Shown piece by piece: positions 1 through 64,000 of a stretch of 64,000 bases of DNA. This DNA is from Streptomyces sp. AP-93 (GTDB lineage Bacteria; Actinomycetota; Actinomycetes; Streptomycetales; Streptomycetaceae). Under the pieces are notes generated by a model. The model was not told where the DNA came from. It did no database searches and worked only from the letters and a program-made list of their open reading frames with translations. The position numbers were made by a program, and so were the translations under genes. Position 1 is the first letter of the stretch. Each line of letters begins with the position of its first letter. The stretch is taken from assembly GCF_022808175.1 (NCBI RefSeq), contig NZ_JALGBX010000006.1, positions 248,001 to 312,000 of the forward strand, written 5' to 3'.

Positions 1-919
1 CGGCGGGACCGCAGCCGCGGCCCTCACGGATCTCGGTGTAGATGGAGCGCGAGACGACGTCACGGGACGCGAGGTCCTTCATGACCGGCGCGTACTTCTC
101 CATGAAGCGCTCGCCGTCCTTGTTGCGCAGGATGCCGCCCTCACCGCGGGCGCCCTCCGTCAGCAGGATGCCCATGCGCCAGATGCCCGTCGGGTGGAAC
201 TGGAAGAACTCCATGTCCTCCAGCGGCAGGCCGCGGCGGTAGCAGGCCGCCTGGCCGTCACCCGTGAGGGTGTGCGCGTTGGAGGTCACCTTGAAGAACT
301 TGCCGGTGCCGCCGGAGGCGTAGATGACGGACTTCGCCTGGAACACGTGGATCTCGCCGGTGGCGAGCTCGTACGCGACCACGCCGGCCGACTTCTTGAC
401 GCCGTCCTCCTCGACCAGGAGCTGGTCCAGGACGTAGAACTCGTTGAAGAACTCCACGCCCTCCTTGACGCAGTTCTGGTACAGCGTCTGGAGGATCATG
501 TGGCCGGTGCGGTCCGCGGCGTAGCAGGACCGGCGGACCGGCGCCTCGCCGTGGTTGCGGGAGTGCCCGCCGAAGCGGCGCTGGTCGATGGTGCCGTCCG
601 GGGTGCGGTTGAACGGCAGGCCCATCTTCTCGAGGTCGAGGACCGCGTCGATGGCCTCCTTCGCCAGGATCTCGGCGGCGTCCTGGTCGACCAGGTAGTC
701 ACCGCCCTTGACCGTGTCGAAGGTGTGCCACTCCCAGTTGTCGTCCTCCACGTTGGCGAGCGCGGCGGCCATGCCGCCCTGCGCGGCGCCCGTGTGGGAG
801 CGGGTGGGGTAGAGCTTGGTCAGCACGGCGGTGCGGCTGCGCTTCGTCGACTCGATGGCGGCGCGCATGCCTGCGCCGCCCGCCCCGACGATGACGGTGT
901 CGTACTTGTGGATCTTCAT
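1..919 (-). CDS. sdhA: Succinate dehydrogenase flavoprotein subunit, N-terminal part (runs off the window)
   Basis: Reading the minus strand from ATG at 919 gives an uninterrupted frame to base 1, 306 residues. It contains an N-terminal FAD-binding GxGxxG segment (VGAGGAGMRAA), the RSHTGAAQGG motif whose His carries covalent FAD in this family, GGHSRNHG, and the substrate-site segments FQFHPTG and LLTEGARGEGG. SdhA oxidises succinate to fumarate and passes electrons to SdhB in complex II at the inner face of the membrane. It lies 23 bp downstream of sdhD in the same direction, so an sdhC-D-A operon is expected, with sdhB outside the window. The missing C-terminus is only a window edge. Confidence 0.96.
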   Translation of the reverse strand, partial: MKIHKYDTVIVGAGGAGMRAAIESTKRSRTAVLTKLYPTRSHTGAAQGGMAAALANVEDDNWEWHTFDTVKGGDYLVDQDAAEILAKEAIDAVLDLEKMGLPFNRTPDGTIDQRRFGGHSRNHGEAPVRRSCYAADRTGHMILQTLYQNCVKEGVEFFNEFYVLDQLLVEEDGVKKSAGVVAYELATGEIHVFQAKSVIYASGGTGKFFKVTSNAHTLTGDGQAACYRRGLPLEDMEFFQFHPTGIWRMGILLTEGARGEGGILRNKDGERFMEKYAPVMKDLASRDVVSRSIYTEIREGRGCGPA

Positions 920-942
920 TGGTTTCGCCTCAGCCCCGTTGC

Positions 943-1425
943 CTAGCGGATGTTCGGGTCGAAGGTGAAGATCACCAGCGTGCCCAGAAGAATGGTGAAC
1001 ACCGTGGCGGTGTAGAGCAGGCCCTTGAGCCACAGACGCGTGTTGGCGCGCTCCGCGTAGTCGTTGATGACGGTACGCAGACCGTTCGCGCCGTGCAGCA
1101 TCGCGAGCCACAGCATCAGCAGGTCCCAGCCCTGCCAGAACGGGGAGGCCCAGCGGCCCGCCACGAAGGCGAAGCCGATCTTGGAGACGCCGCCGTCGAG
1201 GACGAGCTGGATCAGCAGGTGGCCGATGACGAGGACGACGAGCACGATGCCCGAGAGGCGCATGAAGAGCCACGCGACCATCTCGAAGTTGCCGCGGGTC
1301 GAGCGCGGCGTCTTGCTGGTGCGCTTGCGCGGGGCCTCGATGTACGGCGCCGGGTTGTCGACGTCGTAGAGGGACACGCCCTCCACGTCACCGATGCCCT
1401 TTTCGAAAGAAGTGTCAGAAGACAT
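943..1425 (-). CDS. sdhD: Succinate dehydrogenase hydrophobic membrane anchor subunit
   Basis: 160 residues starting MSSDTSFEKG. The frame is open further upstream, but the ATG at 1425 lies just after the sdhC stop and fits the operon. There is a hydrophilic N-terminus of about 50 residues and then three membrane segments (around MRLSGIVLVVLVIGHLL, WQGWDLLMLWLAMLHG and LLYTATVFTILLGTLVIF). The HGANG segment in the second helix is typical of the haem/quinone-binding anchor. With SdhC it tethers the SdhA/SdhB dimer and reduces menaquinone. Position between sdhC and sdhA supports the call. Confidence 0.93.
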   Translation of the reverse strand: MSSDTSFEKGIGDVEGVSLYDVDNPAPYIEAPRKRTSKTPRSTRGNFEMVAWLFMRLSGIVLVVLVIGHLLIQLVLDGGVSKIGFAFVAGRWASPFWQGWDLLMLWLAMLHGANGLRTVINDYAERANTRLWLKGLLYTATVFTILLGTLVIFTFDPNIR

Positions 1426-1430
1426 GCGTG

Positions 1431-1811
1431 TCACTTCCCGAAGAGTTCGAGGTAAGCGTGTCCGAGGACGGGGTACAGGGCCCCGACCATCAGCACGACC
1501 CAGATGCCCACCACGGTCCAGAGCATCTGCTTCTGGTAGCGGGGGCCCTTGGACCAGAAGTCCACGGCGATGACACGGAGACCGTTGAGCGCGTGGAACA
1601 GGATTGCGGCGACGAGGCCGTACTCCAGCAGCGCGACGATCGGAGTCTTGTAGGTAGCCACGACATCGTCGTACGCCTCGGGGGAGACGCGGACGAGAGC
1701 GGTGTCGAGGACGTGTACGAACAGGAAGAAGAAAATGAGGACGCCGGTGACTCGATGAGCCACCCAGGACCACATTCCTTCCCGGCCGCGGTACAACGTT
1801 CCAGCCGGCAC
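1431..1811 (-). CDS. sdhC: Succinate dehydrogenase cytochrome b556 subunit
   Basis: 126 residues from a GTG start at 1811, preceded by a GGAGGG ribosome-binding site. There are three transmembrane helices and the SdhC signatures WSWVAHRVTGVLIF near the N-terminus and FHALNGLRVI near residue 80; these regions carry the quinone-site Ser/Arg and a haem ligand His in the family. It is the first gene of the sdhCDA cluster, so its promoter should lie in 1812-1963. Confidence 0.94.
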   Translation of the reverse strand: MPAGTLYRGREGMWSWVAHRVTGVLIFFFLFVHVLDTALVRVSPEAYDDVVATYKTPIVALLEYGLVAAILFHALNGLRVIAVDFWSKGPRYQKQMLWTVVGIWVVLMVGALYPVLGHAYLELFGK

Positions 1812-1963
1812 GGAAAACCCTCCGGAAGCGGGGCGGGGGCCAGCCGGCTTCTTTGTCGGTCGGGCCCGGCCGGGTACGGTCCTCCGGCCCCGGACATCGT
1901 AGCGACGCTTTGTCGGTTCCCTTGCGCGGGGGCCATCGGTGTGATCAAACAGGCACGGACGGA

Positions 1964-2722
1964 CTATCCCACAGGGGCGAATAGCCCGAATTCGGCAGCA
2001 GATACCCCATCCGCCGAGGTCAGCCAGTGTGTCAGGTCGGCGAGTCGGACCTGCGCGACGCGACGGAGCTCGTCCGCGGAGATCGCGCGCTCCTCGTCCA
2101 CGTCCAGCTCCATCCGCCGCCGGATCGCGGCCAGCAGCTGGTCCGCCTGCTCCTCCGGGGTGGTCCCGTCGAGGCAGATCACGAAGGCGTGGCAGTAGGT
2201 CCGCTCGTACTCCGCGTGCGCCGCGTCGAGCGCGAGGAGCGCGGCGTACGAGGCCCCGTGCTCCAGCTCCGGCGGGAACTCGCAGGCCAGTGCCTCGGAG
2301 AGGTCCGGCTGGGAGAGGTCGTACGAAGCTTCGTCCGCGGCGGCGAGTAGTGCGCCGAAGTCGGGGTAAGGGCGGTGGGCGGCCACCCGGTGGGCCCAGC
2401 GCCGGCTGCCGCAGCAGTGCAGCAGGGCGGAGTGGGCGGCTTCCGGGGACAGGGCGTTGAACCGTGCGAGCCCGCAGTCGTCGAAAGGGTTGGAGTCGTC
2501 GAAAGCGTCGGCGTCGTCGAAGGGGCCGGGGCCGGGGAGGGGGTGGGAGCCGTGGGAAGGGTCGGAGCCTCCGCGGGCCTGTGCCGGAAGGTGGCTGGAC
2601 AGCGGGGGGCTCCTCGTGGCGTGGCGCGGGTGTCCCGCCACGCTATCGACGTGGGGCCGGGTGTGTCGTACCCATTCGGGGATTTCACCCGGAAGTGAGC
2701 CGAAAGGATGACGAGAGCGCAT
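1964..2722 (-). CDS. OHCU decarboxylase-like protein (allantoin pathway), start uncertain
   Basis: Open frame of 252 residues. The C-terminal ~170 residues (LARFNALSPEAAHSALLHCC onward, with a SRRWAHRVAAHRPYPD segment and an all-helical ending) resemble the actinobacterial 2-oxo-4-hydroxy-4-carboxy-5-ureidoimidazoline decarboxylase family, which makes (S)-allantoin in purine breakdown. The first ~80 residues are low complexity with repeated FDD units (tandem repeats in the DNA near 2480-2530), so the true start may lie inside the frame. The classical His-Pro catalytic segment is replaced by HRPYPD, as I recall for the Streptomyces branch. It is the last host gene before attL and points away from the prophage. 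Confidence 0.6.
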   Translation of the reverse strand: MRSRHPFGSLPGEIPEWVRHTRPHVDSVAGHPRHATRSPPLSSHLPAQARGGSDPSHGSHPLPGPGPFDDADAFDDSNPFDDCGLARFNALSPEAAHSALLHCCGSRRWAHRVAAHRPYPDFGALLAAADEASYDLSQPDLSEALACEFPPELEHGASYAALLALDAAHAEYERTYCHAFVICLDGTTPEEQADQLLAAIRRRMELDVDEERAISADELRRVAQVRLADLTHWLTSADGVSAAEFGLFAPVG

Positions 2723-2806
2723 GTCGGACCGGGTGCGGGGCCGCTCGGGGGGCTCCGCGGAGGCCCCGCGGGGGCCGGGGCATGATGACCGTGGGGACGG
2801 CGGAGA

Positions 2807-2834
2807 AGGGGAGGGCGACCGAGGCCGCCACCCC
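2807..2834. repeat. attL core (28-bp direct repeat with attR)
   Basis: Bases 2807-2834 are identical to 56017-56044 and the identity ends at both sides. The core is GC-rich and contains GACCGAGGCCGCC. It does not resemble the 3' end of a tRNA, so the attachment site seems to be intergenic, between the OHCU decarboxylase-like gene and the sigma factor gene. Confidence 0.85.
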
Positions 2835-2849
2835 TAGCCGGGAAGCGTA

Positions 2850-2913
2850 GCGAAAGGGCCTCTGACCAGGCGTTTTCCCTCCCCGGGGGAGGTCCTTTCG
2901 CTTATCTGGATGC
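2850..2913. repeat. Hairpin and inverted repeat next to attL
   Basis: AGCGAAAGG at the left pairs with CCTTTCGCT at the right around an internal GC-rich stem, forming a large potential hairpin. It includes CCTCTGACCAGG (2859-2870), the exact inverse of CCTGGTCAGAGG beside attR (55997-56008). In the circular phage the two 12-mers would flank the att core symmetrically. They may be recombinase sites or a terminator. Confidence 0.5.
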
Positions 2914-2951
2914 GGCCCGTTTTCACGTGCTTCTGCCTGTCCAGGTCCGCT

Positions 2952-2972
2952 GTTGGTCATGTGGTTGGTCAC
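2952..2972 (+). other. Putative integrase arm-type site, left
   Basis: Two half-sites GTTGGTCA in direct orientation. The 21-bp unit matches 55950-55970 at the right end with three differences. Paired direct repeats on both sides of the core are typical of arm-binding sites of tyrosine integrases. Inference from position and repetition. Confidence 0.5.
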
Positions 2973-3010
2973 GTTGCCAACCCTTGATAGCGTTCCCTTG
3001 AGAGCAGTCG

Positions 3011-3499
3011 CTAGGGAGCAGTGTGTCTCGGCACTGGGCGACTGGGCCCGCTGCTGGATCGGTGCCTTATGCGTGGCGCGGCTCCGAGCTGGCCGATGTA
3101 GTCCCGGATGTGGGGCGGCATCCTGTCGGGGAGTCCGTCCAGGGGGAAGAGCTTCAGGGCTTGGCCTTCGCCGAGAACCAGGTCGCCCTCGCTTCCACTC
3201 CAGGTTCCAAGGAAGACGCGTGGGGGAGCCTTCGCCGGATCGTGAGGCGTGACGGTGACCTCCGCGATGTCGGCTGGAGTGATCCCTGCTTCCTCGTGGA
3301 TCTCACGGAGGACTGCCTCCATCGCTGTTTCGCCAGGCTCGATCTGCCCCCCGAGGAGCGACCAGTAGCCCGGCCAGCAGATACTTGGCTTCTCATCTCG
3401 CAATTGCAGAATGATCTCCGAGTCATCGGTCGTGATCATCGCAATGCATCCGGTCCTCGTGTGGAACGACCCAGCAGTCACAGTGACCTCTCTCGACAC
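3011..3499 (-). CDS. NUDIX hydrolase
   Basis: 162 residues. A complete NUDIX box runs from Gly51 to Ile73, with G-x5-E-x7-R-E-I-x-E-E-x-G-I satisfied (GETAMEAVLREIHEEAGI). The family hydrolyses nucleoside diphosphate-linked compounds; the substrate cannot be told from sequence. The last ~25 residues are Arg/Ser/Pro-rich. It is the last gene of the minus-strand accessory block, 54 bp after the MazG-like gene, and lies inside the att sites, so it is prophage cargo. Confidence 0.85.
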   Translation of the reverse strand: MSREVTVTAGSFHTRTGCIAMITTDDSEIILQLRDEKPSICWPGYWSLLGGQIEPGETAMEAVLREIHEEAGITPADIAEVTVTPHDPAKAPPRVFLGTWSGSEGDLVLGEGQALKLFPLDGLPDRMPPHIRDYIGQLGAAPRIRHRSSSGPSRPVPRHTAP

Positions 3500-3553
3500 G
3501 CAAAAGGGCGACCCCCACCGTAAGGGTGGAAGCCGCCGCTTCGCCGCGCCGAA

Positions 3554-3886
3554 TCAGGAGCCTGCGTTCTCCTTCTTGGCGCGGTCGTGTCCGTACTCCA
3601 GGTAGCGTGCCCAGACGCTGGCGGCCGAGCCATCAGGCGAGAGCCTGTCTAGGGCGACCATGCCAGCCATGATCGCAGCGCAGATCTCGTCCTGGACCTG
3701 GGGCAGAGTCGCGGAGACGACCCCGTCGGTTCCCCACCCCTTCATGCGTCGGTAGAGCTCCGCGGCCTCGTTGGCTTCCTCGGACACCTTCGTCACGAGG
3801 AGTAGTTCTTTGACTCCGTCCGGGGCCCCGCTGCGACGCTCGTCGCGGCCACGCAGCTCCGGGATCTGGACCCACACGTCTTCCAT
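3554..3886 (-). CDS. MazG-like nucleotide pyrophosphohydrolase
   Basis: 110 residues, all-helical in appearance. KVSEEANEAAELYRR followed by LPQVQDEICAAIMAG fits the EExxE...ExxD metal-binding pattern of MazG/all-alpha NTP pyrophosphatases, except that the second element reads QDE. Such enzymes hydrolyse (d)NTPs or related nucleotides to monophosphates. It lies between the UDP-glucose-dehydrogenase-like gene and the NUDIX gene on the same strand, which suggests a nucleotide-metabolism theme. Confidence 0.7.
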   Translation of the reverse strand: MEDVWVQIPELRGRDERRSGAPDGVKELLLVTKVSEEANEAAELYRRMKGWGTDGVVSATLPQVQDEICAAIMAGMVALDRLSPDGSAASVWARYLEYGHDRAKKENAGS

Positions 3887-3945
3887 CTACTCCTCCGGGA
3901 TCTCGCTGGGCCGCCCCCCAGCTCGGCTGAGCTGAGCGTCAGCGG

Positions 3946-5280
3946 CTACACAGTGGGGTGCTGGGGCGGCCGGCCGAGCTGCCAGACTTCCCAGCCAGCG
4001 GCGCACCACGACGCGGTGTCGACGACATTCCGCACGTCGACCAGGACTCGCCGCTGTACCTGGTCCGCAGCAGCGGACGGCAGCTTGGAGTCCTCGGTGA
4101 ACTGCGGCCACTCGGTGGCGAGCACGACGACCTTCGCGCCGTTGAGGGCGCCCTGAATGTCACTGGCGTACGTGTACTCCGGGCGAAGGCGGCGTGCCGC
4201 CTCATTCGATTCAGGATCGAAGATGACCGTGCGAGCACCGGCCTGATGCAGGCGGCCGGCAAGGTGGAGGGCGGGGGAGTTCCGCACATCGCTGGTACCC
4301 GCCTTGAACGAGGCACCCAGAACGGCGATGGGTGCGCCGTCGAGGCCGTCGCCGTGGGCCCGCTGGACGAGCTCGAAGGCTGCGTCAAGACGGCTGTGGT
4401 TGACCGCCTCAACCGCTTCGAGCAGGCCGGCCGCGTGAACGGCCCCGATCTCGCGAACGCGGTGTGTGAAGGCAGCTGTGTCCTTCGGCAGGCAGCCGCC
4501 GCCGTAGCCGATGCCGGGCCTCATCCCGCCGTGGCCGATCCGCTTGTCGATGCCGACGCCGTACGCCACCGTGTTCACGTCGGCGCCGGTGATCTCGCAG
4601 ACCTCGGCCATCGCGTTGATGAAGGAGATCTTGGTCGCCAGGAAGCTGTTGGCGGCGGACTTGAGGACTTCGGCCGTCTGGGGGTCCGTGACGATGAGTT
4701 CGGCGTCACCGCGCGCCAGAATCGGCGCATAGACCTCTTCGACAGCCTTCTGCGCCTCGGCTGAGGAGAGGCCCGCCACAATGCGATCCGGATAGAGCGA
4801 GTCCTCGACGGCATGCCCTTCTCGAAGGAACTCGGGGTTCCAGACGAGCTCGACCCCCTCCACGGCATCAGCCGCGACGATCTCCTGGAGGCGGCCCACG
4901 GTGCCCACGGTCACGGTGCTCTTGCCCACGATGGTGCATGGCCGCTTGAGTAGGGGAGTGAGCGCACGCATGGCACCGATTACCTGGCTGACGTCGTAGC
5001 CGCGGCCGTCATCGCGGAGTGGAGTCCCCACCGCGATGAAGTGAAGGTCCGCCCAGGCTGCTGCCTCGCTGAGGTCGGTGGTGAACCGCAGGCGGCCCGA
5101 GGGGACATGCTTGGCCAGCAGGTCGTCGAGGCCCTTTTCGTAGAAGGCCCCCCGGCCGCTCTGGAGAATCCGGCATGTGTCCGGATTCAGCTCGACACCG
5201 ATCACCTCGTGACCCAGCTCCGCCATCGCGGCGGCGTGCGGGGCGCCGAGGTGACCACAGCCAATGACTGAAACTCGCAT
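3946..5280 (-). CDS. UDP-glucose/GDP-mannose dehydrogenase family protein
   Basis: 444 residues from ATG 5280, preceded by AAGGAAC; the frame is open for 72 bases upstream but no site there is better. It has an N-terminal Rossmann motif GCGHLG (residues 7-12), STVTVGT (usually STVPVGT), NPEFLREGHA, the catalytic Lys207/Asn211 in EVLKSAANSF, and the nucleophile Cys263 in GGGCLPKD (usually GGSCFPKD). The C-terminal UDP-binding domain carries SFKAGTSDVRNSP. All key residues are present, so it is probably an active NAD-dependent nucleotide-sugar oxidase. Such an enzyme is unusual in a phage. A terminator-like hairpin upstream (5301-5330) may separate it from the SIR2-like gene. Confidence 0.88.
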   Translation of the reverse strand: MRVSVIGCGHLGAPHAAAMAELGHEVIGVELNPDTCRILQSGRGAFYEKGLDDLLAKHVPSGRLRFTTDLSEAAAWADLHFIAVGTPLRDDGRGYDVSQVIGAMRALTPLLKRPCTIVGKSTVTVGTVGRLQEIVAADAVEGVELVWNPEFLREGHAVEDSLYPDRIVAGLSSAEAQKAVEEVYAPILARGDAELIVTDPQTAEVLKSAANSFLATKISFINAMAEVCEITGADVNTVAYGVGIDKRIGHGGMRPGIGYGGGCLPKDTAAFTHRVREIGAVHAAGLLEAVEAVNHSRLDAAFELVQRAHGDGLDGAPIAVLGASFKAGTSDVRNSPALHLAGRLHQAGARTVIFDPESNEAARRLRPEYTYASDIQGALNGAKVVVLATEWPQFTEDSKLPSAAADQVQRRVLVDVRNVVDTASWCAAGWEVWQLGRPPQHPTV

Positions 5281-5300
5281 TGCTGTCCGTTCCTTGTTGT

Positions 5301-5330
5301 CGTGGGGCGCATCATCCGGTGCGCCCCACG
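5301..5330 (-). terminator. Perfect 11-bp hairpin after the SIR2-like gene
   Basis: CGTGGGGCGCA (5301-5311) and TGCGCCCCACG (5320-5330) form a perfect stem with an 8-nt loop, just after the stop of the SIR2-like gene and before the dehydrogenase start. There is no strong U tract, so partial read-through is possible. Confidence 0.65.
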
Positions 5331-5376
5331 ACGCTACCGCTGTCTGAACCACTGCTCGGCTAGCGCGAGTTCGACG

Positions 5377-6609
5377 CTAGTACGTGATCTTCAACAGTTC
5401 GCACAGGCGTCCGAGGGCGTCCGTGGCGGGCTGACGCACGACGACGTCCCCCGTCTGGGCTCCCTCGATGGGGTACTCCTTGAAGGCGCCGTTCTCCATC
5501 AGGCCCTCCGGGTCGACGTAGAAGACCTTCATGCCCTTGGCCCGCGCCCGCGCCTGGACGGACCGGCGATCGGCGTGCAGGCCGACCACCAGCAGGGCCT
5601 TGGCCTCGTCGTAGAGCGGGACAGGCGGGATCTTCTGGTCGTAGCGCCGGACGAACACCTCGTTGAGACCGACTCGCGCCGGAAGGAGGTCGAAGTTGTG
5701 AGTGATAACCGGGCCGATCATGTGCCCTGAGTCGTGCAGGGCCTTCAGGGCGTGGTGGGCGTCGGTCGGATCGGCGACGAAGCAGGCGGAGAACATCTTC
5801 ACGAGCTCCGGAGCCTTGGTCTTCGGGTCGACCAGCATCTCCTGGACGAGGGTGTCGGCCGCCGGAGACATGGTGAAGGCGTGTGACTGGGTGAGGGCGT
5901 TGTCGCGGCGGGCCGTGACCCGGTAGACCTTGTGGAGATAGTGCAGCGGGGGGATGCCGGCCTCGATGCTCGTGCCGCACCCGATCTCGACCTGGAAGGG
6001 CAGGTAGTCCAGGAGGCCGCTGAGGTCCTCGGTGATCGTCGGCTCTCCGCGCTGATCCTTGACCCGGATGCCGCCAGCGAGGACGTCCCACGGCAGGTTT
6101 CGCACGGTGCGCGAAACCTCGTAGCCCTCGGAGGTGAAGGTGACGTCGAGCGTCCGGAAGCCCGGCGGGGTGACGCGGTCGGCTCGCTCGTCCTGCGGGT
6201 GGTCGTCGTAGCGCGAGATGGCGAAGCGGAGGTCGCCGCGGTGCCAGCCGTCCGGCTTCTGCCGCCACCGCCCCTGGGCGAGCCACCCCTCGATGGCATT
6301 CGAGTAGTCCTCGATCTCGGCTTCGGGCGCCGTGATCGAGCAGTAGAGGTAGAGGTCGGAGAGCACGAGGCGCGGCACGGGGAACGTGTAGTCCAGCCCG
6401 TACTGGTAGCGGTAGTGGACGATGCGACGTCGGCCGTCGGCGTCCTCGCTCCAGCCGGACTGCTCGCGGTTGGCCGGGTCCTGGGTGCGCCGCCAGATCC
6501 CCTCCTCGATCGAGCGCGGGCGTTCGTGGTGGCTGCCAGCGAAGTGCTGCTCCCAGTCCTCCACCTGCACGGGGGAGAGCTGTTCGATCACGGGGTAGGG
6601 CAGGAACAC
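5377..6609 (-). CDS. SIR2-like NAD-binding domain protein with an unrecognised N-terminal domain
   Basis: 410 residues from GTG 6609 with a strong GAGGAGG site. Residues 1 to ~200 match nothing I recognise. The C-terminal half has the sirtuin-fold order: IGCGTSIEAGIPPL at 209-222 (compare GAGxSxxxGIPxF), VITHNFD at 301-307 (compare TQNxD), and ALLVVGLHAD at 338-347 followed by KGMKVFYVDPE. No catalytic His-Gly and no Zn-ribbon cysteines are seen. SIR2-like domains outside deacetylases are often NAD-consuming effectors in phage defence; that role here is inference. It is 9 bp downstream of a degenerate NUDIX gene, so the two are probably co-translated. Confidence 0.65.
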   Translation of the reverse strand: MFLPYPVIEQLSPVQVEDWEQHFAGSHHERPRSIEEGIWRRTQDPANREQSGWSEDADGRRRIVHYRYQYGLDYTFPVPRLVLSDLYLYCSITAPEAEIEDYSNAIEGWLAQGRWRQKPDGWHRGDLRFAISRYDDHPQDERADRVTPPGFRTLDVTFTSEGYEVSRTVRNLPWDVLAGGIRVKDQRGEPTITEDLSGLLDYLPFQVEIGCGTSIEAGIPPLHYLHKVYRVTARRDNALTQSHAFTMSPAADTLVQEMLVDPKTKAPELVKMFSACFVADPTDAHHALKALHDSGHMIGPVITHNFDLLPARVGLNEVFVRRYDQKIPPVPLYDEAKALLVVGLHADRRSVQARARAKGMKVFYVDPEGLMENGAFKEYPIEGAQTGDVVVRQPATDALGRLCELLKITY

Positions 6610-6618
6610 GGTTCCTCC

Positions 6619-7110
6619 TCAGTTCATCGGATTGCCCATCAGGAGCTCGACGAAGGTGCCGCTCCGCAGCGCCTCGACGCAGTGCGTGAGTCGCAGCAGC
6701 TCGTGGTCAACAACAACGGAGGCTGCTGCGTCCGGCGTCACCCAGCGAATTTCGTCGTAGCCACCTCCAGGGGTGGTCTCGGCGTCGGCGCTGACCGTCG
6801 CGTGATAGACGAGGTTCATTCCTTCGCGGTACCGGCCGGGCCATTCCGGCGCGTGGTCGATGGCCAGTAGGCGCCCGGCGGACAGGCGGAGCCCGAGCTT
6901 CTGGTCCATGTGCCGGCTGAATGCCCGACGGGGCAGCTCGTTGGGGTCGGCGGACCCTCCGGGCAGCCCCCACTTGGCTACCGACGTCCAGTAGGTCCGG
7001 TGGATGATCGCGAACAAGCCGTCCTGCTCAAGCAGCGCGAGAGCAGCAACCCGGCGGGGCGGGGGATCTTTGAAGGGGTCCGGCCGTTGATCAGGCATCC
7101 GGTTCTCCAT
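6619..7110 (-). CDS. NUDIX-fold protein with a degenerate catalytic box
   Basis: 163 residues from ATG 7110. The NUDIX region is recognisable (WGLPGGSADPNELPRRAFSR) and downstream strands fit the fold. However, the expected R-E-U-x-E-E-x-G-U reads R66-H-M-D-Q-K-L-G-L74: the three metal-binding Glu of the helix are His67, Gln70 and Lys71, and only Glu58 and Arg66 remain. It probably lacks hydrolase activity and may bind a nucleotide as a sensor or partner. It starts inside the end of the preceding small membrane-protein frame and ends 9 bp before the SIR2-like start. Confidence 0.75.
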   Translation of the reverse strand: MENRMPDQRPDPFKDPPPRRVAALALLEQDGLFAIIHRTYWTSVAKWGLPGGSADPNELPRRAFSRHMDQKLGLRLSAGRLLAIDHAPEWPGRYREGMNLVYHATVSADAETTPGGGYDEIRWVTPDAAASVVVDHELLRLTHCVEALRSGTFVELLMGNPMN

Positions 7111-7285
7111 CCCGTTGATCGTCTGGCGTGGAGATTGAAAGCTGTGGCTGCATAGGGTCGGGTGTGCTTGCCGCCTGGCTGGAGAGCAGGATCAGCGGTG
7201 GCGTCAGCCACAGGCTGAGGGCACCAACCACCATCCCCAGTCCGGGTAATCGGATCGACTCCGATCTGCCATGCCGGCCGTTCAC
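7091..7285 (-). CDS. Small single-span membrane protein
   Basis: 64 residues from a GTG at 7285, with one hydrophobic segment (LGMVVGALSLWLTPPLILLSSQ) and a polar acidic tail. The frame fills the gap between the gene ending at 7299 and the NUDIX-like gene, overlapping the latter by 20 bp, which fits the tight spacing of this operon. The ribosome-binding site is weak. No family recognised. Confidence 0.45.
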   Translation of the reverse strand: MNGRHGRSESIRLPGLGMVVGALSLWLTPPLILLSSQAASTPDPMQPQLSISTPDDQRDGEPDA

Positions 7286-7298
7286 TGCGCGCCCCGCG

Positions 7299-7541
7299 TC
7301 ACGGGCTGAGCAGCCGCCCGAGGCGGCCGGTCTCGTCGGCGTAGCTGATCGGGCGCGCGATGATCTCGGCCTGCGACATGGTGTAGGGGCTGCGGGCATT
7401 GAAGTGCAGGATGCGACTCCCGCCGTGCCCAGCCACCATGTCCTGTACGGGGTACCAGGCGTGGTCGAACTGGAAGAGGTCACCGACCTTGACCTCGTGA
7501 GGGAGCAGGAACTCCTCAGACGTTCCGAGGGGGCGACTCAT
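7299..7541 (-). CDS. Small conserved Streptomyces-type hypothetical protein
   Basis: 80 residues. HEVKVGDLFQFDHAWYPVQDM followed by a beta-rich segment and YTMSQAEIIARP resembles small SH3-like Streptomyces proteins often found beside XRE/DUF397 regulators. No catalytic motif. Its ATG overlaps the preceding stop by 4 bp (7538-7541), so the two are translationally coupled. Confidence 0.65.
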   Translation of the reverse strand: MSRPLGTSEEFLLPHEVKVGDLFQFDHAWYPVQDMVAGHGGSRILHFNARSPYTMSQAEIIARPISYADETGRLGRLLSP

Positions 7542-7828
7542 GCGATCTGTCGCCCCTCTTCCTGGATGGTCGCGGGTCGGATCTCGCCGCGGGCCTCCAG
7601 CCAGCGACCGAGGTCGTAGGCGTCGGCGGCGCCGAGCGAGATGTGGACCAGTCCTTCGAACTGGCCGTCCTGTTGTTCGTTCACCCCGGCCGCGTAGACC
7701 GCAGCGGGGATTCCGGCGGCCTGGAGAGCCTGCTGTATGGCCGGAACCGCGTTCTTCGCGATGATGTGGGCCGTCTCACGAGGGGTGGTGCCGAGCTGCT
7801 GAGTCCGTGCCGTGGTCGTCGTACTCAT
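7538..7828 (-). CDS. Hypothetical protein, first gene of the minus-strand accessory operon
   Basis: 96 residues from ATG 7828, with AAGGGGA about 6 nt upstream. The frame is open further up, but this start has the best ribosome-binding site. The sequence is mostly helical with a C-terminal AADAYDLGRWLEARG segment. Not recognised. It is divergent from the plus-strand cassette at 8004 across a 175-bp region that should hold two promoters. Confidence 0.65.
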   Translation of the reverse strand: MSTTTTARTQQLGTTPRETAHIIAKNAVPAIQQALQAAGIPAAVYAAGVNEQQDGQFEGLVHISLGAADAYDLGRWLEARGEIRPATIQEEGRQIA

Positions 7829-8003
7829 AGTGATCCCCTTGGTCCTGCGTCTCGTGGGTTTCGAGCTGACCGTAGGGCTGGTGGATCCCAACTCCCAAGA
7901 AACTTGCAGATGTTTGCAGCATGCCGTTTGACGGGCCCGAACAGTCAGACGAGCATTTGAGAACCGCGCAAACTCGTGCAAGGCAGAGGACGGGAGAGCG
8001 ACC
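7829..8003. promoter_or_regulatory. Divergent intergenic region
   Basis: 175 bp between two divergently transcribed operons, containing AT-richer stretches such as AACTTGCAGATGTTTGCAGC near 7900. It must carry promoters for both sides. I see no clear -35/-10 pair or palindrome. Confidence 0.4.
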
Positions 8004-8411
8004 GTGAAGCTACGGTTCTTGGGTAAGAACTCAACTCCGGGCGACAGCCCAACGTTGTACGCCACGGACAGGGACAGCTACGTCGTGCAGGGCTGGAAGA
8101 TCTTCGCGAACGACCTGCTGATGCAGCTCGACGTGCCGCATGGGCACACGGCAGTCGAGGTTCCGACCGAGCTGTTCGAGCACCTGACCAAGGACGGTCT
8201 ACCGTCCGGGGAGATCAAGGATTTCTCGGCTCCGATCGTGATCCGCACCGGCGAGGGCACGTGCGTCGTGCAGGGCCCCGTGATGCGCGACCTGGAGGCC
8301 TTGAGTCAGATGCGGCTGCCCGACTACGAAGACTGCATCGAAGTCCCGCGATCCGCGATCTTGAACCTCCTGGAGGAGAAGAGTGGACCTGATCACCAGC
8401 GCCCAGCGTGA
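8004..8411 (+). CDS. Hypothetical protein of the DUF6879/XRE cassette
   Basis: 135 residues from GTG 8004. The N-terminus (MKLRFLGKNSTPGDSPTLYATDRDSYVVQGWKI) resembles a Streptomyces family that I associate with the gene before DUF6879 proteins in WhiJ-like regulatory clusters. No catalytic motif. It overlaps the DUF6879 gene by 29 bp. Confidence 0.7.
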   Translation: MKLRFLGKNSTPGDSPTLYATDRDSYVVQGWKIFANDLLMQLDVPHGHTAVEVPTELFEHLTKDGLPSGEIKDFSAPIVIRTGEGTCVVQGPVMRDLEALSQMRLPDYEDCIEVPRSAILNLLEEKSGPDHQRPA

Positions 8412-8907
8412 CGAGCTGTTCAACAGCTTCGAACGCGACGCCTTCCACCTGGAGCTGAGGGACGACTACGGCTCGCCCGTGGAAGACACGCCGTACGCGC
8501 GCTGGCAGCGAGGCGAACCCGACGACTTCGCGTGGCTCGGCCCGTGGCGAAAGCTGATGCGCCGCGCGACGGGCGAGGGCAAGACTGTACGCCGCGTCCG
8601 CGTCGTGACGGAGCCCCACTCCCAGTACGTCACGTGGGAGCACTCCAACACCGTGGAGAACCTCGCAGTTGGGGAGGACATCCGCTGGCTTCCGCGTCAC
8701 CAGATTCCCGAGGGAATCACGTTTCCTGTTGAGGGCAACGACTGGTGGCTCTACGACGACAAGCTCCTCGCGGTCGGGCACTTCGACAGCGAGGGCCGCG
8801 TTCTGGGATCCGAACTGATCACCGATCCGGTGATCGTGGCGGAGTGCGTCCATGTGCGCGACCTGCTCTGGGGGCTGGCTATTTCCCACGGTGAGTACAA
8901 GCCCTGA
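8383..8907 (+). CDS. DUF6879 family protein
   Basis: 174 residues from GTG 8383. FERDAFHLELRDDYG near the N-terminus, DFAWLGPWRKLMRRATGEGKTVRRVRVV, and a C-terminal WWLYDDKLLAVGHF are features of DUF6879, a family common in Streptomyces next to XRE/DUF397 pairs. Biochemical role unknown. It is followed 10 bp later by the XRE regulator. Confidence 0.75.
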   Translation: MDLITSAQRDELFNSFERDAFHLELRDDYGSPVEDTPYARWQRGEPDDFAWLGPWRKLMRRATGEGKTVRRVRVVTEPHSQYVTWEHSNTVENLAVGEDIRWLPRHQIPEGITFPVEGNDWWLYDDKLLAVGHFDSEGRVLGSELITDPVIVAECVHVRDLLWGLAISHGEYKP

Positions 8908-8917
8908 TCATCGGACT

Positions 8918-9763
8918 GTGAGTACCGAGGCGCAAGATCAACGAGAGGCGCTGGGCGCCCGACTGCGCGTGTTCCGCCGAAACGCGGGATACGCCAGCGG
9001 GCGTTCCTTCGCGGTGGCCGTGGGCTTCCACGAGTCCAAGGTCTCTCGGATCGAGCACGGCCGGCAGAAGCCGAGCGAGGACGACCTTCGAGACTGGTGT
9101 GAGGTCACGGGGCAGCAAGATCAGCTTCCGGACCTCGTTGCCGCGCTGCGGCACATAAACGAACTCTGGCTCGAATGGAAGCGCCAGCTTGCCGACGGGG
9201 CAACTTCAAGGCAGCAGAAGGCCATACCGGTTTACGCCAGGACCAAGCTGTTCAGGATCTGGCACCCCACCCTCATCTGGGGTGCCCTCCAAACTGCGGA
9301 CTACGCCGCAGAGACCTTCAAGCAGGTCGTCAGTTTCTACGACATCCCCGACGACATCGAGTCCGCCCGGGATAAGCGCCTGGAGCGGCAGAAGTACCTG
9401 TACGAGGGAGACCGGGCCTTCCACGTCCTCCTGGCAGAGCAGGCCCTATTCAGCAACTTCGGCGGTCGGAACGTGATGCTCGCACAGCTTGAGTGGCTGC
9501 TGAACGTCATGCGGCTACCCAGGCTCAGCCTGGGATTCGTCCCCCGAGATGCCCCGCTCTGGATCTGGCCCGGCAACTCGTTCTCGATGTTCGACGAGAA
9601 GCTGGTCCTGGTGGAGACGTACTCCGCGGAGCTCACCGTAACGAAGCCTTCGGAAATCGACACGTACGTCAAAGCCTTTGGGCTGCTCAAGCGGTCAGCG
9701 GTCTACGGCGACTCCGCCAAGGAGCTGATCCGTGGTGCCATCCGGCACTACGACCGGTACTGA
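8918..9763 (+). CDS. XRE-family regulator with DUF5753 (WhiJ-like)
   Basis: 281 residues from GTG 8918. The N-terminal helix-turn-helix spans residues ~10-65 (LGARLRVFRRNAGYASGRSFAVAVGFHESKVSRIEHGRQKPSED); the rest is DUF5753, with the ending FGLLKRSAVYGDSAKELIRGAI. In Streptomyces such proteins act with small DUF397 partners to control development. Here the set lies on a prophage, so it may control either prophage genes or the host. A DUF397 gene follows 14 bp later. Confidence 0.88.
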   Translation: MSTEAQDQREALGARLRVFRRNAGYASGRSFAVAVGFHESKVSRIEHGRQKPSEDDLRDWCEVTGQQDQLPDLVAALRHINELWLEWKRQLADGATSRQQKAIPVYARTKLFRIWHPTLIWGALQTADYAAETFKQVVSFYDIPDDIESARDKRLERQKYLYEGDRAFHVLLAEQALFSNFGGRNVMLAQLEWLLNVMRLPRLSLGFVPRDAPLWIWPGNSFSMFDEKLVLVETYSAELTVTKPSEIDTYVKAFGLLKRSAVYGDSAKELIRGAIRHYDRY

Positions 9764-9777
9764 CGAGGAAAGATGAA

Positions 9778-9966
9778 ATGACTCAACCTCTGAACTGGCG
9801 GACAAGCACCTACACGAGGACGGACAACTGCGTCGAGGTCGCGGACGACGTGCCCGAAGGCGTCATGGTGCGCGACAGCAAGTGTTGGGATCGCGGCACC
9901 ATGACGGTGGGCTCCTCCGCCTGGTCTTCGTTCGTCGACTACAGCAAGGTGTCGGACCGTTCCTAG
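9778..9966 (+). CDS. DUF397 domain protein
   Basis: 62 residues from ATG 9778. It has the family pattern: LNWRTSTYTRTDNCVEVAD, then GVMVRDSK and SSAWSSFVDYSK. DUF397 proteins are the partners of XRE-DUF5753 regulators. Gene order matches the usual pairing. Confidence 0.88.
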   Translation: MTQPLNWRTSTYTRTDNCVEVADDVPEGVMVRDSKCWDRGTMTVGSSAWSSFVDYSKVSDRS

Positions 9967-9989
9967 GGGCGTCCGGCTGCTCAGAAACG

Positions 9990-10023
9990 CCGGCCTTGGC
10001 GATCCTGCGATCGACAAGGCCGG
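9990..10023. terminator. Bidirectional terminator between convergent operons
   Basis: CCGGCCTTG (9990-9998) and CAAGGCCGG (10015-10023) form a 9-bp stem between the end of the DUF397 gene and the end of the minus-strand replication operon. Confidence 0.7.
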
Positions 10024-10027
10024 AAGC

Positions 10028-10417
10028 CTACGAGGATGCCTCGCCCTCCAGGGTTGCGTATCCGTCAACGTATATGTCCCCGTTGAGATGCGCGGCGATC
10101 TTCCCTACCCCTCGCTCGCACCGATACCGCGCGGCCCTGGCCGTGACCCCTTGTAGGACTCCAGCCTCATCGTCATGCACGTCGGCGCCGTACCGGAGCA
10201 GCAGGGCTTGACGCTCGGCCAGCGAGAGGGGGGCAGTCGCCCAGCCCCGCCGGATATCGGCGAGGTGGGCGAAGAGGATTCCCGCGGACTTCTTGTCGAT
10301 GCTTCCCTTCGGCATGTCGGCGTCAGGGGCCGTGGGATTGCGGATGCCGTAAGCGGCCTCTACGTCCCAAACGGCCGGCAGGAGATGTTCGACGAGTCGC
10401 CGGTCATAGCCGCTCAC
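10028..10417 (-). CDS. Hypothetical phage protein, sigma-like helical region
   Basis: 129 residues. The middle (LSLAERQALLLRYGADVHDDEAG, then VTARAARYRCERGVGKIAAHLNG) resembles the region 4-like helix-turn-helix of sigma factors and phage late regulators, without a clear region 2. It could be a late transcription activator or a DNA-binding accessory protein. Last gene of the replication operon; 4-bp overlap with the upstream gene. Confidence 0.6.
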   Translation of the reverse strand: MSGYDRRLVEHLLPAVWDVEAAYGIRNPTAPDADMPKGSIDKKSAGILFAHLADIRRGWATAPLSLAERQALLLRYGADVHDDEAGVLQGVTARAARYRCERGVGKIAAHLNGDIYVDGYATLEGEASS

Positions 10418-10758
10418 CGCTCACCGCTTCCTGCCGCCTGCTGAGCGGCTTCGTACGAGGTGTGGCTGACACGGTGCCGAGCCTCGGTAAGCCAGCGGTC
10501 CCGGAGACGCTGGGACACCCAACGGTGCAGCAGGCCGGGTCCGGACTCGGAGAGGATGCGTCGGACGTCGGCGGATCGCTCGGCGCAGACGAGGACGGCT
10601 TCCTGGAAGGCGTCGTCGTACTCCAGCGTCAGGCCGTAGTCGCGGGCGAAGCCGCGGGCGACCGCTTTGGCCACGCTGTCGACCTGCGGCTCGGCGAGTA
10701 CGGACCAGTCGGCTGCCGTGGCTTCGGCTGATTCGGGATCGGCGAGATCCAGGTTCAT
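10414..10758 (-). CDS. Hypothetical phage protein
   Basis: 114 residues from ATG 10758 (the frame is open far upstream, but this ATG overlaps the stop of the preceding gene by 4 bp). Helical, with a segment GFARDYGLTLEYDDAFQEAVLVCAERSADVR that recalls sigma region 2; with the next gene it could form a split sigma-like pair. That is speculative. Confidence 0.6.
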   Translation of the reverse strand: MNLDLADPESAEATAADWSVLAEPQVDSVAKAVARGFARDYGLTLEYDDAFQEAVLVCAERSADVRRILSESGPGLLHRWVSQRLRDRWLTEARHRVSHTSYEAAQQAAGSGER

Positions 10759-11948
10759 CGGACCACCTCCTTGACCGGCACCTGGCCGTCCTTGGTCACC
10801 ATGACCATGAGGCCGGGCGCCCCGACTGTTCCGGTGCGATGACGCCACCAGGTCGACTCGGACTCCATGGCCGGGACCTGCGCGAAGGTTCGGGGACCAT
10901 CGGTGTCGATCAGTTCGTGGTGGAGGTGGCCGGCAAGCAGCAGATCGGCGGTGTGCATCGCGGATGCCTTGTTGAAGGACTGGCCCTTCCACCATTCGAA
11001 GTGCCGGCCAGCGCGCCACTGGTGGCCGTGGGCATGGGCCACGACGGTGCCGGAGCAGTCCACGACGACCGTGAGTTCGTCAGAGTCCGGCACGTAGATC
11101 TCCACGTGGGCGAAGTCCTCGCCAGCGAGCGCCAGGGCCTCGTTGACGGAGATCAGGGCCTCGGTGTCGTGGGAGTCGTCGTAGCGGGTCACGCCCTTGC
11201 CTCCCGGCCGTACTGCTTCACCGTGATTACCGGGTACGGCAACCACCGTGAGGCGGGAGACCAAGGGCGCGAGCTTCACGATGGCGTACGCCATCAGGCG
11301 ACGGGTGAGGCGGATCTGTTCCGTGAGGGTGAGCTGAGTCCGCCACACGTTGGCGCCGCCCTGGCTCACGAAGCCCTCTACGTGATCGCCGAGCCAGGCC
11401 AGGTGAACGTGGTCGATGGTGAAGCGCTTGCGGTATTCGGAGAGCAGCACTGCGGCTCGATCGATGCATTCGATCGAACGGCGGAGCGTCCCTTCCGGCC
11501 CGTCGCCGTCGGCCTTGCCGAACTGCATGTCGCCGATCGCGATCACGTAGGACCACTCGCCCTCGGCGCGCTGGGCCAGGCGTACCGGCGGGGTGTAGTT
11601 GTCGAAGACGGTGAGCAGCTCGTCGACGCTGGGTCGCTCGGCAACAGCACCCTTGCGCCGACCGAAGTTGAAGCGTGCCGAGACACCGGTCTCGCCGCCC
11701 GGCATCGTCCACTCGGACGAGCGGAATGCCGTGACCTCCCATTCGGCAGGGTCGAGCTGGTGCGCGCGAAGCACGTCGGCCGCAGTTGACTCGGGGTCTA
11801 TGCCCTGGGGGCCACGGACCGTGACCTCTGCGGTGTCTCCGGCCACTTCAATCTGTCGGGTGTAGTCCCGCTCGGGGTCGACCTGGCGGGCCGGGAGGGA
11901 GGGCCCGACGGGCTTGGAGAGGAGTTCATCAAGCAGGGTGTCGCTCAA
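10755..11948 (-). CDS. Metallophosphoesterase-fold phage protein (exonuclease-like)
   Basis: 397 residues. The calcineurin-like metal-site series occurs in order: AIGDMQFGKAD, WLGDHVEG, VPGNHGE, VAHAHGHQWR and LLAGHLHHE. This is the signature of binuclear metallophosphoesterases, which in phages act as DNA exonucleases or phosphatases. The N-terminal ~110 residues are an extra domain not recognised. Its place among primase, helicase and nuclease genes suggests DNA processing. It overlaps its neighbours on both sides. Confidence 0.8.
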   Translation of the reverse strand: MSDTLLDELLSKPVGPSLPARQVDPERDYTRQIEVAGDTAEVTVRGPQGIDPESTAADVLRAHQLDPAEWEVTAFRSSEWTMPGGETGVSARFNFGRRKGAVAERPSVDELLTVFDNYTPPVRLAQRAEGEWSYVIAIGDMQFGKADGDGPEGTLRRSIECIDRAAVLLSEYRKRFTIDHVHLAWLGDHVEGFVSQGGANVWRTQLTLTEQIRLTRRLMAYAIVKLAPLVSRLTVVAVPGNHGEAVRPGGKGVTRYDDSHDTEALISVNEALALAGEDFAHVEIYVPDSDELTVVVDCSGTVVAHAHGHQWRAGRHFEWWKGQSFNKASAMHTADLLLAGHLHHELIDTDGPRTFAQVPAMESESTWWRHRTGTVGAPGLMVMVTKDGQVPVKEVVR

Positions 11949-12162
11949 GGGCGGTCACCCCTTCCTGGCGCAGGTGGCGCCGGTAGGTGCGGATGGTTGA
12001 GGCGGACACCCGATGCCCGTATCGGTCGAGAGTCCAGACGAGGTCCTCGGCCGCCGTGTCCTGGAGGAGGTGACGCTCGAATGCTTCGCGTTCGCGGCCA
12101 TCCAGGGCTTCCCAGATCGCCAGCAGGCGCGGACCGGGGCGGCCCGGCAAAGGGCTGCTCAT
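11929..12162 (-). CDS. Small helix-turn-helix-like protein
   Basis: 77 residues. LLAIWEALDGREREAFERHLLQ followed by a segment ending HRVSASTIRTYRRHLRQEG looks like a small DNA-binding helix-turn-helix. It overlaps the metallophosphoesterase start by 20 bp and the upstream stop by 4 bp. Function unknown. Confidence 0.65.
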   Translation of the reverse strand: MSSPLPGRPGPRLLAIWEALDGREREAFERHLLQDTAAEDLVWTLDRYGHRVSASTIRTYRRHLRQEGVTALERHPA

Positions 12163-12509
12163 GCGGCTTCCTTGGCAAGCTGCTCGACGGCTGCCGTTGC
12201 CAGGGCGGCCACCTGGATGAGTCCGGCGCGGGCGGTCGCGGAGTCCGCTGCGGCGATGGCCGCATTGAGTACGGCCAGGAGCTCGGCGTCCCAGCCGGGG
12301 TGGTCGGCCAGGGAGCGGGCGAAGGCGATCTCGGCCCAGCGGTCGGCTTCGCGGCGGTAGTGCAGGCGGGCACGGTCGGGCCGGAGTCCTCCGCCCAGCG
12401 GGCGGTCCTCGTCTGGCAGCGACTTGCGCTCGGCCCGTACTTCGGCCAACACGGCAGTGGTCGGGTCCGGCCTGCGGGACTGCCGCTTCACAGGGGGCTT
12501 CTCGGTCAC
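12159..12509 (-). CDS. Hypothetical phage protein
   Basis: 116 residues from GTG 12509, with AAAAGGAGAAG upstream; the frame is open further up, but this start overlaps the TOPRIM gene stop by 4 bp. Basic N-terminus and a long amphipathic Ala-rich helical C-terminus. Not recognised; context suggests a replication accessory role. Confidence 0.65.
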   Translation of the reverse strand: MTEKPPVKRQSRRPDPTTAVLAEVRAERKSLPDEDRPLGGGLRPDRARLHYRREADRWAEIAFARSLADHPGWDAELLAVLNAAIAAADSATARAGLIQVAALATAAVEQLAKEAA

Positions 12510-13174
12510 TTGGACTTCTCCTTTTCGAGCAGGTCGTACAGGGCCTGGGCGCCTCCGGCCTTGTAGGTCTCGGTGACGTCGCCGACGTGAAGCCGTATCG
12601 GCGAGGCTGAGCGGAGGCCGCGGGTCACCTTGGCGGCCATGCGGGCGCCGGCATCGTCCGGGTCCGGCCAGTGCCAGACGCGGGAGAAGCCCGCGAGCAT
12701 GCGGCGGTGCCTTCCGAAGAACATCTCGACCCCGGGAGCCGAGACGGCGTTCCATCCGATCTTCCGGAGGATGATCCGATCGAGCTCGCCTTCGCCGAGG
12801 TGGATCTCATCTCCGGCCTGGTGGATGGAGTCGACGCCGTAGAGGCGGGGCGGATCACCCGGGATCGTGTTGTATTTGCCGTGGCCCAGGGCTCGGTGAT
12901 CGTGCTCTTCCAGGCAGCGGAAGCGAATGGTCAGCGTGTGGCCATCGTGGGCGAGGTAGGGGATCGCGAGCATTCCGCGGTAGCGACCGTGACCGGGCAG
13001 GGGGTCACTGACGACGCCAAGCCGGTACGTAGCCACCTCTTCCTCGCCGATCCCTCGTTCGGCCAGGTAGCGGGCGGCGTCCGCCGTAAGAGCTGCCTGA
13101 TAGATGTTCGTCGCCTCCTCCAGCATCGTCCGCTGGGAGGCCGAGAGAGGCCGCAAGGGTTCGCGCTCCGACAA
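12506..13174 (-). CDS. DNA primase, TOPRIM part
   Basis: 222 residues from TTG 13174, preceded by AAGGAGAG at an 8-nt spacing. N-terminal helical linker (TNIYQAALTADAARYLAERGI), then GYRG-type strand (YRGMLAIPYL), IHLGEGELDRIIL with the acidic Glu of TOPRIM, and WHWPDPDDAGARMA with the DxD pair. It supplies the catalytic part of a bacterial-type primase whose zinc finger is on a separate overlapping frame (13005-13412). Confidence 0.85.
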   Translation of the reverse strand: MSEREPLRPLSASQRTMLEEATNIYQAALTADAARYLAERGIGEEEVATYRLGVVSDPLPGHGRYRGMLAIPYLAHDGHTLTIRFRCLEEHDHRALGHGKYNTIPGDPPRLYGVDSIHQAGDEIHLGEGELDRIILRKIGWNAVSAPGVEMFFGRHRRMLAGFSRVWHWPDPDDAGARMAAKVTRGLRSASPIRLHVGDVTETYKAGGAQALYDLLEKEKSK

Positions 13175-13412
13175 AGGTGGTGCTCTCCTTCTGCATGATC
13201 AGGTTGTACGAATCGCCGCCTTGGCCGCAGCTGTGGCACTTCCAGAGGCCCTTGTCCTCGTCCACGGAGCACGACGGGGTGCGGTCCTCGTGCAGCGGGC
13301 AGGCGACCATGCCGGTCCGGGTCATCGAGACCCCGTAGTGCTCCAGGACCGCGACCAGGTCGGGCTTCGGTTGGTCCTCGTGGTTTTGCCGGCCGATGTT
13401 GCGAAGTCTCAC
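13005..13412 (-). CDS. DNA primase, CHC2 zinc-finger part
   Basis: 135 residues from GTG 13412, with GGAGGG six bases upstream. The CHC2 zinc finger is complete: ACPLHEDRTPSC then WKCHSCGQGGD. It recognises the template in DnaG-type primases. After the finger the frame runs on for ~75 Gly/Arg-rich residues, overlapping the TOPRIM gene by 170 bp in another frame. The two products likely work together as a split primase. Confidence 0.85.
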   Translation of the reverse strand: MRLRNIGRQNHEDQPKPDLVAVLEHYGVSMTRTGMVACPLHEDRTPSCSVDEDKGLWKCHSCGQGGDSYNLIMQKESTTFVGARTLAASLGLPADDAGGGDEHLSGSSYGGRRPLPGRTRDRRGRGGYVPAWRRQ

Positions 13413-13552
13413 GCGACCCTCCGTCCGCGAAAGTGAGTGGCCTGCCTGTCCCACCCGAGGTCGTCGAGCCCATCGGGCTCGGACTCGTCCAGGAGGTCAG
13501 AGAGCTCCCTCGCCAGGCGTCGGTGCTCGGCCATCTCCTCGAACTGCCTCAC
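13409..13552 (-). CDS. Small acidic protein in the replication operon
   Basis: 47 residues from GTG 13552 (VRQFEEMAEHRRLARELSDL...). It fills the space between the nuclease-like gene and the CHC2 gene, with a 4-bp overlap at each end, so it is almost certainly translated by coupling. Helical and charged. No family recognised. Confidence 0.6.
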   Translation of the reverse strand: MRQFEEMAEHRRLARELSDLLDESEPDGLDDLGWDRQATHFRGRRVA

Positions 13553-13932
13553 CGCTCGGCCTCGCGGGAGAGGCCGAAGTACTCGGACACCGTGGTGAGG
13601 ACGTAGGCGTCGCGCCAGCTCGCACCCCGGCGGCGGACGACGGCCACGGCATCCACGCCGGACGGGTCCAGCCCGCGATGGCGGGCGTAGTTGTCCCGCT
13701 CGCGCACGGCCTCACGCACGAACACGCTGGGCTCGAAGGTGGCGTTCTTCGCCTCAATGACGAGGGGGCGCCCGTCTGGCCTCCGGACGACGTGATCTCC
13801 TTCGTCGTCCTTGCCAGTGAGTCGGAGGCGTTCGATATCGAACCCTGCTTCCCGAAGCCGGTCGCGAAGCTCCGACTCCCAGTCAGCCCCTCGCCGCCGG
13901 TTCCGGCGGTTTCGCGCCGCTATTTCAGTCAA
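13549..13932 (-). CDS. Holliday-junction-resolvase/PD-(D/E)xK-like nuclease
   Basis: 127 residues from a TTG at 13932. RGADWESELRDRLREAGFDIERLRLTGKDDEGDHVV...PLVIEAKNATFEPSVFVREA shows the E...GDxx...(V/I)ExK order of the RecB/Hjc nuclease fold. It may resolve recombination intermediates or process DNA ends. A copy of the repeated motif (13927-13944) overlaps the start codon region. Confidence 0.7.
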   Translation of the reverse strand: MTEIAARNRRNRRRGADWESELRDRLREAGFDIERLRLTGKDDEGDHVVRRPDGRPLVIEAKNATFEPSVFVREAVRERDNYARHRGLDPSGVDAVAVVRRRGASWRDAYVLTTVSEYFGLSREAER

Positions 13933-13944
13933 CTCTTACATTCC
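13927..13944 (-). promoter_or_regulatory. Repeated prophage motif, copy at the nuclease gene start
   Basis: Minus strand GGAATGTAAGAGTTGACT, including the TTG start of the nuclease gene. It shares the TGTAAGAGT core found at many prophage gene boundaries and points with transcription. Confidence 0.5.
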
Positions 13945-14802
13945 TCACTGCTTCAAGGCGTCGAGAGGGGACCACTGGCGTGGTGCGAGCGCGGAAAATC
14001 GGGTGACGTCTGGGTGGCAGCGCAGAGTGGCGTACCGGCGGGCCGTGGGATCGGATGGCCCCATGCGCTGCTTGATCACGGCGATGCGGTATTCGAGGCT
14101 GGACGGGTCCAGCGCCACGGAGAGCGAGAGCTCGGGTTTCTCGCTCAGCCCGCCCTTGACTTGATCGCGGGACGGCGGGGCCCACGGGTCGCTCTTGGCC
14201 TCCCAGCTCTTGTCGGAGGCGTGGTGCAGGACGATCACGGTCGCGCCTGTCGCGCGGGCCAGCTCGGTCAGTCCGCTCATCACGGCCATCTGCTCGGTGT
14301 AGTCGGACTCCGAATTCTCAAAGTCCATGAGGTTGTCGAACACCAGGACTTCCGGATACGCATCCCAGAGCTCGATGTATGCCTCCAGCTCCTCGTCCAC
14401 GTTCTTCCAGGTGATCGGGCTACCGAAGGAGAAGGTGATGCGGCTATCGGCAAGGGCAGACAGGTACTCCTGGCGGTGCCGGCCACCTGCCGCCATGCCC
14501 GCCTCGACCATCTCGGTCGTGTCGCCGGTAGCCATGCTCGCCAGACGGGAGGAGGCGGTGAAGGCAGACATGTCCGCCGAGAAGTACAAGGTGGGAAGGT
14601 TCATCTGGGCGACCCAGTAGAGCGCCAGGCCAGACTTCTGGGTTCCCGACCGGCCCGCGATCATGATGACCTCGCCCTGTCGGGGGCGGCAGCCGATGTT
14701 GTAGAGGGCCTCGAACGCGGCGATCCGAGGGAGTTCGCGGCCCGCTTCAGCGTGGAGGGTCAAGGACCGTCCAGGGGTGAGCACTTGATCGGCTCCAATC
14801 AT
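13945..14802 (-). CDS. RecA/DnaB-like ATPase (replicative helicase-like)
   Basis: 285 residues. Walker A variant AGRSGTQKSG near residue 50, FSADMS, Walker B VLVFDNLMD near residue 150, and VIVLHHASDKSW near residue 195 fit the RecA-like fold of DnaB-type phage helicases and RepA-like ATPases. The N-terminal DnaB interaction domain is absent. The Walker A has Gln where the usual Gly precedes Lys. It lies upstream of the nuclease and primase genes. Confidence 0.8.
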   Translation of the reverse strand: MIGADQVLTPGRSLTLHAEAGRELPRIAAFEALYNIGCRPRQGEVIMIAGRSGTQKSGLALYWVAQMNLPTLYFSADMSAFTASSRLASMATGDTTEMVEAGMAAGGRHRQEYLSALADSRITFSFGSPITWKNVDEELEAYIELWDAYPEVLVFDNLMDFENSESDYTEQMAVMSGLTELARATGATVIVLHHASDKSWEAKSDPWAPPSRDQVKGGLSEKPELSLSVALDPSSLEYRIAVIKQRMGPSDPTARRYATLRCHPDVTRFSALAPRQWSPLDALKQ

Positions 14803-14851
14803 GAAGGGGAGGGGGCGACGTCGAGGCCGCCCCCTCCTGTTGGCCGATCTG

Positions 14852-15289
14852 TCAGTCGAACGTGGGCGCTGCGGTCACCGCGGCTTCTACGGCCTTGTCG
14901 CGCTGCTCGGCGTACGCGATGACCTGGGTCCGGGTGGCCGGATCGTTGACCTGGCGCCAGACCCAAGCGGGATTGGCGCCGGGCTTCGTCGGCGGGATCT
15001 GGGCGACGGTGACGAGCACAGCGCTGCCGACCATCGTCTCCAGGTCACGAGCCAGGACCGTCTGTTCGATCCGCATCCCCTGCGAGACCTCGGGGGTCAG
15101 CGACGAGAGCTGCTCCGGGGTCCGGAAGATCGATACGGTGCAAAGAGCGCTGTCCTTGGGGCCGTTGGGCGTCGGCCGCTGCCGGTCCCACGCCGAGACT
15201 TCGACGAGGATGGCAGCGGCATCGACGGCCTCCTTCGGCTTGAACCAACCGCCGGCCTGCGTCGGGATGTTCTTCAGGTTCAGGGTCAC
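14852..15289 (-). CDS. Hypothetical phage protein, possibly single-strand DNA-binding-like
   Basis: 145 residues from GTG 15289, whose first base overlaps the TAG of the upstream small gene. Beta-rich: TLNLKNIPTQAGGWFKPKEAVDAAAILVEV, then CTVSIFRTPEQLSSL and GSAVLVTVAQIPPTKPGANPAWVW. The composition and position before the helicase suggest an SSB-like or DNA-binding role, but I cannot confirm a fold. Confidence 0.65.
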   Translation of the reverse strand: MTLNLKNIPTQAGGWFKPKEAVDAAAILVEVSAWDRQRPTPNGPKDSALCTVSIFRTPEQLSSLTPEVSQGMRIEQTVLARDLETMVGSAVLVTVAQIPPTKPGANPAWVWRQVNDPATRTQVIAYAEQRDKAVEAAVTAAPTFD

Positions 15290-15408
15290 TAGTGCTGATC
15301 TCCACTCTTTCGGTGAACGGGGTAGGGGGTGTGGGGGAGGCGTCGGGGCTTCAAGGGCCCGGCGGCGAGGACGACGGCGACAGCCGCGCCGAGCAGTCGA
15401 CGGCCCAT
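15289..15408 (-). CDS. Very small membrane or signal-like peptide
   Basis: 39 residues, MGRRLLGAAVAVVLAAGPLK then a basic Pro-rich tail. ATG 15408 overlaps the upstream TGA by one base and the TAG overlaps the next GTG by one base, so the frame exactly bridges two genes. It looks like an RR-type signal or short membrane segment. Support comes from spacing only. Confidence 0.45.
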   Translation of the reverse strand: MGRRLLGAAVAVVLAAGPLKPRRLPHTPYPVHRKSGDQH

Positions 15409-15842
15409 CACGACGCCTGAAGTGCTCGGCCGCGCGCCTTCCAGGCGTCCATGACAACCGGCTCCGCGAAGGCGGCCTGGTTGGCCGCCCAGAGGCGGCG
15501 CAGCTCATCAGCGGCCTGGCAGGCGGCGATCTGCTCCAGAACGGCGGAGGCCGGGCTACCGGTGGGGCCACCCTGCGGCGCGGGGGGCGCCGCTGTAGAC
15601 GCCTGCGGGACGACGTGGGCACCCAGGCCGGAGGTGATGGCCTCCGCGCTTCTGGCGAGCTGACTGACCTCGACGAGGATCTCGTGGAGAGTGAGAGAAG
15701 TTACACTCTTACTTTCGAGCCCAAAGAAGGAGCCGAGCTCGTCGCGAAGACCGCTCGCGGTGCCGCTGAAGACAACCTGCGGGGCGGTCCCGCCGTCCCC
15801 GCATGGGACTTTGATGGTGATTGACAGGGCCTCTTCGGGCAT
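15408..15842 (-). CDS. Hypothetical phage protein
   Basis: 144 residues from ATG 15842 (MPEEALSITIKV) with AGGGGAA just upstream; an ATG 15 bp earlier is less well placed. Beta-rich first half, Ala/Pro-rich linker, then a helical C-terminus (ADELRRLWAANQAAFAEPVVM). Not recognised. An exact copy of the repeated motif lies inside it at 15699-15712. Confidence 0.65.
   Translation of the reverse strand: MPEEALSITIKVPCGDGGTAPQVVFSGTASGLRDELGSFFGLESKSVTSLTLHEILVEVSQLARSAEAITSGLGAHVVPQASTAAPPAPQGGPTGSPASAVLEQIAACQAADELRRLWAANQAAFAEPVVMDAWKARGRALQAS
15699..15712 (-). promoter_or_regulatory. Repeated prophage motif, intragenic copy
   Basis: Minus strand GTAAGAGTGTAACT, identical over 14 bases to the copy at 44561-44574, although it lies in coding sequence (Lys-Ser-Val-Thr codons). 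Oriented with transcription. Confidence 0.5.
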
Positions 15843-15883
15843 CGCTGTTCCCCTCATGTGACGACCGGGCCTCCCCGGTGTGT

Positions 15884-15895
15884 AGTTACACTATA
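15884..15895 (-). promoter_or_regulatory. Repeated prophage motif before the 15842 gene
   Basis: Minus strand TATAGTGTAACT in the 53-bp gap between the exonuclease-like gene and the gene starting at 15842. Oriented with transcription; it could be an internal promoter or a repressor site. Confidence 0.5.
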
Positions 15896-16825
15896 TCAAA
15901 CGATTCGCTGGACTGAACTCTCGAACGCGGCGAGCGCCCCCCGAGTTGCGCGCATGCGCCGGATGTCACGTGCAAGGAGCGCGGCCTCCCACCCGATCCG
16001 CAGGTCCGCCCAGTACAGGGTGCACTGCGCCTCCCCTGCGGGCAGGTGGATGATCACGCCCCAGTCCCGGCATACCTCGGCTGCTTCGGCGTAGGCGGTC
16101 GCGGCCTCGTCGGCCGGCACGGAGGTCTTCCGCCACGCGGCCAGGGCCTTCTTATCGCGTCCGTCCACGGGGAAGCGGGTGTGGTCGTAGCGCTCGCCAT
16201 GGGCGTACACGGCGAGCTGGCTGGCCATTTTGAGGCCGCCGTACTGGACCGATCCCGTCTTCAGGTCTCCGATCAGCAGACCCTCGAAGTGTCGGCCGTC
16301 AGGCCCTGGGCCCGAGTAGCGCAGCAGGCGATCGAAGGTGCCGCCGACGCCGAGCTCGTCCACGACGACGAACCGCTCGATGGCCACGGTGTCGAAGCCG
16401 GCCATCGCCATCTTGTACGCGGCCATATCGGCCAGGTCGCGGTTGGACGTACCGAGAGGAAGGGGCTCCCCGCGGTCGACGGCCTCGGAGAGCGTGTGCA
16501 GGTGGGTTCCGTGCTCACGCTTCCTATTAGCTCCGGCGAGGCTCACGGCCCGCTCGGCAAGCTCGTCCAGCACCGCCTTGTCTTCCCGGCTCTCGGAGTT
16601 CAACTCTTTCACTCGCGCCACGAGAGCTGGGTCGCGGGACGCACCCACGAGAGTCATGCGGGACTTCCAGGCGGTCAGGGCCGTCTTGTCCTCGATGCAG
16701 TCGATGTACGTCGTCGTCCTCGTCAGCGGCTTGGGAGTCCCGCCGGTCTTGGGTACGACAAGAGGGCGCCCCCACCCGTCCCGAGGGACAGCGCGGGCCG
16801 GAAGGTCGGTCAGAGTCAGGGGCAA
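15896..16825 (-). CDS. PD-(D/E)xK exonuclease (RecB/Cas4-like)
   Basis: 309 residues from TTG 16825, with GGAG seven bases upstream; the frame has no stop further up, but this start follows the end of the previous gene. Motifs in order: GTHLHTLSEAVDRG, GGTFDRLLRYS, LLIGDLKTGS (the D...DxK core) and KMASQLAVYAHGE. This set is typical of phage RecB-like nucleases that resect DNA ends for recombination. Confidence 0.82.
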   Translation of the reverse strand: MPLTLTDLPARAVPRDGWGRPLVVPKTGGTPKPLTRTTTYIDCIEDKTALTAWKSRMTLVGASRDPALVARVKELNSESREDKAVLDELAERAVSLAGANRKREHGTHLHTLSEAVDRGEPLPLGTSNRDLADMAAYKMAMAGFDTVAIERFVVVDELGVGGTFDRLLRYSGPGPDGRHFEGLLIGDLKTGSVQYGGLKMASQLAVYAHGERYDHTRFPVDGRDKKALAAWRKTSVPADEAATAYAEAAEVCRDWGVIIHLPAGEAQCTLYWADLRIGWEAALLARDIRRMRATRGALAAFESSVQRIV

Positions 16826-16841
16826 ACTGGGCTCCAGGTGG

Positions 16842-17111
16842 TTATGCGGCGGTCTGTAGGTAGAGGCGTACGGAGTCGTCCGCGAGCAGGGTCGGCTCGC
16901 ATTCGTCCTGGTCAAGGAGCCCCAGGCCGCGTTGCTTGGCGGCCTGGAGGATGCGGCGCAGGTGGTCCGGAGCGTGACCAGGGCTGACCGTGATGTGGCA
17001 GTCCGACCGGTCCTCGGCGACGTGCAGGGCGACGCCCGGCAGGTACAGGACCTCGGCTCGCCTGATCGGCTCGGCTTCACACATGGAGACCGCCCCCTGG
17101 CCATGCATCAT
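16842..17111 (-). CDS. Small hypothetical protein, first gene of the replication operon
   Basis: 89 residues from ATG 17111 (GAGAGGAG upstream); an alternative ATG at 17084 is also plausible. SVRLYLQTAA at the C-terminus and VALHVAEDRSDCHITVSPGHAPDHLRRIL in the middle; no recognised domain. As the first gene of the leftward block it follows the palindromic control region. Confidence 0.6.
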   Translation of the reverse strand: MMHGQGAVSMCEAEPIRRAEVLYLPGVALHVAEDRSDCHITVSPGHAPDHLRRILQAAKQRGLGLLDQDECEPTLLADDSVRLYLQTAA

Positions 17112-17284
17112 CCGACGGCTCCTCTCCCCGTGCCGGCGCTTCCCCGCGCCAGCGGTCGAACGTTCGTGCGAGCCTAGATCCTGCCCGCAGGGCTACCCTC
17201 CGGTCAACCCTTGCAAACCCTACTGGACTCAGAGCTTCCGTTCGGAGTGATTTAGGCCCCTTTTCGGGAATTGAAATAACCTTT

Positions 17285-17303
17285 CATTTCGCCATGCGAA
17301 ATG
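17285..17303. promoter_or_regulatory. Operator-like palindrome 1
   Basis: CATTTCGC and GCGAAATG form perfect 8-bp arms around a CAT spacer. First of three copies of the pattern TTTCRC-N3-GYGAAA. Confidence 0.75.
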
Positions 17304-17311
17304 GGGCGGGT

Positions 17312-17334
17312 CTCGTTTCACGTGGTGAAACGAG
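17312..17334. promoter_or_regulatory. Operator-like palindrome 2
   Basis: CTCGTTTCAC and GTGAAACGAG form perfect 10-bp arms around a GTG spacer. The best of the three copies; centre 29 bp from palindrome 1. Confidence 0.78.
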
Positions 17335-17348
17335 GGGAGGCGTCGGCC

Positions 17349-17367
17349 CGTTTCGCCACGTGAAATG
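17349..17367. promoter_or_regulatory. Operator-like palindrome 3
   Basis: CGTTTCGC and GTGAAATG are imperfect arms around a CAC spacer, matching the same consensus. Centre 35 bp from palindrome 2 and about 75 bp before the oxidoreductase start. Confidence 0.7.
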
Positions 17368-17431
17368 ACGAGATGAATCCTTCGGGGGCCTCATAAAGTG
17401 GTGGATACACCTAACCGAGTGAAGGATCAAC

Positions 17432-18382
17432 ATGCGAGCGATTGTGATGACTCAGGCGGGCGGCCCGGAGGTGCTGCGGCAGATGGAGGTGCCAGACCCG
17501 AGAGCCATCGCGGGCCACCACGTGGTGACCGTCTCGCGGTCCGGGGTCAACTACGCAGACATCCACGTGCGGCAGGGGGACTACCTGGCGCAGGTCGAGT
17601 ACCCGATCATCCCGGGCAATGAAGTCATGGGAACCCTGCCCGACGGGCGCCGCGTCGTGGGCTTGTGTCAGGGGGGTGGGTATGCAGAGAAGGCGGTGGT
17701 GCGCCGCCTGCTGACCTGGGAGGTTCCGGACGACGTCAGCGACGATCAGGCCGTCGCCCTCACCCTCCAGGGCCAGTCCGCGTGGCACCTGCTGCACTCG
17801 GTGATCAGGATCACAAAGGGAGATTCGGTCCTGGTGCCGGCCGCCGCTGGCGGTGTCGGCTCCCTCGCGGTGCAGCTCGCCAAGCTTGCCGGAGCCCGTG
17901 TCGTCGCTCTGGCCGGAGGGCAGGACAAGGTCGAGCTCGTCCGAGGGCTGGGGGCAGACGTCGTCCTCGATTCCTCCCTGGACGGGGACCTCGCCGCCCG
18001 AATTCTCGAAGCCAACGAGGGGCCGGTGAGTGCCGCGCTGGAGATGACGGGAGGCTCCGTTTTCGACTCAACTCTCGCTGCCCTCGCCCCTCGTGGCCGG
18101 ATGGCCGTTTACGGATGCGTGTCCGGGGACCGTCGCTCACCGTCGATCACGGAGCTCATGCAGCAGTCGCAGTCGGTGTCGGGCTTTTGGCTTCCGAACC
18201 TGTACGGCGTTCGATACGCGTTGCGGGACTCCATGGCCGCCTTGTTCGAGGCCACGGCGCGCGGAGATCTGCGGCCTGTCATAGGTCCCTGCTACAACAG
18301 TGATGAGGCATCAAGGGCGCACGCGGACCTTGAGGCCCGACTGACCGTAGGCAAGGTAACGATCAAGCAAACCCGGCAGTAA
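17432..18382 (+). CDS. Quinone oxidoreductase-like MDR family protein
   Basis: 316 residues from ATG 17432 with GAAGGA six bases upstream. GroES-like N-terminal domain (SGVNYADIHVRQGDY) and a Rossmann domain with AAAGGVGSLAVQLAKLAGARVVALA; no structural or catalytic zinc cysteines, as in the NADPH:quinone reductase branch. It lies just after three palindromes and before an IclR-type regulator. This is not a standard phage gene; it could be cargo or part of a ligand-responsive switch (inference). Confidence 0.85.
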   Translation: MRAIVMTQAGGPEVLRQMEVPDPRAIAGHHVVTVSRSGVNYADIHVRQGDYLAQVEYPIIPGNEVMGTLPDGRRVVGLCQGGGYAEKAVVRRLLTWEVPDDVSDDQAVALTLQGQSAWHLLHSVIRITKGDSVLVPAAAGGVGSLAVQLAKLAGARVVALAGGQDKVELVRGLGADVVLDSSLDGDLAARILEANEGPVSAALEMTGGSVFDSTLAALAPRGRMAVYGCVSGDRRSPSITELMQQSQSVSGFWLPNLYGVRYALRDSMAALFEATARGDLRPVIGPCYNSDEASRAHADLEARLTVGKVTIKQTRQ

Positions 18383-18393
18383 CATCGATCTCT

Positions 18394-18422
18394 AAGCCCG
18401 CGCTCCGCAAAGGCGCTGGCTT
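18394..18422 (+). terminator. Weak terminator-like hairpin after the oxidoreductase
   Basis: AAGCCCGCGC (18394-18403) pairs with GCGCTGGCTT (18413-18422) with one mismatch, 12 bp after the oxidoreductase stop. No U tract, so read-through into the regulator gene is possible. Confidence 0.45.
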
Positions 18423-18485
18423 GGGACCACAGGTATTCGCGGCGTCGCCGGGGAAGGCGGCGCCGCGTTTTGTTCAGGGGAAGTA

Positions 18486-19286
18486 ATGACCACGGTCAAG
18501 GGCACGGCGCACGGTAAGCGAGTATTTCTAGTCCAGCGAGCTTTCGCTGACCTCGACGGGGACTGTCACGGGCCTGCGGCTATCGCCAAGGCGACCGGCC
18601 TCGACCGGGCAACCGTTTACCGAGTTCTTCAGGACGGACTCGCTGACGGAAATTTTGTCCAGGTGAAGGAAAACGGCCGTCAGCTCTACCGTCTTGGCCC
18701 CGGAGCGTTTCGACTCTCGATGCAAGCGCTTGCCCAGACCCCCGATGAAGAGATGACGCACGCCGTTCTCGACAAGCTCCAGCGCTCTACGGGCGGGCTG
18801 GTCGCCTACTACGCGGTTGTTGGAACCCGGCGCATCTGCACGGACTACGCGATCGGCGACTTCGACCCCAAGTCCATCGGCATCGACCCGTTCGAGCTGG
18901 TCAAGTACAGCAGGTCGCTCCGCACGGGTGCCAGTGGGCGTGTGATCCTGGCGCACATGCCGGCGCCGTTCCAGGAGAAGGTTCTCGCCGAGCAGGTACC
19001 GGAAGGTGTCGGCCCCGGCGTGATCCGCGACAACGACGTCCTCGTCGAATCGCTCAAGGACATCATCGACTCCGGATTCGCCATCGGGCGCCAGGAATGC
19101 ATGAGCGGCTGGGACTCCGTCGCAGTCCCCGTGATGTGGGACGAGACGATTCAGGGATCGCTCCTGCTGTGGATTCCCGCGCAAGAGATGCCCGAAGACA
19201 CGAGCGCGCTGGTCGCCGCAACGCTTATGGCCGGTGACATGCTCAGCCGGATCGCCTCGGCGCCCGGCAACGCCTCCGCGGCTTAG
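18486..19286 (+). CDS. IclR-family transcriptional regulator
   Basis: 266 residues. N-terminal winged helix-turn-helix (GPAAIAKATGLDRATVYRVL, residues ~32-51) and a C-terminal effector domain with the IclR-type YSRSLRTGASGRVILA and the ending GSLLLWIPAQEMPED...AATLMAGDMLSRI. IclR proteins bind small ligands and palindromic operators; the three palindromes at 17285-17367 are natural candidates. A strong terminator follows. Its role on a prophage (lysogeny control or control of the oxidoreductase) is inferred. Confidence 0.8.
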   Translation: MTTVKGTAHGKRVFLVQRAFADLDGDCHGPAAIAKATGLDRATVYRVLQDGLADGNFVQVKENGRQLYRLGPGAFRLSMQALAQTPDEEMTHAVLDKLQRSTGGLVAYYAVVGTRRICTDYAIGDFDPKSIGIDPFELVKYSRSLRTGASGRVILAHMPAPFQEKVLAEQVPEGVGPGVIRDNDVLVESLKDIIDSGFAIGRQECMSGWDSVAVPVMWDETIQGSLLLWIPAQEMPEDTSALVAATLMAGDMLSRIASAPGNASAA

Positions 19287-19300
19287 TCGGAAAACCAGAA

Positions 19301-19332
19301 CGGGCCACCCTCAGATTTCCTGGGGTGGCCCG
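19301..19332. terminator. Strong bidirectional terminator
   Basis: CGGGCCACCC (19301-19310) and GGGTGGCCCG (19323-19332) form a perfect 10-bp stem between two convergent genes; the rightward side continues into GGTTTTC. Confidence 0.85.
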
Positions 19333-19342
19333 TCGGCGGTTT

Positions 19343-19843
19343 TCAGATATCCGTACTGCTCGCGCTGTCCGAGCGGCGCGGCTTTGCGGGATCACCGCGC
19401 CTGATCTTCCGGACGATGTCCGCGTCGCCATCTTCCCGGGGCACGAGGAAGAATCCATCCTCGGTCGTAGGGTCGTAGTAGACGACAGCCGATTCCTCTT
19501 CGAGCGACTTCTTCCAGGATTCGAGGCGGTTGGCATCGGCTTCCGCTAGATTTTTAAGATTCGAGTCGCCGTTTGCAACGGCGCGACGCCGGGCCTCGAA
19601 GCGGAGCATCACCAGGTCGTAGGCCCACCGATGCTTCTCTTCAACCTGCCAGGGAATCAGGTCGTTATCGCGGGTGATGCGAAGTGGCAGGTCGTTGCGG
19701 TTGCGGTAGACCGCCCAATAGGTGGGGGTGGTGTCGATCCCGTACTTCTCTTTGTACGTCGCCACCATCCAGGCATACGACTTGCCTTCCTTGAGCCAGC
19801 GCTTCGCCTCGTCGTGGTTCTGGACTTTGCTCGCACGGCCCAT
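19343..19843 (-). CDS. Putative phage DNA-binding regulator (immunity repressor-like)
   Basis: 166 residues from ATG 19843 (MGRASKVQNHDEAKRWLKEG). Segments SYAWMVATYKEKYGI, ITRDNDLIPWQV and SAVVYYDPTTEDGFFLV match a family I recall from actinobacterial phages and prophages, sometimes annotated as repressors. The N-terminal half could be a helix-turn-helix. It is monocistronic and divergent from the gene at 19970, as expected for a regulator, but the function is not established by sequence alone. Confidence 0.65.
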   Translation of the reverse strand: MGRASKVQNHDEAKRWLKEGKSYAWMVATYKEKYGIDTTPTYWAVYRNRNDLPLRITRDNDLIPWQVEEKHRWAYDLVMLRFEARRRAVANGDSNLKNLAEADANRLESWKKSLEEESAVVYYDPTTEDGFFLVPREDGDADIVRKIRRGDPAKPRRSDSASSTDI

Positions 19844-19923
19844 GAGTCCACCCCTTCTGGTTTGATGGTTCTCTCGCAAGTGCATGGCCGTTGTTGCGGC
19901 AGCAGGCACGGCTCTACAGTGGC

Positions 19924-19937
19924 ATGTAATAGTTGGG
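19924..19937 (+). promoter_or_regulatory. Repeated prophage motif, divergent copy before 19970
   Basis: ATGTAATAGTTGGG lies 33 bp before the next gene in the divergent region. It is a weaker match to the repeated TGTAAGAGT motif and points with transcription. Confidence 0.35.
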
Positions 19938-19969
19938 CGAGTCAAGACGAACGAGGAGACGTAAGGGTT

Positions 19970-20266
19970 GTGCTGATCGAAGTAGAAGTTTGCGACGTCT
20001 GCCGACGGCCTGGCGTACCGGTCGTTAGTTACACCATTACGGAGCCTGGTAGCGGTCGCTCCGGTGCCACGGTCCGGTGCAGCGACGACGCCGCGCCCTT
20101 CGAGGATGTGCTCGGCCCGCGCATCGAGAGCGCAGCCCCCGCCGAGGTATCCAAGCCCCGGCCGGCAGCGAAGACCGCTGCAACCTCGGAGCCTCAGCGG
20201 CGACGAACCCGCAAGGTCACGACCGTCGCGGAGATCGAAGCCGCGAAGGCTGCGGGCAAGGCATAG
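19970..20266 (+). CDS. Small protein with Cys pair and basic tail
   Basis: 98 residues from GTG 19970. VEVCDVCRRPG...TVRCSDDAAPF could coordinate zinc, followed by a Pro/Ala linker and a basic C-terminus (SEPQRRRTRKVTTVAEIEAA). It may bind DNA. A perfect terminator follows. Not recognised. Confidence 0.6.
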   Translation: MLIEVEVCDVCRRPGVPVVSYTITEPGSGRSGATVRCSDDAAPFEDVLGPRIESAAPAEVSKPRPAAKTAATSEPQRRRTRKVTTVAEIEAAKAAGKA

Positions 20267-20277
20267 AGGCATGACGA

Positions 20278-20311
20278 AAGGCCCCCACCAGCGTTTGCCG
20301 GTGGGGGCCTT
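20278..20311. terminator. Strong bidirectional terminator at the end of the lysis/late operon
   Basis: AAGGCCCCCACC (20278-20289) and GGTGGGGGCCTT (20300-20311) form a perfect 12-bp stem between the plus-strand gene ending at 20266 and the minus-strand holin gene ending at 20317. Confidence 0.88.
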
Positions 20312-20316
20312 GTTCG

Positions 20317-20535
20317 TTACTCGATGTCCTCACGGTCGGACGGGGCTACGACGCCGAGGGCGGTCAGGATCTGCACGATGACCGCGACTTCGGGACTGTC
20401 CGCGTAGACGATCGCCGCGACGCTCACCGCGACGCCGATCGCGGCCAGGATCGCGCCTGCGCGGGTGCGGTACCGGACGGGCAGCAGACTGACGAGGCCG
20501 AGCGGCTTGGAGCCGGGCATCAGCATCTTGCTCAT
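20317..20535 (-). CDS. Putative holin
   Basis: 72 residues with two hydrophobic segments (AGAILAAIGVAVSVAAIVYA and VAVIVQILTALGVVA) and a charged tail. ATG 20535 overlaps the endolysin TGA by one base. Size, membrane topology and position directly after the endolysin gene support a holin, although the gene at 21360 is also a candidate. Confidence 0.68.
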   Translation of the reverse strand: MSKMLMPGSKPLGLVSLLPVRYRTRAGAILAAIGVAVSVAAIVYADSPEVAVIVQILTALGVVAPSDREDIE

Positions 20536-21293
20536 CAGCGGCCTGCCGGAGCCATCAGGCGGGACCAGGAGGACGGGCCCGGGTATCCGTCCGCGTCGGA
20601 ACCGCTCCAGCCCTGCGCCCGCTGGAACGCTGCGGTGGCCGAGCGGTCGACCTCGGTGAAGCGAGGGCCGGGGCCCTCCTTGTAGAAGCGGCCGAAGCCG
20701 TGGGCAACCAGGCGCTGACCGAGAACGGTGACGGCCGGGTGGGTCTTACCGAGGACGAATGCACCTCGGCCCGGGAACGGAGTGCTGTTCCCGCTGTCGC
20801 CACCAGTGCCGCTGACGGGCATGCCCGCCTGCACCCAGGCGTAGAGCTTCGGGCCGGGGCAGGCGGTCGCGATGCCGTCGCGGTGACCGCGCTGGAGCAG
20901 AGTCCGGCCGGTACGCCGGCACGCCTCGTCGTACAGGGCTCGGGCCGAACGGAGGGCCGCGTCCGAGGGGGACTGGTCGCCACCGATGGCGATCTGGACA
21001 CCGAAGCCGCTCACGTTGTGTCCGGGACAGTGGGCGCCCTGGAGGGTCCAGCCTCGCCCCTCGAAGACGACGCCGTTCTGGTCGATGGCGAAGTTGTAGC
21101 CGATTCCGGCCCACCCCTGGCCGAGGTGACCGCGTTCGATCGCCTGTGGGACCGAGTTGCCGGTGCGGGCGATGGCGTCGCCGCCGTCGTAGTGGACGAA
21201 GAACTCGGTGCGCTGGGAGAGCGCGACGTGGCTAGGGGTGCCGTTCCACGGCTTCGCGCCCCAGGAGCCGCGGGAGACGATGTTGATGCTCAG
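20535..21293 (-). CDS. Endolysin: N-acetylmuramoyl-L-alanine amidase with peptidoglycan-binding domain (CTG start proposed)
   Basis: The homologous region begins at SRGSWGAKPWNG, upstream of any ATG, GTG or TTG that would keep it; a CTG at 21293 has AAGGAG at 6-nt spacing and gives 252 residues. The amidase_2/PGRP domain covers ~residues 5-160, with His34 (FFVHYDGG), His88/His92 (GAHCPGHN), His137 and Cys145 (ATACPG) as likely zinc and catalytic residues. A C-terminal peptidoglycan-binding domain (HPAVTVLGQRLVAHG...TAAFQRAQG) spans ~180-245. It cleaves the host wall at lysis. Confidence 0.85.
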   Translation of the reverse strand: MSINIVSRGSWGAKPWNGTPSHVALSQRTEFFVHYDGGDAIARTGNSVPQAIERGHLGQGWAGIGYNFAIDQNGVVFEGRGWTLQGAHCPGHNVSGFGVQIAIGGDQSPSDAALRSARALYDEACRRTGRTLLQRGHRDGIATACPGPKLYAWVQAGMPVSGTGGDSGNSTPFPGRGAFVLGKTHPAVTVLGQRLVAHGFGRFYKEGPGPRFTEVDRSATAAFQRAQGWSGSDADGYPGPSSWSRLMAPAGR

Positions 21294-21359
21294 GAAGATC
21301 TCCTTGGATATGGCGAAGGCCCCGTCCGGAATTCCGGCGGGGCCTGGTATTGGTGTGGG

Positions 21360-21707
21360 TCAGTTGGCTTCGGTGAGGTGTCGATCGAGGCGCCCGGCTA
21401 CGGCCAGGCGCTCAACACGCTCGTGGGCGATCTCGCGCCGCAGGGATGAGAGCTCTTCGGCGTGATGCTCTTGGCCGTCGAGGACCCGGTCGAGACCCCG
21501 GATGACGCGATCGACGTCATCGCGGAGGTTCGTGGTGTGGTCGTTGGAGACCTGATCACGGGCCTCCTGGGCGTGGTCGCGCACCTCGGCGAGTGCGGCA
21601 CCTTGGCGACGAACGAGCTCGACCAGGACGCCGACCAGCGCCACCAAGACGGCCCCGGCCGCCGAGATCAGGGCGGCCTGAGCCGTAGGCGCGAGGGCTG
21701 TGGTCAC
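21360..21707 (-). CDS. DUF2746-like phage membrane protein (holin candidate)
   Basis: 115 residues from GTG 21707, overlapping the upstream stop by 4 bp. One N-terminal transmembrane segment (AALISAAGAVLVALVGVLVEL) and a long charged coiled coil. This layout is typical of the DUF2746 proteins found in actinophage lysis modules. It sits between the tail fibre and endolysin genes. Confidence 0.75.
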   Translation of the reverse strand: MTTALAPTAQAALISAAGAVLVALVGVLVELVRRQGAALAEVRDHAQEARDQVSNDHTTNLRDDVDRVIRGLDRVLDGQEHHAEELSSLRREIAHERVERLAVAGRLDRHLTEAN

Positions 21708-23143
21708 GGGGCCCCCGCGAGCCGGCCTTCGACGGCGGCGAGCCGCTGCTCCAGAGTGGTGATGCGCCGGGACTGGTCCTGAACAACGGGCAGCAGAGCA
21801 ACGCCGAGCAGGTCATACCGGAGGGCGTCGATCTGCCCCTCCTCGTTGTACGTGACGATCTCGGGGAGGGTCCGTGCGACCTCCTCGGCGATCAGGCCGT
21901 ACTCGTTCTTGCGAGCATCAGGCTTGTCCTCGGTGGGCTTCCGGTCGTAGATCCGTGGCCGCAGTGCGAGGACCCCCTCGGGGCGGATCGCGATGTCCCG
22001 GACGTTCTCCTTGTAGCGGATGGAGCTCGTGTTGCGGCAGAAGGTGCCGTCGCCCTCAACCCAAACCGCGTACCAAGTACCGGAGCCACTGGCCGAGTTG
22101 TTGTGGGGCTGCTTGGAGCCGTTGGCCCAGGAGATCGTGCCGCCTGAGTCCAGGTACTGACCGTGCCAGTGGTCTGTCGGCGGGAACTGGCCGGGCTTGC
22201 CCGAGATGTCGCTCCATCCGTGGGAGTGCCCGGAAGGGGGGAACGCGGTCGGTTTGCCGGAGACGGCTGCCCAGTCGTGTTGGTGCGTCGCAGGGGGGTA
22301 TGAGCTCGGCTTTCCTGTGACCTCATCCCAGTCGTGCTCGTGGCCCGCCGGAGGGAAGGTGCTCGGCTTGCTTGTGACGGACGTCCAGGAGTGCGCATGC
22401 GTGTCGGGCGGGAAGGTGGTCGGCTTACCGGTGACTTCGCCCCAGGGGTGGGTGTGGGGTCCGGGGGGAAGGGTCGCCGGGGCGTCGCTGATGTCCGCCC
22501 ACTTGTGCCCGTGCGGGCTCGGGGAGAAGGTGCTGGGCTTGCCGGTCAGGCTGGACCAAGAGATCGGCGGGATCAACGAGGTCCAGGCGGAGCCGGACCA
22601 GTACTCGAAGGCATCGGTGCTGGTATTGAGGCCGACCTTGCCCATGCGCGGTGACGTCGGGCGGGTGGAGGTCGTCCAGACGCCGACGGAGCCACCAACG
22701 AACCGGCGATCAGGAGTGATGGCTGCTGCGGCAATGGTTGTGACACCTGCGCCGACGGTCACGGTGGCGAGCGGCAGCTCGTAGATGCCGGTGTCGGTCT
22801 GGGTGAGCGCGGGAGCCGCCGCGCCGGCCGTTCCCTGAAGGACCGCGAGCACGATGGAGTTGGCTGCCGGGTCGAGGCGAAGGATGATGCGATCGGTGCG
22901 GGCCGTTGCCCCGGCCGCCGCGATGGGCAGGGCTTCGGTCGCGGTCGAGAGGACGGCGTGCCCGCGTAGGACTGCGAAGCCGCCCGTCACCTTGACGGTC
23001 ATGGCGGTGCCGTCGGCGCTGGTGAAGAAGTTGGAGGCGGACGCTGAGGCTGCGATTCCGGAGTCGGCGAACTCGCGGAACAATAGGCCGAATTGGGATT
23101 CGGAAACTGCCTGTCCGTCGAAGGGGTATGAGGTGATGGCCAA
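21704..23143 (-). CDS. Tail fibre with HxH repeats and S74-type chaperone domain
   Basis: 479 residues from TTG 23143. The N-terminal ~160 residues are a structural head domain (FDGQAVSESQFGLLF). Seven 19-residue repeats at residues 196-328 (W..VTGKP..FPP..H.H) carry HxH pairs, as in fibre needles that bind metal along a trimer axis. The C-terminal ~120 residues are an intramolecular chaperone/S74 domain, with SSIRYKENVRDI and YGLIAEEVA, which trimerises the fibre and then cleaves itself off. It probably forms a receptor-binding fibre. Confidence 0.88.
   Translation of the reverse strand: MAITSYPFDGQAVSESQFGLLFREFADSGIAASASASNFFTSADGTAMTVKVTGGFAVLRGHAVLSTATEALPIAAAGATARTDRIILRLDPAANSIVLAVLQGTAGAAAPALTQTDTGIYELPLATVTVGAGVTTIAAAAITPDRRFVGGSVGVWTTSTRPTSPRMGKVGLNTSTDAFEYWSGSAWTSLIPPISWSSLTGKPSTFSPSPHGHKWADISDAPATLPPGPHTHPWGEVTGKPTTFPPDTHAHSWTSVTSKPSTFPPAGHEHDWDEVTGKPSSYPPATHQHDWAAVSGKPTAFPPSGHSHGWSDISGKPGQFPPTDHWHGQYLDSGGTISWANGSKQPHNNSASGSGTWYAVWVEGDGTFCRNTSSIRYKENVRDIAIRPEGVLALRPRIYDRKPTEDKPDARKNEYGLIAEEVARTLPEIVTYNEEGQIDALRYDLLGVALLPVVQDQSRRITTLEQRLAAVEGRLAGAP
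22160..22558 (-). repeat. Seven 57-bp coding repeats in the tail fibre gene
   Basis: Seven in-frame 19-codon repeats, each with Trp at position 1, a GKP near position 6 and HxH near position 16. They are diverged in DNA, so selection acts on protein structure. Confidence 0.85.
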
Positions 23144-23191
23144 GGGTTCTGGGTTGTCCTTAGTGGTGAGGGAGGCTGGGGCCGGGCCGTC

Positions 23192-24940
23192 CTACGCTGA
23201 GGTGTCCTGGCTCTCGAAGGCGACCTTGCGCCACGGGGTCCATCCGCCGCTGTCGGCCCCAGTGCGGAGCCACTCCTCCACAGTGGTCGGGCTGAGGCGT
23301 AGCCACTGCTGGGATGCGAAGGTGCTGCCGGACGGGCGGATGGTGCGGAGTACGCCGAACCGTCCTCCTGCGCCGAACTCCCACCCTCCGTCGGTAGCCT
23401 GGTCGGAGTTCATGGTGAGAGTGGAGACCCCTGCGGGGTAGGTGCTGGGCAGCGCGGCTTGAGCCACGCCCGCAGGCGGAAGGATCGTGTCGAAGGCGCC
23501 CTGTCGCCAGGCGCTCCAGCCGGTGGATCTGTTGCCGCCCCGGTGCCACTCTTCATGCGTCGTGGTTGCGGCGTGTACGCGGCTCCAGGTCTGGGAGGCG
23601 TCCCCGTTGGCACCCCTGATGGTGCGGAGGAAGCCGTACTTCCCGCCGAAGTCCCAGCCCCCGGCCGTTGCGTCGGCCGCGGTGAGGTAGAGGACGGACG
23701 CGCCGTTCGGGTAGTCGGGTGGTGGCGCGGCCTGGGTGAAGCCTGCTGGGCTCAGCTCCCGGGGGCCGGGCGGTACGGGTTCCGCCGTGCGTTCGAGGGA
23801 GGAGATGCGGGAGTCTGCGGCCTGGGCTTGCCGGGCGGCAGCTGCGTTGGGGTCCAGGGGCACCGGGTCGCCGAGGAGGGCTCCGGCCTGGAAGCCGCCG
23901 TCACCGGCTTTGATGATCACGCCCGTGACGGGTGCGGTCAGCTCTCGTCCGCCCGCGATCACGGTGACGCGGTCGCCGAGGCCCCAGTCGATGCCCATCT
24001 CCATCGTCGAGTCCTCGACCGGGACGGCCTGCACGGCGGTGCCTGTGAACCCGGACTCGGCCAACACCTCCCTGCCGGCCTGGGCGAGTTCGGCAGCATC
24101 GTTGGTATTGCGCTGGTCGACGAAGCGTTCGATGCGTCGCCCCCAGGCGGATTCAGCGGCGATCGAGGTTGCATCTTCGATGGGTAGGAGAGTTCGGGCT
24201 TCCTGCTCGCCCTGGCCAGCGACGATGACCCGCGTGGCGCCGGGGGTGGAGACGGCCACTCGCTGACCGGCAAGCGTGCCTGCCGCAACGTCCAGACGGA
24301 CTTCGCGGGTACGGTCTGCCGTCGCCGTGGTCTCGAACATCAGCTGAGAGCCGCGCTGCACGATCCTGAAGGCGAGGCCAGCCGGGGCGGCGATCTCGGA
24401 GAGGAGTTCACCGAGGGGCGGAAAGCGCGCCGACTTCGTGGTGGCGCTTCCGCGAGCGAGGTTCACCCCCATAGTTAGCGACGGCCGTCGTCGGGCGGGT
24501 GGGGCACTGGGGCCGACGTTGGCGGCTACGTACGCGTGCATCAGGGATTCCGCGGGCCCGGTGCGGGTGTCGTGTCCGACCTTCTGCTTGGAAACGTCCG
24601 GGTTGGAGGGCTCGGGCCAGGCCAGCATGTCGGAAAGGATCAGGCTGTCGGTGACGCCGCTGAAGACGATGGACCCGCGTCGGTCCTCGGGTGTGGCGGC
24701 GTGCTCGTAGGCTGTCATGGGGCCCGAGGCCAGGACGTCGACGGGGCCAGTGATGATCAGGCCCGAGCCGGGGGTCAGGAGTACGTCGGCGAGTTCGTGT
24801 TCCGTGGGCAGGATGAGGGTCCAGGACCCGACATTGTTATGGGTGATCTCCAGGCTGAGGGTCAGGTCCTCGGGGCGGATCAGGCCGACACGGGTCAGGT
24901 CGGCGCGGCGGACTTCAACGGTCAGGTCGGACAGGTTCAG
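23192..24940 (-). CDS. Gp37-like minor tail protein with tandem knob domains (CTG start proposed)
   Basis: The internal ATG at 24718 would cut off a conserved-looking N-terminus (LEITHNNVGSWTLILPTE...GSGLIITG) that is open back to TAA at 24941-24943. The first codon after that stop is CTG (24940), giving 582 residues. The first ~330 resemble the siphovirus ReqiPepy6 Gp37-like family. The C-terminal ~180 residues hold two repeats of a pyocin-knob-like unit (YPNGASVLYL...WSRVH...WSAWRQ and YPAGVSTLTM...WLRLS...WTPWRK), probably for sugar or wall binding. Confidence 0.78.
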   Translation of the reverse strand: MNLSDLTVEVRRADLTRVGLIRPEDLTLSLEITHNNVGSWTLILPTEHELADVLLTPGSGLIITGPVDVLASGPMTAYEHAATPEDRRGSIVFSGVTDSLILSDMLAWPEPSNPDVSKQKVGHDTRTGPAESLMHAYVAANVGPSAPPARRRPSLTMGVNLARGSATTKSARFPPLGELLSEIAAPAGLAFRIVQRGSQLMFETTATADRTREVRLDVAAGTLAGQRVAVSTPGATRVIVAGQGEQEARTLLPIEDATSIAAESAWGRRIERFVDQRNTNDAAELAQAGREVLAESGFTGTAVQAVPVEDSTMEMGIDWGLGDRVTVIAGGRELTAPVTGVIIKAGDGGFQAGALLGDPVPLDPNAAAARQAQAADSRISSLERTAEPVPPGPRELSPAGFTQAAPPPDYPNGASVLYLTAADATAGGWDFGGKYGFLRTIRGANGDASQTWSRVHAATTTHEEWHRGGNRSTGWSAWRQGAFDTILPPAGVAQAALPSTYPAGVSTLTMNSDQATDGGWEFGAGGRFGVLRTIRPSGSTFASQQWLRLSPTTVEEWLRTGADSGGWTPWRKVAFESQDTSA

Positions 24941-25780
24941 TTAGATCACCATCCATCTTCGGGGCCGCCAGGAGCAGGTGACACGGGATGCGGTGGTGGC
25001 GTCGAGGAGGCTGACACCAGCGCTGGAGATGCCAGGTGGCAGAGTCCAGAAGCGGGGTGCCGTGTCCAGGAGGGCGTACCTGTTCGCGCCCTTGGTGTCC
25101 TTGACGGTTCCCGCGCGGGTGTCGATGATCAGTCGCTCTTCCGCAGCGAGGGTTCCGGTCCATCGGAGAACCTCGCCGCGTGGGGAGATGAGGGTGAGGT
25201 CTTTGCCTGGCCCGACGATTTCCCAGGTCGGGTAGGCGTCCACGTCACCGGGGTTGTCCACGCTGATCTCGCCGATGGCCTGGCTGGAGGCGACCGGCAG
25301 CGAGGCCAGGCCTGAGAGAAATGGCTTGGCGGAATCAGCGCCGATCCGCTCCGTCGAGATGACGGAGGAGTGGAGGTACGGATCGGGGGCGCGCAGGGTG
25401 ATGGTGGTCTGCACGTCCAGGCCGCCGGCATAGGGGTAGTCGCCGCCACCGACACGGACGACGAGGGTGGACCACCGCACGCCCTCCTCGTCGATGACGA
25501 TCAGGCGGCAGGGGCCGGACAGCATGCGGGCCAGCCGCGAGACGAGCTGCTGGAGGTGCGCTCGGTCTCTGCCGACGATGTCGAGGGGGAGGTCCATCTC
25601 TCGGGGCAGGACGCGTTGGCCCCGGTAGCGGGCGCCGTCTCCCGCGCCCTCCAGCCACTGGGCGGCAACGGGGGGCAGACCCAGGCCGGTCATGCCGGCC
25701 AGGGCCTGTATCCCGCTGCCTGTCTGTTCGCCCTCGTCGAGACGCAGGGTGTCAACGTCGTTCTCCAGTACCAGCGTCAC
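24941..25780 (-). CDS. Distal tail-like (Dit) protein
   Basis: 279 residues from GTG 25780. GIQALAGMTGLGLPPVAAQWLEGAGDGARYRGQRVLPREMDLPLDI near the N-terminus and TTITLRAPDPYLHS fit siphovirus tail components that cap the tail tube. Position between the tape measure and Gp37-like genes is the usual place for Dit. GTGA overlap with the tape measure stop. Confidence 0.8.
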   Translation of the reverse strand: MTLVLENDVDTLRLDEGEQTGSGIQALAGMTGLGLPPVAAQWLEGAGDGARYRGQRVLPREMDLPLDIVGRDRAHLQQLVSRLARMLSGPCRLIVIDEEGVRWSTLVVRVGGGDYPYAGGLDVQTTITLRAPDPYLHSSVISTERIGADSAKPFLSGLASLPVASSQAIGEISVDNPGDVDAYPTWEIVGPGKDLTLISPRGEVLRWTGTLAAEERLIIDTRAGTVKDTKGANRYALLDTAPRFWTLPPGISSAGVSLLDATTASRVTCSWRPRRWMVI

Positions 25781-28700
25781 CAGCCCACCATCCGAGCTCG
25801 GCCAGCCGCGGCGAACAGGTCCTCTTGCGAGGAGAGGCTGTTGCCGGGTGCCGCGTAGTAGTTGAGGATCTTCGTCGTCCCGCTGGTTGCAGGGGCTGCC
25901 GCCATGGCGCGGCCGACGGCAGCGGACAGGCCGCGCACCGCGCTGGGGCGGGTGACCGTCCCCGTGTCAACCAGGTCGTCCACCGCGCGGGCGACTCGGG
26001 GCCGCTCAGCGGTGATGCCTTGGGCGAGACCCTGTCCGATGTATCCGCCCAGCGTGGCGAAGACCCTGCTGGGGGAGTGGATGCCGAGGGCCTTCTTGAT
26101 CGCGTCGACCATGGCGTCCGCGATCTTCAGCATCTGCTTCTCGATGTCCTGCTGCTTGACCTCCAGGCCCTTGACGATGCCTTCGGCGACCGCGATGCCG
26201 TTGGCGTACATGGCATCGGAGGCGGTCTTACCGGCCTGCTTGGCGTACTTGGCGAGCTCGGCCTGAAGGGCGTTGATCTTGGCAATGCCGTCCTTGCCGG
26301 CCGCAGCAATCGACTCGGCCGCAGTGAGCCCGGCCTCGGGTCCAGCCGTGGCGATCTGGTCGATCGCGGTCTGGGACAGGCCCTTGGCCTTGAGTACGGC
26401 GAGTGCCTTGGCGAACCGCTTCGCCTGATCGACCGCCTGCTTCAGGTTGGTGACGATCCCGCCGAAGGAGCCGTCCTTCGCCTTGGTGACGTCGCCCGTG
26501 TCGATGATCCGGTCGACGACGCGGCCCGCGTAGTCCTGGGCTTCCTTGCGGAGTTGGACGAGCTTGTCGCGCGCCGCCTCCAGTCGCTTCGAACCCGCCT
26601 CCCATTGGGCGGCCAGCTTCAGTAGCTGGGTACGGTCGCGGGCGATGCGGTCACGCAAGCCCTGCGAGGCGTCCTTCGGGATCTGCGCGGTGAGGTTCTG
26701 GAGAGAGTCCTTCACCTTGCCGTACTGGGATTCCAAGCCCTTGATCAGGCCCTTGATGATGATCTGGCCCGCCTCGTAGAGAAGGATCTTGTCCTTCTTC
26801 GGGGGGCCCTTCCAGTCCTTGAACTTCGAGGTCAGGCCGCCGAGGGTGTCCTTGACCGAGCCGAACATGGACTTGATGCCGTCGATCAGGCCACTGATCA
26901 GCTTCTTGCCCGCGTCGATCAGAGCCGATCTGATCCCGCTCAGCACCGACTGGGCCTTGCCCGGAAGCTCGCCGACCGTGCGTACGACCGTGAGCATGCC
27001 GTCCTTGACGGCGTCCTTGATGCCGTCCCAGGCTCGGGAGCAGAGGGTCTTGATGCCGTTCCAGGCGTCGTCCCACAGGGACTTCAGGCCTGACATAGCG
27101 GAGCTGCCAAGGGACTTGAGGGTGTCCAGGAAGGAGTTCCACAGGCCCTTGATCCCGCTCCAGATGGAGGACGCCTTGCTCTTGATCGCGTTCCAGGCGT
27201 CGTCCCAGAGGGTTCGCAGTCGGGACATCGCGGATCGGCCGAGCGAGCCGAGGAGGTCGAGGAATCCGTTCCACAGGCCCTTGATCCCGTTCCAGATGGA
27301 CGAGCTGAGGCCCTTGATGCCGGTCCAGGAGCTTTCCCACAGGCCCTTGAAGAGACCGAGGATCTTCTTGCCGACGCCGAGGATGCCGATGTTGATGAGG
27401 ATCAGGAACGCGCCCTTGATCCAGTCCCAGATACCGGATACGAAGGACTTGATGCCGTTCCAGACGCGTTCCCAGTCGCCTGTGAAGATGCCGGCGAAGA
27501 TGTCCCAGACGCCTTTGATCATCTTGAGGGCGCCTTCGAAGACCATCGCCACGCCGTTGATCGCCTGTGTCAGGGCGTCTCCCAGCAGCTTTGCGATGAA
27601 GACGATGGCCGGAGCCAGGATCGGCATCAGAAAGTCGACGACAGCGGTCAGGACCTCAAGGAGGGGCTTGACCGCTTCGGCCACCCGCGCCAAGGCGTCG
27701 GCGAGGGGTGGCAGGACCGCCGCGACGATCTCGGTGATGACCGGGATCAGCGGCTTGATCACCGCTTCGAGGAGCTGGAGGGCTACCTCAATCAGCGGGC
27801 TCAGCGCGGCGGCGACCGTCTGGAGGGCGGCCGAGACGACGGGGATGATCGGGGCCAGGCCCTCAGCCATGGCCGAGATGATTGGCTGGAGCCCTTCGGC
27901 CAGCTGAACGACCAGGGGCGCGACCGCCTGGACGGCGGCGGTCAGCAGCGTGCCTAGCAGGTTGACGATTGGGATGATCGCGGGGGCCAGGGCCGTGAAG
28001 GCCATGGCCAGCGGCGTGATAACCGCAGCTACCAGCGGGCCGAGCATTGCGGCGAAGGCCCCGACGACCTGCATGAGAGCGCCGAGCGCCTGGCCGACGG
28101 GGGCCATGGCCGGCGCGAGGTCGGCAACGGCAGAGCCGATGCCGTTGAACATCGCGCGGATGCCGTCGGTGACGGCGGGCTGAGCGAGTGCTGACGCGAT
28201 GGCGTTCAGCGCCGTGCCGATGATCCCGCCGACCTGCGGAAGAATCGTTTCTGCAAGCTGAGCGAACTCCGCGAAGAGGTTCTTGACCGCCGGACCTGAG
28301 GTCGAGGCGATCTGGCTCATCGCCTCGTGGGCGGCACGGAAGACGCCGGTCAGACCCTCCTGGAAGCCCGCGCTGTCCACAGTGCTGTGGATGCGCTCCA
28401 GGGTTCCGGCGAGCATGCCGAGCGAGGAGCCGCCAGCGGCCTCGGCCGCACGGGCGATTCCGGCGAGGATGCCGCCCGTGTTGTAGAGGACCGAGCCGAG
28501 ATCCTTCAGGGACTGGATGCCCTGGTCGATCTCGGCCTTGAGGCCGTTCTCGCCCTTCCGTTGAAGGAAGCCGTCGAACTTCTCCGAGATGGAGACGAAC
28601 CAGGTGGCCAGTTGGGGGAGGTAGCTGGTGCCGACCTTGCCGAGGGTGGCGATGATCGACGCGAAGGTGTCCGTGCCCTGGGTCGCGTTGGCGATGGACT

Positions 28701-29775
28701 GGGACAAGTCCCGGAACATCTGGTCCAGGGCCGGGGAGAGCGAGGTGCCGAGGTTCGTGGCGAGGCTGCCGAAGAAGCCGCCCAGGGCGGTGGCAGTGTC
28801 GGCGACGCCTGTCCGGAACTTCGGAAGCAGGTCGTCGACCATTGCCCTGATGGGCTGTTCGGCCTGCGCCCAGAAGTTCGTGCTGATCGTGTCCTGGAGT
28901 CCAGCGAGGGCGCTCTTGACCTCCGGGATGACCTTGTTGAAGTCCTTGAAGGCGGCGATCGTTACGCCAAGGCCGACCGCCATGCCGCCGAGCAGGCCCG
29001 GCAGGAGCAGGCCGGCATAGCCGATCTGCGCGAGTGATGCGGACAGGGCGGCCAGGTTGGAGGCCGCGGAGAGACCCCATGCCGCGAGGCCGGAGATCGC
29101 GACGGCAAGCGATCCGATGATCGGTACGTTCTTGTCAAGGTTCTTCAGCGTGTTGCCGAGCTTCTCGAAGATCGAGTTGATCACTCGGGCGCCGCTGAGC
29201 GCGGCGAGCGCGGTGCCGACGCGGGCCACCGCGCCGTTGTCCAGCTCGGGAAGGATGGGCACCGTACGAGGGCGGGTCAGCACCTGGAGACGGGCCGAGA
29301 CCGCAGCGCCAGCACCGTTGGCGATGTCCAGCTCGACCATGACCTTCAGCGGCGAGACGTCGCTCGCCCAGTCGTTCAGCTTGCGCTTTACGTGGTCGGC
29401 AGACTGCTGGTCGAGATCGAGCTCAACCTTCCCCGTGGCCTTCAGGTCGTTGACCTTAAAGTCGATCTTCTGTGAGTTGGCACGGTGCTGGAGCTCGCGC
29501 GCGGCATTCCGTACGGCTGTTGCCATGCCGTCCGTGGATATCGTGGTGTAGAAGCGGATCTTGCGCGCGTCCGACTGCCGGTTCCGCGAGTTGATCTTCC
29601 GGAGCTCTTCGATGAACGCCTTCGAGGCTCCGGACATGTCGATCTTCGTGCCGACCTTGAGCTTGTCGAGCTGCTGTTCAATGCGTTCGAGCTGCCGCTC
29701 GGCCTGTCGACGGAAGTCGTCGGTATCGGGGAGGACCCGGATGGCCACGCGGCCGATCACCTGCCCTGCGGGCAT
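25777..29775 (-). CDS. Tape measure protein
   Basis: 1332 residues. Charged helical N-terminus (FRRQAERQLERIEQQLDKLKV), a hydrophobic region at ~220-290 and again at ~520-760, and central Trp-rich repeats. The ending is basic and helical (KALGIHSPSRVFATLGGYIGQGL), a common tape measure C-terminal motif. It sets tail length; at the often used 1.5 angstrom per residue this predicts about 200 nm (inference). Largest gene in the prophage, right after the tail assembly chaperone. Confidence 0.93.
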   Translation of the reverse strand: MPAGQVIGRVAIRVLPDTDDFRRQAERQLERIEQQLDKLKVGTKIDMSGASKAFIEELRKINSRNRQSDARKIRFYTTISTDGMATAVRNAARELQHRANSQKIDFKVNDLKATGKVELDLDQQSADHVKRKLNDWASDVSPLKVMVELDIANGAGAAVSARLQVLTRPRTVPILPELDNGAVARVGTALAALSGARVINSIFEKLGNTLKNLDKNVPIIGSLAVAISGLAAWGLSAASNLAALSASLAQIGYAGLLLPGLLGGMAVGLGVTIAAFKDFNKVIPEVKSALAGLQDTISTNFWAQAEQPIRAMVDDLLPKFRTGVADTATALGGFFGSLATNLGTSLSPALDQMFRDLSQSIANATQGTDTFASIIATLGKVGTSYLPQLATWFVSISEKFDGFLQRKGENGLKAEIDQGIQSLKDLGSVLYNTGGILAGIARAAEAAGGSSLGMLAGTLERIHSTVDSAGFQEGLTGVFRAAHEAMSQIASTSGPAVKNLFAEFAQLAETILPQVGGIIGTALNAIASALAQPAVTDGIRAMFNGIGSAVADLAPAMAPVGQALGALMQVVGAFAAMLGPLVAAVITPLAMAFTALAPAIIPIVNLLGTLLTAAVQAVAPLVVQLAEGLQPIISAMAEGLAPIIPVVSAALQTVAAALSPLIEVALQLLEAVIKPLIPVITEIVAAVLPPLADALARVAEAVKPLLEVLTAVVDFLMPILAPAIVFIAKLLGDALTQAINGVAMVFEGALKMIKGVWDIFAGIFTGDWERVWNGIKSFVSGIWDWIKGAFLILINIGILGVGKKILGLFKGLWESSWTGIKGLSSSIWNGIKGLWNGFLDLLGSLGRSAMSRLRTLWDDAWNAIKSKASSIWSGIKGLWNSFLDTLKSLGSSAMSGLKSLWDDAWNGIKTLCSRAWDGIKDAVKDGMLTVVRTVGELPGKAQSVLSGIRSALIDAGKKLISGLIDGIKSMFGSVKDTLGGLTSKFKDWKGPPKKDKILLYEAGQIIIKGLIKGLESQYGKVKDSLQNLTAQIPKDASQGLRDRIARDRTQLLKLAAQWEAGSKRLEAARDKLVQLRKEAQDYAGRVVDRIIDTGDVTKAKDGSFGGIVTNLKQAVDQAKRFAKALAVLKAKGLSQTAIDQIATAGPEAGLTAAESIAAAGKDGIAKINALQAELAKYAKQAGKTASDAMYANGIAVAEGIVKGLEVKQQDIEKQMLKIADAMVDAIKKALGIHSPSRVFATLGGYIGQGLAQGITAERPRVARAVDDLVDTGTVTRPSAVRGLSAAVGRAMAAAPATSGTTKILNYYAAPGNSLSSQEDLFAAAGRARMVGW
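27035..27310 (-). repeat. Trp-rich tandem coding repeat in the tape measure gene
   Basis: Two copies of a ~44-residue unit: SSIWNGIKGLWNGFLDLL...LWDDAWNAIK and SSIWSGIKGLWNSFLDTL...LWDDAWNGIK, with degenerate partial units on both sides. Periodic aromatic residues are typical of tape measure stacking. Limits are approximate. Confidence 0.7.
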
Positions 29776-29778
29776 CGG

Positions 29779-30488
29779 TCACCTCCCTTGGAACTGGGCG
29801 TAGAGCTGGGCGACGGTGACCGCCGGTCGCTGCTCGGGTTGTGGTGTGGTCGCCTTGGGGCGCGGGTATTCGGGCAGCTTGGGGGCCTTGCCCTTCGCCC
29901 ACTGGCCGGACGCCCTCGTGTTGGCGTTGAGTGCGTCGAAGAGATCGGCCATCAGGTGCCGGTCCTGCCCCCAGCCGAGGAACTCCCGTCCGCCTGCGGC
30001 GAGCGCGACCGTGAGGGAGGTGTCGGGAAGCCTCCGCACGAGAAGAAGGACGAGAGCGGGGGAGGGGCCTCGGCCCGCGATGACGTCGGCGAGGTCAACG
30101 CCGTAGTGCAGCCGCAGGTCCGGGTACAGGCCCTCCCCGTAGTCGTCGATCAGGCGGCAGAGGCCGAGGCTTCCCCCAGCTGGGTGCTCCGGCCGTAGGC
30201 GTCGAAAATCTCGGCGAGGAGCGCGAGGTCACCCGACACGGCCTCAAGTAGCGCGTCCGCGCTCGTCGGGCGCTCGGCAACGAGACGGATGGCCTCGGAG
30301 AGCAGGAGCTCCTGGTCCGCATCCTCGGCGCTCATGCGGTCCTGGAGCTTGGCCAGCTGGTCGCGCCGCTCCTTCGGGAGGCGAAGGGGGTTGAGTAGAC
30401 GGACGGTCTCGGCGCCGAGGTCGATGTCGGTGGAGCCGTATCGGGCCTCTGCGGCGGTGCGGATGTCGTCGAGGGAGTACGAAGCCAT
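29779..30488 (-). CDS. Tail assembly chaperone, -1 frameshift fusion product
   Basis: After the shared N-terminus (from ATG 30488), a -1 shift at GGGGGAA (30177-30171) enters a frame open to 29779 and reads LIDDYGEGLYPDLRLHYGVD...LLVRRLPDTSLTVALAAGG...EFLGWGQDRHLM. That frame has no start of its own covering LIDDYGEGLY. This G/GT arrangement is near universal in siphoviruses and helps load the tape measure. Frameshift efficiency is unknown. Confidence 0.82.
30150..30488 (-). CDS. Tail assembly chaperone, unshifted product
   Basis: 112 residues from ATG 30488 with GGAGGT eight bases upstream. MASYSLDDIRTAAEARYGSTDIDLG then a helical region ending TQLGEASASAA. It is the G-type protein. The stop lies 18 bases after the slippery site. 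Confidence 0.83.
   Translation of the reverse strand: MASYSLDDIRTAAEARYGSTDIDLGAETVRLLNPLRLPKERRDQLAKLQDRMSAEDADQELLLSEAIRLVAERPTSADALLEAVSGDLALLAEIFDAYGRSTQLGEASASAA
30171..30177 (-). promoter_or_regulatory. Slippery heptamer for -1 frameshifting
   Basis: On the minus strand the zero-frame codons CTG GGG GAA GCC contain GGGGGAA. Slipping back one base gives GGG GGA AGC and continues in the chaperone C-terminal frame. Confidence 0.7.
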
Positions 30489-30538
30489 GGGGGAGGACCT
30501 CCGAGGTAGGGGTGCTGAAATTGGTGAGGAAGGGGGGA

Positions 30539-31276
30539 TCAGGCGATGCCGGCGGCCCAGGCCGAGCCGGTCCACTTCGCCTTGGAGCCGTCGCCGAGCA
30601 CGACGTGCTGGCCGGTGGTCCAAGCAGTCGCGGGCGAGGCAGTGACGCCGGTCAGCGTGGCGAACTTGGCCGGGGCGCTGGCTCCGGACGGCGTGAAGCT
30701 GCCGGGAGTGCCTGCGGTGGCGCCCGTGGCGATGGTTCCGCCGAGCGGGGTCACGGCGTAGGTCCACGAGTTGCTTCCGTGGACCATGGGCTTCACCCCG
30801 AGGGGCAGACCGGCCAGGCTCTCCGTGTCCGCGATAGACATGTCGTCGGCCCTGTAGATCTCCGACTTGGGCGCATAAAAGGCAAAGTGGTTCTCACCAT
30901 CGACGAAGACGGCGAGGAACGCGGCCTGGGTGGGGACAGGCTCGGCGGGCACACCAACGGAGCCATCCAGCAGGATGGGGGCGTTGGCGCCGAAGTACAG
31001 CTTTAGGGCCGGGGCGTCGAACTGCTGGAGCGTAAAGGTCATCTGCTCCGTGCGCTGGCTGTACTTCGTCCGAAGGGACTTGTTCTGGAGAGTGCCGATG
31101 GTGGTGGCCTCGCCGCCCTCGGAGGTGAGACCGAAGAGGTCCTCCAAAGAGGTGTGGCCGACGGAGGACCACGGCGAGGTGGGAACGAGCAGGTTGTCCG
31201 GCATCGGTGTTCCGACCGGGGCGGTGAGGTAGTTGCCGGTGCCGACGACAAGGGTCGCCGAGTCGTTGATGGGCAA
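30539..31276 (-). CDS. Major tail protein
   Basis: 245 residues from TTG 31276, AAGGA nine bases upstream. Beta-rich; TLVVGTGNYLTAPVGTPMP at the N-terminus and LRTKYSQRTEQMTFTLQQFDAPALKLYFGA fit major tail tube proteins of siphoviruses. An Ala/Thr/Gly-rich C-terminal domain (GTPGSFTPSGAS...TTGQHVVLGDGSKAKWTGSAW) looks like a small surface decoration. It lies between the tail terminator and chaperone genes. Confidence 0.85.
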   Translation of the reverse strand: MPINDSATLVVGTGNYLTAPVGTPMPDNLLVPTSPWSSVGHTSLEDLFGLTSEGGEATTIGTLQNKSLRTKYSQRTEQMTFTLQQFDAPALKLYFGANAPILLDGSVGVPAEPVPTQAAFLAVFVDGENHFAFYAPKSEIYRADDMSIADTESLAGLPLGVKPMVHGSNSWTYAVTPLGGTIATGATAGTPGSFTPSGASAPAKFATLTGVTASPATAWTTGQHVVLGDGSKAKWTGSAWAAGIA

Positions 31277-31307
31277 AGAGCGGTTCCTTCTTGCGGGCGC
31301 ACGCGAA

Positions 31308-31337
31308 AGCCCGGCCTGCCGAAGGGCGGGCCGGGCT
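31308..31337 (-). terminator. Hairpin before the major tail gene
   Basis: Arms of 13 bp with one mismatch (31308-31320 and 31325-31337) around a GAAG loop, between the tail terminator stop and the major tail start. It could attenuate or process the late transcript; high expression of the tail protein makes processing attractive. Confidence 0.55.
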
Positions 31338-31351
31338 GGTGCCGGGGGTGG

Positions 31352-31846
31352 TCAGAGAGGGAAGGGGCGGGCGCGCGGCTTCCGGATCGTGATGTCGAAG
31401 ATGGACTCGTATCGCCACACCCCGGTGGGGAGGTCGGCGTACTGGACGGGGCCGGTGGCCGTGGCCCAGTCCGAGGCGCGGCGTCCGGCGGAGTTCATCT
31501 CGACGCGGGTGAGGTGACCGCGACCGGGCACGACGACGTTGTTGAGCCAGGCGTCGCGCAGGACGACGCGTGTGGCCTCGGACAAGATCGCGGCGTCCTG
31601 GTCGCCGTCGGGGTCTTCGGCGAAGCAGTTGACGACGACCCGGGCAGAGTCGGTGAAGCGCGTGTCGCCGTCCCACGCTCCGAAGCTCGGGTCGCGGCGG
31701 ACCAGGACGAGCGGAAAACGCTGGTTGCGGTTGATCAGGGATTGGACGCGGATACCGGGGAGGCCCTCGCGGAGAACGGCAAGGAGGAGGTCCTCAACCG
31801 GGCTGAGCTCTGCCAAGGCCTTGATGGTCGGGGGGATGCCGGCCAC
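31352..31846 (-). CDS. Tail terminator protein
   Basis: 164 residues from GTG 31846, overlapping the upstream TAG by one base. VEDLLLAVLREGLPGIRVQSLINRNQRFPLVLVRR and VVVNCFAEDPDGDQDAAILSEATRVVLRDAW fit the small alpha/beta tail terminator (gpU-like) family, which stops tail tube growth and joins head to tail. Gene order supports it. Confidence 0.75.
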   Translation of the reverse strand: MAGIPPTIKALAELSPVEDLLLAVLREGLPGIRVQSLINRNQRFPLVLVRRDPSFGAWDGDTRFTDSARVVVNCFAEDPDGDQDAAILSEATRVVLRDAWLNNVVVPGRGHLTRVEMNSAGRRASDWATATGPVQYADLPTGVWRYESIFDITIRKPRARPFPL

Positions 31847-32229
31847 TAGTCGACCTTCACCTTGCCCTTCCGCTTCTTCGGCAGGTGCGCGGCGGTGGCC
31901 AGGACGTAAAGGCCGTCCATGGGCGGGACGACGTCGAGGTAGTCGTTGCCGTCCTTGTCCTTGCGGACGACGACGCTGGCCTGGCGGCCGTACTCGATGC
32001 TCAGCGCGGCTTTCTGGCCACGCTCGTCGGAAAGTACGACGAAGCGGTCCACTCTGCCCTCGTCGATATCGATCCGGGCGTGACCGTCTGCACGGTGCTG
32101 GACAAGCAGCTCCTCCGCGCGAACGGCAATCTCAAAGGTGCGGACGTCGAGCTCCGCCTGAACGGCTTCGTTGAGGGCGAGGACTTTGGTCAGCTTCCGG
32201 CCGCCCACGCTCTTGTAGACCTTCGCCAT
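31846..32229 (-). CDS. Head-tail connector protein (DUF5403-like)
   Basis: 127 residues from ATG 32229 (MAKVYKSVGGRKLTKVLALNEAV). A helix rich in charged residues and then a beta-rich part (RIDIDEGRVDRFVVLSDER). Position between the head-closure and tail-terminator genes suggests a neck protein. Basic C-terminal tail KKRKGKVKVD. Confidence 0.68.
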   Translation of the reverse strand: MAKVYKSVGGRKLTKVLALNEAVQAELDVRTFEIAVRAEELLVQHRADGHARIDIDEGRVDRFVVLSDERGQKAALSIEYGRQASVVVRKDKDGNDYLDVVPPMDGLYVLATAAHLPKKRKGKVKVD

Positions 32230-32564
32230 CAGGGCCGCTCCCGAATGTCGATGCTCCAGTGCCGGGCGCGGCGGTCTCCGTGGTGGTAGGCCGGAGGCGA
32301 GACGATGTCCCACTGGCGGCCCGCATACTCCACGCGGGACCAGAGGGTGACCTCGTCAAGGTGCGGGTCGACGATGAGCCTCACCACGTTGATCTGCTGC
32401 TGGCCGGGCACTTCGGCTCGGGCCGAGCGCTGCGGGATGGCAGCGACCCGCACCTGATGGGGGCCGTCCGCATCCGCGACCACGACCTCGTTTCCGCGGT
32501 TGTCCGTGATGGTGGTCGTCTTCCAGATGCGGGCGGACTGCCCGCGACGACGTTGGAGGCTCAC
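32229..32564 (-). CDS. Head closure (stopper) protein
   Basis: 111 residues from GTG 32564. VSLQRRRGQSARIWKTTTITDNRGNEVVVAD then VRLIVDPHLDEVTLWSRVEYAGRQWDIVSPP, a beta-rich pattern like SPP1 gp16-type stoppers. GTGA overlap with the upstream connector gene and a one-base overlap downstream. Confidence 0.7.
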   Translation of the reverse strand: MSLQRRRGQSARIWKTTTITDNRGNEVVVADADGPHQVRVAAIPQRSARAEVPGQQQINVVRLIVDPHLDEVTLWSRVEYAGRQWDIVSPPAYHHGDRRARHWSIDIRERP

Positions 32565-33019
32565 CAGGGACTCACCTCCTCCGCGTACAGGGGGAAGGGT
32601 TCTCCGCCGTAGTCCACCGGAACGGGGCTGGCCCGGTGGGGGCGGTCCCTGGTTCCCCACGCGCTGACGACGACGCTGGTCAACGTCGGGCGCCGTCCGC
32701 CGAGATCCTCAAGAAGGCGGATTTCCTCGCGGGTGAAGTAGACCGTGCCGGCGTCGCGGCCGTGGGCGTCAGACCAAGCCAGGGTCTCGTCGCCTGCCCG
32801 GCTCTGCACGTATCCGTGGGGGTTCCGCATGTAGCGGGCAGCCGCCTTCAGGACCAGCGTACGAACGAGCCGAGGGACCGACGCCTCCGGCCAGTCGCGA
32901 CCGTAGGTCACGGCAAGGTCGGAGGCGTCCTCAAGGGCTGCTGTGGCGATGCGCGCTTCGTCGTCGTCGAGGTCCCAGTCCAGCCGGGCTTTGAGCGCGT
33001 CGAGAGTGGCGTACGCCAT
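32561..33019 (-). CDS. Head-tail adaptor protein
   Basis: 152 residues. MAYATLDALKARLDWDLDDDEARIATAALEDASDLAVTYGRDWP is typical of the helical gp6/gp15-like adaptors that attach to the portal. It follows the capsid gene by 3 bp. Confidence 0.75.
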   Translation of the reverse strand: MAYATLDALKARLDWDLDDDEARIATAALEDASDLAVTYGRDWPEASVPRLVRTLVLKAAARYMRNPHGYVQSRAGDETLAWSDAHGRDAGTVYFTREEIRLLEDLGGRRPTLTSVVVSAWGTRDRPHRASPVPVDYGGEPFPLYAEEVSPW

Positions 33020-33022
33020 GAA

Positions 33023-34105
33023 CTACGCGTTCGCCGGGTCGGTCTCCGGCTTAATGCCGGCCGGGGTCCACACCTTGGCGTCGCTGATGCCCGTGATCTT
33101 CGCCAGTTCGGAAGCCGCCGCCGGGTAATCCGACTTGCCGTCGAGCTGGAGCTTGATCCCGCGCACGAAGTGCTCCTGCGAGCTGATGATCTCCTTCTCG
33201 GCCACGTCGTCCCAGCCAACCAGAACGTCGGTGACGCTTCGGAAGCCGTTGTAGGTATTCACGACGGAGCGGTCCTGGAGATACAGCGAGTCGTAGTCGC
33301 GAATCCAGCGAAGGGCAATACCCTCGAAAGAAGTCGTGGCGCCGTACGGAACGGACTGCGGTACGGAGGGGGCGCCCGAAAGGAAGATGAAAGCGGAGGA
33401 CGCGAATGCGTAAGCCGTGTCTGCTGGAATCGTCTGGTCGACGACGATCCTGAATCCGAAGCGCTCGCCAAGGGTGGCGGTGCGAAGCGCGGACTCGGCG
33501 ATGGAGTCGCCTACGTTCTGTGCCAGGTTCAGCTTTTCGTCGGTCAGAAGTGCCGACTCGAATTCGCTGCCGACCAGGAGGTAGCGGCTCTCCTCCGGAG
33601 CGTGAAAGCGGTTCAGGACGCGGCGAGCCTCGATGAGGGCACCGCGCAAGTTCTGCTGGACGTTACCGATGGTGACGTTGTAGTTCTGGCCAGTCAGGGT
33701 CTTCACGGCACGCCGCTGAAGTCCGCGGCCGACGGCGCGGACCTGCGGGCGCAGGAGCTTCGACCAGTCGGTGATGTCGAAGTCATTCTGCTCGTCGGTC
33801 AGCTTCACGGCTGAGTAGGAGTTTCCGCCGAAAGTTACAGCGATCTTGCGTTCGCTGTACTCGTCGAACTGGATCGGCTGCGACCGGTCGTTTCGGAAGG
33901 CGTAGTCGTGGAAGGGGAGAACGCCTTCGACCTTCACGGAAATGGTGTCATTGTCCGCGCCCTTGAACTGGTCAACGCCTTCCTTGCGGAAGAGATTGGG
34001 AATGATGAGCTCCTGCTCCAGCATTCCCACGGCCGTGTTGACGAGCTTCTGAGGCTTTACTACCTGGTGCTGAGCGGTGGGCAAGTGATGCAACTCCGGG
34101 GGCAT
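33023..34105 (-). CDS. Major capsid protein (HK97-like)
   Basis: 360 residues from ATG 34105; an in-frame GTG at 34123 is possible but lies inside a hairpin. The N-terminal arm is short. SVKVEGVLPFHDYAFRNDRSQPIQFDEYSE, ADTAYAFASSAFIFLSGAPSVP and SFEGIALRWIRDYDS are like actinophage HK97-fold capsids. It is preceded by a scaffold gene and followed by the head-tail adaptor, the usual order. Confidence 0.88.
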   Translation of the reverse strand: MPPELHHLPTAQHQVVKPQKLVNTAVGMLEQELIIPNLFRKEGVDQFKGADNDTISVKVEGVLPFHDYAFRNDRSQPIQFDEYSERKIAVTFGGNSYSAVKLTDEQNDFDITDWSKLLRPQVRAVGRGLQRRAVKTLTGQNYNVTIGNVQQNLRGALIEARRVLNRFHAPEESRYLLVGSEFESALLTDEKLNLAQNVGDSIAESALRTATLGERFGFRIVVDQTIPADTAYAFASSAFIFLSGAPSVPQSVPYGATTSFEGIALRWIRDYDSLYLQDRSVVNTYNGFRSVTDVLVGWDDVAEKEIISSQEHFVRGIKLQLDGKSDYPAAASELAKITGISDAKVWTPAGIKPETDPANA

Positions 34106-34110
34106 AAGGA

Positions 34111-34137
34111 AACCCCCGGCCACACGACACGGGGGTT
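34111..34137 (-). promoter_or_regulatory. Hairpin covering the capsid ribosome-binding region
   Basis: On the minus strand AACCCCC pairs with GGGGGTT (7 bp, 13-nt loop), and the right arm ends six bases before the capsid ATG. The GGGGG is the only Shine-Dalgarno-like element there, so the hairpin may hide it; it also looks like a terminator arm. Role not settled. Confidence 0.5.
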
Positions 34138-34160
34138 AAGGGGAACGTTTGTGCAATGCG

Positions 34161-34646
34161 TTAGCTGCGGCGGAAGCGCCGAGCGAGGGCGCGGGGGTCC
34201 ATCTCTCCGTCGTCATCGTCGGACGGCGTCAGGCCGCCGCCGAGCTGCTCGGGCACCTTCGGGGCGAGGAGAGCCTGAAGAGCCTTGGCATCCGCCTCCA
34301 GCTCCTCCACGGTGGCACCGCGCAGACGGCTCGTCAGCTCCTGGGGCAGGTCGTACTTCCGGGAGACCTGGCCAACGGTGAGCGAGTGCTCCAGCTCCGC
34401 GTTCTTCGCCGTTACTTCGGCGAGGGCCGCCTCGAATTCCTCAGCGGTCTTGGCGTTACCGAGCTGGGCTTCGGCGTCCCGGAGTCGGGTGCGATACGAA
34501 GCGGCCTCGCCCCGGATCTTGCTGAACTCCTTGCGGGCCCAGTCTGGGAGCTCGTCCTCCGGGGTGCCGGCCGGTGTCTCTGCGGACCCAGCTTCGTCGG
34601 GCTTCTGTTCGTCGGTCGGGGCAGGGGGCTGTTCGGACAGGGTCAC
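34161..34646 (-). CDS. Capsid scaffolding protein
   Basis: 161 residues from GTG 34646. Acidic Pro/Glu-rich N-terminus, coiled coil (FSKIRGEAASYRTRLRDAEAQLG then FEAALAEVTAKNAELE), and a basic end (ALARRFRRS). This acidic-coil-basic layout is typical of phage scaffolds and matches its place just before the capsid gene. Confidence 0.85.
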   Translation of the reverse strand: MTLSEQPPAPTDEQKPDEAGSAETPAGTPEDELPDWARKEFSKIRGEAASYRTRLRDAEAQLGNAKTAEEFEAALAEVTAKNAELEHSLTVGQVSRKYDLPQELTSRLRGATVEELEADAKALQALLAPKVPEQLGGGLTPSDDDDGEMDPRALARRFRRS

Positions 34647-35764
34647 GCCTCCGGGGGTGTGGGGGTTGCGCGCCGAGCCTCCTGGGCTGCGGCTCTTTGC
34701 TTCTGTCGAATAAAACGCCGCCAGGCGCTCACGGCGCCCTTGCCGGTGTGGCCCTTGGTGACCTGGGGCCACAGGGCCTCGTACTCCCGGTTGAGGGCGA
34801 AGAGGCCAGCGGAGCCGTACTGCTGTCGGCTAAAGATCGGCTCCGCGTAGCAGTGACAGCGGTCGTGGAAGAGGTCGCCGTCCTTGAACTGGGCCGACAG
34901 GCCGCTCTTGTACGCAACGCCCCGGCTGATGAGCATCGCGCACCAGCCGCACGGTGTACCCGTGCGGCTGAGACGTACGTAGCCGAGAGCCCGGCCGTCT
35001 CGTTGCATGTGGTTCCAGGTTGCCGATCGGCCACCGTTCATCGCCACCCGCCCGGCCGCGGCGGCCTGTTGGGACCCGGACTGACGATGTGCGTCATCGC
35101 GCTGCCGGTCAGCATCCCGGGCCGACTGCTGGTCGTCGATCGTGGATACACGGCGGTGCAGGTTCTCGGTTCCGAGGGCCTCCAGGACCGTCCGGACCTC
35201 TTCCTCTGCCTCTCTTTCGATGCGCTCCTCGTCTTCGTTTAGACGGTCGAGCTCCTCGACGAGCACTCGCTCCCAGTCGTCGCCTTCTTCGTCGAGCACC
35301 TGGTCCTCATCGAGGTCGGGAGCCGCCTGGGCTTCCTCGCTGGTGTGGCCTGACTCGCGGTCGGAGGCAGGCGAGGCTTCCCCGGGCTCGCCGGTCGCGG
35401 CTTCGTCTGGCTCTGTGCGGGGTGGTTCGTGGGGGCCGGCCAGCGCGGCGAACTCGCGGCGGAGGTCGCCGAGGGTCACGTATGCAGGCTCGGGGTGATA
35501 GGGGTCGGCCACCGTCGTGCCCGTCTGAAGTGCACGGGCCAGGCGGTAGTACGCGCGGGCCAGGTCGCGCGCCTGGCGCCTCCGGCCCATCACGAGCGTG
35601 ATCGCCTGGCGCAGCCAGCCCCCGGCAGTCGCGCCCCGCTGCACGACGGGTACCTCGGCCCACAAGGCCAGGGCATCCGCCGTGGTCGCGGCGCCGATCC
35701 GAGACAGCGCCACGCTGTAGGCGACGGACACCTCTTCGGACTCCGCCTGCCTCGTTTCCGACAT
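34643..35764 (-). CDS. Minor head protein (MuF-like)
   Basis: 373 residues. Helical N-terminal half, an acidic linker (~125-205), and a C-terminal region GYVRLSRTGTPCGWCAMLISRG...DLFHDRCHCYAEPIF with CxxC and HxxCxC, the Mu gpF/SPP1 gp7-like signature. It joins the portal and helps head assembly. Four-base overlap with the scaffold, one-base overlap with the portal stop. Confidence 0.82.
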   Translation of the reverse strand: MSETRQAESEEVSVAYSVALSRIGAATTADALALWAEVPVVQRGATAGGWLRQAITLVMGRRRQARDLARAYYRLARALQTGTTVADPYHPEPAYVTLGDLRREFAALAGPHEPPRTEPDEAATGEPGEASPASDRESGHTSEEAQAAPDLDEDQVLDEEGDDWERVLVEELDRLNEDEERIEREAEEEVRTVLEALGTENLHRRVSTIDDQQSARDADRQRDDAHRQSGSQQAAAAGRVAMNGGRSATWNHMQRDGRALGYVRLSRTGTPCGWCAMLISRGVAYKSGLSAQFKDGDLFHDRCHCYAEPIFSRQQYGSAGLFALNREYEALWPQVTKGHTGKGAVSAWRRFIRQKQRAAAQEARRATPTPPEA

Positions 35765-37191
35765 CAGGCGGCTTCCGCGTAGGTATCACTTCGAGAATCC
35801 GTAGTGGCTCGGGTGAGGGCCGAAGCGAGCTGTCCGACGGAATCCTCGTCCTCGGCCAGCTCCTCCCAGTCCTCGAATTCGGTTTGCGTGACACCAGGTA
35901 CACGGCGCCAAAGTCCCTTTGCAGGAATTCCGAGCTGTTCGCGAAGCTTGCCCAGCGCGTCCGCGGCCTGGGCCAGAGAGCGGGACTCCATATCCCGCCA
36001 GATAACCTCGCCCTGATAGTCCTCGGCGCCTGTGCGTCCGGAGAGCTCGGCGGCGAGCCGAAAGACTCGTTCCCAGCTTTCCCCGAAGGCTGTCCGGAAC
36101 TCGGCGATCTTTCTGCTCAGGGAAGTTTCCGCAGCCAGGAGGGCTTCAGCGCTCAAGTTGGCGATCTGGCCTAGAAGGTGATGCGGTGGGGTCTGGCTGA
36201 CCGCGGCAAGGTGCCGGATGGACATATCGACGCTATCGATAAAACCGCCGAGCGGGGTTTCGTCCAGGCTTCCAAATTTGACGTCAGGGTCCTCGGCAAA
36301 AAGGAATCGCCTGGCGTTGTGATTGATCGGAAGTGGTATCGGATTACCCTGCTCGTCGAGAGTGGGATCACCGGTCTCCGGATCGCGCTGGATAGGTGGC
36401 GCCATTCCCGTTGCCGTGCGCACCTTTACGCTGGCATAGGTCTGAGCGACGAGAAGATCGAAGATCGTTTGATTGATTCGATCCTGTAGGCAAATCATCG
36501 GCTCAATTACACCGAGCGTGCGGCCTTCGAGGTCGACGAGAGCCGCGAAGCGGGTTACGGGGCACTCGCCAGCACCATGCCGACGGACGCGGGACACGGT
36601 GATGCTCTTGGCGTCGTCCAGGCTCTTGAAGCTGACCGTGAACTCCTCGCGCGCATCCCACATCCGGGCCCGGCCCAGGGTCTCGGGGGATGGCCAGGCG
36701 ATCACCGTCAATGCCGCATGCGGAACGTCGTCGTTCGCCGGGTCTTCGAACAGGGCGGCCGTCTTCAGGGCGGAGAGGCCCTTCGTCCGGACCCGGCCCG
36801 CGGAATCGCGCTCGGTCACGGTGAAGCTGTGCCCGTACGTCAGTGCACCCCGATAGACGGCTGCCTGTCGGGCATCAAGCCGAGACCGCTGCCAGTGTGC
36901 CCACTCGTCCGAAGTGGTTTCGGCCTGGGCGGGGAGGCCGCCCGCGACCATTCCCGGCCGAAAGCCATCGACGTACAGGGCCTGCGCGGGGGTTCCGACC
37001 AGCAGGGGGAGCCAGTTGGAGATGGACCGCTTGGCGAGCAGTCGGTACTCGTCATCCGCCATGGCCGGCATGTAGGGGTCGGCGTGGCGGCCGTGGAGGT
37101 AGTCGTCGATCCGCCGCAGGCGGTCACCGTCGCGATTGAGGATCGCGAGGAGCTGGCGTGCGAGCGCAGCGGGGGAAGTTGGCACGGCCAC
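35764..37191 (-). CDS. Portal protein (SPP1 gp6-like)
   Basis: 475 residues from GTG 37191. LARQLLAILNRDGDRLRRIDDYLHGRH near the N-terminus, NWLPLLVGTPAQALYVDGF, LQDRINQTIFDLLVAQTYASVKVR, and LAAVSQTPPHHLLGQIANLSAEAL are characteristic of this portal family. The dodecameric ring is the DNA gate. It is preceded by a motif copy at 37206-37219 and follows the terminase by 35 bp. Confidence 0.9.
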   Translation of the reverse strand: MAVPTSPAALARQLLAILNRDGDRLRRIDDYLHGRHADPYMPAMADDEYRLLAKRSISNWLPLLVGTPAQALYVDGFRPGMVAGGLPAQAETTSDEWAHWQRSRLDARQAAVYRGALTYGHSFTVTERDSAGRVRTKGLSALKTAALFEDPANDDVPHAALTVIAWPSPETLGRARMWDAREEFTVSFKSLDDAKSITVSRVRRHGAGECPVTRFAALVDLEGRTLGVIEPMICLQDRINQTIFDLLVAQTYASVKVRTATGMAPPIQRDPETGDPTLDEQGNPIPLPINHNARRFLFAEDPDVKFGSLDETPLGGFIDSVDMSIRHLAAVSQTPPHHLLGQIANLSAEALLAAETSLSRKIAEFRTAFGESWERVFRLAAELSGRTGAEDYQGEVIWRDMESRSLAQAADALGKLREQLGIPAKGLWRRVPGVTQTEFEDWEELAEDEDSVGQLASALTRATTDSRSDTYAEAA

Positions 37192-37205
37192 GCGATCACC
37201 ACCTA

Positions 37206-37219
37206 AGTTACACTCTTGC
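37206..37219 (-). promoter_or_regulatory. Repeated prophage motif before the portal gene
   Basis: Minus strand GCAAGAGTGTAACT in the 35-bp terminase-portal gap, oriented with transcription, 14 bp before the portal GTG. It shares AAGAGTGTAACT with the copies at 15699 and 44561. Confidence 0.6.
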
Positions 37220-37226
37220 GAATTGG

Positions 37227-38875
37227 TTAAAGGAAGAAGCCGCGGCCGGTCCTCTTGCGGACCTTCTTGCCTCGGGCGCGTAGGTCGACCAGGGCCTCGT
37301 GCGCGAGCATGAGCGCGGCGTACGCGTCGACCTTCTTCGGGCTTTCGCGGCCTTCCTTGCCGAATGAGATGCCGTAGTTGTTCGTCCTGCGGCGTGCATT
37401 GAGTGCATGCCGGCGGAGCGTGCGGTCGCCGTCGTGGACTAGCTTGCGGTCGAAGATGGAGCGCATGAGGCGCTCGTGCGCCATGGTCGATGCTTTCAGG
37501 GACGCACGCATGTCCCAGCCGATCGCGTCCTTACCTGGAGCCTTCACGGCCAGGCCCTCGCCGTAGGCATCGGACCACTCGCTGATGTAGCTCTCCCAGA
37601 GCGCTACGTCCGCGTAGTACGCCTTCACGTCGAACGCGCGGAATGCCTCGTGCACAGCGCTGTCGACCTGTGCCCGGGGAACCGTCCAGTCGTCGCCGCG
37701 AGGGCCGTCGGGCTTCTCCCAGATGCCGAGAATGCAGGCGTACATGTCGTTAACGCGCAGTGCTACGAGGCAAGTTGAGTCGTCGCGGAGACCGCCGTCG
37801 AACCCCAAAACAATCTCGTCGCCGGGCTGGAGCACCTTCGAGTCGTCGCGTAGGACGTCCCACTCGGCGGGACCGAAGAGAGCGTCCTCGCTGGCGACGA
37901 TCTGGTTGAGCCACATACGCCGGGAGCGGCTGGGCGCGATCGTCGTATCGAGGATCGACTGAAGGATGGTCTCGACCCGCAGCCAGATGGCGTCACCGCG
38001 GATCTTCGGCAGAACGATGCGAATCGCCTCGGGCGTCAAGGGCGTCGCCGGGTGGGCCTCGATCGAGTCGTACATGACGCCGATGTCCGCTGCGCGGCCG
38101 TCGAGGATCTTCTCGAACGCTTCACGCATCTTCTCCGCGACGCTGTCCTCGCCGGGGAGGAACGCGTTCGTGATCGCCAGGTACCGCGAGTCCTTCTTCG
38201 TGGCGTTGCCGTCGATCGTTTCGTACATGCGGTCGCCGTTGTTGCCCGTCACCCAGTGGTGGGTCTCGTTCAACACGGTGAAGGTGACGCGCCCGCCTTC
38301 GAGCGCGCGAAAGCTGCTGGTCACCGCTTCGAGGCGTTGCCGGCCGCCGTTCGCGCGGATCAACTCCGCGCCTGCTTTGATGCCGTACGTCGAGATCAGC
38401 TTGTTCGAGATCAAGGACGGCATCAAGGTCATGGTGTTGCGGGTCTGATCGCGGCTGACAGCTGCGATCTGAACCCACGCCTGTGGGTGCGGAACGCCAA
38501 CGGGGTGCCCGTTTTCCCAGTGAGAGAAGCGCGAGGGGCCGACAAACTCGACGAGGGAGACCACGGCGAGGAGCGGGTCCTTGCCGGTAAGCCCCAGCCC
38601 TTGAGGCGCTGAAGGACTCCCTTGCGGTAGATGAAGCGGCCGTTCTCGTCGACCGCGTACCACCACAAGACGAAGCGGAGCTGCTCGCGCGTGAAGCGCC
38701 AGGGGCCGCCGTCCTCGGCGTTGAGGAACTCTGCGGCCCAACCTGCGATCTGCCACCCGAGAGTGTGCTCGGGCAGCTTCCAGGAGCCGTCGGGTTCCTT
38801 CTGCCAGGTGGGGCCGAGGAAGCTCGGTTCGAGAGCGTCGATCTCTTCTGCTGTGAGGGCTGGGATGGGGCTCAC
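37227..38875 (-). pseudogene. Terminase large subunit, frame disrupted
   Basis: The protein is split between two frames. The N-terminal ~95 residues from ATG 38875 (MSPIPALTAEEIDALEPSFL...GVLQRLKGWG) continue in the -1 frame as KDPLLAVVSLVEFVGP and run to 37227. They include NETHHW (ATPase acidic region), VLGFDGGLRDDST (nuclease Asp) and KVDAYAALMLAHEAL. The break is at GGGG (38592-38595), at the Walker A-like KGWGKDP site. A one-base loss or an 8-base insertion (TTACCGGC) would explain it. Without correction, packaging ATPase is lost. Confidence 0.82.
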
Positions 38876-38917
38876 CTCCCCTCGGTGGTCGGTCCGTCTT
38901 GCGTGGGCCAGACCTCA

Positions 38918-39367
38918 CTAGGCGAGCCCGAGATCCTGCCTGTAGTCAGCGATGGCGAGTACCGCCGCGGATTGCACTTCAGGTTCCGGCTCGTGCAGCT
39001 CCACGCGCACGCGGCGCCGGTCCCCCTCGGCGACGAGCAGCCTCTCGAATGCGCTGTAGATCGTCTGGAGCATCTGGCCGCTGCGCTTGCCGGCCTTCTT
39101 GTAGTACGAGAGGTCTTCGCACAAGGAGAAGGCGAGCGCCCAGTCTGAATCCTGGTAGAAGTCGGCCTGGCCACTCGTCTTGAGGGAGTCCCACAGGCGC
39201 TTCGCGATGGGGTGCCAGGAGCGATCGGCATTCGGCACCTTCGTGGGCCGGGCAACGCCTCGCGTCACGGGCTGAACGTCACTGCCCTTGCGTTCGCGGG
39301 GGCGAGCAAGGTCTGACTCGCGGTTGGGTACGGGGCCGGGCACCTTGCTCACCTCCAGAGAAGTCAT
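38918..39367 (-). CDS. Terminase small subunit
   Basis: 149 residues. Basic N-terminus, then WHPIAKRLWDSLKTSGQADFYQDSDWALAFSLCEDLSYYK and a helical C-terminus, as in actinophage small terminases that bind the packaging site. It lies 42 bp before the large subunit gene. Confidence 0.82.
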   Translation of the reverse strand: MTSLEVSKVPGPVPNRESDLARPRERKGSDVQPVTRGVARPTKVPNADRSWHPIAKRLWDSLKTSGQADFYQDSDWALAFSLCEDLSYYKKAGKRSGQMLQTIYSAFERLLVAEGDRRRVRVELHEPEPEVQSAAVLAIADYRQDLGLA

Positions 39368-39438
39368 GGGCCCCCGAGGGGAGGGTTCCTCAGGGGCCGG
39401 CGCGGCTCGACGGGCTCACGGCCTGGAGCTCTGCGCGG

Positions 39439-39750
39439 TCACAGCAGGCCCGGGTGGGCCTCGGTCCGACGGAATTTGCGGTCATGGCGTCTGCGGCTGG
39501 CCGCCTTCGCGGCGGCTCCTTCGCGGGACGACTTGGCCCGGTGATGCCACCCGCAGAGCGATCTGAGGTTGGCCTCGCGGTGGTCGTCACCGGGCCGGAC
39601 GTGGTCTACGTCGGTGGCGGGCTCGACACAGCGCACGCCGTACTGATCTCTGGCTGTGCAGCGATGGCCGTCCCTGACCAGGACGCGGCGTCGGAGCTGC
39701 GGCCAGTTCGGCGGCAGGCGAAGCCTTCGGTCAGACGTAGTCCAGGACAT
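39439..39750 (-). CDS. HNH endonuclease
   Basis: 103 residues. VRDGHRCTARDQYGVRCVEPATDVDHVRPGDDHREANLRSLCGWHHRAK contains the DH...N...H series of the HNH fold with CxxC-like zinc cysteines. HNH proteins beside terminases are needed for packaging cuts in HK97-like phages. First gene of the leftward late operon. Confidence 0.88.
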   Translation of the reverse strand: MSWTTSDRRLRLPPNWPQLRRRVLVRDGHRCTARDQYGVRCVEPATDVDHVRPGDDHREANLRSLCGWHHRAKSSREGAAAKAASRRRHDRKFRRTEAHPGLL

Positions 39751-39945
39751 CAGCCTCCTACGTCAGGGATGGCGCAGCGGCGAACAGGAGCTGCGACAGG
39801 CGCCCCCGGTAGGGGGCAGCGGCGAAGGAGGCTTCGAAGGGTGGGCGCCGGAGGCGCCCTCAGAGGGAAGCCCCAGGAGGCTTGCCCCTCTACTCATATA
39901 TACGGAGGCAGCCGCGAGTTCTGGAAGCGATCAGACGGTGATCGC

Positions 39946-40012
39946 AGTCACACTATTTCCATGACCCCCGAGGTGCCGTGTGGTCAAGTCTTGCATTGGA
40001 GTCACACTCTGT
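39946..40012 (-). promoter_or_regulatory. Two repeated-motif copies upstream of the late operon
   Basis: Minus strand AATAGTGTGACT (complement of 39946-39957) and ACAGAGTGTGACT (complement of 40000-40012). Both point toward the HNH and terminase genes. Confidence 0.5.
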
Positions 40013-40040
40013 CATACGGTGCGGAGCACAGAACGTAAAC

Positions 40041-40075
40041 GACCCCGGTCGGTGCGGTAACACCAGGCCGGGGTC
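40041..40075. terminator. Hairpin before the 40100 gene
   Basis: GACCCCGG (40041-40048) and CCGGGGTC (40068-40075) form a perfect 8-bp stem 24 bp before the next start. It may end read-through from the left or regulate the leader. Confidence 0.55.
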
Positions 40076-40099
40076 TTCACCTAGAGAAGAGACCTCTAG

Positions 40100-41032
40100 A
40101 TGCGAGTGCATCGTAACCGGCACACCACCTCCTTCGTGGTCGTGCCCAATGCCGCCGCACGCCACCGCGGCTTGTCCCTCACAGCCCGGGGCCTGCTCGT
40201 TACGCTCCTGTCCCTGCCGGACGGTACGCGGGCCACCATCGACACCATCACCGACCAGGTCGAGGAAGGCCGGCGAGCCGTCGCGAAGGCGTTCACCGCG
40301 CTGGAGAGCGCGGGGTACCTGCGGCGGGAACGCGGCCAGGACCCCGAGACCGGGCTCTGGGGAACCCAGTCCCACATCTCTGATCTTCCGATGGACCGCA
40401 TCCCGGCGGCCGGTGAGCCGAGTGCTCGGAGCGTCGGCGATTCTCCCAAGGGGATAAAGAACCAGGGAAAGAACCTCCTCCCCGTCCCGGCGCCGCAGCA
40501 GGCCGATGAGGCCGACGTCGAGGAGGAGGAAGAAGCCTCCGACACGACCAACGACCACGCCCCGGCTGACGCCGAGGCGGGCCAGGCCGCCGCTGCGCTT
40601 GCCCACCTCGGCGGGATCGAGCCCCGCCTGAAGCTGAGCACAACCGAGGTCCTTCGCTTGGCCCCGCTCGCCGCCGCCTGGCTGGCGGAGGGCCACAACG
40701 CTGCGAAGATCACCGCCGCGCTGATGGCCCGCCTTCCCGAGAACGTCGACTCCGCCGCCGCGCTGATCTCCTACCGCCTCAAGAACCAGATGCCCGAGCG
40801 GCCGGCACCGAAGTCCAAGCCGCTTCCGGACACCCGTGACCGCTGCGAGGTTTGCCGGGCACCCTTCCCGCTCGGCCGCCACGGTGAGGTGTGCGCCACC
40901 TGCAAGGCAGAGCTCGACCGGGCCGCCGCGCTCCTGGCGGGAACCGCGCCCGCTGAGCCGGAGCCAACGCTCGATGACCTGGCCACCGCCCGACAGGGCC
41001 GCGAGCGCTGCCGCGCCGCCATGGCCGCGTGA
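40100..41032 (+). CDS. Winged-helix protein with C-terminal zinc-finger-like motif
   Basis: 310 residues. N-terminal winged helix of the HTH_36/replication-protein type (LSLTARGLLVTLLSLPDGTRATIDTITDQVEEGRRAVAKAFTALESAGYLRRE). Acidic linker (~residues 130-155), helical middle, and a C-terminal CEVC...CATC pair. Similar proteins occur in Streptomyces mobile elements. It may act in replication initiation or regulation. It overlaps the next frame by a few bases. Confidence 0.72.
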   Translation: MRVHRNRHTTSFVVVPNAAARHRGLSLTARGLLVTLLSLPDGTRATIDTITDQVEEGRRAVAKAFTALESAGYLRRERGQDPETGLWGTQSHISDLPMDRIPAAGEPSARSVGDSPKGIKNQGKNLLPVPAPQQADEADVEEEEEASDTTNDHAPADAEAGQAAAALAHLGGIEPRLKLSTTEVLRLAPLAAAWLAEGHNAAKITAALMARLPENVDSAAALISYRLKNQMPERPAPKSKPLPDTRDRCEVCRAPFPLGRHGEVCATCKAELDRAAALLAGTAPAEPEPTLDDLATARQGRERCRAAMAA

Positions 41033-41043
41033 GGGGCGAAGCG

Positions 41044-41853
41044 ATGACCAACATGAAGATGCCCTGGTACGCCAAGGCCGTCTTCGTCGGCGGCAGGCCC
41101 CTCGTTCTGGTGGCAGCCCTCGTTATGTCGGTGCCCGGCGAAATCCGAATGGCAGAGATCGCAGGCTGGCAGGGCTGGATCACCTGGCTCATGCCGGTCT
41201 GCGTCTCCGCCTACGCCGCGTGCGCCGCCGTCATTGCCACCCAGCGCCACCTTGCCAAGGCGCCGGGACGCGTCACTGCCACCATCGGCGCCGGGGTCGC
41301 TCTCGCCCTGGCACTGTCAGCCCAGGTGGTGGCACACCTGATTGACCGTGGGTACATGACGACCTCCGCCCTGCTGGTGGCAGTCGTCTCCTCGGTGCCT
41401 CCGCTGGTCGTGGCACACATGCTGCACATGGCAGCCATGCCGGCCGAGGAACTGGCGGCCTGGGACCGCGTGCGGGAAGTCGAACAGACGGCTGCCTACC
41501 TGGCGGGTGAACTGGCGGAGGCCCTTGACTTGGCAGGCCGCCAGCTCCTCTCGAAGAGCCACGGCGTCGCCAACGGGTACGACGAACTGGCAGAGATCGT
41601 TGACGAGCTGGCCGCCGACGTCGCTGACCTGGTCGACGAGATTGCAGAGGAACTGGCAGAGGCCGCCACCGCGGAGTCGAAGCCGCGCCGCCAGCGGACC
41701 CAACGGAAGGCCGTTCCCCTTGCCGTCGTGAAGACCACGATCGCAGCGATGAAGGCCAGCGGCGAGAAGATCACGGGGCAGACGCTGGCAGAGCGACTTG
41801 GCTGCTCGGAGCGTTCCGGGTACCGATACCTCGGCGAGGCTCAGGCGGCCTAG
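41044..41853 (+). CDS. DUF2637-like (SpdB-type) membrane protein with C-terminal helix-turn-helix
   Basis: 269 residues from ATG 41044 with GGGGCGAAG upstream; GTG 41029 is an alternative. Four hydrophobic segments in the first half (LVLVAALVMSVPGEI, ITWLMPVCVSAYAACAAVI, ATIGAGVALALALSAQVVA, LLVAVVSSVPPLVVAHML), an acidic coiled coil, a basic patch, then TGQTLAERLGCSERSGYRYL. DUF2637 proteins are typical of Streptomyces conjugative elements. Confidence 0.72.
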   Translation: MTNMKMPWYAKAVFVGGRPLVLVAALVMSVPGEIRMAEIAGWQGWITWLMPVCVSAYAACAAVIATQRHLAKAPGRVTATIGAGVALALALSAQVVAHLIDRGYMTTSALLVAVVSSVPPLVVAHMLHMAAMPAEELAAWDRVREVEQTAAYLAGELAEALDLAGRQLLSKSHGVANGYDELAEIVDELAADVADLVDEIAEELAEAATAESKPRRQRTQRKAVPLAVVKTTIAAMKASGEKITGQTLAERLGCSERSGYRYLGEAQAA

Positions 41854-41968
41854 TTGACCACGGGTAGGGGTGGGTTGAAGACTCGCCGACCCCTACCTCC
41901 GCCATCCGAGCACGCTGATACCAAATCCGGCGCTTGGCTCGTCACGCCTACCGGCACAATGACGTCTC

Positions 41969-42544
41969 ATGACAGAGGCGTTGATGTTGGGGTTGGCGAC
42001 GGTTCTTGGGTACTTCGGTCACGTTGCGCAGGCTGGGTACGCCCGGAAACACCAGGGGAAGGCCGAGGAGCTAGCGAAGATACAGGCCCTGTACCAGGAA
42101 CTCATCACCCTTCGCGACCTTGACGGGCATCCGAGAACGGCGATCGAGCCAGCCACCCGTCTGTTGGCTGATGCCGCGTTGCTGCGAAACGCCAAGCTCA
42201 GACAGCGCGTAACTGACAACCTAGAGATGGTCCGAGAGTTCCATTTCTTGCGGTTGGGCGGCCACTCCTCGATCGAGGTGCGGAAGGTGTGGGTGCAGGA
42301 TGCGCTCGACAGCCTCGCGGCCGTTGCTCGCGGGGATCGCTTGCCGCAGCCCAGCTCAGAATTCGAGAACCAGCTCTTCTCCCTGGACCGGATGGGGGCG
42401 AAGCTGGCTCCGTCCGTCGCGGTGCTTGCGGAGGCGCTGAAGCACTTTCCCGAGATCGACGAAAGGCAGAAGGAACGGGCGGCCTGGACCAAGAAGCGCA
42501 GAGCACAGCAGAGACGACGCCGGCTGCTGTTCTGGCGGCGGTGA
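41969..42544 (+). CDS. Membrane-anchored coiled-coil hypothetical protein
   Basis: 191 residues. A short hydrophobic N-terminus (ALMLGLATVLGYFGHVAQAG), helical body and a strongly basic end (KKRRAQQRRRRLLFWRR). Streptomyces genomes contain similar small proteins of unknown function. It is the last clear gene before the repeat-rich region. Confidence 0.65.
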   Translation: MTEALMLGLATVLGYFGHVAQAGYARKHQGKAEELAKIQALYQELITLRDLDGHPRTAIEPATRLLADAALLRNAKLRQRVTDNLEMVREFHFLRLGGHSSIEVRKVWVQDALDSLAAVARGDRLPQPSSEFENQLFSLDRMGAKLAPSVAVLAEALKHFPEIDERQKERAAWTKKRRAQQRRRRLLFWRR

Positions 42545-42967
42545 TGCCGGCGGGTGGATCGCCCGCGTTGGCGCATGTTTGCGGCGAGCTCCGGCCTTCC
42601 AAACGGGTTCTGACCTGCGCTTTTTCTGGCCATCCGCGCCGTGCTGGTCTCACGAACGACCCTGGAACCGTGGCGGAATTCGAGCTGCTAAGACGTGGCG
42701 GTCCGCGTGCGCGTATACCGGGGGTCACCCCCCACCCCTGCCCTGCTCCCGCCTCCGGCTGCTGACGGCCCGTGCGCTACCCTCCGCGCGTCGTGCAGGC
42801 ACTCACCCCCCGCACCCCCCAAGGCAGACAGGCGCCCGACTCAGGGCACGGCAGACAGGGCCCGGGGGAGGGCAGGAACAGGCCGAGAACGGGCCTCACG
42901 GCGCCACTCAGGGGCCTTACGGGCAGGGTCGAAACCCCTTCTGACCTGCGACTTTGGGCGTGGATTT

Positions 42968-42981
42968 GCAAGAGTGTCACT
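42968..42981 (+). promoter_or_regulatory. Repeated prophage motif in the repeat-rich region
   Basis: GCAAGAGTGTCACT on the plus strand, followed 10 bp later by a related GTAGTGTTCTCC. Confidence 0.45.
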
Positions 42982-43060
42982 CAGTCCGTAGTGTTCTCCA
43001 TGTCGCCACCACGGAACGCCAGCCACACGGCAGGCCGGATGGGGTGGGGGCAGGCGCTCG

Positions 43061-43125
43061 AAGCGAATGCAAGAGTTGCGAAACCGGGTTCCGATCCACT
43101 AGGTTCGTACCCAACGCCAGACCGG
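43061..43125 (+). repeat. 65-bp direct repeat, copy 1
   Basis: Starts AAGCGAATGCAAGAGTTGCG and ends CCAACGCCAGACCGG. Matches 43187-43251 with the differences concentrated in the centre; period 126 bp. Contains the repeated motif. Confidence 0.8.
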
Positions 43126-43186
43126 GAAGCCGAGAACGGGCCGCATGAGCGGCGCCGCCGAGGGAACGGAACGGTGGATCGCAGCC

Positions 43187-43251
43187 AAGCGAATGTAAGA
43201 GTTGCGAAACTTGGTCGAGGCCCACTAGGGTCGGAGCCAACGCCAGACCGG
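43187..43251 (+). repeat. 65-bp direct repeat, copy 2
   Basis: Starts AAGCGAATGTAAGAGTTGCG and ends CCAACGCCAGACCGG, with CACTAGG shared in the middle. Confidence 0.8.
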
Positions 43252-43655
43252 CCCGTCCGGAACGGCGCACACACTCCCCGCCTGCTGGCCTACATGCCGC
43301 TGAGCGGACAGTACGACCACCGTCCCGATACCGCCGAGAGGCAGGCGTCGGGGGTGAAGGAAGGGCGACCACGGCCCGGATGAGAGTGCGACCGTAGGCA
43401 GGGCATCCTGCCGCTTGATGGAAGCGCGATCGGACGGCATCGAGAACCCCTTCGGGTACAGCCACCCCAGGTGAAAGGAACGCTGCCCGTATCGACTTAT
43501 CCAGTCGGTAGCAGTCGGGCGCCGGTCTTCTCGGCTCAACTCGCTGTGCTGCCCCGTGGGATGCCCTGCGGTGCGGTGTGCAGGAGGTCGAGGGAATCGG
43601 TCGGCAGGAATGTAGTTGGGGCGCTAGGGCTCACCGTCCATCGGACGGCCGGAAA

Positions 43656-43713
43656 CGGACCGCGAACCTCGAAAGTGAGGGACGCGGACCGCGCACTTCG
43701 AAAGTGAGGCGCG
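43656..43713 (+). repeat. Two tandem 29-bp repeats
   Basis: 43656-43684 and 43685-43713 share CGGACCGCG, TCGAAAGTGAGG and a CG ending with no spacer. Iteron-like layout. Confidence 0.75.
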
Positions 43714-43807
43714 CGGAACGTGGACGGCAGAACGGTGGACGGTGAACGAGGCGTCGAGTGAGCCTCACCCAAATCACTCGAATTGAACATCCGGCCTTAC
43801 GGGCCGG

Positions 43808-43851
43808 GCCTCCCGGACGCCTTGGGCGTAGGTGCGAAGCCACCGGGAGGC
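43808..43851 (+). terminator. Hairpin at the end of the repeat-rich region
   Basis: GCCTCCCGG (43808-43816) and CCGGGAGGC (43843-43851), a 9-bp stem with a 26-nt loop, 19 bp before the motif copy at 43870. Confidence 0.5.
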
Positions 43852-43869
43852 GCTGACGCCGCGCTGATT

Positions 43870-43883
43870 GAAAGAGTGTAACT
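43870..43883 (+). promoter_or_regulatory. Repeated prophage motif before the 43964 gene
   Basis: GAAAGAGTGTAACT, 80 bp before the ATG. A candidate promoter or repressor site for the rightward block. Confidence 0.55.
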
Positions 43884-43963
43884 AAATCGGCGCGGCTGAG
43901 ATCGCAGTGCAGTTCGCGCTGCGGTACGGAGCCGGGCAAAGCTCGGCCTGTGATTGGAGAAAC

Positions 43964-44551
43964 ATGGCTGTGAACCTCTGCAAGGACCACCCGCTTGGCG
44001 ACCTCTCCTTCTTCGAGATGGCCTGCAATCTGAGCGAGCGCAACTTCGCCATCGCCTACGAGCTGGACGGCACCCGCAGGGAGCTGCGGGACGCGTCGGA
44101 CGCGTTCGAGCTCCTTCGCGAGGTGATCAACGACCTGACCACCGATCACGGCCTGGAGGTCGCGGAGCTGATCGGACTGCGCGATCACTACAAGGGTGAG
44201 GCTGGGCGATGGGAGGGGCTCTACCAGGAAGCCGATCGTGAGGCCGGCCAGTTCCGCGGGAGTGTGCGCGAGCAGCTCCTTGCCTCGCATCAGGCTGACG
44301 AGATCTCCAAGGATGCAGCCAATGAGATCCTCGAAGCCCTGAAACTTGCCCCGATCGTTGACGAGTACCGCGCCGACGTCACCATCACCATCACGTACGA
44401 AGGGCTCCGGAGTCGGGATGGGCGCGACGTGATCGAGGCCGCCGTTCGCGCTGCGGTGGACGCTGACGCGCCGAACCTGCCGGGGTTCGTCTGGGCCTAC
44501 TCCGACATTCGCGTCGAGGGTGTGGAGCTCGAAGAGTCAGACGTGATCTGA
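43964..44551 (+). CDS. Hypothetical protein
   Basis: 195 residues from ATG 43964 with GGAGAA five bases upstream; an in-frame GTG at 43907 has no such site. Long charged helices (ASDAFELLREVINDL, YKGEAGRWEGLYQEADREAG) then a beta-alpha part (YRADVTITITYEGLRSRDGRDVIEAAVRAAV). Not recognised. First gene of the rightward small-protein block, flanked on both sides by motif copies. Confidence 0.72.
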   Translation: MAVNLCKDHPLGDLSFFEMACNLSERNFAIAYELDGTRRELRDASDAFELLREVINDLTTDHGLEVAELIGLRDHYKGEAGRWEGLYQEADREAGQFRGSVREQLLASHQADEISKDAANEILEALKLAPIVDEYRADVTITITYEGLRSRDGRDVIEAAVRAAVDADAPNLPGFVWAYSDIRVEGVELEESDVI

Positions 44552-44560
44552 CGTCTCAAT

Positions 44561-44574
44561 GTAAGAGTGTAACT
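44561..44574 (+). promoter_or_regulatory. Repeated prophage motif, best copy
   Basis: GTAAGAGTGTAACT, preceded by CAAT and followed by AGATGG, in the 88-bp gap before the next gene. Exact match over 14 bases with 15699-15712 on the other strand. Confidence 0.6.
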
Positions 44575-44639
44575 AGATGGGTGCTCCTTCTGTGTAGGAG
44601 GCACGAAGGGGCGCCCGTCCTGGCCGGATCAAGAGGACC

Positions 44640-45446
44640 ATGTACCGCAGTCTCGACACCCCGACTGATGACGCGCTGGCCGAGTACGCGGCCCGGCTCG
44701 ATGACGCGCACCGCTCCTGGCCTTCCTGGCGCACGGGGACGTACTCCGATGAGGACACCCCGACACACGTAGAGATGTTCACCTGGCACGACGACCGTTT
44801 TGGGTGGATCGGCGACAAGAGCAATTTCGAAGTGGCCCGCGACCAGATCCGCACGGCTGCCGACGAGGGACGCACGGACACCGTGGTTTCCGACGAGCAG
44901 GTGTATGACTGCGGGCGCGGCACGAGCGCCTGGGACTACGCCCAGCTCTTCGTCCAGGTCTATGAGGGCGGCTGCCCCGAGGGCTGCCCTGGCACTCACA
45001 CCGAGGAGTGCCGGCCGGATTGTGATCCCTTCGTCGACTTCTGCCACGGGGATGAGTGTGAAGGGGACTGCCGCAGCACCCGTACGTACACCCCTGCCTT
45101 CCGAGCGGCCGTCGCCCTGGCGGAGTTCATCAAGCACGATCACCCCTTCCTCGACGAGGACGACTACTACGACCAGCGCCACCAGGTCTTTGACGCGAAC
45201 CTCGACGAGGCCCTGGAGGACGTGAAGCTGCACTACCCGTACGACACCGAAGCCGATCACCAGAGCATCGTCGAGCGCGCCTCCGAGCTCCTGTGGGACC
45301 TGGAGTACCAGGACTCGGACGGCTGGGCCGACTGGGACGGCGTGCGTGATGCGTACGACCACGGCCGCGGTGAGCACTTCCTCACGCTGGGCCGCGACTT
45401 CCTGCGCAACGAGATCTCCGGGCAGCTCGCCCTCATGCCGGCCTGA
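44640..45446 (+). CDS. Acidic Cys-rich hypothetical protein
   Basis: 268 residues from ATG 44640 with AAGAGGA upstream. A central segment has clustered Cys and His (GGCPEGCPGTHTEECRPDCDPF, FCHGDECEGDCRS) that may bind metal; the rest is acidic and Tyr/Trp-rich. Not recognised. Its acidity could suit a DNA mimic or an anti-host protein, but nothing shows that directly. Confidence 0.68.
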   Translation: MYRSLDTPTDDALAEYAARLDDAHRSWPSWRTGTYSDEDTPTHVEMFTWHDDRFGWIGDKSNFEVARDQIRTAADEGRTDTVVSDEQVYDCGRGTSAWDYAQLFVQVYEGGCPEGCPGTHTEECRPDCDPFVDFCHGDECEGDCRSTRTYTPAFRAAVALAEFIKHDHPFLDEDDYYDQRHQVFDANLDEALEDVKLHYPYDTEADHQSIVERASELLWDLEYQDSDGWADWDGVRDAYDHGRGEHFLTLGRDFLRNEISGQLALMPA

Positions 45447-45462
45447 CCCCTCCCCTGAACCG

Positions 45463-45500
45463 CCACCCCTCCCCGTGCCTCCCCCCCCGGGGAGGGGTGG
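45463..45500 (+). terminator. GC-rich hairpin between genes (1 of 3)
   Basis: CCACCCCTCCCC (45463-45474) pairs with GGGGAGGGGTGG (45489-45500), ending 24 bp before the next ATG. No U tract. Confidence 0.6.
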
Positions 45501-45524
45501 CTCTCCACCCGAATACGAGGACAC

Positions 45525-45842
45525 ATGCGCACCACCACCCGCCCGTACGAGGTCCGTGTCTGGAACGAGGTCGCCGACCTTCTCGGACTCTGGGAGATCC
45601 AGCGGACCGGCAAGGACCGATATGTCGTCACCCACGACCACCGCGAGGAGACCCGGTTCGACGACCGGGACGACGCCCTGAGCTTTGCCCGCTTCGGCGC
45701 CGAGGCCCTCGTCGAGACCTCCCGCCGCGACTGCCTGTGCGAAGGCGATCCCGACTGCGGCTTCTGGGAGCCCCACGGCATCTCCGTCCAGGAGGTCAAG
45801 CCCGAGCTCTCCCTCATCACCCCGCCCCTGCTTTGCCTGTAG
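45525..45842 (+). CDS. Hypothetical protein
   Basis: 105 residues (MRTTTRPYEVRVWNEVADLL). Alpha/beta pattern with RYVVTHDHREETRFDDRDDALSFARF and a C-terminal CLCEGDPDCGF. Not recognised. Confidence 0.62.
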   Translation: MRTTTRPYEVRVWNEVADLLGLWEIQRTGKDRYVVTHDHREETRFDDRDDALSFARFGAEALVETSRRDCLCEGDPDCGFWEPHGISVQEVKPELSLITPPLLCL

Positions 45843-45871
45843 ACGACCCCACCACCACCGGAGTGACACAC

Positions 45872-46282
45872 ATGCGTGCCCTCAAGCGCCTCACCTCGAC
45901 CTTCAGGAACCGCACGACCATGCCTGCCGAGCACTCCCGCCTTCGCCGTCTCATGAATCCCTGGGGTGTCATGCGTGCCCACCGTGACACCACGGTCGTC
46001 GCGCTGACCATCGCGGCCGACATCGTCGGCACCCTGGAAGCCGAGCTCTATGCGCTGCGCTCCGCAGCGGATGACCTCGTGGACCTCCTCGACGACGGCA
46101 TGCTGGCGTCCGGTGTCGCCGAGCATCTGAACTGTGGGGAGGTCGAGCGCCTCGCGAACTTCCTCAAGGCCCACGACGAGTTGCGTGCGGCTGAATTGTG
46201 GCTGGAGTGCCACGCCGAGAGTGATGACGAAGGCGACTCCCACTACAAGGGCGAGACGTCTCAGCTCGCCCTGACGGCCTGA
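45872..46282 (+). CDS. Hypothetical protein
   Basis: 136 residues from ATG 45872. Basic N-terminal ~40 residues, then helical (VVALTIAADIVGTLEAELYALRSAADDLVDLLDDG). The frame is open upstream across the previous gene, but this ATG follows its stop. Not recognised. Confidence 0.6.
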   Translation: MRALKRLTSTFRNRTTMPAEHSRLRRLMNPWGVMRAHRDTTVVALTIAADIVGTLEAELYALRSAADDLVDLLDDGMLASGVAEHLNCGEVERLANFLKAHDELRAAELWLECHAESDDEGDSHYKGETSQLALTA

Positions 46283-46291
46283 GGCGGAGCG

Positions 46292-46627
46292 ATGTCCGAG
46301 TGTGACTTCTGCGGCCTGCCCGGCGCCCGGTGGCTCTATGTCCCCCAAGACCGGGCCCACGTCGCCCTGATGAGTGACGAGGGAGTGGTAACGCCGCTCC
46401 TGAACGACGGACGGTGGCGAGCCTGCGATCTCTGCGCGCAGCTCGTCGACACGAACGGCATGGCCGGTCTTGTGGCCCGCTCCCTGTCCACCTTGCGGAT
46501 GCTCGGAGCACCCGTGCCGGACGGCGGTCCGGACCTTGAGCACATGGCCATGGTCGTCATGGCCAACTTTGCGACCGTGCTGGTTGGCAGGCCCACCAAG
46601 GAGCCCTTGCAGCGGAGGGCCACGTGA
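46292..46627 (+). CDS. Zinc-ribbon-like small protein
   Basis: 111 residues. SECDFCGLPGARWLY and WRACDLCAQLVD form two CxxC pairs spaced as a treble-clef zinc ribbon, followed by a helical C-terminus. A family of such proteins is common in Streptomyces mobile elements. GTGA overlap with the next gene. Confidence 0.68.
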   Translation: MSECDFCGLPGARWLYVPQDRAHVALMSDEGVVTPLLNDGRWRACDLCAQLVDTNGMAGLVARSLSTLRMLGAPVPDGGPDLEHMAMVVMANFATVLVGRPTKEPLQRRAT

Positions 46628-47031
46628 CCTGGCCCTACGACCTCTACATCTGCGACTGCGGATACGAGCAGCCCGAGGACCACGACGGCTCGTGTGGGGC
46701 CTGGAGGCATGGCGGCACCTGGCACGACCACGGCTACCGCCAGGCGTTCCAGGCCGCCGCCCGCGAGGGCCACGCCTACGTCGAGAGCACCAGCCCGCAC
46801 AACGGCCGCAAGACCGTCGTCTTCCAGCACATCCAGGGCGGAGGGCTCTGCGAGCTGTGCGGCCCGGCCACCGGCCGCCGAGGCCCGTACACCCGCTCTC
46901 CGAATAACCGGCAGTACCTGTGTGACTCGTGCGTCCGTGACCTCCAGGGCGCCCTGGACGACCTGCACAAGTCCATCGGCGCCTACCGCTCACGGGAGCT
47001 GTGGCCCGTCCTCGAAAACTCCAGCCGCTAA
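46624..47031 (+). CDS. Zinc-binding small protein
   Basis: 135 residues from GTG 46624. Two Cys pairs (CDCGYEQPEDHDGSC near the N-terminus; LCELCG and YLCDSCVRDL later) suggest zinc sites. Function unknown. Confidence 0.66.
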   Translation: MTWPYDLYICDCGYEQPEDHDGSCGAWRHGGTWHDHGYRQAFQAAAREGHAYVESTSPHNGRKTVVFQHIQGGGLCELCGPATGRRGPYTRSPNNRQYLCDSCVRDLQGALDDLHKSIGAYRSRELWPVLENSSR

Positions 47032-47036
47032 CACCC

Positions 47037-47066
47037 GCCGCCGGGCCAGACGACTGGCCCGGCGGC
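47037..47066 (+). terminator. GC-rich hairpin between genes (2 of 3)
   Basis: GCCGCCGGGCCA (47037-47048) pairs perfectly with TGGCCCGGCGGC (47055-47066), six-nt loop, ending 22 bp before the ardA start. Confidence 0.65.
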
Positions 47067-47088
47067 CCCATCCCACAGCGAGGACCAC

Positions 47089-47634
47089 ATGGCCCCAACC
47101 CTGTCCATGACCGTCCAGCCGCGCGTCTGGATCTGCTGCCTGGCCTGCTACAACTCTGGCTTTTTGACTGGAGATTGGTACGACGCCGACACGGGCGACC
47201 TCGTCACCCCCGAAGACCTGCACGGCGGACCCACGGACCACGAGGAGCTGTGGGTGACGGACCACGATGAGTTCCACGGCGCCCTTGAGGGGGAGTGCTC
47301 CCCGGCACACGCCGCCGAGATAGCCGAAGCCCTCCAGGGCCTCACCCACGACGAGCTCGGCCCGTTCTCGGCCTGGGTCGCCGAGTGGGGCGACGACGTC
47401 GACAACGCCCACTGGGTCGACCGCTTCCGCAACGAGTACCGCGGATTTCACCAGTCCGAAGGGCACTACGCCCAGGAGTGGGCCGAGGACACCTCCAAGG
47501 ACGAGGACAAGGAGCGCATGACGCGCTGGCCGTGGAACTCGATCGACTGGGACCGCGCCGCCGAAGAGCTCTTCTCCAGTGGCCTGCACGCCGAGCCCGC
47601 GTACGGCGGCGTCTACGTCTTCAACCCGCGATGA
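47089..47634 (+). CDS. ardA: ArdA-like antirestriction protein
   Basis: 181 residues. RVWICCLACYNSGFLTGDWYDAD matches the ArdA N-terminal pattern (Y-N-x-G...G-x-W), the middle is acidic (AWVAEWGDDVDN), and the end RNEYRGFHQSEGHYAQEW...IDWDRAAEELF...GGVYVFN follows the ArdA C-terminal pattern. ArdA proteins are acidic DNA mimics that block type I restriction enzymes. Useful to a phage or conjugative element entering a new host. A methyltransferase in the same block adds to this counter-restriction set. Confidence 0.82.
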   Translation: MAPTLSMTVQPRVWICCLACYNSGFLTGDWYDADTGDLVTPEDLHGGPTDHEELWVTDHDEFHGALEGECSPAHAAEIAEALQGLTHDELGPFSAWVAEWGDDVDNAHWVDRFRNEYRGFHQSEGHYAQEWAEDTSKDEDKERMTRWPWNSIDWDRAAEELFSSGLHAEPAYGGVYVFNPR

Positions 47635-47738
47635 ACACCGAACCCTGCGTCGAGTGCCGAGCTGTGCCCGAGCTCCTCGACGAAGACCTCACCTGCACTT
47701 CTTGCCGCATCCGAATCCGATTGGAGACCACGAGATGA
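47631..47738 (+). CDS. Tiny zinc-ribbon peptide
   Basis: 35 residues: MNTEPCVECRAVPELLDEDL then CTSCRIRIRLETTR, two CxxC pairs. ATG overlaps the ardA TGA and its stop overlaps the next ATG by 4 bp, which supports translation. Confidence 0.62.
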   Translation: MNTEPCVECRAVPELLDEDLTCTSCRIRIRLETTR

Positions 47739-47971
47739 CGACCGTAGCCGAGCCCGAAATGGTCAACCTGACCGTCCGCTTCGAGGTCATCGAGACCACG
47801 ACCACCGACGTGGAGGCCAAAGTCGAGGTGCCCGCCGACATCGCCTACGACGACGAAGCCCTCCAGGACTGGCTTGACCAGAACGAGGGTGCCTGGATCG
47901 AGAAGCTCGATACGGACGACGCCCACGACATCACCCGCGACGTGACCGACGTGTACGGCACGGACCTGTGA
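47735..47971 (+). CDS. Small acidic protein
   Basis: 78 residues from ATG 47735. VNLTVRFEVIETTTTDVEAKVEVPADI then DEALQDWLDQNEG. It resembles the next protein in layout (beta strands, then DWxxxNE), suggesting a tandem duplication. Acidic; function unknown. Confidence 0.65.
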   Translation: MTTVAEPEMVNLTVRFEVIETTTTDVEAKVEVPADIAYDDEALQDWLDQNEGAWIEKLDTDDAHDITRDVTDVYGTDL

Positions 47972-48186
47972 AGAAGCTCGTGAAGTTCACCCTCGCCCGC
48001 ACCACCCACGGTGACGTCGAGCTGGAGATAGACGTCCCGAAGGAGTTCCTCGACGACGACGGCGCAGTCTTCGACGACGCCGGCCTGTGCGACTGGATCA
48101 ACGACAACGAGTCGGTGGACGAACTCGACCCTGTCTACGAGGAGATCCAGACCTCGGAAGTGGTGCGGCTCGTCCATGTCCACTGA
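47968..48186 (+). CDS. Small acidic protein, paralogue-like
   Basis: 72 residues from GTG 47968. KLVKFTLARTTHGDVELEIDVPKEFLDD then LCDWINDNESVDEL. Same pattern as its upstream neighbour. Coupled by a 4-bp overlap. Confidence 0.65.
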   Translation: MKKLVKFTLARTTHGDVELEIDVPKEFLDDDGAVFDDAGLCDWINDNESVDELDPVYEEIQTSEVVRLVHVH

Positions 48187-48472
48187 CCGCGACATCCGCA
48201 TGAGCGACCGGGTCAAGCACCTGGTCGGCGATCTCAACGAGGCCATCGAGACGATGCGCCAGGAGCCCGAGCCGGGCCGTACCTGGTCCTGGGAAGACGA
48301 GCACGTTGCCGGGCTGAACCTGGCCGACGTTGCCGAAGCGCTGATTCTCGCGCTCCCCACCGCCATCTGGCCGGCCGCCTGGTTCAAGGAACAGCCGAAG
48401 GCCGCGCGCGCCCCTCTGAGCGCCTACGAGCAGCAGCTCGTCACCGAGCTCATTACTCAGCTCGACCTCTGA
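48176..48472 (+). CDS. Small helical hypothetical protein
   Basis: 98 residues. VKHLVGDLNEAIETMRQEPE, then LNLADVAEALILALPTAIWPAAWF. Overlaps the previous gene by 11 bp. Not recognised. Confidence 0.6.
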   Translation: MSTDRDIRMSDRVKHLVGDLNEAIETMRQEPEPGRTWSWEDEHVAGLNLADVAEALILALPTAIWPAAWFKEQPKAARAPLSAYEQQLVTELITQLDL

Positions 48473-48489
48473 CCCCACACATCAAGTCA

Positions 48490-48527
48490 GCGCCCGCCCC
48501 GCGCGTCGAAGGACACGGGGCGGGCGC
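48490..48527 (+). terminator. GC-rich hairpin between genes (3 of 3)
   Basis: GCGCCCGCCCCG (48490-48501) pairs perfectly with CGGGGCGGGCGC (48516-48527), ending 16 bp before the next ATG. Confidence 0.65.
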
Positions 48528-48543
48528 CCGCCAAGGGACACCC

Positions 48544-48867
48544 ATGAGCACGATGACCTGCCGCGACTGCGGCATCGGCCCGTATGGGGCCCAGCCCTCC
48601 GGCCTCTTCCTCTGCGATCACTGCGGCCACCTCCTCGACCTCGACACGGCCTGGTTCGATCCCGCCGAAGTAGTCGTCGTGGACACGGACGGCACCCTGC
48701 TGCACTTCCTCAGCCCGCACGCATGCCTGTCCTGGATGGACGACATCCGCGACCTCCCCACGGGCGACTGGGCCCTCGCGATGGAGGCCCTCGGCCAGTT
48801 CAAGCGCGCGGCCAAGGAACTCGAAGCCGCCCTCCGTGCCGGCCTGCCCTACACCACCCCCGCCTGA
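48544..48867 (+). CDS. Zinc-ribbon-like small protein
   Basis: 107 residues. TCRDCGIGPYGAQPSGLFLCDHCGH is a CxxC...CxxC zinc ribbon; the C-terminal half is helical. Function unknown. Confidence 0.66.
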   Translation: MSTMTCRDCGIGPYGAQPSGLFLCDHCGHLLDLDTAWFDPAEVVVVDTDGTLLHFLSPHACLSWMDDIRDLPTGDWALAMEALGQFKRAAKELEAALRAGLPYTTPA

Positions 48868-48882
48868 CCGACGGAGACCTCC

Positions 48883-49419
48883 ATGACCCACCACGCCACG
48901 TACGCGTTCCCCGAGGGAGACCTCCACGTCACGGTCCTCCCAGCCAAGACGGCGGAGGAGACCTGGGGAAGCGAGCGGGTGCGCCCCGTGTACTCCCGCC
49001 TGGCCATCAGCTCCTCGACCGACGAGGACGAGCCCGGCTTCCTGAAGATCCGAGGCCGGTACTACCGCGTCGGGTCCAGGCGCATCCGATCCCTGGACCA
49101 GCAGGTCAGCAGGCTGGGCCGCTGGCGCTGGGACTCCCCGCGGTGCAGCAGCGGGCAGTACACCAACGCCGAGGGCAAGGAACTCGGCAGCAGTACGGCC
49201 GCAGACCGGCGCCTTGACCAGATGGTCGAGGAGGCTGCCGACCGGTTCGAGGCGCAGCATCCGCATTGGCGCCGGATCAGCGAGCGCCTGGAGCTCGAAG
49301 ACGACCTCCGCAACGCCGAGGCGCACCGCGGACAGGTCTGCGACGAGCTGCGCAAGGCCGACGCGAAGATCACAGACCTCCACGCCCGGATAGCCGCCTA
49401 CGCCGAGGGAACGCCGTGA
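48883..49419 (+). CDS. Hypothetical protein
   Basis: 178 residues. Beta-rich N-terminal half (YAFPEGDLHVTVLPAK, YSRLAISSSTDEDEPGFLKIRGRYYRVG) and a coiled-coil C-terminus (LRNAEAHRGQVCDELRKADAKI). Not recognised. Confidence 0.62.
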   Translation: MTHHATYAFPEGDLHVTVLPAKTAEETWGSERVRPVYSRLAISSSTDEDEPGFLKIRGRYYRVGSRRIRSLDQQVSRLGRWRWDSPRCSSGQYTNAEGKELGSSTAADRRLDQMVEEAADRFEAQHPHWRRISERLELEDDLRNAEAHRGQVCDELRKADAKITDLHARIAAYAEGTP

Positions 49420-49460
49420 TCACCCTCGCCCCATCCGTCAACGTCATGGGCGTGGCCTGA
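49416..49460 (+). CDS. 14-codon ORF bridging to the methyltransferase
   Basis: GTG 49416 overlaps the preceding TGA, and its own TGA overlaps the methyltransferase ATG by one base (VITLAPSVNVMGVA). It may be a leader for translational coupling rather than a functional peptide. Confidence 0.3.
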   Translation: MITLAPSVNVMGVA

Positions 49461-50752
49461 TGTCCCTGACCCGCCTCGACACCGCCGGAGCGCTTGGCGT
49501 CCCCGACGACCTGGACCTCTCCGGCAAGACGCCGGAAGAACTCGCGGAGATCGCCGCGCCTTGGCCCGTCCACTGGCTCTTCCCCCCGAAGCCAGGGGAC
49601 CCCGACCGAGTCGTCAATCTCTTCGCCGGACCTGGAGGCTGGGATGTCGGCGTACGGGACGTCCTGCGGCACGAACTCGACACCGTGGGCGTCGAGATGC
49701 ACAAGGGAGCTTCGGAAACCGCCTGCGCAGCAGGGTTCCGGCGCATCATCGCCGACGTCCGCTCCCTTGACCCGAAGCACCTGGCGCTGCGCTGGGTACG
49801 CGGGCTGATCGTCTCCGCGCCCTGCCAGTGCTGGTCACCGGCTGGCAAGCGCGCCGGACTCGACCCCCGCAATCAGGAACTGCTGCTCGACATCTTCACG
49901 GCGGCGTTCGAGGCCACCTTCGGCCACTGGCACGACAGCGCAGACTGCGACGCCTGCGAGGTGGAGGACATCTGCCTCATCTGCAACAACCCCGACTGGG
50001 ACGGCTACGCGGGGTTCACCGGCCCCCTGCTCACCCTGGACGAGGTCCGCGCCCCGATCGCCGACATGACGGACGAGCGAATCGGCCTTGTCGCCGAGGT
50101 GCTGATCTGGGCGCTCACCCTCACCGCCCAGTGGGACAACCTCCGTTGGCTGGCCATGGAGCAGAGCTCGGCCCTGCCCGAGCTCATCCTCGACGGACTG
50201 CGCGAAGAACTGTGGTCGGCGGACTGGTGCAGCGCCGAGTACCGCGTCCTCGACGCCGTGGACTACGGCCTCGCCTCCCGGCGCAAGCGCGTGTTCCTCA
50301 TGGCGGCCCGCCACGCCTACGTCGACATGGACGCCCTCACACCCAAGGCGCCCATGCCGACCACCACCGCCGCCCAGGCCCTCGGCTGGCCCGAAGGCAT
50401 CCGCGTCAATACGCGAGGGGTCCGGAAGACGGCGGGCGGGAACTGCTGGTCGGCGGACAAGCCCGCGACCGGCATCACCAGCAAGATCCGCGGCTGGTAC
50501 TGGGAGAACAACAGGGACAGGACGTTCAGCCTCGACGAGGCCGCGCTCTTGGTGGGCTTCCGCCCCGGCTACCCATGGACCGGCTCCCGGTCGAGCTGCA
50601 CGCAACAGATCGGCGACGTCGTCGCCCCACCGATGAGCGCCGTCGTCATCGGCAGCCTCCTCTCCCAGCACTGGGAGGACCACCTCCGCCGGTACCTCGC
50701 CGACATCTACACCCCCACCCCTGCCGAGCCCGTTCACGTGCTCGCCGCCTGA
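49460..50752 (+). CDS. DNA (cytosine-5) methyltransferase
   Basis: 430 residues. Motif I NLFAGPGGWD (53-62), motif IV with the catalytic cysteine APCQCWSPAGKR (Cys122), motif VI as MEQS instead of ENV, motif VIII YGLASRRKRVFL, and motif X GDVVAPPMS. A small Cys cluster (CDAC...CLIC, Cys163-Cys175) is inserted. No restriction endonuclease is nearby, so it is an orphan methylase likely used to protect phage DNA or to regulate. Confidence 0.87.
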   Translation: MSLTRLDTAGALGVPDDLDLSGKTPEELAEIAAPWPVHWLFPPKPGDPDRVVNLFAGPGGWDVGVRDVLRHELDTVGVEMHKGASETACAAGFRRIIADVRSLDPKHLALRWVRGLIVSAPCQCWSPAGKRAGLDPRNQELLLDIFTAAFEATFGHWHDSADCDACEVEDICLICNNPDWDGYAGFTGPLLTLDEVRAPIADMTDERIGLVAEVLIWALTLTAQWDNLRWLAMEQSSALPELILDGLREELWSADWCSAEYRVLDAVDYGLASRRKRVFLMAARHAYVDMDALTPKAPMPTTTAAQALGWPEGIRVNTRGVRKTAGGNCWSADKPATGITSKIRGWYWENNRDRTFSLDEAALLVGFRPGYPWTGSRSSCTQQIGDVVAPPMSAVVIGSLLSQHWEDHLRRYLADIYTPTPAEPVHVLAA

Positions 50753-50768
50753 GCACCCGAGAGAGACC

Positions 50769-51182
50769 ATGCACGCGAACCTCCTGCTCATGCAGTACGC
50801 CCGCAGCCCCCTTGACTGCCCCGTCTGTGAGGCCGACAGGCTCACCTCTATGGCCGACGCCCGCGCCGGCGTCTGCATCGCCTCCGGCGTCGCGATCGAG
50901 GATATTGACCCCGCCTCCGGATACGACCACTCCCGACGCGGATACGACCGCGTCCGAGCCTCCTGGATCGACCTGATCCGCCAGCACGGCGCCAGCGAGT
51001 TCTACGAGATACCCGACGTCGCCAAGGTCCGCGCTCTGTGGGCCGAGAAGCGACCGGAGTTCGTCGAGGGCGACGACTGGCTGACCGAAGCCTTCGAGGC
51101 CCACCGCCAGTTCATCACCGCCCTCGGTCGGCCGTGCCGCCGTACGTCCTGCGACATCCACTTCCCCGCCCCGACCCTCTGA
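50769..51182 (+). CDS. Hypothetical protein
   Basis: 137 residues. DCPVCEADRLTSMADARAGVC near the N-terminus and CRRTSCDIHFPAP at the end give scattered Cys. Not recognised. Confidence 0.62.
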   Translation: MHANLLLMQYARSPLDCPVCEADRLTSMADARAGVCIASGVAIEDIDPASGYDHSRRGYDRVRASWIDLIRQHGASEFYEIPDVAKVRALWAEKRPEFVEGDDWLTEAFEAHRQFITALGRPCRRTSCDIHFPAPTL

Positions 51183-51197
51183 CCCGTACGGAGAACC

Positions 51198-51770
51198 ATG
51201 ACCGAGGCCATCGCCACCACCAACGACGGCCGCTTCCGCGTCCGCCTGGTCCCCGACGAGGACGCCCGCAACCCACGTGAGGACTTCGACCACCTGGCGC
51301 ACGTGATTACCATCGACACCCACCTCGGCCAGTACGTCCCCGTCGACAAGAGCGGCGGTCCCCTGGCCGAAGCGTGGGAGCGCGTGAGCTGGAACCGGTG
51401 GAAGGGCATCGAGACCTTCACCCGCTGGGCCCGGATCTTCCACAACGCGATCGTCATCGAGTCCCGGCCGGCACGAGGACCCGTGTCCCTCTGGTACCTG
51501 ATGCGCGAGGACGCCGAAGACCTCGGCATGCTGCCCGAGGCGTACCTCGACGCCGAGCGCGCCGAGTACCAGGCGTGGGCCGAGGGAGACGTGTACGGCT
51601 ACATCGTCGAAGAGGTCGTCGACTGGCTGCGCGCCGACGACCAGGGCGCCATCATGTCCACCTGGGAAGAGATAGACGCCTGCTGGGGCCACTACGGATT
51701 CGACTGGGCGGTCACCGTGGCCAAGCAGGCCCTCGCACTGCACGTCGGTCGGCGGCAGGTCCCCGCGTGA
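51198..51770 (+). CDS. Hypothetical protein
   Basis: 190 residues. FRVRLVPDEDARNPREDFDHLAHVITIDTHLGQY, then WYLMREDAEDLGMLP and VEEVVDWLRADDQGAIMSTWEEIDACWGHYGFDWA. Fits a phage protein family of unknown role with Asp/Glu-rich loops. Not recognised with confidence. Confidence 0.62.
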   Translation: MTEAIATTNDGRFRVRLVPDEDARNPREDFDHLAHVITIDTHLGQYVPVDKSGGPLAEAWERVSWNRWKGIETFTRWARIFHNAIVIESRPARGPVSLWYLMREDAEDLGMLPEAYLDAERAEYQAWAEGDVYGYIVEEVVDWLRADDQGAIMSTWEEIDACWGHYGFDWAVTVAKQALALHVGRRQVPA

Positions 51771-51967
51771 AGGCCGGGGTGGACTACGTCTGGTGCGGAC
51801 CCTGCGGTCGAGGACTCCTGTACGCCGTCCCGAGCGGGGAGTTTTCCTGCTCCAGCTGCGGATCAGACATCGACGCCGCCCTCGACCTGTGGCTGGACCC
51901 CGGCCACACGTGGGGTGTCGACTCCTGCGGGCGGCTCTACGGTCGGCCCGCGCAGGATGCCCAGTGA
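51767..51967 (+). CDS. Small zinc-ribbon protein
   Basis: 66 residues from GTG 51767 (GTGA overlap). VWCGPCGRGLLYAVPSGEFSCSSCGSD is a clear zinc ribbon with CxxC pairs. Function unknown. Confidence 0.62.
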   Translation: MKAGVDYVWCGPCGRGLLYAVPSGEFSCSSCGSDIDAALDLWLDPGHTWGVDSCGRLYGRPAQDAQ

Positions 51968-52320
51968 AGCATCTCCTCCGGCTTCGCCCCGAGGGTCGCC
52001 TCCAGTGCACCCGATGCAGGGCTGCCTTCCTGACCCAAGGCGGCGGGGACCGTTCCCGTACCGACTGTCCTGGCGAGCACGTCGCGCACGGGGTCATCGG
52101 CCAGCGTGAGCACATCGTGTATCCGACCTGGTCGAGGGACTCTTCTTGTGGCGGGTGGGGATGCCCAGAACCCGACCCCTCTCACACCTGGCACGGGCCC
52201 GATCCGTACTGCGACGAGCCCGGCTGCTCGCTCTGTCTCCACCACTGTGACTGCGACGTCTGCCGTGGCTGTGTTCGAGCGCCAGGTCTCTACCGCCTTA
52301 TCGACAGCAGGGAAATCTGA
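51964..52320 (+). CDS. Cys/His-rich protein
   Basis: 118 residues from GTG 51964. LQCTRCRAAFLTQGGG then a dense C-terminal cluster (CDEPGCSLCLHHCDCDVCRGC) able to bind several metal ions. Function unknown. Confidence 0.58.
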   Translation: MKHLLRLRPEGRLQCTRCRAAFLTQGGGDRSRTDCPGEHVAHGVIGQREHIVYPTWSRDSSCGGWGCPEPDPSHTWHGPDPYCDEPGCSLCLHHCDCDVCRGCVRAPGLYRLIDSREI

Positions 52321-52322
52321 AG

Positions 52323-53129
52323 ATGAAGATGAAGATCGCACTGAAGGCTGGCCAGAGAGTCCGCGCCACCGGCCGGGATACCCGAGGGATCACCGTTACT
52401 CGCGAGGGCTACCTCGTGGCCGATCCTCAGGTGAAGACTGCGGCATGGGACGGTCCGCGCCGCCAGGTCTTCCGGCTACACGTCGATGCGAACCCCGGCG
52501 CGCAGCCCAGCCGACAGAACTGGGTCTCTGTCCTGTCGGACGCCGACGTGGACCTCCTTGGGGACCAGGAGCGCCCCATCGCCCTGATAGGACTGGCCGG
52601 CGCTGCTGGTTCAGGCAAGGACACCGCAGCCAAGGCCCTCGTTGAGATCGGCTGGCAACGCCGCGCCTTCGCTGACAAGGTCAAGGACTTCCTGTACGCC
52701 GTCAACCCGTGGACCGTGGACGACGAGATCAACGGGAGCTTCCCACTCGCCGACGAGGTTGACCGATACGGCTGGAGCTACGCCAAGTCGGCCCACCCTG
52801 AAGTGCGGGCGTACCTCCAGAGGTGCGGTACTGAGGCCGGCAGAAACGTTCTCGGCGCGAACGTCTGGGTCGACGCCTTGTTCGGCGACGCCGCGACCTG
52901 GGGCCCCACGGTCATCACTGACGTCCGATTCCCCAACGAAGCCGCGGAGATCGTTCGCCGGGGTGGCTTCGTGATCAACATCGTGAGGCCCGGCCAGCAG
53001 CTGATCGTGCCCTCGGACCACGTCAGCGAAAACGCGCTCACGGGCTGGCCCTTCGAGGACGTCCTGATCAACGACGGCACAGAGGCGGAGCTGGGCACTC
53101 AGCTGAGGCTCCTCATGCAGCGAATGTAA
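52323..53129 (+). CDS. Deoxynucleoside monophosphate kinase-like protein
   Basis: 268 residues. The P-loop GLAGAAGSGKDTAAKALVEIG (near residue 95), DKVKDFLYAVNPW, and ITDVRFPNEAAEIVRRGG followed by RPGQQ match phage dNMP kinases (T4 gp1-like), which make dNDPs for DNA synthesis. The N-terminal ~85 residues are an extra domain, beta-rich. It supports replication. Confidence 0.82.
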   Translation: MKMKIALKAGQRVRATGRDTRGITVTREGYLVADPQVKTAAWDGPRRQVFRLHVDANPGAQPSRQNWVSVLSDADVDLLGDQERPIALIGLAGAAGSGKDTAAKALVEIGWQRRAFADKVKDFLYAVNPWTVDDEINGSFPLADEVDRYGWSYAKSAHPEVRAYLQRCGTEAGRNVLGANVWVDALFGDAATWGPTVITDVRFPNEAAEIVRRGGFVINIVRPGQQLIVPSDHVSENALTGWPFEDVLINDGTEAELGTQLRLLMQRM

Positions 53130-53160
53130 GAGTTGAACTGATGAGGTGATTGTAATAGTG
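53120..53160 (+). promoter_or_regulatory. Repeated prophage motif, two copies before 53185
   Basis: GCGAATGTAAGAGTTGAACT (53120-53139, overlapping the kinase stop) and TTGTAATAGTG (53150-53160). Followed by AAGGAGGGG and the next gene's GTG. Confidence 0.55.
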
Positions 53161-53184
53161 TTCTCGCCAGAAGGAGGGGACGCA

Positions 53185-53538
53185 GTGACCAACAACCCCA
53201 TCAACAACCCTGCCGTTCTCGATGAGCTGCCGGTCGGCACCGAGATTCGAGATGCTGACGGCGACGCGGGATTCAAGGCCCAAGGTGGCGGCTGGCAAGT
53301 CATCGGCTACACCTGGGCCTTGGACTCCGACTGGTTCAGATTCCCCGTCGAGGTGGTCGAACCCACCTCGGAGACGGCGGAACTCGTGGCGGATCTCACC
53401 GGTCCGTTGACGATGCCGGCATTGAGGAGCGAACTGCGCAGCGTCGTCGCCGACATCCGCTCCGGCGCGGCGGCCGGCGCCCTGCCTGAAGTCTTGGGCC
53501 GCCTTGAGCGGCTCCTCGCGCCAGCAGGGCGCCTATGA
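53185..53538 (+). CDS. Hypothetical protein
   Basis: 117 residues from GTG 53185 with a strong AAGGAGG site. AVLDELPVGTEIRDADGDAGFKAQGGGWQVIGY is a beta-rich N-terminus; the end is helical. Not recognised. The close motif pair suggests its own promoter. Confidence 0.65.
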   Translation: MTNNPINNPAVLDELPVGTEIRDADGDAGFKAQGGGWQVIGYTWALDSDWFRFPVEVVEPTSETAELVADLTGPLTMPALRSELRSVVADIRSGAAAGALPEVLGRLERLLAPAGRL

Positions 53539-53960
53539 GGATCACCCCGCGCCGCGAGGAAGTCGACGCGGTGAAGGCGGTCCTGGAAGACCCCGACTTC
53601 GACAACGCCGACCAGATGGCAAAGGCCTTGATCAAGGAGATCGGGTCCATCCTCCAGATGCGCGACTGGGTGGCCCTTGTCCACACATGGAGCGACGGTC
53701 ACCGCGGCCTGAACTTCGCCCCCTTCGGTAACGAGTCCGAGGCCAAGAGCTTCGCCTCCAAGATGGCCTTCGGCGGTACGGGGCGCATCGTCCCGCTGCA
53801 CAGCCCCGGCGTGATGCTCGCCAATCATGACGGCAAGAAGTGGAAGGGCTACTGCCAGCACGACGAGTGCGGCCACGCCCCCTTCGCCCACTCGGCGGCC
53901 TCCGCCGCCCGGGGTGCCTGCCAGATACCCACCTGCCCCTGCGACGGGTTCCAGAAATAG
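53535..53960 (+). CDS. Hypothetical protein with Cys/His C-terminus
   Basis: 141 residues, ATGA overlap with the previous gene. Helical N-terminus and a C-terminal CQHDECGHAPFAHSAASAARGACQIPTCPCDGF cluster likely to bind zinc. Not recognised. Confidence 0.63.
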   Translation: MRITPRREEVDAVKAVLEDPDFDNADQMAKALIKEIGSILQMRDWVALVHTWSDGHRGLNFAPFGNESEAKSFASKMAFGGTGRIVPLHSPGVMLANHDGKKWKGYCQHDECGHAPFAHSAASAARGACQIPTCPCDGFQK

Positions 53961-53975
53961 GAACAGGAGAACGAG

Positions 53976-54212
53976 ATGACCATCAGAACCATCGACTTCA
54001 GGGCCTGCCCCTGCGGATCAAAGCGGGCCTACCCCGATCCGCGAGCCGCCGAGCGAGCCCTTGGCAAGGCTCAGGCCAAGCGGCGCGGTGTGGCCGAACG
54101 TCGAGGGACCGGTCGCGGGATCACCTTCGAGAACCGCTACTACGAATGCGAGCACGGCATGTACCACCTGACATCCCTCTCCCGCGCGGAGTACTCCGGA
54201 GTCGCCGCTTGA
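53976..54212 (+). CDS. Small Cys-containing hypothetical protein
   Basis: 78 residues. FRACPCGSKRAYPDPRAAERALGKAQAKRRG then NRYYECEHGMYHLTSLSRAEY. A basic zinc-ribbon-like protein. Not recognised. Confidence 0.62.
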   Translation: MTIRTIDFRACPCGSKRAYPDPRAAERALGKAQAKRRGVAERRGTGRGITFENRYYECEHGMYHLTSLSRAEYSGVAA

Positions 54213-54229
54213 AGGCCAGGGAGACGGCA

Positions 54230-54424
54230 TTGAAGAACGGCTGGGGCTGGGTCCTCGGCATCAGCGGGCAAGAGTGCCGGGTGTACTCGCGCCCTGTCCA
54301 GCAGCCCCCGGCGGTTGATCCGGCGGAGATGCTCGGACGGGTCGCGAAGCTGCTCGGCGTCGACGACCCGGCCCAGATTGGGGCTGCCATTCGCAGGCTT
54401 CAGGGGGACCAGCATGAGCGGTGA
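54230..54424 (+). CDS. Small hypothetical protein before the excisionase-like gene
   Basis: 64 residues from TTG 54230 with GGGAG upstream; a TTG at 54209 is an alternative. Ends in a helical region (AEMLGRVAKLLGVDDPAQIGAAIRRL). It overlaps the next gene by 11 bp. Not recognised. Confidence 0.5.
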   Translation: MKNGWGWVLGISGQECRVYSRPVQQPPAVDPAEMLGRVAKLLGVDDPAQIGAAIRRLQGDQHER

Positions 54425-54593
54425 TACGCCTCCCCTCATGTCTCTCGATGAGGTCGCGACATATTTGGCGAAGCCGAAGAGCTGGGTGTATGCAAATTGG
54501 CGCAGTCAGGGAATTCCATTTAAGAAAGTCGGCAACGGTCTTCGTTGTCGACGGGGAGACCTGAGTGATTGGCTCGACCGGCAAATTATTTAG
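54414..54593 (+). CDS. Excisionase-like helix-turn-helix protein
   Basis: 59 residues from ATG 54414. MSLDEVATYLAKPKSWVYANWRSQGIPFKKVGNGLRCRRGDLSDWL is a MerR/HTH_17-type winged helix with a C-terminal wing, as in excisionases of actinobacterial elements. It lies 69 bp before the integrase. Confidence 0.75.
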   Translation: MSGDTPPLMSLDEVATYLAKPKSWVYANWRSQGIPFKKVGNGLRCRRGDLSDWLDRQII

Positions 54594-54662
54594 CGATTCC
54601 GTCGCGTCGGGTGAAATGATGCAAGCCGGGCCTGCTCGGGTTAACGAAAAGGAGGGGCATGA

Positions 54663-55937
54663 GTGTCCAAGAGGGGTAACGGCCTGGGAGGTTCGCCGGT
54701 GGAGATACCGCGACGTGGCAGGTCAAACACTTGGGGCGTGCGGACGCCCCTTCACTACGACCCAACTCAGGGGAAGAAGGTGCGCTTCTGGATCGGGCGC
54801 GAGTATGCAACGAAAACGGAGGCCAGTCGAGCGCTTAGCAGATGGCTGACGGATCACGAGGCAGGGACTATCGCGCCACGGTCGGAAATGAAACTCGGCG
54901 AATGGATGGATAAGTGGTTCGTCAGCCATCGGGTTGAAGACACCACGCGCTCAGCGTACGAAACTAAGATCCGGTTGCACATAAAGCCGCACCTGGGGTC
55001 GAAGAAGCTCAAGGATGTCACCGATGACGACCTCGACGCCCTGTATCGGATGCTGGAGACGGCGCCGTGCCCCTCGAACAAGGGGAATCCGCTCGGCGCC
55101 AAGTCCGTTCGGCACGTCCACAACATCCTGTCGGGTGCGTTCGAGGCCGCGGTCACGAAGAAGCTGATCCCGGTCAATCCGGCGGCCACAGCCAATCCGC
55201 CCACCGTCCGGCAGATCAAGGCCCAGCAGCGCAGGTATGTGACGCTCGACGATGCCAGTTCGGCCCGGTTCCTTGAGGACATCTGGACCCGGTGTGGACA
55301 GCGAGGCTGCGGACCCCTGCACTTCTGCACCCGTGATGCACCCCTGTGGACGACGTACACGGCGACTGGTGTCCGGCGCAGCGAGGCTCTGGGGATGAAG
55401 TGGGACCTCGTCCACTGGGAAGACTGCGCCATCGAATTGGAATGGGTCGTAGTCGAGGTGGGCAACAAGAGCGTCCTGCGCCGCCTTACCAAGGACGGAG
55501 ACGACAACGCGATCATCTACGTCGACCAAGCGCTGATGGGGGTGCTCAAGGTGCAGCAGGAGCGCCAGGAGATGTGGAGGGAGAGGCTCGGCCCGCTGTG
55601 GGAAGACAACGACCTGATCTTCGCGCGGGACGGATACATGCTCTATAAGGGCGGGATCACGCCCGGCCGGGCACAGGACGCCGGCCAGGTCAGTGCCCGG
55701 TGGCGAAGCACCAGGCGGCGGCTGGATCTCCCCGAGAGGTTCCGTATCCACGACTGGCGGCACAGCAAGGTCACGAACGACCTGGAGGCGGGGGAGAACC
55801 CCGTGGAGGTTTCCGCGAACGTGAGGCATCACTCACCCGGCTACACGATGGCCCAGTACGGTAAGCGTCGAGTAGAGGGGGCGCGCAAGCTGGCCTCGGG
55901 GACGGCGCAGCGCATCGGTCTGGGACGGATCGGATGA
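54663..55937 (+). CDS. Tyrosine recombinase (phage integrase)
   Basis: 424 residues from GTG 54663. N-terminal AP2-like arm-binding region, core-binding SAM-like domain (TTRSAYETKIRLHIKPHLG), catalytic domain with Arg in TGVRRSEALG (238/239), HDWRH (His363, Arg366), His389/390 in NVRHHSPG and the nucleophile Tyr399 in MAQYGKRR. All catalytic residues are present. It probably recombines at the 28-bp core. It is the last prophage gene, 79 bp before attR. Confidence 0.95.
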   Translation: MSKRGNGLGGSPVEIPRRGRSNTWGVRTPLHYDPTQGKKVRFWIGREYATKTEASRALSRWLTDHEAGTIAPRSEMKLGEWMDKWFVSHRVEDTTRSAYETKIRLHIKPHLGSKKLKDVTDDDLDALYRMLETAPCPSNKGNPLGAKSVRHVHNILSGAFEAAVTKKLIPVNPAATANPPTVRQIKAQQRRYVTLDDASSARFLEDIWTRCGQRGCGPLHFCTRDAPLWTTYTATGVRRSEALGMKWDLVHWEDCAIELEWVVVEVGNKSVLRRLTKDGDDNAIIYVDQALMGVLKVQQERQEMWRERLGPLWEDNDLIFARDGYMLYKGGITPGRAQDAGQVSARWRSTRRRLDLPERFRIHDWRHSKVTNDLEAGENPVEVSANVRHHSPGYTMAQYGKRRVEGARKLASGTAQRIGLGRIG

Positions 55938-55949
55938 GTCGCTAGACGC

Positions 55950-55970
55950 GTTGGTTACGCGGTTGGTCAC
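55950..55970 (+). other. Putative integrase arm-type site, right
   Basis: A unit with GTTGGTTA and GTTGGTCAC half-sites, matching 2952-2972 at the left end. Confidence 0.5.
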
Positions 55971-56016
55971 AGAGGCGAGCAGCGCCCGACATATTGCCTG
56001 GTCAGAGGGCGGAAAT

Positions 56017-56044
56017 AGGGGAGGGCGACCGAGGCCGCCACCCC
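56017..56044. repeat. attR core (28-bp direct repeat with attL)
   Basis: Identical to 2807-2834. Preceded by CCTGGTCAGAGG (55997-56008). The 185 bp to the sigma factor start hold no gene. Confidence 0.85.
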
Positions 56045-56229
56045 CCACAGGAGAGGCCCCGGCCGCCATCCGTCGCGGACTCGTGCGACAAGCCCGCACC
56101 CCTGTCAGCGTCCTCGGTGCGTTTTGTGTCACACCCCGCTCCGCGCAGGGCTGGTTGCACGTTGTACAACTCGTGGACGAAGGTGCTTGAAAGCCGTAAC
56201 GTGCTGATTTGCGCCACACAAACGGGACT

Positions 56230-57057
56230 GTGAACGGGTTGGGGATTTTGCTGGGGGACGACGCGGAGCTGACCACCGCGGTGCTCGCGGCACAAGACGG
56301 CGACGAGCTCGCGTTCCGTTCTGTGTACCGCGCCGTGCACCCGCGCCTGCTCGGATACGTCCGCACCCTCGTCGGCGACGGCGACGCGGAGGACGTCACC
56401 TCCGAAGCCTGGCTGCAGATCGCCCGCGACCTCGACTCCTTCACCGGCGACGCCGACCGCTTCCGCGGCTGGGCCGCCCGCATCGCCCGCAACCGCGCCC
56501 TGGACCACATCCGGATGCGCGGGCGCCGCCCTGCCGTCGGCGGGGACGAGACCGAGCTGACGGGCCACGCCGCCGAGTCCGACACCGCCGGCGAGGCCAT
56601 GGAGTCCCTCTCCACCTGCCGCACCATGGAACTCATAGCCCAGCTCCCGCAGGACCAGGCCGAGGCGGTCGTCCTGCGGGTGGTCGTCGGACTGGACGCC
56701 AAGAGCGCCGCCGAGACCCTGGGCAAGCGACCCGGCGCGGTACGCACCGCCGCGCACCGGGGCCTGAAGAAGCTCGCCGAGCTGCTCCACGCCGACGAGG
56801 ACTTCGAACCGGATTCCGGCCCGGATTCCGGCCCCGAGTCCGGCCCCGGGTCCGGCCCCGGGTCCGGCGCCGGCTCCGCCGTGGGCGTCGGCTCCGGACG
56901 CCGGCGCGGCCTCGGCGATAATGACGCGAGTCGCGCACGGGGCGCCGGGGACGGGCGGGACCTCGACGCCGTACCGGCGCAGCGGGCCCGCGCCGCGGGC
57001 CTCGTAGAACAAACCGGTGTGACGCATTCACGTTGGCGGACGCAGAAGGACATGTGA
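56230..57057 (+). CDS. RNA polymerase sigma factor (ECF-type sigma-70 family)
   Basis: 275 residues from GTG 56230; a TTG 21 bp earlier is possible. Region 2 covers ~residues 15-85 (LAFRSVYRAVHPRLLGYVRTLVGDGDAEDVTSEAWLQIARDL...RFRGWAARIARNRALDHIR), region 4 ~130-185 (LPQDQAEAVVLRVVVGLDAKSAAETLGKRPGAVRTAAHRGLKKL). A C-terminal Gly/Ser/Pro repeat tail of about 80 residues is extra. First host gene right of the prophage. No clear ribosome-binding site; it may be leaderless. Confidence 0.9.
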   Translation: MNGLGILLGDDAELTTAVLAAQDGDELAFRSVYRAVHPRLLGYVRTLVGDGDAEDVTSEAWLQIARDLDSFTGDADRFRGWAARIARNRALDHIRMRGRRPAVGGDETELTGHAAESDTAGEAMESLSTCRTMELIAQLPQDQAEAVVLRVVVGLDAKSAAETLGKRPGAVRTAAHRGLKKLAELLHADEDFEPDSGPDSGPESGPGSGPGSGAGSAVGVGSGRRRGLGDNDASRARGAGDGRDLDAVPAQRARAAGLVEQTGVTHSRWRTQKDM

Positions 57058-58124
57058 TGGCCGACGAGCGCGACAGGTGGCTGGACAAAGCCGCGGCGGA
57101 CAGACTGCTGCGCGGAGAACCGGCCGCACCTGGCGCCGAGCACCATGCCCGGGCCCGGTCCGAGCGGCTGCGCGCCGCCCTCGAAGCACTCGCCGAGCCG
57201 CCGCCCGCGGCCTCGGGCGGGCTCCCGGGGGAACTGCGCGGAGAAGCCGCCGCGGTCGCCGCGTTCCGCGCGCGCGGCTCCGTACTCCAGGCGGAACCCC
57301 AGACGCGGTCTCCGGACGCCGCGCTGTTCGGCTCCGCGGACACGGTGGTCGAGCTCGGCCCGCCCGCCGGCCCGGCCGGACAGCGTTCCCGGCGCGGCCG
57401 GCCGGTCCGCTTCGCCCTCGCGGCCGCGGTGGCGAGCGTCGCCGTGGGCGGCCTGGCCGCCGCCGCGGGCACCGGACTGCTGGACCGCGACGCCCGGGAC
57501 TCCGCCGGCGGGGTGCCGGCCGTCTCGGTGTCGGTCGGCTCCTCCTCCGGGGCTTCGGGGGACGGCGGGTACGCGACACCCTTCGCGCCGCTGCGCACCA
57601 CCGAGCCGCAGGGCGGCGAGGGCCCGAGCGGCAGCCCGAGCCCGGGCAACACCCCGGGCACGGATGGACGTACGACGACGGGACCCGACGGCGTCGCCGG
57701 CGCGATCGGCGGCACCGGCACGGAACCGTCCGCGAACGGGTCGGCCGGCAGCAGGGACGGCCGCGACCGCTCCCTCCAGGGCGGCACCGACGGCAAGACG
57801 ACCGGACCCGGCGACCGCGACCGGGACCGGGACCGGGAGGGCCGCACCGGACCGGTGGAGCTGTGCCGGGACTACCGGTCGGGGCGGATCGACGAGGCCG
57901 GCCGCGAGAAGCTCGTGCGCCTGGCCAAGGGGCTGTTGCGGGTCCCGCGCTACTGCCAGGTGGTGCTCGACGTGGCCACGGGCGGGGGATCGGGCGCGGA
58001 CGCGCCGGGCTCGCCGCCGGGCCCGGGCTCCTCCCCGGGGGCGGAGTCCCCGTCGCGCTCGCTGGAACTGGTCCCGGCCGGGACGGCTCCGCCGAAGCTC
58101 CCGGACGCGGGCAGTCACCGCTGA
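57057..58124 (+). CDS. Membrane protein, putative regulator of the sigma factor
   Basis: 355 residues from ATG 57057, one base overlapping the sigma factor TGA, with GAAGGA upstream. A cytosolic charged N-terminus (DRWLDKAAADRLLRGEP), one transmembrane segment (FALAAAVASVAVGGLAAAAG, residues ~122-141) and a long Gly/Ser/Pro-rich extracellular region with an ordered end (GPVELCRDYRSGRIDEAGREKLVRLA). Coupling and topology suggest an anti-sigma-like partner, but no zinc HxxxCxxC motif is present. Confidence 0.72.
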   Translation: MADERDRWLDKAAADRLLRGEPAAPGAEHHARARSERLRAALEALAEPPPAASGGLPGELRGEAAAVAAFRARGSVLQAEPQTRSPDAALFGSADTVVELGPPAGPAGQRSRRGRPVRFALAAAVASVAVGGLAAAAGTGLLDRDARDSAGGVPAVSVSVGSSSGASGDGGYATPFAPLRTTEPQGGEGPSGSPSPGNTPGTDGRTTTGPDGVAGAIGGTGTEPSANGSAGSRDGRDRSLQGGTDGKTTGPGDRDRDRDREGRTGPVELCRDYRSGRIDEAGREKLVRLAKGLLRVPRYCQVVLDVATGGGSGADAPGSPPGPGSSPGAESPSRSLELVPAGTAPPKLPDAGSHR

Positions 58125-58152
58125 GGACCGGGTACCGGACACTGGCCTGAAA

Positions 58153-58187
58153 CGGTTCGAACCCCCGCTGTAACACTTTTCGAACCG
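58153..58187. promoter_or_regulatory. Inverted repeat after the membrane protein gene
   Basis: CGGTTCGAA (58153-58161) and TTCGAACCG (58179-58187), perfect 9-bp arms 17 bp apart. Both neighbouring genes converge here, so it may be a weak terminator stem rather than an operator. Confidence 0.4.
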
Positions 58188-58269
58188 GTGGCGCAGTACA
58201 TAACGAGCCGACTGGTCATCGGCGCGCATGAGCCGGGGTTCCCCCCGTACCCCTGGGCTCTGCGCAACC

Positions 58270-58308
58270 GGCGCGGGCGGGATTCGTTCCCCCGATCCCG
58301 CCCGCGCC
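58270..58308. terminator. Strong bidirectional terminator
   Basis: GGCGCGGGCGGGAT (58270-58283) pairs perfectly with ATCCCGCCCGCGCC (58295-58308) between the convergent membrane-protein and L,D-transpeptidase genes. Confidence 0.85.
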
Positions 58309-58366
58309 CTCAACTTCCGACCGTGGACGCCCGCACCGGACGTCCCTGCTCCCGGCCGCCGGCGGG

Positions 58367-59251
58367 TCACCAGTAGACGACGACCTTGTCGCCGACCTTC
58401 ACCGCGTCGAACAGCGTCGCCAGCCTGGCCTTGTCCCGGACGTTCACGCAGCCGTGCGAGGCGCCGGCGTATCCGCGGGCGGCGAAGTCGGCCGAGTAGT
58501 GCACGGCCTGGCCCCCGTTGAAGAACATCGAGTACGGCATCGGCGTGTGGTAGATCGTCGACGTCCAGTCCTTGGCCTTCCACTCCACCTTGAACTCGCC
58601 CTCGCGGGTCGGGGTCTTCTCCGAGCCGAAGCGCACGTCCAGCGTGGAGACGATCTTTCCGTCGATCATCCAGGCGAGGGTGCGGCTCTCCTTGCTGATG
58701 CACATCACCCGGCCCGTCATGCAGCGCGCGTCGGGCGCGTCCGGCTCGTTGACGGTCGGCGGGCGCAGCTCGGCGGCCGTCGGCTTCTTGGTGGCGTTCT
58801 GGATCTTCTTCCAGGTGGGCTCGTCCACACCGCCGGTGGCGGACAGGCCGTTCTTCGACTGGAAGGACTTGACCGCCGCGGTCGTCTTCGAACCGTAGAA
58901 ACCGGTCGGAGCGACCGACATCAGCTTGAGCTGGCGCAGCCGGGCCTGCAGTTCGCGGACCAGCTCGCTGTCGTGGCCGTTCGCCATGATCTGCCTCACG
59001 GTCGGCGAAGGCGATGCGGAGGCGGAAGGCGACGGCGACGCGGACGGGGACGGGGAGGCCGACGGCGAGGCGTCGCCCGGCTTTGCGTCCGTGGACGGCG
59101 AGGCGTCGGGAGAGGCGACCGCCGTGGGCGATGCGGGCGCGGAAGAACCGGAGCCCGTGGACTCCGTCTTCTGCGGACCGCAGGCGGTCGCGGCGAGCGC
59201 GACGGCGGTGGCCAGGCCCAGGGCACGAACTATTACTCTCTGGCGGTGCAT
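58367..59251 (-). CDS. L,D-transpeptidase lipoprotein with peptidoglycan-binding domain
   Basis: 294 residues from ATG 59251. Signal peptide with a lipobox (LAATAC, Cys near residue 24), a Ser/Pro/Ala-rich linker, a peptidoglycan-binding domain (SELVRELQARLRQLKLMSV...TAAVKSFQSKNGL) and a YkuD domain with the catalytic SHGCVNVRD. It makes 3-3 cross-links in the cell wall or attaches proteins to it. Divergent from the mutase gene. Confidence 0.92.
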   Translation of the reverse strand: MHRQRVIVRALGLATAVALAATACGPQKTESTGSGSSAPASPTAVASPDASPSTDAKPGDASPSASPSPSASPSPSASASPSPTVRQIMANGHDSELVRELQARLRQLKLMSVAPTGFYGSKTTAAVKSFQSKNGLSATGGVDEPTWKKIQNATKKPTAAELRPPTVNEPDAPDARCMTGRVMCISKESRTLAWMIDGKIVSTLDVRFGSEKTPTREGEFKVEWKAKDWTSTIYHTPMPYSMFFNGGQAVHYSADFAARGYAGASHGCVNVRDKARLATLFDAVKVGDKVVVYW

Positions 59252-59418
59252 TGCGGTCCCCCGATTTCTACGTGTGTATCTAGGTGATGCGACGTGGGCG
59301 TGGTCAGTTGCAGGGACGGCCGCGATGTTGCGCCATTGTGACCAGCGGCCGCCGCGCGGCCGCCGCGGGGACGTTTTATCAGCCCCGAGCCCCTCGGATC
59401 CACGAAGGAGCGCGTCAC

Positions 59419-61002
<1,584 letters not shown>

Positions 61003-61056
61003 CCGTGGCTGATCGCGAAGTGGTCCCAGTCCGTGAAATGCAGTGGCGCGACAGGT

Positions 61057-61073
61057 GTGTCCTCATGGGACAC
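61057..61073. promoter_or_regulatory. Inverted repeat before the LysE-family gene
   Basis: GTGTCC and GGACAC around TCATG, ending 8 bp before the ATG. Could be an operator or affect translation start. Confidence 0.4.
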
Positions 61074-61081
61074 TCCTGCAC

Positions 61082-61756
61082 ATGCTGGGTGTCACAGATC
61101 TTCCGACGTATCTCGCCGGCCTGGTGCTGATCATTTTGCTGCCGGGGCCGAACTCGCTCTACGTGCTCTCCGTCGCCGCGCGCGGCGGGGTCCGCCAGGG
61201 GTACCGGGCCGCCGCCGGCGTGTTCACCGGAGACGCCCTGCTCATGACCCTGGCCGCGGTCGGAGCCGGGGCGCTGCTGCAGACCAGCCCGATCGTGTTC
61301 GGCGTCGTCAAACTGCTCGGCGCCGGATACCTGACCTGGCTCGCCATCGGCATGCTGCGGGGCGCGTGGACCATGTGGCGCGCCCGCCGCGAGCGCGCCG
61401 GGGCCGGCGAGGCCGCCCCGGAGGCGAGCGCGGCCGCCGCCGGGGTGAAGGCCGGCGACACCGAGCGGCCCTACCGGCGGGCGCTGCTGATCAGCGTGTT
61501 CAACCCGAAGGCCATCCTCTTCCTGATGTCCTTCTTCGTGCAGTTCGTGGACACGGCCTACGCCTACCCGGCGCTGTCCTTCCTGCTGCTGGGCAGCCTG
61601 ATGCAGATCGCCAGCTTCCTCTACCTGACCACGCTGATCTTCGGCGGGAACCGCCTGGCCGCCGCCTTCCGGCGCCGCAAGCGGCTCGCAGCCGGGGCCA
61701 GCTCGGCTGCGGGCGTGCTGTTCCTGGGCTTCGCGGCGAAGCTCGCCGTGAGCTGA
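61082..61756 (+). CDS. LysE-family amino acid exporter
   Basis: 224 residues from ATG 61082; the frame is open further up, but this start gives the usual N-terminus. Six hydrophobic segments, with LPGPNSLYVLSVAARGGVRQGYRAAAGVFTGDALLM as the LysE/RhtB N-terminal signature and ISVFNPKAILFLMSFFVQF in the middle. Inner-membrane exporter, closest to the LeuE group by eye. Confidence 0.88.
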   Translation: MLGVTDLPTYLAGLVLIILLPGPNSLYVLSVAARGGVRQGYRAAAGVFTGDALLMTLAAVGAGALLQTSPIVFGVVKLLGAGYLTWLAIGMLRGAWTMWRARRERAGAGEAAPEASAAAAGVKAGDTERPYRRALLISVFNPKAILFLMSFFVQFVDTAYAYPALSFLLLGSLMQIASFLYLTTLIFGGNRLAAAFRRRKRLAAGASSAAGVLFLGFAAKLAVS

Positions 61757-61813
61757 TCCGGCCTCGCGGCGCCGGGCGCTGCGGGCGAGCCCGCCGCGGT
61801 CGGCCGACCGCGG

Positions 61814-63175
61814 TCAGCCGACCGCCCTGCGCAGCAGCCGGGCCACCCGGCGGGCCGCGCGGCTGCGGGGCAGGAAGGACAGCTGCGCCGGGATGCCGCC
61901 GGGCAGGCCCAGGGTGGTCAGGCGGCCGCGGCTGAAGTAGCGCCAGGTGTCCGGGGTCAGGTTCGAGGCCAGCCAGCGCTCGGCCTGCGTGCGGCGCTCC
62001 GCGAGGATCTTGGGCTGCATGGTGAAGCCCACCGCCGTGACCAGGCCCGCCAGCTCGGCCGCCACCCGTTCGGGCCCCGGCGGGGTCCAGGAGCGTACGG
62101 CCGCGGGGTCCGCGAGGTCGGGCAGCAGGGCGTCGGCCAGCACGAGCGGGATCCGGTTGCTGTTCGGGTACGGGGACAGGCGCGCCAGTACGGCTCCCGT
62201 GCCGGTCCGGGCCACCGGGAGCCCGTACAGGGTGGCGGCGGTCAGCAGTCCCGTGGAGAAGCAGCCGACGACCAGGGCCGGGCGCAGCCGCTCGTAGAGG
62301 GTCTCGGCGAGCACCGGGGCGGTCAGCACGGTGAGCCGGACGCCGAGCCGCGCGGCCTCCTCCTCCGCCCGCCGGGAGTAGGCGGCGGGGGCGCTGGGGT
62401 GCGGTTTGAAGACCATCTCGCGGTGGCCCAGCGCGTGCGCGCCGCGGACCATCTCCACGTGCAGTTGCTCCTCCTCGTCGGCCGGCACCAGGTCGAGGGC
62501 GGAGAGGTACTGGCCCAGCAGGAGCGCGGGGCCCCCGGCGCCCGCGCCGGCCGGCTCCGGCGGCAGCTCCACCGCCGTCTGGACCGCCGCTTCGAGCTCG
62601 CCGATGACCTTGAGGAAGGCGGCGGCCGGGATCGCCTCGGCCCGTACGCCGAACTCGGTCAGCAGCAGCGGCTCCAGGCCCGGTACGAGGTCCAGGTGCA
62701 GCACCCGCCGTACGCGCATCCCGAGCCCGGGGTCGAGGCGGAAGCGGGTCGGACCGTAGCTCATCAGCCCGTCGGCGTAGACCTCCATGGCCGCCCCGGG
62801 GAAGAGCCGGCACAGGCTCTGGGCGGGCGGCACCTGGAGCGATTCCACGATCAGCTCGATGCGGTCGGTGCCCAGGCCCCAGAAGGAGCGCAACTGCCGC
62901 TCCCACAGCGGGACGTCTTCGGGGCGCGGGCTCCAGGTGCTGGGGTGCTGCGGGGCGATGACGGCGTTCCAGTCGAGGACCTCGTCGAAACGGGTGCTCA
63001 GGGAGGCGAAGCCGGGTGCGGCGGTCAGGCCCGGGGTGACCTCGGCGGTGACGGAGTGGTTGCTGGTCAGCAGGATCCGGCGGCCGGCGGGCGGGAAGAG
63101 GTCCGCGTCGAGGGCGGCGGCGAGGGTGGCCGTGCCGTAGAGGGTGGAGGCCAGGAAGATCTGGGTGACGTTCAC
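61814..63175 (-). CDS. Polysialyltransferase-like glycosyltransferase
   Basis: 453 residues from GTG 63175. FLASTLYGTATLAAALDADLFP at the N-terminus, LILTSNHSV-like and FKPHPSAPAAYS (the donor-binding HP motif), and VVGCFSTGLLTAATLYGLPVAR (the SS/TGL motif) match the alpha-2,8-polysialyltransferase-like family common in Streptomyces. It probably acts in surface polysaccharide synthesis. GTGA-type overlap with the family-2 glycosyltransferase gene. Confidence 0.78.
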   Translation of the reverse strand: MNVTQIFLASTLYGTATLAAALDADLFPPAGRRILLTSNHSVTAEVTPGLTAAPGFASLSTRFDEVLDWNAVIAPQHPSTWSPRPEDVPLWERQLRSFWGLGTDRIELIVESLQVPPAQSLCRLFPGAAMEVYADGLMSYGPTRFRLDPGLGMRVRRVLHLDLVPGLEPLLLTEFGVRAEAIPAAAFLKVIGELEAAVQTAVELPPEPAGAGAGGPALLLGQYLSALDLVPADEEEQLHVEMVRGAHALGHREMVFKPHPSAPAAYSRRAEEEAARLGVRLTVLTAPVLAETLYERLRPALVVGCFSTGLLTAATLYGLPVARTGTGAVLARLSPYPNSNRIPLVLADALLPDLADPAAVRSWTPPGPERVAAELAGLVTAVGFTMQPKILAERRTQAERWLASNLTPDTWRYFSRGRLTTLGLPGGIPAQLSFLPRSRAARRVARLLRRAVG

Positions 63176-64000
63176 GCCGTCACCCCGGCGGGCGCGGCGG
63201 GGGTCGCGGGGGCGGATCCGGCCGCGGCGCGCCGGCGGAGCCGGCGGAGCAGGGCCGCGCGGTCGGCGTCCATCGAGTCCAGGGTCTGGTCCAGGAGCTG
63301 CTGCGGCATTCTGCCGAGTGCGGCCGTGCTCATCGAGCGGAGTTTTCTGGCCACGGGTGGTTCGAACCTTTCGATGGACCCGACGTGGTGCGCGATAATT
63401 GCACAGTATGTTCGGACGGCCTTCGGGAGGAGGAGCCCGGATTCCCGGTCGGCGGCCGTTTCGGTCAGCACCTGATCGAATGCCCGAATGAAATCGAGCT
63501 GCCGCTCGTCTCCGATTTGCGTCAGCGAGGTCGCCACCCCGCGACGGTAGAAGATTCCGGGCAGACCGACCGGGGCGAAGGACGCCGCCTCCCGGTGCAG
63601 CCGCCAGATCCACGGCCGGTCCTCCGCCGTCCGCAGGCCGTCCGTGAAGTGCAGCAGCCCGCGGTCCAGCAGCCGCCGGTGGTACATCCCCGCCCAGGCG
63701 TACGGATAGTCCACCGAGGTCGCGCGGGAGACGGGCAGGATTCCGGTGCGCGGATCGGCCACCACCGACTCCGGCCCGTAGGGGACGCGCTGGACGATGC
63801 GCGTCCTGCCCGTGCACTGGACGTGGTCGGTACGGACGAAATCGCATTTCAGGGCTTCGATGGCGGCCAGGGTCCGGGCCAGGTGGCCCGGCGCCAGCCA
63901 GTCGTCGCCGTCCATGAAGGCGATGTACTCGCCGCGGGCCGCGTCCAGACCGGTGTTCCGCGCCGTCGCGAGACCGCCGTTGCGCTCGTGTCTGAGGTGC
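63172..64000 (-). CDS. Family 2 glycosyltransferase, C-terminal part (runs off the window)
   Basis: The minus-strand frame is open from base 64000 to the stop at 63172, ~275 residues. HERNGGLATARNTGLDAARGEYIAFMDGDDWL is the GT-A signature with the DxD-like metal site; RTAEDRPWIWRLH follows. It transfers an activated sugar. Start lies outside the window. Confidence 0.88.
   Translation of the reverse strand, partial: HLRHERNGGLATARNTGLDAARGEYIAFMDGDDWLAPGHLARTLAAIEALKCDFVRTDHVQCTGRTRIVQRVPYGPESVVADPRTGILPVSRATSVDYPYAWAGMYHRRLLDRGLLHFTDGLRTAEDRPWIWRLHREAASFAPVGLPGIFYRRGVATSLTQIGDERQLDFIRAFDQVLTETAADRESGLLLPKAVRTYCAIIAHHVGSIERFEPPVARKLRSMSTAALGRMPQQLLDQTLDSMDADRAALLRRLRRRAAAGSAPATPAAPAGVTA

Follow-up and report, generated by a model that had tools for sequence, protein, structure and literature searches.

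Prophages can carry cargo units known as morons, and among the regulators of the IclR family the PcaR/PcaU/PobR group is known for its activators. The operators of group-1 IclR regulators follow the consensus GKTYCRY-W3-4-RYGRAMC (PMC8222616). In Streptomyces coelicolor, the IclR protein NdgR has the 15-bp palindrome [GT]T[CT]CAC-N3-[GC][TC]GGAC and has been linked to thiol oxidative stress (PMC4340878).

Here, we have analysed three palindromes that lie beside an iclR gene in a 64,000-nucleotide stretch of the genome of Streptomyces sp. AP-93 (the window, to which all positions refer). As an initial annotation had claimed, each of them is an exact match to TTTCRC-N3-GYGAAA: O1 at 17287-17301 (TTTCGCCATGCGAAA, TTTCGC-CAT-GCGAAA), O2 at 17316-17330 (TTTCACGTGGTGAAA, TTTCAC-GTG-GTGAAA) and the promoter-proximal O3 at 17351-17365 (TTTCGCCACGTGAAA, TTTCGC-CAC-GTGAAA), all listed without strand. 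Two of them had been called perfect, and indeed the eight-base arms pair at 8/8 positions within 19 bp in O1 and O2 and at 6/8 positions within 19 bp in O3. The centres at 17294, 17323 and 17358 lie 74-138 bp 5' of the qor start codon and reproduce the reported spacings of 29 and 35 bp, with 64 bp between the outer pair. At 10.5 bp per turn these distances correspond to 2.8, 3.3 and 6.1 helical turns, respectively, so that the description of the sites as phased applies to the outer pair but not to the neighbouring steps.

The three palindromes are real and did not arise by chance. The whole assembly (9,384,889 bases) contains no exact TTTCRC-N3-GYGAAA site besides O1-O3 and none for the reversed-pattern control, and 100 dinucleotide shuffles of the window yielded a mean of 0.00 and a maximum of 0. 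When one mismatch is allowed, the assembly contains 16 sites against two in the reversed-pattern control; the 13 extra palindromes are spread over 12 other contigs without forming clusters. The two-mismatch count in the window (4 sites, with 3.7 expected) is close to expectation, which shows that the signal resides in the exact, clustered sites.

The window carries a prophage related to Arquatrovirinae phages, with 172 phage records, all from Streptomyces, matching its positions 15000-20300. A tyrosine-type integrase gene at 54663-55937 is followed by host-like genes for a sigma-70-family factor and methylmalonyl-CoA mutase. The order of genes around the palindromes is a leftward early operon, the three dyads, rightward qor and iclR, a GC-rich hairpin and an immunity-repressor gene, and the neighbours named in the initial annotation, namely the leftward phage operon with its exonuclease (phrog_466) and helicase (phrog_243), the quinone-oxidoreductase-like MDR gene and the IclR gene, are all there. 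The first gene of the leftward operon is phrog_5250-like by profile match (16842-17111, minus strand), and its predicted early promoter, TTGACC-18-CAGGAT at 17178-17207 on the minus strand, is outside the dyad array and was picked out by conservation, the consensus scan having missed it. On the plus strand follow a predicted qor -10 hexamer, TAAAGT at 17394-17399, qor at 17432-18382 (316 aa) and iclR at 18486-19286 (266 aa). The hairpin at 19300-19333, a possible two-way terminator judged from sequence and fold, separates iclR from the convergent repressor gene (phrog_3929, 19343-19840, minus strand), which lies beyond the qor-iclR module; the hairpin is absent from the terminator scan, which requires a T run directly after the stem.

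Several other features in and around the prophage were seen in passing. A sequence of the TCGAAC...CG type at 17155-17180, just 3' of the leftward early promoter, looks alike by eye in six phage loci and is a candidate site for the phage's own repressor. Between qor and iclR, a terminator-like stem of 12 pairs with a T tail (18438-18467) may partly uncouple iclR from qor; look-alikes occur in two prophage loci (L072 and L073) and none was seen in L008, L010 or L011, and we gave the stem no weight because shuffles yield 2.2 such matches on average. Genes for DUF6879, HTH-DUF5753 and DUF397 proteins, which may belong to the phage or to the host, are consecutive at 8383-9966, towards the left of the prophage, and matches to an anti-restriction protein (phrog_2059) and a DNA methyltransferase (phrog_116) are found at 47089-50752 in its rightward part.

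The iclR product has the N-terminal winged helix-turn-helix and C-terminal effector domain of the IclR family, although both Pfam scores are narrowly above their cut-offs (HTH_IclR, 23.7 bits against 22; IclR_C, 26.3 bits against 24). Its profile retrieved 15 PDB sequences at E<=0.01, the best of which is an IclR regulator. The predicted structure (mean pLDDT 86.2, pTM 0.68) matches IclR structures with a best E-value of 1.8e-16, and the whole-chain TM of about 0.5-0.6 at an rmsd of about 10 Å is probably due to the orientation of the domains in the model. The best NCBIfam model is that of the PcaR/PcaU/PobR group (TIGR02431, E 2.5e-15), with 56.5 bits against a subfamily cut-off of 284.75. 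The qor product is a full-length protein with MDR domains that matches the model of PIG3-type NAD(P)H quinone oxidoreductases over its full length (TIGR02824, E 3.8e-52) with a score of 177.3 bits, below the cut-off of 296.8. Its best PDB match by sequence is 4rvs, a probable quinone reductase, and its nucleotide-binding motif, AAAGGVGS, belongs to a pattern, A-[AG]-x-G-G-[VL]-G, that is kept in 25/25 aligned proteins.

We searched for relatives of this IclR protein in viral contigs, in 392 genomes of the genus, in a collection of 84,980 species with one genome each, and in plasmids. Relatives are encoded by five viral contigs (57-81% identity; two of the contigs are identical over the stretch compared), by 46 of the 392 genus genomes at E<=1e-20, the source genome included, and at 74 loci of the species collection; 200 plasmid records have relatives, and eight of these records were examined. 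A search of 50,697 phage records gave no relative at E<=1e-5, which, together with the five viral contigs, bears out for these collections the earlier remark 'unusual for a phage'. The 74 collection loci and five others (L003, L008, L010, L011 and L012) were then compared, and qor is directly upstream of iclR in 54 of these 79 loci. A dyad of the form [TC]TCRY-N3-RYGA[GA] is present within 350 bp of qor in 46 of the 54. These 81 sites, of which one in L010 and one in L074 is an overlapping match that looks like chance, compare with a shuffle mean of 1.36 and maximum of 5; the expression was drawn up after some of the scored loci had been viewed, and because many of the loci are closely related, the counts do not represent independent events.

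A look beside close IclR homologues, which the initial annotation had proposed as a check, found related dyads upstream of the pair in all eight phage or prophage rows (seven distinct) and in 38 of the 46 bacterial loci with the pair, where arrays of two to four dyads recur. The strict expression missed eight of the 54 loci; a damaged dyad is visible by eye in four of these (L089, L101, L105 and L119), and none in L080, L082, L084 and L140. Where qor is missing, the 2.5 kb upstream of iclR contain a dyad in 3/25 loci, 637 to 1008 bp away, in a scan that required at least six arm pairs and differs in length and filters from the 350-bp scan at qor. Five of the eight plasmids examined have qor adjoining iclR, and four of these five carry dyads within 600 bp, one of them three; the plasmid locus L177 has the pair but no dyad. 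The 18 related loci that lack the module (phages Omar and Salutena, five viral contigs, one of which may equal Salutena, and 11 genome loci found via the repressor, spanning about 1.5 kb on either side of it) contain no exact dyad. Another 18 viral contigs (L013-L030), found in a scan for tandem dyads, were dropped, since they have no match to qor or iclR at E<=1e-5.

Some neighbours of the pair in other replicons deserve mention. In four of the five plasmid qor-iclR loci (L177, L178, L183 and L184), the operator region is spanned by a divergent gene pair, relatives of the ImmA/IrrE-type metallopeptidase and the DUF6545-type protein of L177. Relatives of the same two proteins are encoded at L142, a genome contig, while at L180 a DUF6545 gene has another small gene beside it, and the qor-iclR and metallopeptidase/DUF6545 pairs may belong to a larger conserved system. 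Upstream of qor and on the same strand, L077, L083, L109 and L125 have related genes with a GAYLWEL motif, labelled XRE-like from their sequence.

The sequences of the sites point in the same direction as their distribution. O1-O3 all fit the inner part of the group-1 consensus, TYCRY-N3-RYGRA; its outer G is found in both arms of O2, in one arm of O3 and in neither arm of O1, which fits the WTT-11-AAW subgroup. The central triplets CAT, GTG and CAC are not all A/T, unlike the W3-4 of the consensus. The half-sites differ between phage copies (TTTCRC) and bacterial copies (TCTCRC), and so does the start of the recognition helix, which is Ala-Thr in 7/7 loci with the strict phage-type half-site and Asp-Ser in 37/37 with the strict bacterial-type half-site, 10 of the 54 loci fitting neither strict form. 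As the phage IclR proteins form one clade (support 100/99; 100% of 200 bootstrap trees), the match between helix and operator counts as a single correlated change on the tree, and it is suggestive, not proof, that IclR binds the dyads. A neighbouring group, the Kitasatospora-type loci L080, L082 and L084, has Ala-Thr and qor adjoining iclR but no recognisable dyad.

Taken with the way in which the dyads track qor-iclR and fit the group-1 consensus, we consider it highly probable that the three palindromes form an array of operators for qor-iclR as a cargo unit. The initial annotation had pointed the same way by proposing cargo control through sites for IclR. The array, qor and iclR would then make up a self-contained, locally regulated cargo unit, or moron, in a Streptomyces prophage, with dimers of the IclR protein encoded two genes 3' of the array binding the dyads. 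The two genes appear to be maintained together. Over seven phage pairs per gene, which did not include L012, iclR gave dN/dS values of 0.03-0.15 and qor values of 0.07-0.15, some dS values being rough because they exceed 1. By this measure, purifying selection acts on the two genes in phages. The distances of iclR and qor correlate over the 54 loci (r=0.956).

The module is found in two types of phage. In the Arquatrovirinae-like type (the window, L008, L010, L011, L072 and L073) it lies, in L008-L011 and L072-L074, between the same phage genes as in the window. The other type, L012, is a phage by its terminase, portal and exonuclease profiles, has no match to the exonuclease or repressor of the window, and carries the module next to a leftward exonuclease gene. 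Seven phage modules are distinct, since L008 equals L009 and L010 is identical to L074 over the 3 kb compared. Among the 392 genus genomes, 13 have the repressor, at 14 places, three of which have the module, and in phages Omar and Salutena the flanking genes are present and qor-iclR is absent. Of the features of a moron, the position between phage units and the absence from Omar, Salutena and 16 further repressor loci are seen, whereas the unit's own promoter and terminator are predicted, the consensus scan having found neither.

How the IclR protein would act on qor is suggested by the geometry of the array. The outer dyads of the phage loci are 64-67 bp apart, or 68 bp in L012 if a weak site is counted, and a middle dyad is present in L003, L072 and L073; neighbouring sites are 28-34 bp apart in bacterial arrays with three or four dyads. 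Each of the 46 dyad-bearing loci has a single TANNNT 3' of its last dyad. That first search covered only the sequence 3' of the last dyad, which built in its non-overlap with the dyad, but a dyad-blind search near the start codon returned the same hexamers. The centre of the proximal dyad is 36-37 bp from the predicted qor -10 in seven of the eight phage rows (36 bp from O3 in the window), and in the eighth, L012, the distance is 37 bp if the weak site missed by the strict expression is counted. In the 38 bacterial loci the last dyad is 111 bp from the -10 in 19, 51-59 bp in 14, 86 bp in three, and 95 and 119 bp in one each, which restricts the fixed geometry to phages. The dyad array is probably tied to the qor promoter and its predicted start. 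A consensus scan of 16800-20000 found no sigma-70-type promoter, so the qor and leftward promoters are placed by comparison among loci.

At the qor promoter no -35 box is recognisable: the best match at spacings of 15-19 reaches 4/6 in L140 and no more than 3/6 in the other 53 of the 54 loci. Since a -35 box is missing from many Streptomyces promoters, its absence at qor favours activation only weakly. We argue that the promoter-proximal dyad, whose centre precedes the predicted qor start by about 48-49 bp, would place IclR just above the would-be -35, and that the outer dyads may be bound cooperatively. On balance, we lean towards IclR as an activator of qor, and it would probably act on iclR itself in the same way. 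The strongest competitor, which we regard as less likely but worth serious attention, keeps the same array and the same IclR protein but makes it a repressor of qor-iclR that is released by an aromatic or quinone ligand. Such a role would suit the 24 of 38 bacterial loci whose dyad and predicted -10 are separated by over 80 bp, a long way for a simple activator, and NdgR has been described as dual (PMC4340878). It is harder to reconcile with the observations that no dyad covers the -10 of the dyad-blind search, the nearest centre being 36-37 bp away in seven of eight phage rows and at least 51 bp away in bacterial loci, that a -35 box is so poorly matched, and that the closest NCBIfam model, whose cut-off is far above the score of our protein, describes regulators that are known as activators.

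The initial annotation had also offered a lysogeny switch, in which the array is part of the control of the early operon and IclR acting on the leftward promoter ties induction to a metabolite. In its favour, the array has the predicted leftward early promoter on one side, with the O1 centre 87 bp from the start of that promoter's -35 element, and the immunity-repressor gene on the other, and the module has the same phage neighbours in the Arquatrovirinae-like loci and adjoins a leftward exonuclease gene in L012. However, the distance from the first dyad to the leftward promoter varies, with 87 bp at three phage loci and 51-52 bp at another three, while the distance to the qor -10 is constant, which suggests that the array probably serves qor and not lysogeny. 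Related phages carry the repressor without the module, and related arrays precede qor in bacterial loci and on plasmids; when the 74 genome loci were compared with the window's exonuclease, repressor and first early gene, only L072-L074 matched any of the three. In an immunity switch of the L5 type, the operators are bound by the immunity repressor of the phage; here the repressor has a gene of its own, and the exact dyad is absent from all 18 loci of relatives, which speaks against such a switch. We now find a lysogeny switch improbable and have set that part of the earlier proposal aside. That the dyads serve another phage function, such as replication iterons, or a host protein is more improbable still: they adjoin the replication operon, but in phages, on plasmids and on bacterial contigs alike they accompany qor-iclR and not the replication genes, and neither the related loci without the module nor the rest of the host assembly has an exact site.

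Returning to the operator array of a qor-iclR unit, we would like to suggest what it may be for. Qor would reduce a compound resembling a quinone or an enone, which may be the signal of IclR or a relative of that signal. A more far-reaching idea, which we regard as doubtful, is that the cassette is a phage-borne sense-and-respond device for quinone-type or electrophilic compounds, which the reductase would disarm. IclR would detect them perhaps via two conserved cysteines, Cys118 (kept in 78/79 aligned proteins) and Cys205 (76/79); that its signal is an electrophile or a redox change is something we infer and not a finding. The compounds could come from the Streptomyces host or its rivals, and anthracyclines, which have been described as anti-phage compounds of Streptomyces, would be an example, although any link between them and this cassette is speculation. 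Detoxification could benefit the lysogen or phage replication, and the TTTCRC versus TCTCRC code would prevent cross-talk with the bacterial copies.

If our reading is correct, temperate Streptomyces phages would maintain under purifying selection a dedicated IclR protein with its own conserved operators, and the locus would provide a concrete example of a phage-carried gene under small-molecule control. The bacterial and plasmid two-gene units, with their shifted operator code and helix residues, would offer a compact system for studying regulator specificity between phage and bacterial copies. Were the ligand a quinone-type antibiotic, the cassette would link prophages with the chemical defences of Streptomyces against phages.

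Of the systems described so far, the group-1 IclR operators are similar in their half-site, [GW]TTYCRY, in the 3-bp spacer and palindromic form, in having several sites per promoter, and in that the regulator adjoins its target (PMC8222616). The present sites differ in being phage-borne, in having their centres 74-138 bp 5' of the start codon and in their tandem spacing: the group-1 sites have a main peak at 18-22 bp, common but not required, and a weaker excess near three and four turns (PMC8222616), compared with centres 29 and 35 bp apart here. The words 'phage', 'quinone' and 'COG0604' are absent from the main text of that paper. NdgR is likewise a Streptomyces IclR protein whose motif has the same architecture as O1-O3, but it is a global regulator with 19 ChIP-seq loci (PMC4340878), as compared with three exact sites at one promoter here. 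The aromatic-acid regulators PcaR, PcaU and PobR provide the best NCBIfam model for our IclR protein, yet at a score far below the cut-off, and the PIG3-type quinone oxidoreductases are in the same way the nearest model to Qor, a predicted enzyme that falls short of that subfamily. For the cassette as a whole, nothing was found in the literature searched, at the level of titles and abstract openings and with most subscription journals outside its coverage, and the term 'IclR' does not occur in the main texts of PMC11302927 on the Samy prophage and PMC10023795 on actinobacterial prophages. A parallel to its organisation is the prophage moron, which it resembles in its predicted own promoter, the hairpin after its last gene, its insertion between phage transcription units and its absence from most of the related phages seen, and from which it is set apart by a dedicated IclR regulator and an operator array of its own.
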